Notes: generated from the sequence alone by a model not told the origin. Shown: positions 1 through 10,031, counted from the stretch's first letter. The stretch is 10,031 nt of DNA from Deltaproteobacteria bacterium RIFOXYA12_FULL_61_11 (GCA_001799195.1 MGSU01000137.1:1-10031); one strand, 5' to 3'. Made by a program: numbers and translations.

Positions 1-1
1 T

Positions 2-1012
2 AGCCCCGGCACCTTGCGCTATTCCATCGGCCGCGTCGTCATCACCGCCCACCTGTCTCCGCACTACACCAGGGAATGGCCGGATCGAGGTTCCACCGGC
101 CGAGTGCTGCTCGAGATCCTGGAACGTCAACGACCCGACGTAGTCCTGACCATGCTCACCGATTACCAGGCCCTGGCGGCGGCTCACCGCTGGGCCGGCC
201 GCAGGCTCACCTTCCTCATGGACGACGAATACCCGCGACCCGAGAATCCCTTGCTGACGGGTTCCGGAGGCTCCGAACTGGCAACGGTCTTCTCGGAACT
301 CCCTCGGGTGATGACCTGTTCGGCCTATCTCGCGAAGAGCTTTGCCGCGGCCTGGGACCGACCGACCACGGTGCTCTACGGTCAGATCGAGCGCCGGGCC
401 TATCTCGTCCCCCCTGACCTCGCCCCCCTCCCCGGCGATCGTCACGTCGGCATGGTGAATCCGGTGGCGGTCAAGGGCGTGAATCTCTTCCTCAGCGCGG
501 CGAAGTTATTTCCCGACCTGCGCTTCAGCGCCCTGCTCAATTGGATAGGTACTCCCGAGCAGCGAAACGGTCTCGACCGGCTTCGCGCCGAATTGCCCAA
601 CCTGCGCTTCGAGGAGAATACACCCGACCCCCGAGGGTTTTACGCCCGTACCGCGCTCCTGCTGGTGCCCTCGCGTTGGCACGAGGGCTTCGGCCGGGTC
701 GCCGTCGAGGCGCTGCTCAACGGTATCCCCGTGTTGGCTTCCCGGATCGGCGGTTTGCCCGAGGCTGTGCCCCATACTCCCTGGCTGTTACCCCCGCCCA
801 CACTGGAGGCTCCGGCACGGACCGAGGAAGAGTACCGGGCCCACCACCTCTGGTTCGAGACCATGCACGAACTCCTCCAGCCCCGGAACACCGAGACCGT
901 CCGCGCCACAGCCCTCCAACTGGCCAAAACCGTGCTGGGGGTCCTGGAAACGAGCTATCGAACCTTCCTAGGGGAGCTTTCCGGGACAGCGCGGCGCGAG
1001 AAGGAAGGTTAG
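2..1012 (+). CDS. GT4-type glycosyltransferase, 5'-truncated by window edge
   Basis: This is the C-terminal 336 residues of a glycosyltransferase that should transfer a sugar from a nucleotide-sugar donor in cytoplasmic glycan assembly. The frame is open to the left edge. A TTG at 14 could be read as a start, but the protein opens in the middle of the N-terminal Rossmann domain (the PDVVLTMLTDY strand-loop), so the true start is outside the window. Family evidence, numbered from base 2: the inter-domain KG motif with K158, followed by a strand ending PDLRF, and the donor-site block HEGFGRVAVEALLNGIPVLA with the GT4/GT-B E-x7-E pair E228 and E236, then a glycine-rich loop IGGLPEAV. A ~60-residue helical tail follows. 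No membrane segment is visible. The donor and acceptor cannot be read from the sequence. The family is well supported, the specific function is not. No Shine-Dalgarno or promoter can be assessed. Confidence 0.9.
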   Translation, partial: SPGTLRYSIGRVVITAHLSPHYTREWPDRGSTGRVLLEILERQRPDVVLTMLTDYQALAAAHRWAGRRLTFLMDDEYPRPENPLLTGSGGSELATVFSELPRVMTCSAYLAKSFAAAWDRPTTVLYGQIERRAYLVPPDLAPLPGDRHVGMVNPVAVKGVNLFLSAAKLFPDLRFSALLNWIGTPEQRNGLDRLRAELPNLRFEENTPDPRGFYARTALLLVPSRWHEGFGRVAVEALLNGIPVLASRIGGLPEAVPHTPWLLPPPTLEAPARTEEEYRAHHLWFETMHELLQPRNTETVRATALQLAKTVLGVLETSYRTFLGELSGTARREKEG

Positions 1013-1112
1013 AGCTTTTCTGAAAACAGCCGAGCTTGAATATTTTTTCCATTCTATTTTCATACTGTTGCTGAAATATTTCCTACGAACAGCCCCAAAA
1101 TGGCCCCAGCAT

Positions 1113-1142
1113 TTGACACACTACGCCATTCTATGCTAGAAG
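1113..1142 (+). promoter_or_regulatory. Candidate sigma-70-type promoter of the protease gene
   Basis: A perfect -35 hexamer TTGACA lies at 1113-1118. Eighteen bases later comes TAGAAG at 1137-1142, matching the -10 consensus at four of six positions, preceded by TG at 1134-1135 as in extended -10 promoters. Transcription would start near 1149-1150, leaving a leader of about 38 bases before the ATG at 1187. The site lies at the end of an AT-rich stretch (about 1015-1112) between two GC-rich genes. It is a motif match only; the 18-base spacer is slightly long. Confidence 0.5.
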
Positions 1143-1176
1143 GGACCTCGGTTCGAGATCCAACCCAGAACCCAGC

Positions 1177-1181
1177 GGAGG
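1177..1181 (+). promoter_or_regulatory. Shine-Dalgarno site that decides the protease start
   Basis: GGAGG five bases before the ATG at 1187. The alternative in-frame ATG at 1100 has no purine-rich site, lies upstream of the candidate promoter, and would bury the signal peptide behind 29 polar residues. The ATG at 1187 is therefore preferred. Confidence 0.8.
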
Positions 1182-1186
1182 GGGGC

Positions 1187-2845
1187 ATGCGCACGACACT
1201 ATTCGTTCTGGTTACGGCACTCTTGGTCGCGTCGACCGTCTCAGCAGCGGAACCCAAACGCTACATCGTCGCCTTCGATACCCGCACCACGGTCGGTACC
1301 GCTGAAGCCCAGGTTCTGAGCGAGCTCTCTTCGGTCATCGCCCAGCAACTCGCCGATGAGGTCGAGGGCTTGCAAGTCCGCGGCCGGCTGGCCCTCATCA
1401 ACGGTTTGGTGATCGAGGCCGACGAAGCTGCCCTGGCCCAGGTCACAACTATCGCTCACGAGGCGGCCACGCACCGTCTGCCCGATCTCGCGACCTTTGC
1501 CAACAGTTCCCAGGATGACCTCGAACAAGTCGTCATTATCGAGGAAGACTTCCCCGTGTACGCGTACGGCGAAGCGCCCTGGGGCATCGACCGCGTCGCG
1601 GCCGTGCAGGTTTGGGACAAGGACAAAGACGGCAAGCTCGACAACGGCGCGCCGGTCGGCAAGGGCGTCAAGGTCGCCGTGCTCGACACCGGTATCGACT
1701 ACCGGCATCCCGATCTCAAAGCCAACTATCGCGGCGGGTACGACATCATCAACAACGACAATGATCCGCTCGACGATAACGGTCATGGCACCCACTGCGC
1801 CGGGACCATCGCTGCCGTGCTCGACGGCAAAGGCGTGGTCGGCGTGGCTCCGATGGCCGAACTCTACGGCGTGAAAGTCCTGGCCGGGAGCGGCGGCGGC
1901 TCCAGCACCAGCGTGATCCAGGGCATCGAATGGGCGGTCGCCAACCGCATGGACATCATCTCCATGAGTTTGGGCAGCCCATGGCCGAGCAAGGCCCAAG
2001 AGATGGCCTTGCAGAAGGCCTACGATGCAGGCATCCTGACCATCGCGGCCTCGGGCAACAGCGGCACCGGTTCCCTCGGGTATCCCGCCGGGTACGAAAG
2101 CGTGGTCGCCGTGGGCGCGCTCGATGCCACGAACACCCTGGCATCCTTTTCACAGTACGGCAAAGGCCAGGAACTGGTCGCTCCCGGAGTCGACGTCTAT
2201 TCGACCTTCCCGCTCGGCTTCGGTCGCAAGCTTGAGGCCCGTATCCTCGACGAGGGCCCTGCCGTGACCGACTTCGGCATCCTGGCCAAATCCCCGCTCA
2301 CCGCGACCGAGGGCGTCACCGGTGAACTCGTTCCCGCCGGTCTTGGTAAACCCGAGGATTTCCAGGCATGTAGCGGAAAAATCGCCCTGATCAAACGCGG
2401 CGAACTCAAGTTCCACGAGAAGGTGGTCAATGCCCAGCAGGCCGGCTGTAGCGGCGTGGTCCTCTTCAACAACGAACCGGCCAACTTCAGCGGCACCCTC
2501 GAGGACAACCCCAAGGTGACCATCCCGGCCGTGAGCATCAGCGGCAACGACGGCGCCAAGATCCTGCAACACCTGCAAGACAAACCCGTGCGAATCAACA
2601 TCAAAGTATTGACCGATGACTATGCCCAGCTCAACGGCACCTCGATGGCCTGCCCGCACGTCAGCGGCGTGGCCGCACTGGTGCGCTCGGCCTTCCCGAA
2701 GCTCACGAATGCCCAAGTCCGCAAGATCCTGACCTCTACCGCGGCCGACCTCGGTGCTCAAGGCTATGACGAGAAATACGGTCATGGTCTGGTCAACGCG
2801 GCCAAGGCCGTGCAGCTCGCCGAAGAAGTTCTCAAGGACCTCTGA
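1187..2845 (+). CDS. Secreted subtilisin-family (S8) serine protease with inserted PA domain
   Basis: A 552-residue endopeptidase exported by Sec. Residues 1-20 are a signal peptide (MRTTLFVLVTALLVASTVSA, cut before AEPKRY). Residues ~24-130 resemble the I9 propeptide/inhibitor (KRYIVAF ... LINGLVIEADE ... EEDFPVYA), which normally folds the enzyme and is then removed. The catalytic residues are complete: D167 (AVLDTGIDYRHPDL), H200 (NGHGTHCAGT), oxyanion N291 (ASGNSG) and S486 (NGTSMACPHVSG). Residues ~342-477, between N291 and S486, hold an inserted protease-associated (PA) domain (GKIALIKRGELKFHEKVVNA, then VVLFNN), the arrangement known from Vpr-like subtilisins. An EF-hand-like loop, DKDKDGKLD at 144-152, sits just before the catalytic Asp and lacks the acidic residue at position 12. 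Four cysteines remain after export: C204 and C489 beside the active site, C395 and C421 in the PA domain. It has its own promoter and is probably not in the flanking glycosyltransferase operon. The substrate is unknown. Confidence 0.93.
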   Translation: MRTTLFVLVTALLVASTVSAAEPKRYIVAFDTRTTVGTAEAQVLSELSSVIAQQLADEVEGLQVRGRLALINGLVIEADEAALAQVTTIAHEAATHRLPDLATFANSSQDDLEQVVIIEEDFPVYAYGEAPWGIDRVAAVQVWDKDKDGKLDNGAPVGKGVKVAVLDTGIDYRHPDLKANYRGGYDIINNDNDPLDDNGHGTHCAGTIAAVLDGKGVVGVAPMAELYGVKVLAGSGGGSSTSVIQGIEWAVANRMDIISMSLGSPWPSKAQEMALQKAYDAGILTIAASGNSGTGSLGYPAGYESVVAVGALDATNTLASFSQYGKGQELVAPGVDVYSTFPLGFGRKLEARILDEGPAVTDFGILAKSPLTATEGVTGELVPAGLGKPEDFQACSGKIALIKRGELKFHEKVVNAQQAGCSGVVLFNNEPANFSGTLEDNPKVTIPAVSISGNDGAKILQHLQDKPVRINIKVLTDDYAQLNGTSMACPHVSGVAALVRSAFPKLTNAQVRKILTSTAADLGAQGYDEKYGHGLVNAAKAVQLAEEVLKDL

Positions 2846-2852
2846 GCCCTCT

Positions 2853-5800
2853 TCAGCTCTCTTTCCTCGCCCCGACCTTCTTGTAGAACTCGTGGAAACT
2901 GACGTTCATCCCCAGATTATCGCAGGATTTGAGGCACTCGATCGGAGCGAAGTAGCGGTCCCTCTTGCTGCAGGTGAGGGCCAAGGTTCGGAAGCGTTCG
3001 TACCGCGGAGAACGCCAGACCGCCCCGAACGATTGTTCGCGCAGATCGCCCATGGGCATCCGAGAGGCCTTGCAGCAGGGTAATACCTTGCCCGCGGCCG
3101 TGATCCGGCTGTAGGTCCAACCGACATAGCAGGGCAGGGTGTCGACCAGTTGCTCGTACCGTCCGGCCTCGACCTCAACCGACCCGAGGCGTCTGCGGAA
3201 CGAACCAATCCCCAAGACCGATAGGAAAGGCGCCGTGGCGTTCCAGGTCCTCCGGTCGATCGCACAACGTTCCAGCAGGTGGCAACGCGAACAGCTCGAA
3301 CGTCCGAAATGGAAGGCATAGGCATTGGCGAAGTTGTCCTCTTCGACGCGCAGGTTGGCCAGCCCGCGCTTGCACGTGAGGCGCATCGCCGAAAGGTCCT
3401 CGAAGTGGGCCCGGAACCCTGCGGGGAGACGTTCTTCGAGGAAGAAACGCGCAAACTCACGCAATTCGGAACCGATCTCGGCGAGCGTAGCCGGATCGAC
3501 CCGGGTCATGATGTTGTCGGCCCGAACAGCCAGGCCTTCGAGCACGGCAAGGACCTCGTCGGCCATGGCCCTGGTCAAGAGCAGCCCCTCGGTGACGCCT
3601 TCCACCACGTCCACGGGTTGGAACTCCAGGCTGGCAACACCATGGCTCCGGGCGTGCTCGATCATGGCGGGGAGGCCGCGGTAATTGAGCGCGGAGATGA
3701 CGTGGTAGAGCTTGACCCTCGGCAGGAGACTGCCGCGTTGCCGTTTGAAATCCTCGAGCAACCCGAGACGCCTGCTGATGCCCTCGAAGGTCTCTGCTCC
3801 CTGGCCAGGGTGGGTCGCCTGGTAGGTGGCGGCATCCCCAGCCCACAGACTGGCGGTGAGCTGATCCAGACCGAGTTCGACCAACGCGGAGAGTTCTTCT
3901 GCCTCCAGCCGGGTGAAGTTGGTGACCAGGTTGCACCACAACCCGCGTCGTTTGACCAGGGCCACGATGTCCAGAAAACGCGGATGCAGGGTCGGTTCTC
4001 CCGACCCCGAGAGCTGGATCGCGGTGACACCCATGTCCTGCGCGTCGTCCACGAGGCGTTCGAGGAACTCGTAGGGCAGGAAACCGACCGACTCCTGGTC
4101 CCGGCGATGCCGACGCACGGCCCGGTCATGGATCCAGCACCCGGCACACTGCAGATTGCAGCGATCGCTGAGTTCGAGCTCCAACAATTCGGGACCGCGC
4201 TGGACTCCGTGCCCGACCCGCACTCCGGCGACAATGCCAGCGAGCTGGCGAGAGCGCCACGCCTCCCGGCTAAGCAAGGCCACCGAGGGCGGCTCGGGTC
4301 CAGCGACCGCCTGTTCCAGATGCACCCCAGACCCCCGAAAGGCCTCGAGCTGCTCCGAGAGAAGTTCGGCGAGGCTCCCTTGCACCGTGATCAGTTCCAG
4401 ACCGTCCTCAGCGAGCTGCCCCGTCTTGCCGTTCCACAGGGTAAGCGCCTGCACCGTCGCCTGGCATTGCAGGCGGAACGCAAAGCGGTAGTAGCCGAGC
4501 GCATCCAGGAACTCCTCGAAGGCGTGGGCCTCCGCGAGCGGATTCCGGTCGCCGAGGAGCAGTGGACCCTCATACCCGTTCTCGTACCAGGCGGCCACGA
4601 TCGAACAAAGCGCCGCGAGTCGTCTCCGCCGACAGCTCTGCGGCTCGGGTTCCTCCAAGCCGAGGAAAAGGACCGGCATGGCGCCGCGATAGTCAGCGCC
4701 ACCGTGGCGCAGCGCAAGCAAGGTCGAGCGGTGTCGTTCGATGGATGACCAGGGTAGGAGGTACGAGGCGACCTCACCGGCACGGTAGGCCAGCCCCGCG
4801 CAAGGTGACAAGGCCCTTCCCGCCCTGGCCCTGGAGAGCAGCATCGCGAAGGCGTCGGTATAGCCCTCGACCAGGTAGACCACGCGATGCTGGTCGCACT
4901 CCGGGGCCTGTTCGGCGTCCTCTCGAGCCACCAGTAGGGCAACGAGCAGGTGCTGGTCGCGGGCTCGCAAGCGCTCGAGGAAGGCCTGGAGCAAAGGGCT
5001 CCTGGTCTTCCTGCCGCACAGCAGGATCATGCGACCGCGCAGGGCCAGCACCTGGCCGGCCACGTGTTCGAGGTCTTCCTCCAACGCGACGTCCGGAGGC
5101 AGCCCCTTGCGCAGACCGAGGTCGGTCAACTCCGCGCCCAGGTCGACCTCGGCGCAACGCCAACCCGAGGCAGCGGCCTGTTCACGCGCGGTCAGGAAAG
5201 GGACGGGCTGGTCGGGCCGCTCGGGCCACTCCAGGTTGACCAATACCGCGTCCCAGGCGAGGGAGAGCATGGTTTCTGAAGGAATTGACGTGGGCTTCCG
5301 CTCCAGGGCGGAGGTGCTGAGCTCGAACAGAGCCGGTTCCAGGAGGCCCAGTTCGGCCGCATGCCCCATCACCACGAGGGTCCGGTCGATCCGCTCTGAG
5401 AGGGTACATTGGCCACCGTGCTCGAAGCGCCACAGCTTGAAGCGTTTGGGGAAACGCACTCCGTGGTGGAGGGCGTGATCGTAAAAGGCCGTACAGGAAA
5501 CGAGTTGGTAGGGCAACAGCCGCACCAGTTTCGGGCTGAACTCGGCCAGTTGTTCCAGGTAGCGGCAGGTTTCGAATACTTCGTCCTCGCGCTCATCCGG
5601 CCAACCAAGGCGTGTGCCGAGGCGAAGCTCCAGCCCTGCAGCCGCAGCATCGCGCAGGTTGCGGGCCACGGTGCCGCGATCATAGCCGAGGGCGAAGGTG
5701 GCGGCGAGACGATCGCTGAAGGTGGGGACCTCAAACTCGATGGTCGCGGCGCCGGCTCCGCGCCAGGCCCGGAAGAAGGCCGCGTCCAACCGGAGATCGG

Positions 5801-6626
5801 GCCGGAACGGAGTCCTCTGCGCCAGGCACAACCCGAGGTGCTGCACCAGATCGAGGACCTCGCGCAGGAGGTCGAGACCGTCGTTCTGGGGGCAAGGACC
5901 TCCCAGGCCGAAGCAGGTCCTCCCGCTCTCCCGGTACCAGCGTTCCAGATAGGCCGCCACGGCCGTGCAATCGCCAGAGCTGGAGGGGCCGAGGTACGGT
6001 CCGCACCAGGCTTCCAACCCTACCCCGGCACGGCCGAGATCGAGCGGCAGCAGGCCGAAGGCCTCAAGCAGGTGCGGCGGCAGTTCAGTCGTAGCGAGGA
6101 GGCTGTAGGGTTCCGGCCCGCCGTCGCCGGAACAGGTAAAAGCCGAGGGCCGGCCGGAGAGGGGGGGGTAGCGCAGCCCGGCCAGGTCGTCTCGACCTTC
6201 GAAGAGATAGCCGGCCAGGGGGTGCAGCGTACGCCCGAACAGCATGGCCTGGTAGAAATCCGGTGCCTCGTGGACGATCGGCCGCTGGGAGGCAGGCCCC
6301 AGCACCAGCAAACGCCGACCGGTCGCGTCGGCTATGCCCCGAAGCGAGCGCAGGAACTCCACGTTCGCGCCGTCGTAACGCGCCAACCAGACCTCGGGCA
6401 GGTTTTCCAGCATGGGCCGGCAGCGCTGGAGAAGCGCTTCGTGCTCGTCGTCCTCGAACGCGCCCCAGGCGACCCGGCAGCGCTCCCGTTCAGTTAGCAC
6501 GTCCCCGAGCTGGACCAACCCGGGTTCTGAACCATGCCGCCGCAGCCAAGCCAGGAGGGTCAGCAGGTCGAAATCCTCGGCGTGAGGACGATCATAGGGT
6601 GTGACCAGTACTGCACTATCCATCAT
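2853..6626 (-). CDS. Giant radical SAM/SPASM protein with degenerate B12-rSAM-like N-terminal modules
   Basis: About 1257 residues from the ATG at 6626. Residues ~813-1010 are a radical SAM core: LSDRCNLQCAGCW carries the CxxxCxxC ligands (C823, C827, C830) of the SAM-binding 4Fe-4S cluster, and SGSGEPTLHP (874-878) is the GGE-type SAM-binding motif. The C-terminus has SPASM-type cysteines: CSRCHLLERC, then C1166 (LPCYVGWTY), KVLPCC, a MGDL...FGAVWRSPRYERFR block, and a final C...CLKSCDN, expected to bind auxiliary Fe-S clusters. SPASM enzymes mainly modify peptides or proteins, and some act in glycan pathways; the substrate here is unknown. Residues 1-~445 and ~500-720 resemble cobalamin-binding/radical SAM proteins without cluster cysteines (by eye, less certain). 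Start choice: GGA lies five bases before ATG 6626. ATG 6659 overlaps the upstream stop as ATGA but has poor ribosome-binding sequence; ATG 6623 is also possible. The frame is open to 6959, but that part overlaps the upstream gene and has no domain character. Confidence 0.88.
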   Translation of the reverse strand: MMDSAVLVTPYDRPHAEDFDLLTLLAWLRRHGSEPGLVQLGDVLTERERCRVAWGAFEDDEHEALLQRCRPMLENLPEVWLARYDGANVEFLRSLRGIADATGRRLLVLGPASQRPIVHEAPDFYQAMLFGRTLHPLAGYLFEGRDDLAGLRYPPLSGRPSAFTCSGDGGPEPYSLLATTELPPHLLEAFGLLPLDLGRAGVGLEAWCGPYLGPSSSGDCTAVAAYLERWYRESGRTCFGLGGPCPQNDGLDLLREVLDLVQHLGLCLAQRTPFRPDLRLDAAFFRAWRGAGAATIEFEVPTFSDRLAATFALGYDRGTVARNLRDAAAAGLELRLGTRLGWPDEREDEVFETCRYLEQLAEFSPKLVRLLPYQLVSCTAFYDHALHHGVRFPKRFKLWRFEHGGQCTLSERIDRTLVVMGHAAELGLLEPALFELSTSALERKPTSIPSETMLSLAWDAVLVNLEWPERPDQPVPFLTAREQAAASGWRCAEVDLGAELTDLGLRKGLPPDVALEEDLEHVAGQVLALRGRMILLCGRKTRSPLLQAFLERLRARDQHLLVALLVAREDAEQAPECDQHRVVYLVEGYTDAFAMLLSRARAGRALSPCAGLAYRAGEVASYLLPWSSIERHRSTLLALRHGGADYRGAMPVLFLGLEEPEPQSCRRRRLAALCSIVAAWYENGYEGPLLLGDRNPLAEAHAFEEFLDALGYYRFAFRLQCQATVQALTLWNGKTGQLAEDGLELITVQGSLAELLSEQLEAFRGSGVHLEQAVAGPEPPSVALLSREAWRSRQLAGIVAGVRVGHGVQRGPELLELELSDRCNLQCAGCWIHDRAVRRHRRDQESVGFLPYEFLERLVDDAQDMGVTAIQLSGSGEPTLHPRFLDIVALVKRRGLWCNLVTNFTRLEAEELSALVELGLDQLTASLWAGDAATYQATHPGQGAETFEGISRRLGLLEDFKRQRGSLLPRVKLYHVISALNYRGLPAMIEHARSHGVASLEFQPVDVVEGVTEGLLLTRAMADEVLAVLEGLAVRADNIMTRVDPATLAEIGSELREFARFFLEERLPAGFRAHFEDLSAMRLTCKRGLANLRVEEDNFANAYAFHFGRSSCSRCHLLERCAIDRRTWNATAPFLSVLGIGSFRRRLGSVEVEAGRYEQLVDTLPCYVGWTYSRITAAGKVLPCCKASRMPMGDLREQSFGAVWRSPRYERFRTLALTCSKRDRYFAPIECLKSCDNLGMNVSFHEFYKKVGARKES

Positions 6627-6629
6627 GTT

Positions 6630-6635
6630 CTTCCC
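6630..6635 (-). promoter_or_regulatory. Weak Shine-Dalgarno supporting the radical SAM start at 6626
   Basis: Read leftward, GGGAAG is followed by AAC and then ATGATG. The GGA within it lies five bases before the ATG at 6626 and eight before the ATG at 6623. The competing ATG at 6659 has GGA only two bases upstream, which is too close. Translational coupling from the upstream gene, whose stop is at 6656-6658, could help either start. Confidence 0.45.
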
Positions 6636-6655
6636 GATCCGGCTAGCCTCCCGAT

Positions 6656-9600
6656 TCATCGTCCACGCCGGCCGAGGACCTGCTCGACCCGGGACAGCAT
6701 TCCGGTTCGTTTTCCCGGTGTTTCGTTCCGCGTGACCAGGGCCTGCAACCGCCCCACTTCTTGCTCGAGGTCGCGTAGGCGGGACTCGGACTGTGCTCGC
6801 TCCGTGCGTTGGTCCTCCAGCCTGGCCTCGAGCCTGCCACGCAGTTCCTCGAAGGCCTGATCCTTCGTCCCCCCGCGGTGTTCGGCAGCGATCAGTTCGG
6901 TCCTCAACAGTTCGAGGAGCTGGTTCTTGGTCTGCAGGTCCCCGGTCAGGGCCTTGCACTCAAGCTCACGCTCTCTGGCCGCGGTGGCGGCATCTCGATG
7001 GAGCTGCTCGAGCGTGGCCAGCCTTCCCTCTAGCTCCTGGCGCGCCAATTCGAACTGCTGCGCTTGGAGAGCGCGCTGACGCTCGTGTTCCTCGCGTTGG
7101 CGCAGGCAATCCCCTGCCCTCTCGTCCCGCTCCGCGATCAATTGGGCGATGCGACCATCCCGGGTGCTGATCTCGTGGTGGCTGGAGGAGGCCAAACCCT
7201 CGATGCGACGGTGGTTGTCGGTCTCCACCTCTTCGATCTTCCGGGCGAGACGGTTGCGATCCTCGAGCAAGGCCTCGTAAGCCTGTTGCTGTCTCACCTG
7301 GTCACCGGCCTGCGCCTGCTTGAGACCCTCGAGACGCTGGTCGAAGGCAACGGCCTGCTCTTCGAACTTCTGGGCGAGACGGTCTTTCTCGGCGAGCAGT
7401 TGCTCGTAACGCTCAACCTGCCGGTGCAGTTCCCGTTCGGCGCCCTGCTTGACGAGGAGGACCTCATTCTGCCAGCGAGTCTCGTTTTCTTCCAACTTCC
7501 GGGCCAGACGGTCCCGCTCGCCTGCGACTACCTCAAGCTGGACCTGGTGCCGCGCTTGGGCTTCTTCCTGCTTCCGGGTCAACCGATCCTTCTCGCCGAG
7601 CAGCGCCTCGTACCGGGCGACCTGCTTCTCCGTCTCTTTCGCCGCTTGGCGCGAGAGTTCCTCGAGTTGGGCCTGGTGCTGCGCCTGCATTTCTTCCTGC
7701 TTCCGGGTCAGCCGATCCTTCTCTCCGAGGAGCGCCTCGTACCGGGCGACCTGCTTCTCCGTCTCTTTCGCCGCCTGGCGCGAGAGTTCCTCGAGTTGGG
7801 CCTGGTGCCGCTCCTGTGCTTCCTCCTGCTTCCGGGTCAGCCGATCCTTCTCGCCGAGCAGGGTCTCGTACCGAGCAACCTGCTTCTCCGTCTCTTGTAC
7901 CGCTTGAGCCGAGAGCTCTTCGAGCTGAGCCTGGTGCCGCTCCTGTTCTTCCTCCTGCTTCCGGGTCAACCGATCCTTCTCGGCGAGCAGCGCCTCATAC
8001 CGAGCAACCTGCTTCTCCGTCTCTTTCACCGCCTGAGCCGAGAGTTCCTCGAGCTGGGCCTGGTGCCGGGCCTGTTCTTCCTCCTGCTTCCGGGTCAGTC
8101 GGTCCTTCTCGCCGAGCAGCACCTCGTACCGAGCGACCTGTTTCTCCGTCTCTTTTGCCGCCTGAGCCGAGAGCTCTTCGAGCTGAGCCTGGTGCCGTTC
8201 CTGTTCCTCCTCTTGCTTCCGGGTCAACCGGTCCTTCTCGGCAAGCAGGGCCTCATAGCGGGCGACCTGTTTCTCCGTCTCTTTCGCCGCCTGTCTCGAG
8301 AGTTCCTCGAGCTGGGCCTGGTGCCGGGCCTGCTCTTCTTCCTGCTTCCGGGTCAGCCGGTCCTTCTCGGCGAGCAGCGCCTCGTACCGGGCAACCTGCT
8401 TCTCCGTCTCTTTCACCGCCTGGCTCGAGAGTTCCTCGAGCTGGGCCTGGTGCCGCTCCTGCTCTTCCTCCTGCTTCCGGGTCAACCGATCCTTCTCGCC
8501 GAGCAGCGCCTCGTACCGGGCGACCTGCTTCTCCGTGTCCTTAACCGCCTGGTGCGAGAGTTCCTCGAGTTGGGTCTGGTGCCGCTCCTGTGCTTCCTCC
8601 TGTTTCAGGGTTAGTCGGTCCTTCTCGGCGAGCAGGGCTTCATACCGCACCACCTGCCGCTGCAATTCCTCGGAACCCGTCTTCTGCAGTTCTTCGAGCT
8701 GGGTGCGGTGCCGCTCCTGCTCTTCCTCCTGCTTCCGGGTCAAGCGATCCTTCTCTCCAAGCAGCGCCTCATAGCGGGCGACCTGCTTCTCCGTCTCTTT
8801 CACCACCTGGTTCGAGAGTTCTTCGAGCTGGGTCTGGTGTCGGGCCTGTTCTTCCTCCTGCTTCCGGGTCAGTCGGTCCTTCTCGGCGAGCAGGGCCTCA
8901 TACCGGGTTTGCTCCTTGCCAAGTTGCTGGGCTTGGGTCTCTTTGAGTTTGGCGACCTGTTGCTGTCCACTCTCGCGGCTGCGCTCCAGCGCACGCTCGA
9001 TCCGATTCTTCTCCTTGAGCAGCTCGGCCAGGTTGCCGCGCTGTTCCCGCAGTTCTGCGGCGTGGGCCGTTTTTAGAGCCTCCACGTTCCGCCGGTGCTC
9101 CTCTTGTACTCCGTCGAGCCGGAGGAGCAGGCGGTCTCGCTCTTCCAGCAAGCGCTCGTAGCGGCGCTGCTCGCCGGAGGACCTCTCCTCGGAGGCAGTA
9201 CGCAGATGGACCAGCTCCTCGTGATGGCGGGCGATGGTCTCTTCGAGGGTCTGAGCGAGACGCGCCTTCTCGGCGTCGAGGGCCTCGAAGCGTCGTCCTG
9301 CTTGGGAGAGGTCCTCGTTCAAGCGGGCAAGGCTGCTCTCGTAGCGTTGCCGCAGCGAACGTTCCAGGTCCGCCAACCTGCGCTTGCCCGCTTTCTCCAT
9401 GAGTCGGAACTGGGAGGTGAAGACCTCGGCGAAGTCCTCTCCGCGCTCAGCCCGCACCGGGCGCTCGACGAATTCGAGGAAGCGGGGGTCGACGCTCCCA
9501 TGGCCATGACGTTCCGCCACCAGCCGTTGGGCATTCCTGCTGAAGTCGGCCAGGGGTTCTTTCCCCGCGGCGATCCGTTTCACCAGGGCGGGGAGTTCGG

Positions 9601-10031
9601 AAAGGTCCTCGAGCACCCATCCGGCGCGATAGGCCCGGACCTCCTCGGCGATATCCAGGTGCGCCGAGGTGATCACCGGCAGCCCGGCCCAGAGGTATTC
9701 GATGGTACGGGTCGAGGAGGCGAGAACGCGCTCGAGGTTTGGTTGGTAGAGGTCCACGGCAACCTGCGCCTTCGCATAGCGTTGCAACAACTCGGCATGG
9801 GGGAGAGGGGCCTGCACCTCGACGATGCCGGGAATGGGGGAAAAGCCGAGCCGGAGCTCGTTCCTCAGCGGATCCGCAACGAAGAGGGACAGCCTGGCCG
9901 CCCCCCCCGTGGCCACGCAGGACTCGGCGAGGAGCTGCAACGGTTTCCGGGAATCGATCCACGGCCAGAGATTCCCGGCATAGACGAATTCGACCCCGGA
10001 GCCGGGTTCGCGCTCGTAGGGAAAAGGTTCG
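6656..10031 (-). CDS. Glycosyltransferase fused to a very long repeat-built coiled coil, 5'-truncated
   Basis: Visible: 1124 residues from base 10030 to the TGA at 6658-6656. The frame is open to the right edge; a TTG at 9940 lies inside the fold, so the start is outside. Residues 1-~190 are the C-terminal Rossmann half of a GT-B (GT4-like) glycosyltransferase: a strand VEFVYAGNLWPW, then TRTIEYLWAGLPVITSAHLD. The second Glu of E-x7-E is present (IEYL), but Leu takes the place of the first. Residues ~205-1095 are almost uninterrupted charged helix rich in E, Q, K, R and L with no Pro, predicted to be a coiled coil. Residues ~370-832 are near-identical 43-residue repeats, and the same period continues, diverged, on both sides. 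The end is basic (KRTGMLSRVEQVLGRRGR). No signal peptide or membrane span is visible, so it is probably cytoplasmic or membrane-associated. It lies directly upstream of the radical SAM gene in the same operon. The sugar specificity and the job of the coil are unknown. Confidence 0.88.
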   Translation of the reverse strand, partial: EPFPYEREPGSGVEFVYAGNLWPWIDSRKPLQLLAESCVATGGAARLSLFVADPLRNELRLGFSPIPGIVEVQAPLPHAELLQRYAKAQVAVDLYQPNLERVLASSTRTIEYLWAGLPVITSAHLDIAEEVRAYRAGWVLEDLSELPALVKRIAAGKEPLADFSRNAQRLVAERHGHGSVDPRFLEFVERPVRAERGEDFAEVFTSQFRLMEKAGKRRLADLERSLRQRYESSLARLNEDLSQAGRRFEALDAEKARLAQTLEETIARHHEELVHLRTASEERSSGEQRRYERLLEERDRLLLRLDGVQEEHRRNVEALKTAHAAELREQRGNLAELLKEKNRIERALERSRESGQQQVAKLKETQAQQLGKEQTRYEALLAEKDRLTRKQEEEQARHQTQLEELSNQVVKETEKQVARYEALLGEKDRLTRKQEEEQERHRTQLEELQKTGSEELQRQVVRYEALLAEKDRLTLKQEEAQERHQTQLEELSHQAVKDTEKQVARYEALLGEKDRLTRKQEEEQERHQAQLEELSSQAVKETEKQVARYEALLAEKDRLTRKQEEEQARHQAQLEELSRQAAKETEKQVARYEALLAEKDRLTRKQEEEQERHQAQLEELSAQAAKETEKQVARYEVLLGEKDRLTRKQEEEQARHQAQLEELSAQAVKETEKQVARYEALLAEKDRLTRKQEEEQERHQAQLEELSAQAVQETEKQVARYETLLGEKDRLTRKQEEAQERHQAQLEELSRQAAKETEKQVARYEALLGEKDRLTRKQEEMQAQHQAQLEELSRQAAKETEKQVARYEALLGEKDRLTRKQEEAQARHQVQLEVVAGERDRLARKLEENETRWQNEVLLVKQGAERELHRQVERYEQLLAEKDRLAQKFEEQAVAFDQRLEGLKQAQAGDQVRQQQAYEALLEDRNRLARKIEEVETDNHRRIEGLASSSHHEISTRDGRIAQLIAERDERAGDCLRQREEHERQRALQAQQFELARQELEGRLATLEQLHRDAATAARERELECKALTGDLQTKNQLLELLRTELIAAEHRGGTKDQAFEELRGRLEARLEDQRTERAQSESRLRDLEQEVGRLQALVTRNETPGKRTGMLSRVEQVLGRRGR
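7118..7534 (-). repeat. Diverged C-terminal flank of the 43-residue repeat, with one phase break
   Basis: After the last core anchor at 7612 the next Tyr anchor (RYEQLLAEKDRL) is at 7408. That distance is 204 bases, or 129 plus 75, so one unit is shortened from 43 to 25 residues; its remnant is the ERDRLARKLEE segment. From there the 129-base phase resumes: AYEALLEDRNRL at 7279 and IAQLIAERDER at 7150. Beyond this the coiled coil continues without a clear repeat. Confidence 0.7.
7535..8926 (-). repeat. In-frame 129-bp tandem repeat array (43-residue coiled-coil unit)
   Basis: About eleven copies of a 129-bp unit inside the coiled-coil gene. The first base of the conserved Tyr codon of RYEALL falls at 8902, 8773, 8644, 8515, 8386, 8257, 8128, 7999, 7870, 7741 and 7612, exactly 129 apart with no indel. 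The typical unit reads ETEKQVARYEALL, then (G/A)EKDRLTRKQEE, then a variable QERH/QARH/QAQH, then QAQLEELS and a variable end such as RQAAK or AQAVK. The copy with its Tyr at 8644 and the end of the one before it are the most divergent (LQKTGS, EELQRQVV, TLKQ). Because the unit is a multiple of three bases, gain or loss of copies keeps the reading frame. Confidence 0.96.
8927..9292 (-). repeat. Diverged N-terminal flank of the 43-residue repeat, still in register
   Basis: Three worn units precede the array with the same 129-base phase: RFEALDAEKARL (anchor base 9289), RYERLLEERDRL (9160) and LAELLKEKNRI (9031). Each lines up with RYEALLAEKDRL of the core; the first also keeps LEETIARHHEEL against the core's QEEEQARHQAQL. 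Protein resemblance is clear, while DNA identity is much lower than between core copies. Confidence 0.75.

Follow-up and report, generated by a model that had tools for sequence, protein, structure and literature searches.

Cobalamin-dependent radical SAM enzymes with solved structures, such as MgmA (9CCB), TsrM (6WTE), OxsB (5UL3) and CysS (9N1D), are built as a B12-like Rossmann domain followed by a radical SAM barrel. AprD4 (6FD2), a radical SAM 1,2-diol dehydratase, has this fold and acts as a catalytic enzyme of a single module. More than one radical SAM module can also occur in one chain, as in FbiC, a fusion of CofG and CofH in which both modules are live and in which there are neither B12 domains nor a dead module. 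Kinases and other families have familiar examples of pseudoenzymes, and to our knowledge radical SAM modules that lack the cluster and lie beside a live one in a single chain have been little described. The families TIGR04347 (pseudo-SAM/SPASM) and PF19238 (Radical_SAM_2, "radical SAM-like") provide precedents by name for non-canonical radical SAM folds.

Here we analyze a 10,031-nucleotide stretch of DNA from Deltaproteobacteria bacterium RIFOXYA12_FULL_61_11 (hereafter the window), which encodes a protein with one intact radical SAM module preceded by degenerate ones. We consider it likely that this protein derives from a tandem enzyme of which it is an orthologue, shortened and in part inactivated, and that its dead modules have been kept to bind the substrate or to dock or position the intact module.

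A window protein with a single intact radical SAM module

The gene and its parts are as follows.

2853..6626, minus strand: window protein gene, 1257 aa; two degenerate B12-binding radical SAM modules (the second a putative assignment) and an intact radical SAM-SPASM module
5292..6626, minus strand: degenerate module 2, residues 1-445 (HMM, AlphaFold, Foldseek, VIA-align)
6003..6032, minus strand: former [4Fe-4S] loop, residues 199-208; RAGVGLEAWC replaces RGCxxxCxFC (alignments)
4212..5291, minus strand: putative degenerate, shortened module 3, residues 446-805; no CxxxCxxC, ~360 aa versus ~490
4812..5249, minus strand: predicted B12-binding-like Rossmann domain, ~residues 460-605 (AlphaFold, Foldseek, hhalign)
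2856..4211, minus strand: intact radical SAM-SPASM module, residues 806-1257 (Pfam; identity to orthologues)
4137..4160, minus strand: radical SAM cluster motif CNLQCAGC, residues 823-830

Searches with Pfam and NCBIfam gave matches limited to the C-terminal part of the protein, and neither collection offered a convincing family match for residues 1-805. Radical_SAM was matched at residues 818-946 (E 3.2e-16) and SPASM at 1166-1220 (E 6.5e-12), and residues 806-1257 carry both a CxxxCxxC motif and a SPASM domain with its auxiliary-cluster cysteines. This module shares 37-42% identity with its orthologues, all cluster cysteines being conserved, and its sequence indicates that it is likely the catalyst of the window protein. 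It scored 101 bits against TIGR04317 (tungsten cofactor oxidoreductase maturase), below the curated cut-off of 380 bits. TIGR04347 likewise matched the intact C-terminal module below cut-off, and neither TIGR04347 nor PF19238 had a match in residues 1-805. No CxxxCxxC motif occurs upstream of residue 823. An in-frame ATG at 6659, overlapping the stop codon of the upstream gene (ATGA, 6656-6659), is a possible alternative start and could be the true one.

Residues 1-445 correspond to a radical SAM module without its cluster motif

The sequence-only reading had proposed that the stretch 5290-6626 encodes a B12-binding radical SAM module that has lost its cluster. This proposal was borne out, with the boundary moved to the codon edge at 5292, and the peptides it had quoted are present: AVLVTPYD from residue 5, LAWLRRHG from 25, FRAWRGAG from 285, RLGWPDERE from 339 and WCGPYLGPSSSGDC at 207-220 (numbering from the ATG at 6626). 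Residues 1-445 had no solved-structure match by sequence in the PDB and were not detected by the Pfam B12-binding model, although a Rossmann fold is present in the predicted structure. Because the Pfam, NCBIfam and PDB sequence searches were empty, genome-wide searches were needed to establish homology. Within the same genome, residues 1-445 gave weak yet clear hits to ordinary B12-binding radical SAM proteins whose motifs are intact (best E 4e-9); in other genomes direct searches with tblastn and HMMs placed matches within ORFs of 2,018 and 2,449 aa (E 7e-14 and 4e-11). A profile HMM of 66 intact modules from other proteins, from which the window protein was left out, matched residues 1-445 with an E-value of 1.7e-15 and a score of 51.9 bits, compared with a maximum of ~0 in 300 shuffles (0/300 near).

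Structure prediction points to the same module. The AlphaFold model of residues 1-445 (pLDDT 73, pTM 0.78) is a B12-binding-like domain (~1-145) followed by a radical SAM-like barrel (~190-430); pLDDT was 92-98 at residues 281-370 and low at the former cluster loop. The input alignment held 31 relatives, intact ones among them, so the model may be biased towards their fold. Foldseek, one of the checks that the sequence-only reading had suggested, returned B12-binding and radical SAM barrel structures, the best being AprD4 (E 5.5e-11), TsrM, MgmA and OxsB. With VIA-align the model superposed on MgmA with Z 24.8 over 364 residues at 3.9 A, on AprD4 with Z 23.4, and on TsrM and OxsB with Z ~20. 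Thus two features of cobalamin-dependent radical SAM proteins, an N-terminal B12-binding Rossmann domain (AlphaFold model and PDB matches) and a TIM-type barrel at ~190-430 (Z 13-25), are predicted for residues 1-445, whereas the cluster motif at the start of the barrel is absent.

The site of the lost cluster could be placed precisely. The cluster loop in module 2 of a collinear relative (L015) aligns without gaps, RGC-SFR-C-AF-C standing opposite RAG-VGL-E-AW-C of the window protein. G201 and E205 therefore stand where the first and second cluster cysteines would be, and C208 ("WCG") is the third, leaving one of three. It had been stated that no ligand spacing remains here; CxxxCxxC is indeed absent, but C208 survives as the third cluster cysteine. 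Additionally, a family-conserved aspartate and glutamate are replaced by G243 and P301, substitutions that argue, at the level of sequence, against SAM binding by residues 1-445. In the late barrel GxP-E, T353 and R412 are retained. We infer that neither a cluster nor SAM is bound by the dead modules any longer and that they have lost catalysis.

Residues 446-805 as a probable second remnant

The degenerate stretch is real, as had been read, and was drawn too short, since residues 446-805 appear to be a second remnant. They lie where module 3 stands in the relatives, after module 2 and ahead of the SPASM module, and are ~130 residues shorter than that module. In the profile comparison they scored 6.1 bits, against a shuffle maximum of 0.7 (0/300). 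Across ~residues 460-605 AlphaFold predicted a Rossmann domain (pLDDT mostly 65-86), for which Foldseek gave TokK, CysS and TsrM as best matches (E 2e-5 to 3e-4). In hhalign this remnant was collinear with the B12-domain half (47-180 to 17-173, E 0.026). For the barrel half, ~residues 606-805, there was no profile match, no recognisable similarity and a poor AlphaFold model. The evidence for homology of residues 446-805 to module 3 is modest.

Tandem orthologues and the rarity of cluster loss

Residues 806-1257 found orthologues at 37-42% identity within ORFs of 2,018, 2,106, 2,070 and 1,444 aa. When GTDB contigs were scanned with a single sequence, no relative emerged; relatives were recovered with an alignment of the C-terminal module. 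They span Candidatus Wallbacteria, Deltaproteobacteria (fen_1099), Pseudomonadota, Cloacimonadota, Omnitrophota, UBP17 and archaea, and one small phylum (with genomes G036, G181 and G315) carries one copy in six of seven genomes (E <= 1e-60). The genomes searched yielded no close orthologue of the window protein.

The orthologues (1,444-2,106 aa) consist of two or three B12-binding radical SAM modules of ~480 residues each, followed by a radical SAM-SPASM module, and the long ones carry three or four CxxxCxxC motifs, one per module. In one of them (L068) Pfam matched Radical_SAM four times, B12-binding three times and SPASM once. A five-way collinear alignment showed that the window protein begins at module 2, module 1 being absent; an intact 1,565-aa form (in G389) has the same order, module 2, module 3 and SPASM. 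The window protein thus shares with this tandem group its collinear order and a homologous terminal module, with a weak match for module 3, and departs from it in having the cluster motif in the last module only. The sequence-only reading had envisaged a pseudo-radical SAM module fused to an intact radical SAM-SPASM enzyme; the intact partner stands, and the simple pair gives way to a shortened tandem with two degenerate modules. It had also held that an intact CxxxCxxC at this place in orthologues would speak against cluster loss. Orthologues do have it, and we read it instead as the ancestral state: their ancestor had a canonical module, as loss of the cluster requires.

Also observed were giant ORFs in which a single chain carries four or five copies of CxxxCxxC (L016:6939-14285 in G036, 2,449 aa; L073:14188-18822, 1,545 aa). 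The genome of the window also holds a paralogue (L014:485-4275, G000:C151) with an intact B12-binding radical SAM module (CISRCKFC) and a radical SAM-SPASM module (CNFDCSGC), the latter split by an apparent frameshift in an ORF that includes a run of N.

The CxxxCxxC motif was present in 76 of the 77 modules collected that span it. The exception, in L086, reads TGCPNGGLYC and has lost the middle cysteine; in module 2 of L078 all three cysteines are lost and the HMM match begins past the loop. In both proteins (L086:6149-8896 and L078:6158-11332) the cluster-less B12-binding module adjoins an intact radical SAM-SPASM module. A tree of the terminal modules placed the window protein in no supported clade, L066 being nearest by path, and a single clade of the window protein, L078 and L086 was rejected (p-AU 0.009, in a test limited by long branches). 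Since 76 of 77 motifs are kept and the one-clade grouping is rejected, loss of the cluster is uncommon and has probably been repeated.

Gene neighbourhood and genome

The other genes in the window are listed below.

6656..9940, minus strand: upstream gene, by reading resembling the C-terminal half of a GT4 glycosyltransferase, with a coiled coil encoded by 129-bp tandem repeats
1100..2845, plus strand: subtilase (S8) with PA domain, convergent with the radical SAM gene (Pfam Peptidase_S8, 2.3e-68)
14..1012, plus strand: GT4 glycosyltransferase, given as context (Pfam Glyco_trans_1_4, 9.9e-14)

The upstream gene is probably in the same operon as the window protein gene. Its repeat array (7531-8907) comprises 10.7 copies of a 129-bp unit with 84% matches, encoding a 43-aa coiled-coil repeat; Pfam detected no glycosyltransferase domain in it. 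In L066 a coiled-coil gene likewise lies upstream. The link of the subtilase to the radical SAM gene is uncertain.

Relatives of the window protein adjoin GT4 and GT2 glycosyltransferases, GT4-radical SAM-SPASM fusions and other radical SAM-SPASM proteins, and also an asparagine-synthase-type amidotransferase, ABC-2 export and a methyltransferase. These glycosyltransferase-rich neighbourhoods suggest a glycan- or glycolipid-like substrate; a role in RiPP maturation was considered and set aside, the neighbourhood favouring glycosyltransferases instead. GT4 fused to a radical SAM-SPASM module recurs near the tandem proteins (L066:1358-3943, confirmed by Pfam, and L078:2648-5101).

The genome of the window (4.6 Mb, 87% complete) gave 48 matches to the B12-binding domain, most above cut-off, the window protein not being included. 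These represent a large expansion, mostly of ORFs sized like B12-binding radical SAM proteins.

Possible roles of the dead modules

In the explanation we favour, module 1 would have been lost in the lineage of the window protein. Module 2 would have kept the fold of its B12 domain and barrel but only one of three cluster cysteines, with further conserved residues lost. From module 3 the cluster motif and a portion of the barrel would have disappeared. The terminal radical SAM-SPASM module, having kept its motifs, is the likely catalyst, and the dead modules would probably hold the substrate or position this module, acting on a product that complete enzymes process stepwise.

The dead modules might instead be functionless relics that are eroding while the SPASM module alone is in use. 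Such decay would fit the missing module 1 and the shortened module 3, as well as the state of module 2, which retains just 36% of 101 family-conserved columns; most intact modules keep ~80-91%, and divergent motif-bearing copies of module 2 (L066, L070, L074, L075, L077) keep 39-49%. However, ~800 codons have stayed open. Codon-position GC is ~0.70/0.48/0.79 over the gene and uniform across its three parts (0.73/0.49/0.79 for residues 1-445 and 0.74/0.48/0.80 for 446-805), the dead modules coming close to the live one and to the genes around it and being coding-like throughout. In addition, a six-frame HMM search found module signal confined to the frame of the ORF. Together, the single-frame signal and the coding-like GC speak against an artefact caused by a frameshift and, weakly, against free decay, since the open frame of residues 1-805 could be maintained solely by the live module downstream. 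Decay is further opposed by the late-barrel residues kept in the second half of the barrel, where the model reaches pLDDT 92-98 (residues 281-370), and by the retention of dead modules in at least two other proteins. On balance we regard it as unlikely.

Slightly less probable is that the cluster-less module was repurposed, binding cobalamin alone, a sugar nucleotide or a metal at C208, with a new catalytic or sensing function. Both remnants retain a B12-like Rossmann fold in the models, one cysteine is kept, and the residues lost differ among the three cluster-less modules (window protein, L078 and L086); but most of the positions conserved in the B12-like domain have changed as well, with 8 of 27 kept in the window protein. 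A sequencing or assembly artefact, in which a chimeric contig or a frameshift mimics degeneration of an intact module, is very improbable even though the window is one entire 10-kb contig of a 342-contig assembly, as the changes are substitutions within an open frame of coding-like codon-position GC and the six-frame search, with that GC, ruled out an intact second cluster hidden by a frameshift.

Comparison with known systems

Partial inactivation of a tandem enzyme remains our preferred reading, and it sets the window protein apart from each system with which it can be compared. Residues 1-445 resemble MgmA, TsrM, OxsB and CysS in overall build (Z 20-25), and differ from them, at 10-16% identity, in lacking two of three cluster cysteines and the conserved aspartate and glutamate. 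AprD4, the second-best structural match, works as a complete single module, whereas module 2 of the window protein lacks a complete cluster site. No description of tandem radical SAM proteins or of their dead modules was found in the literature searched (mostly open-access), and none of the curated families searched covers proteins that join tandem B12-binding modules to a radical SAM-SPASM module.

The nearest counterparts are the tandem proteins of candidate phyla (L015, L052, L053, L066, L068, L070 and L151, for which no family name was found). These are collinear with the window protein, and their module 2 is homologous to residues 1-445, but they have three or four live modules, all with CxxxCxxC, where the window protein has one. 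The same module position is thus found intact, intermediate and dead across phyla, which makes the remaining role of a dead radical module directly testable. Old enzyme modules appear to have been turned into non-catalytic partners of a working one. More tentatively, the modules of a radical SAM "assembly line" may be switched off individually with their fold kept, the dead ones carrying the substrate, or recognising it, on behalf of the live module; if so, they would be comparable in logic to the inactive modules of modular synthases.
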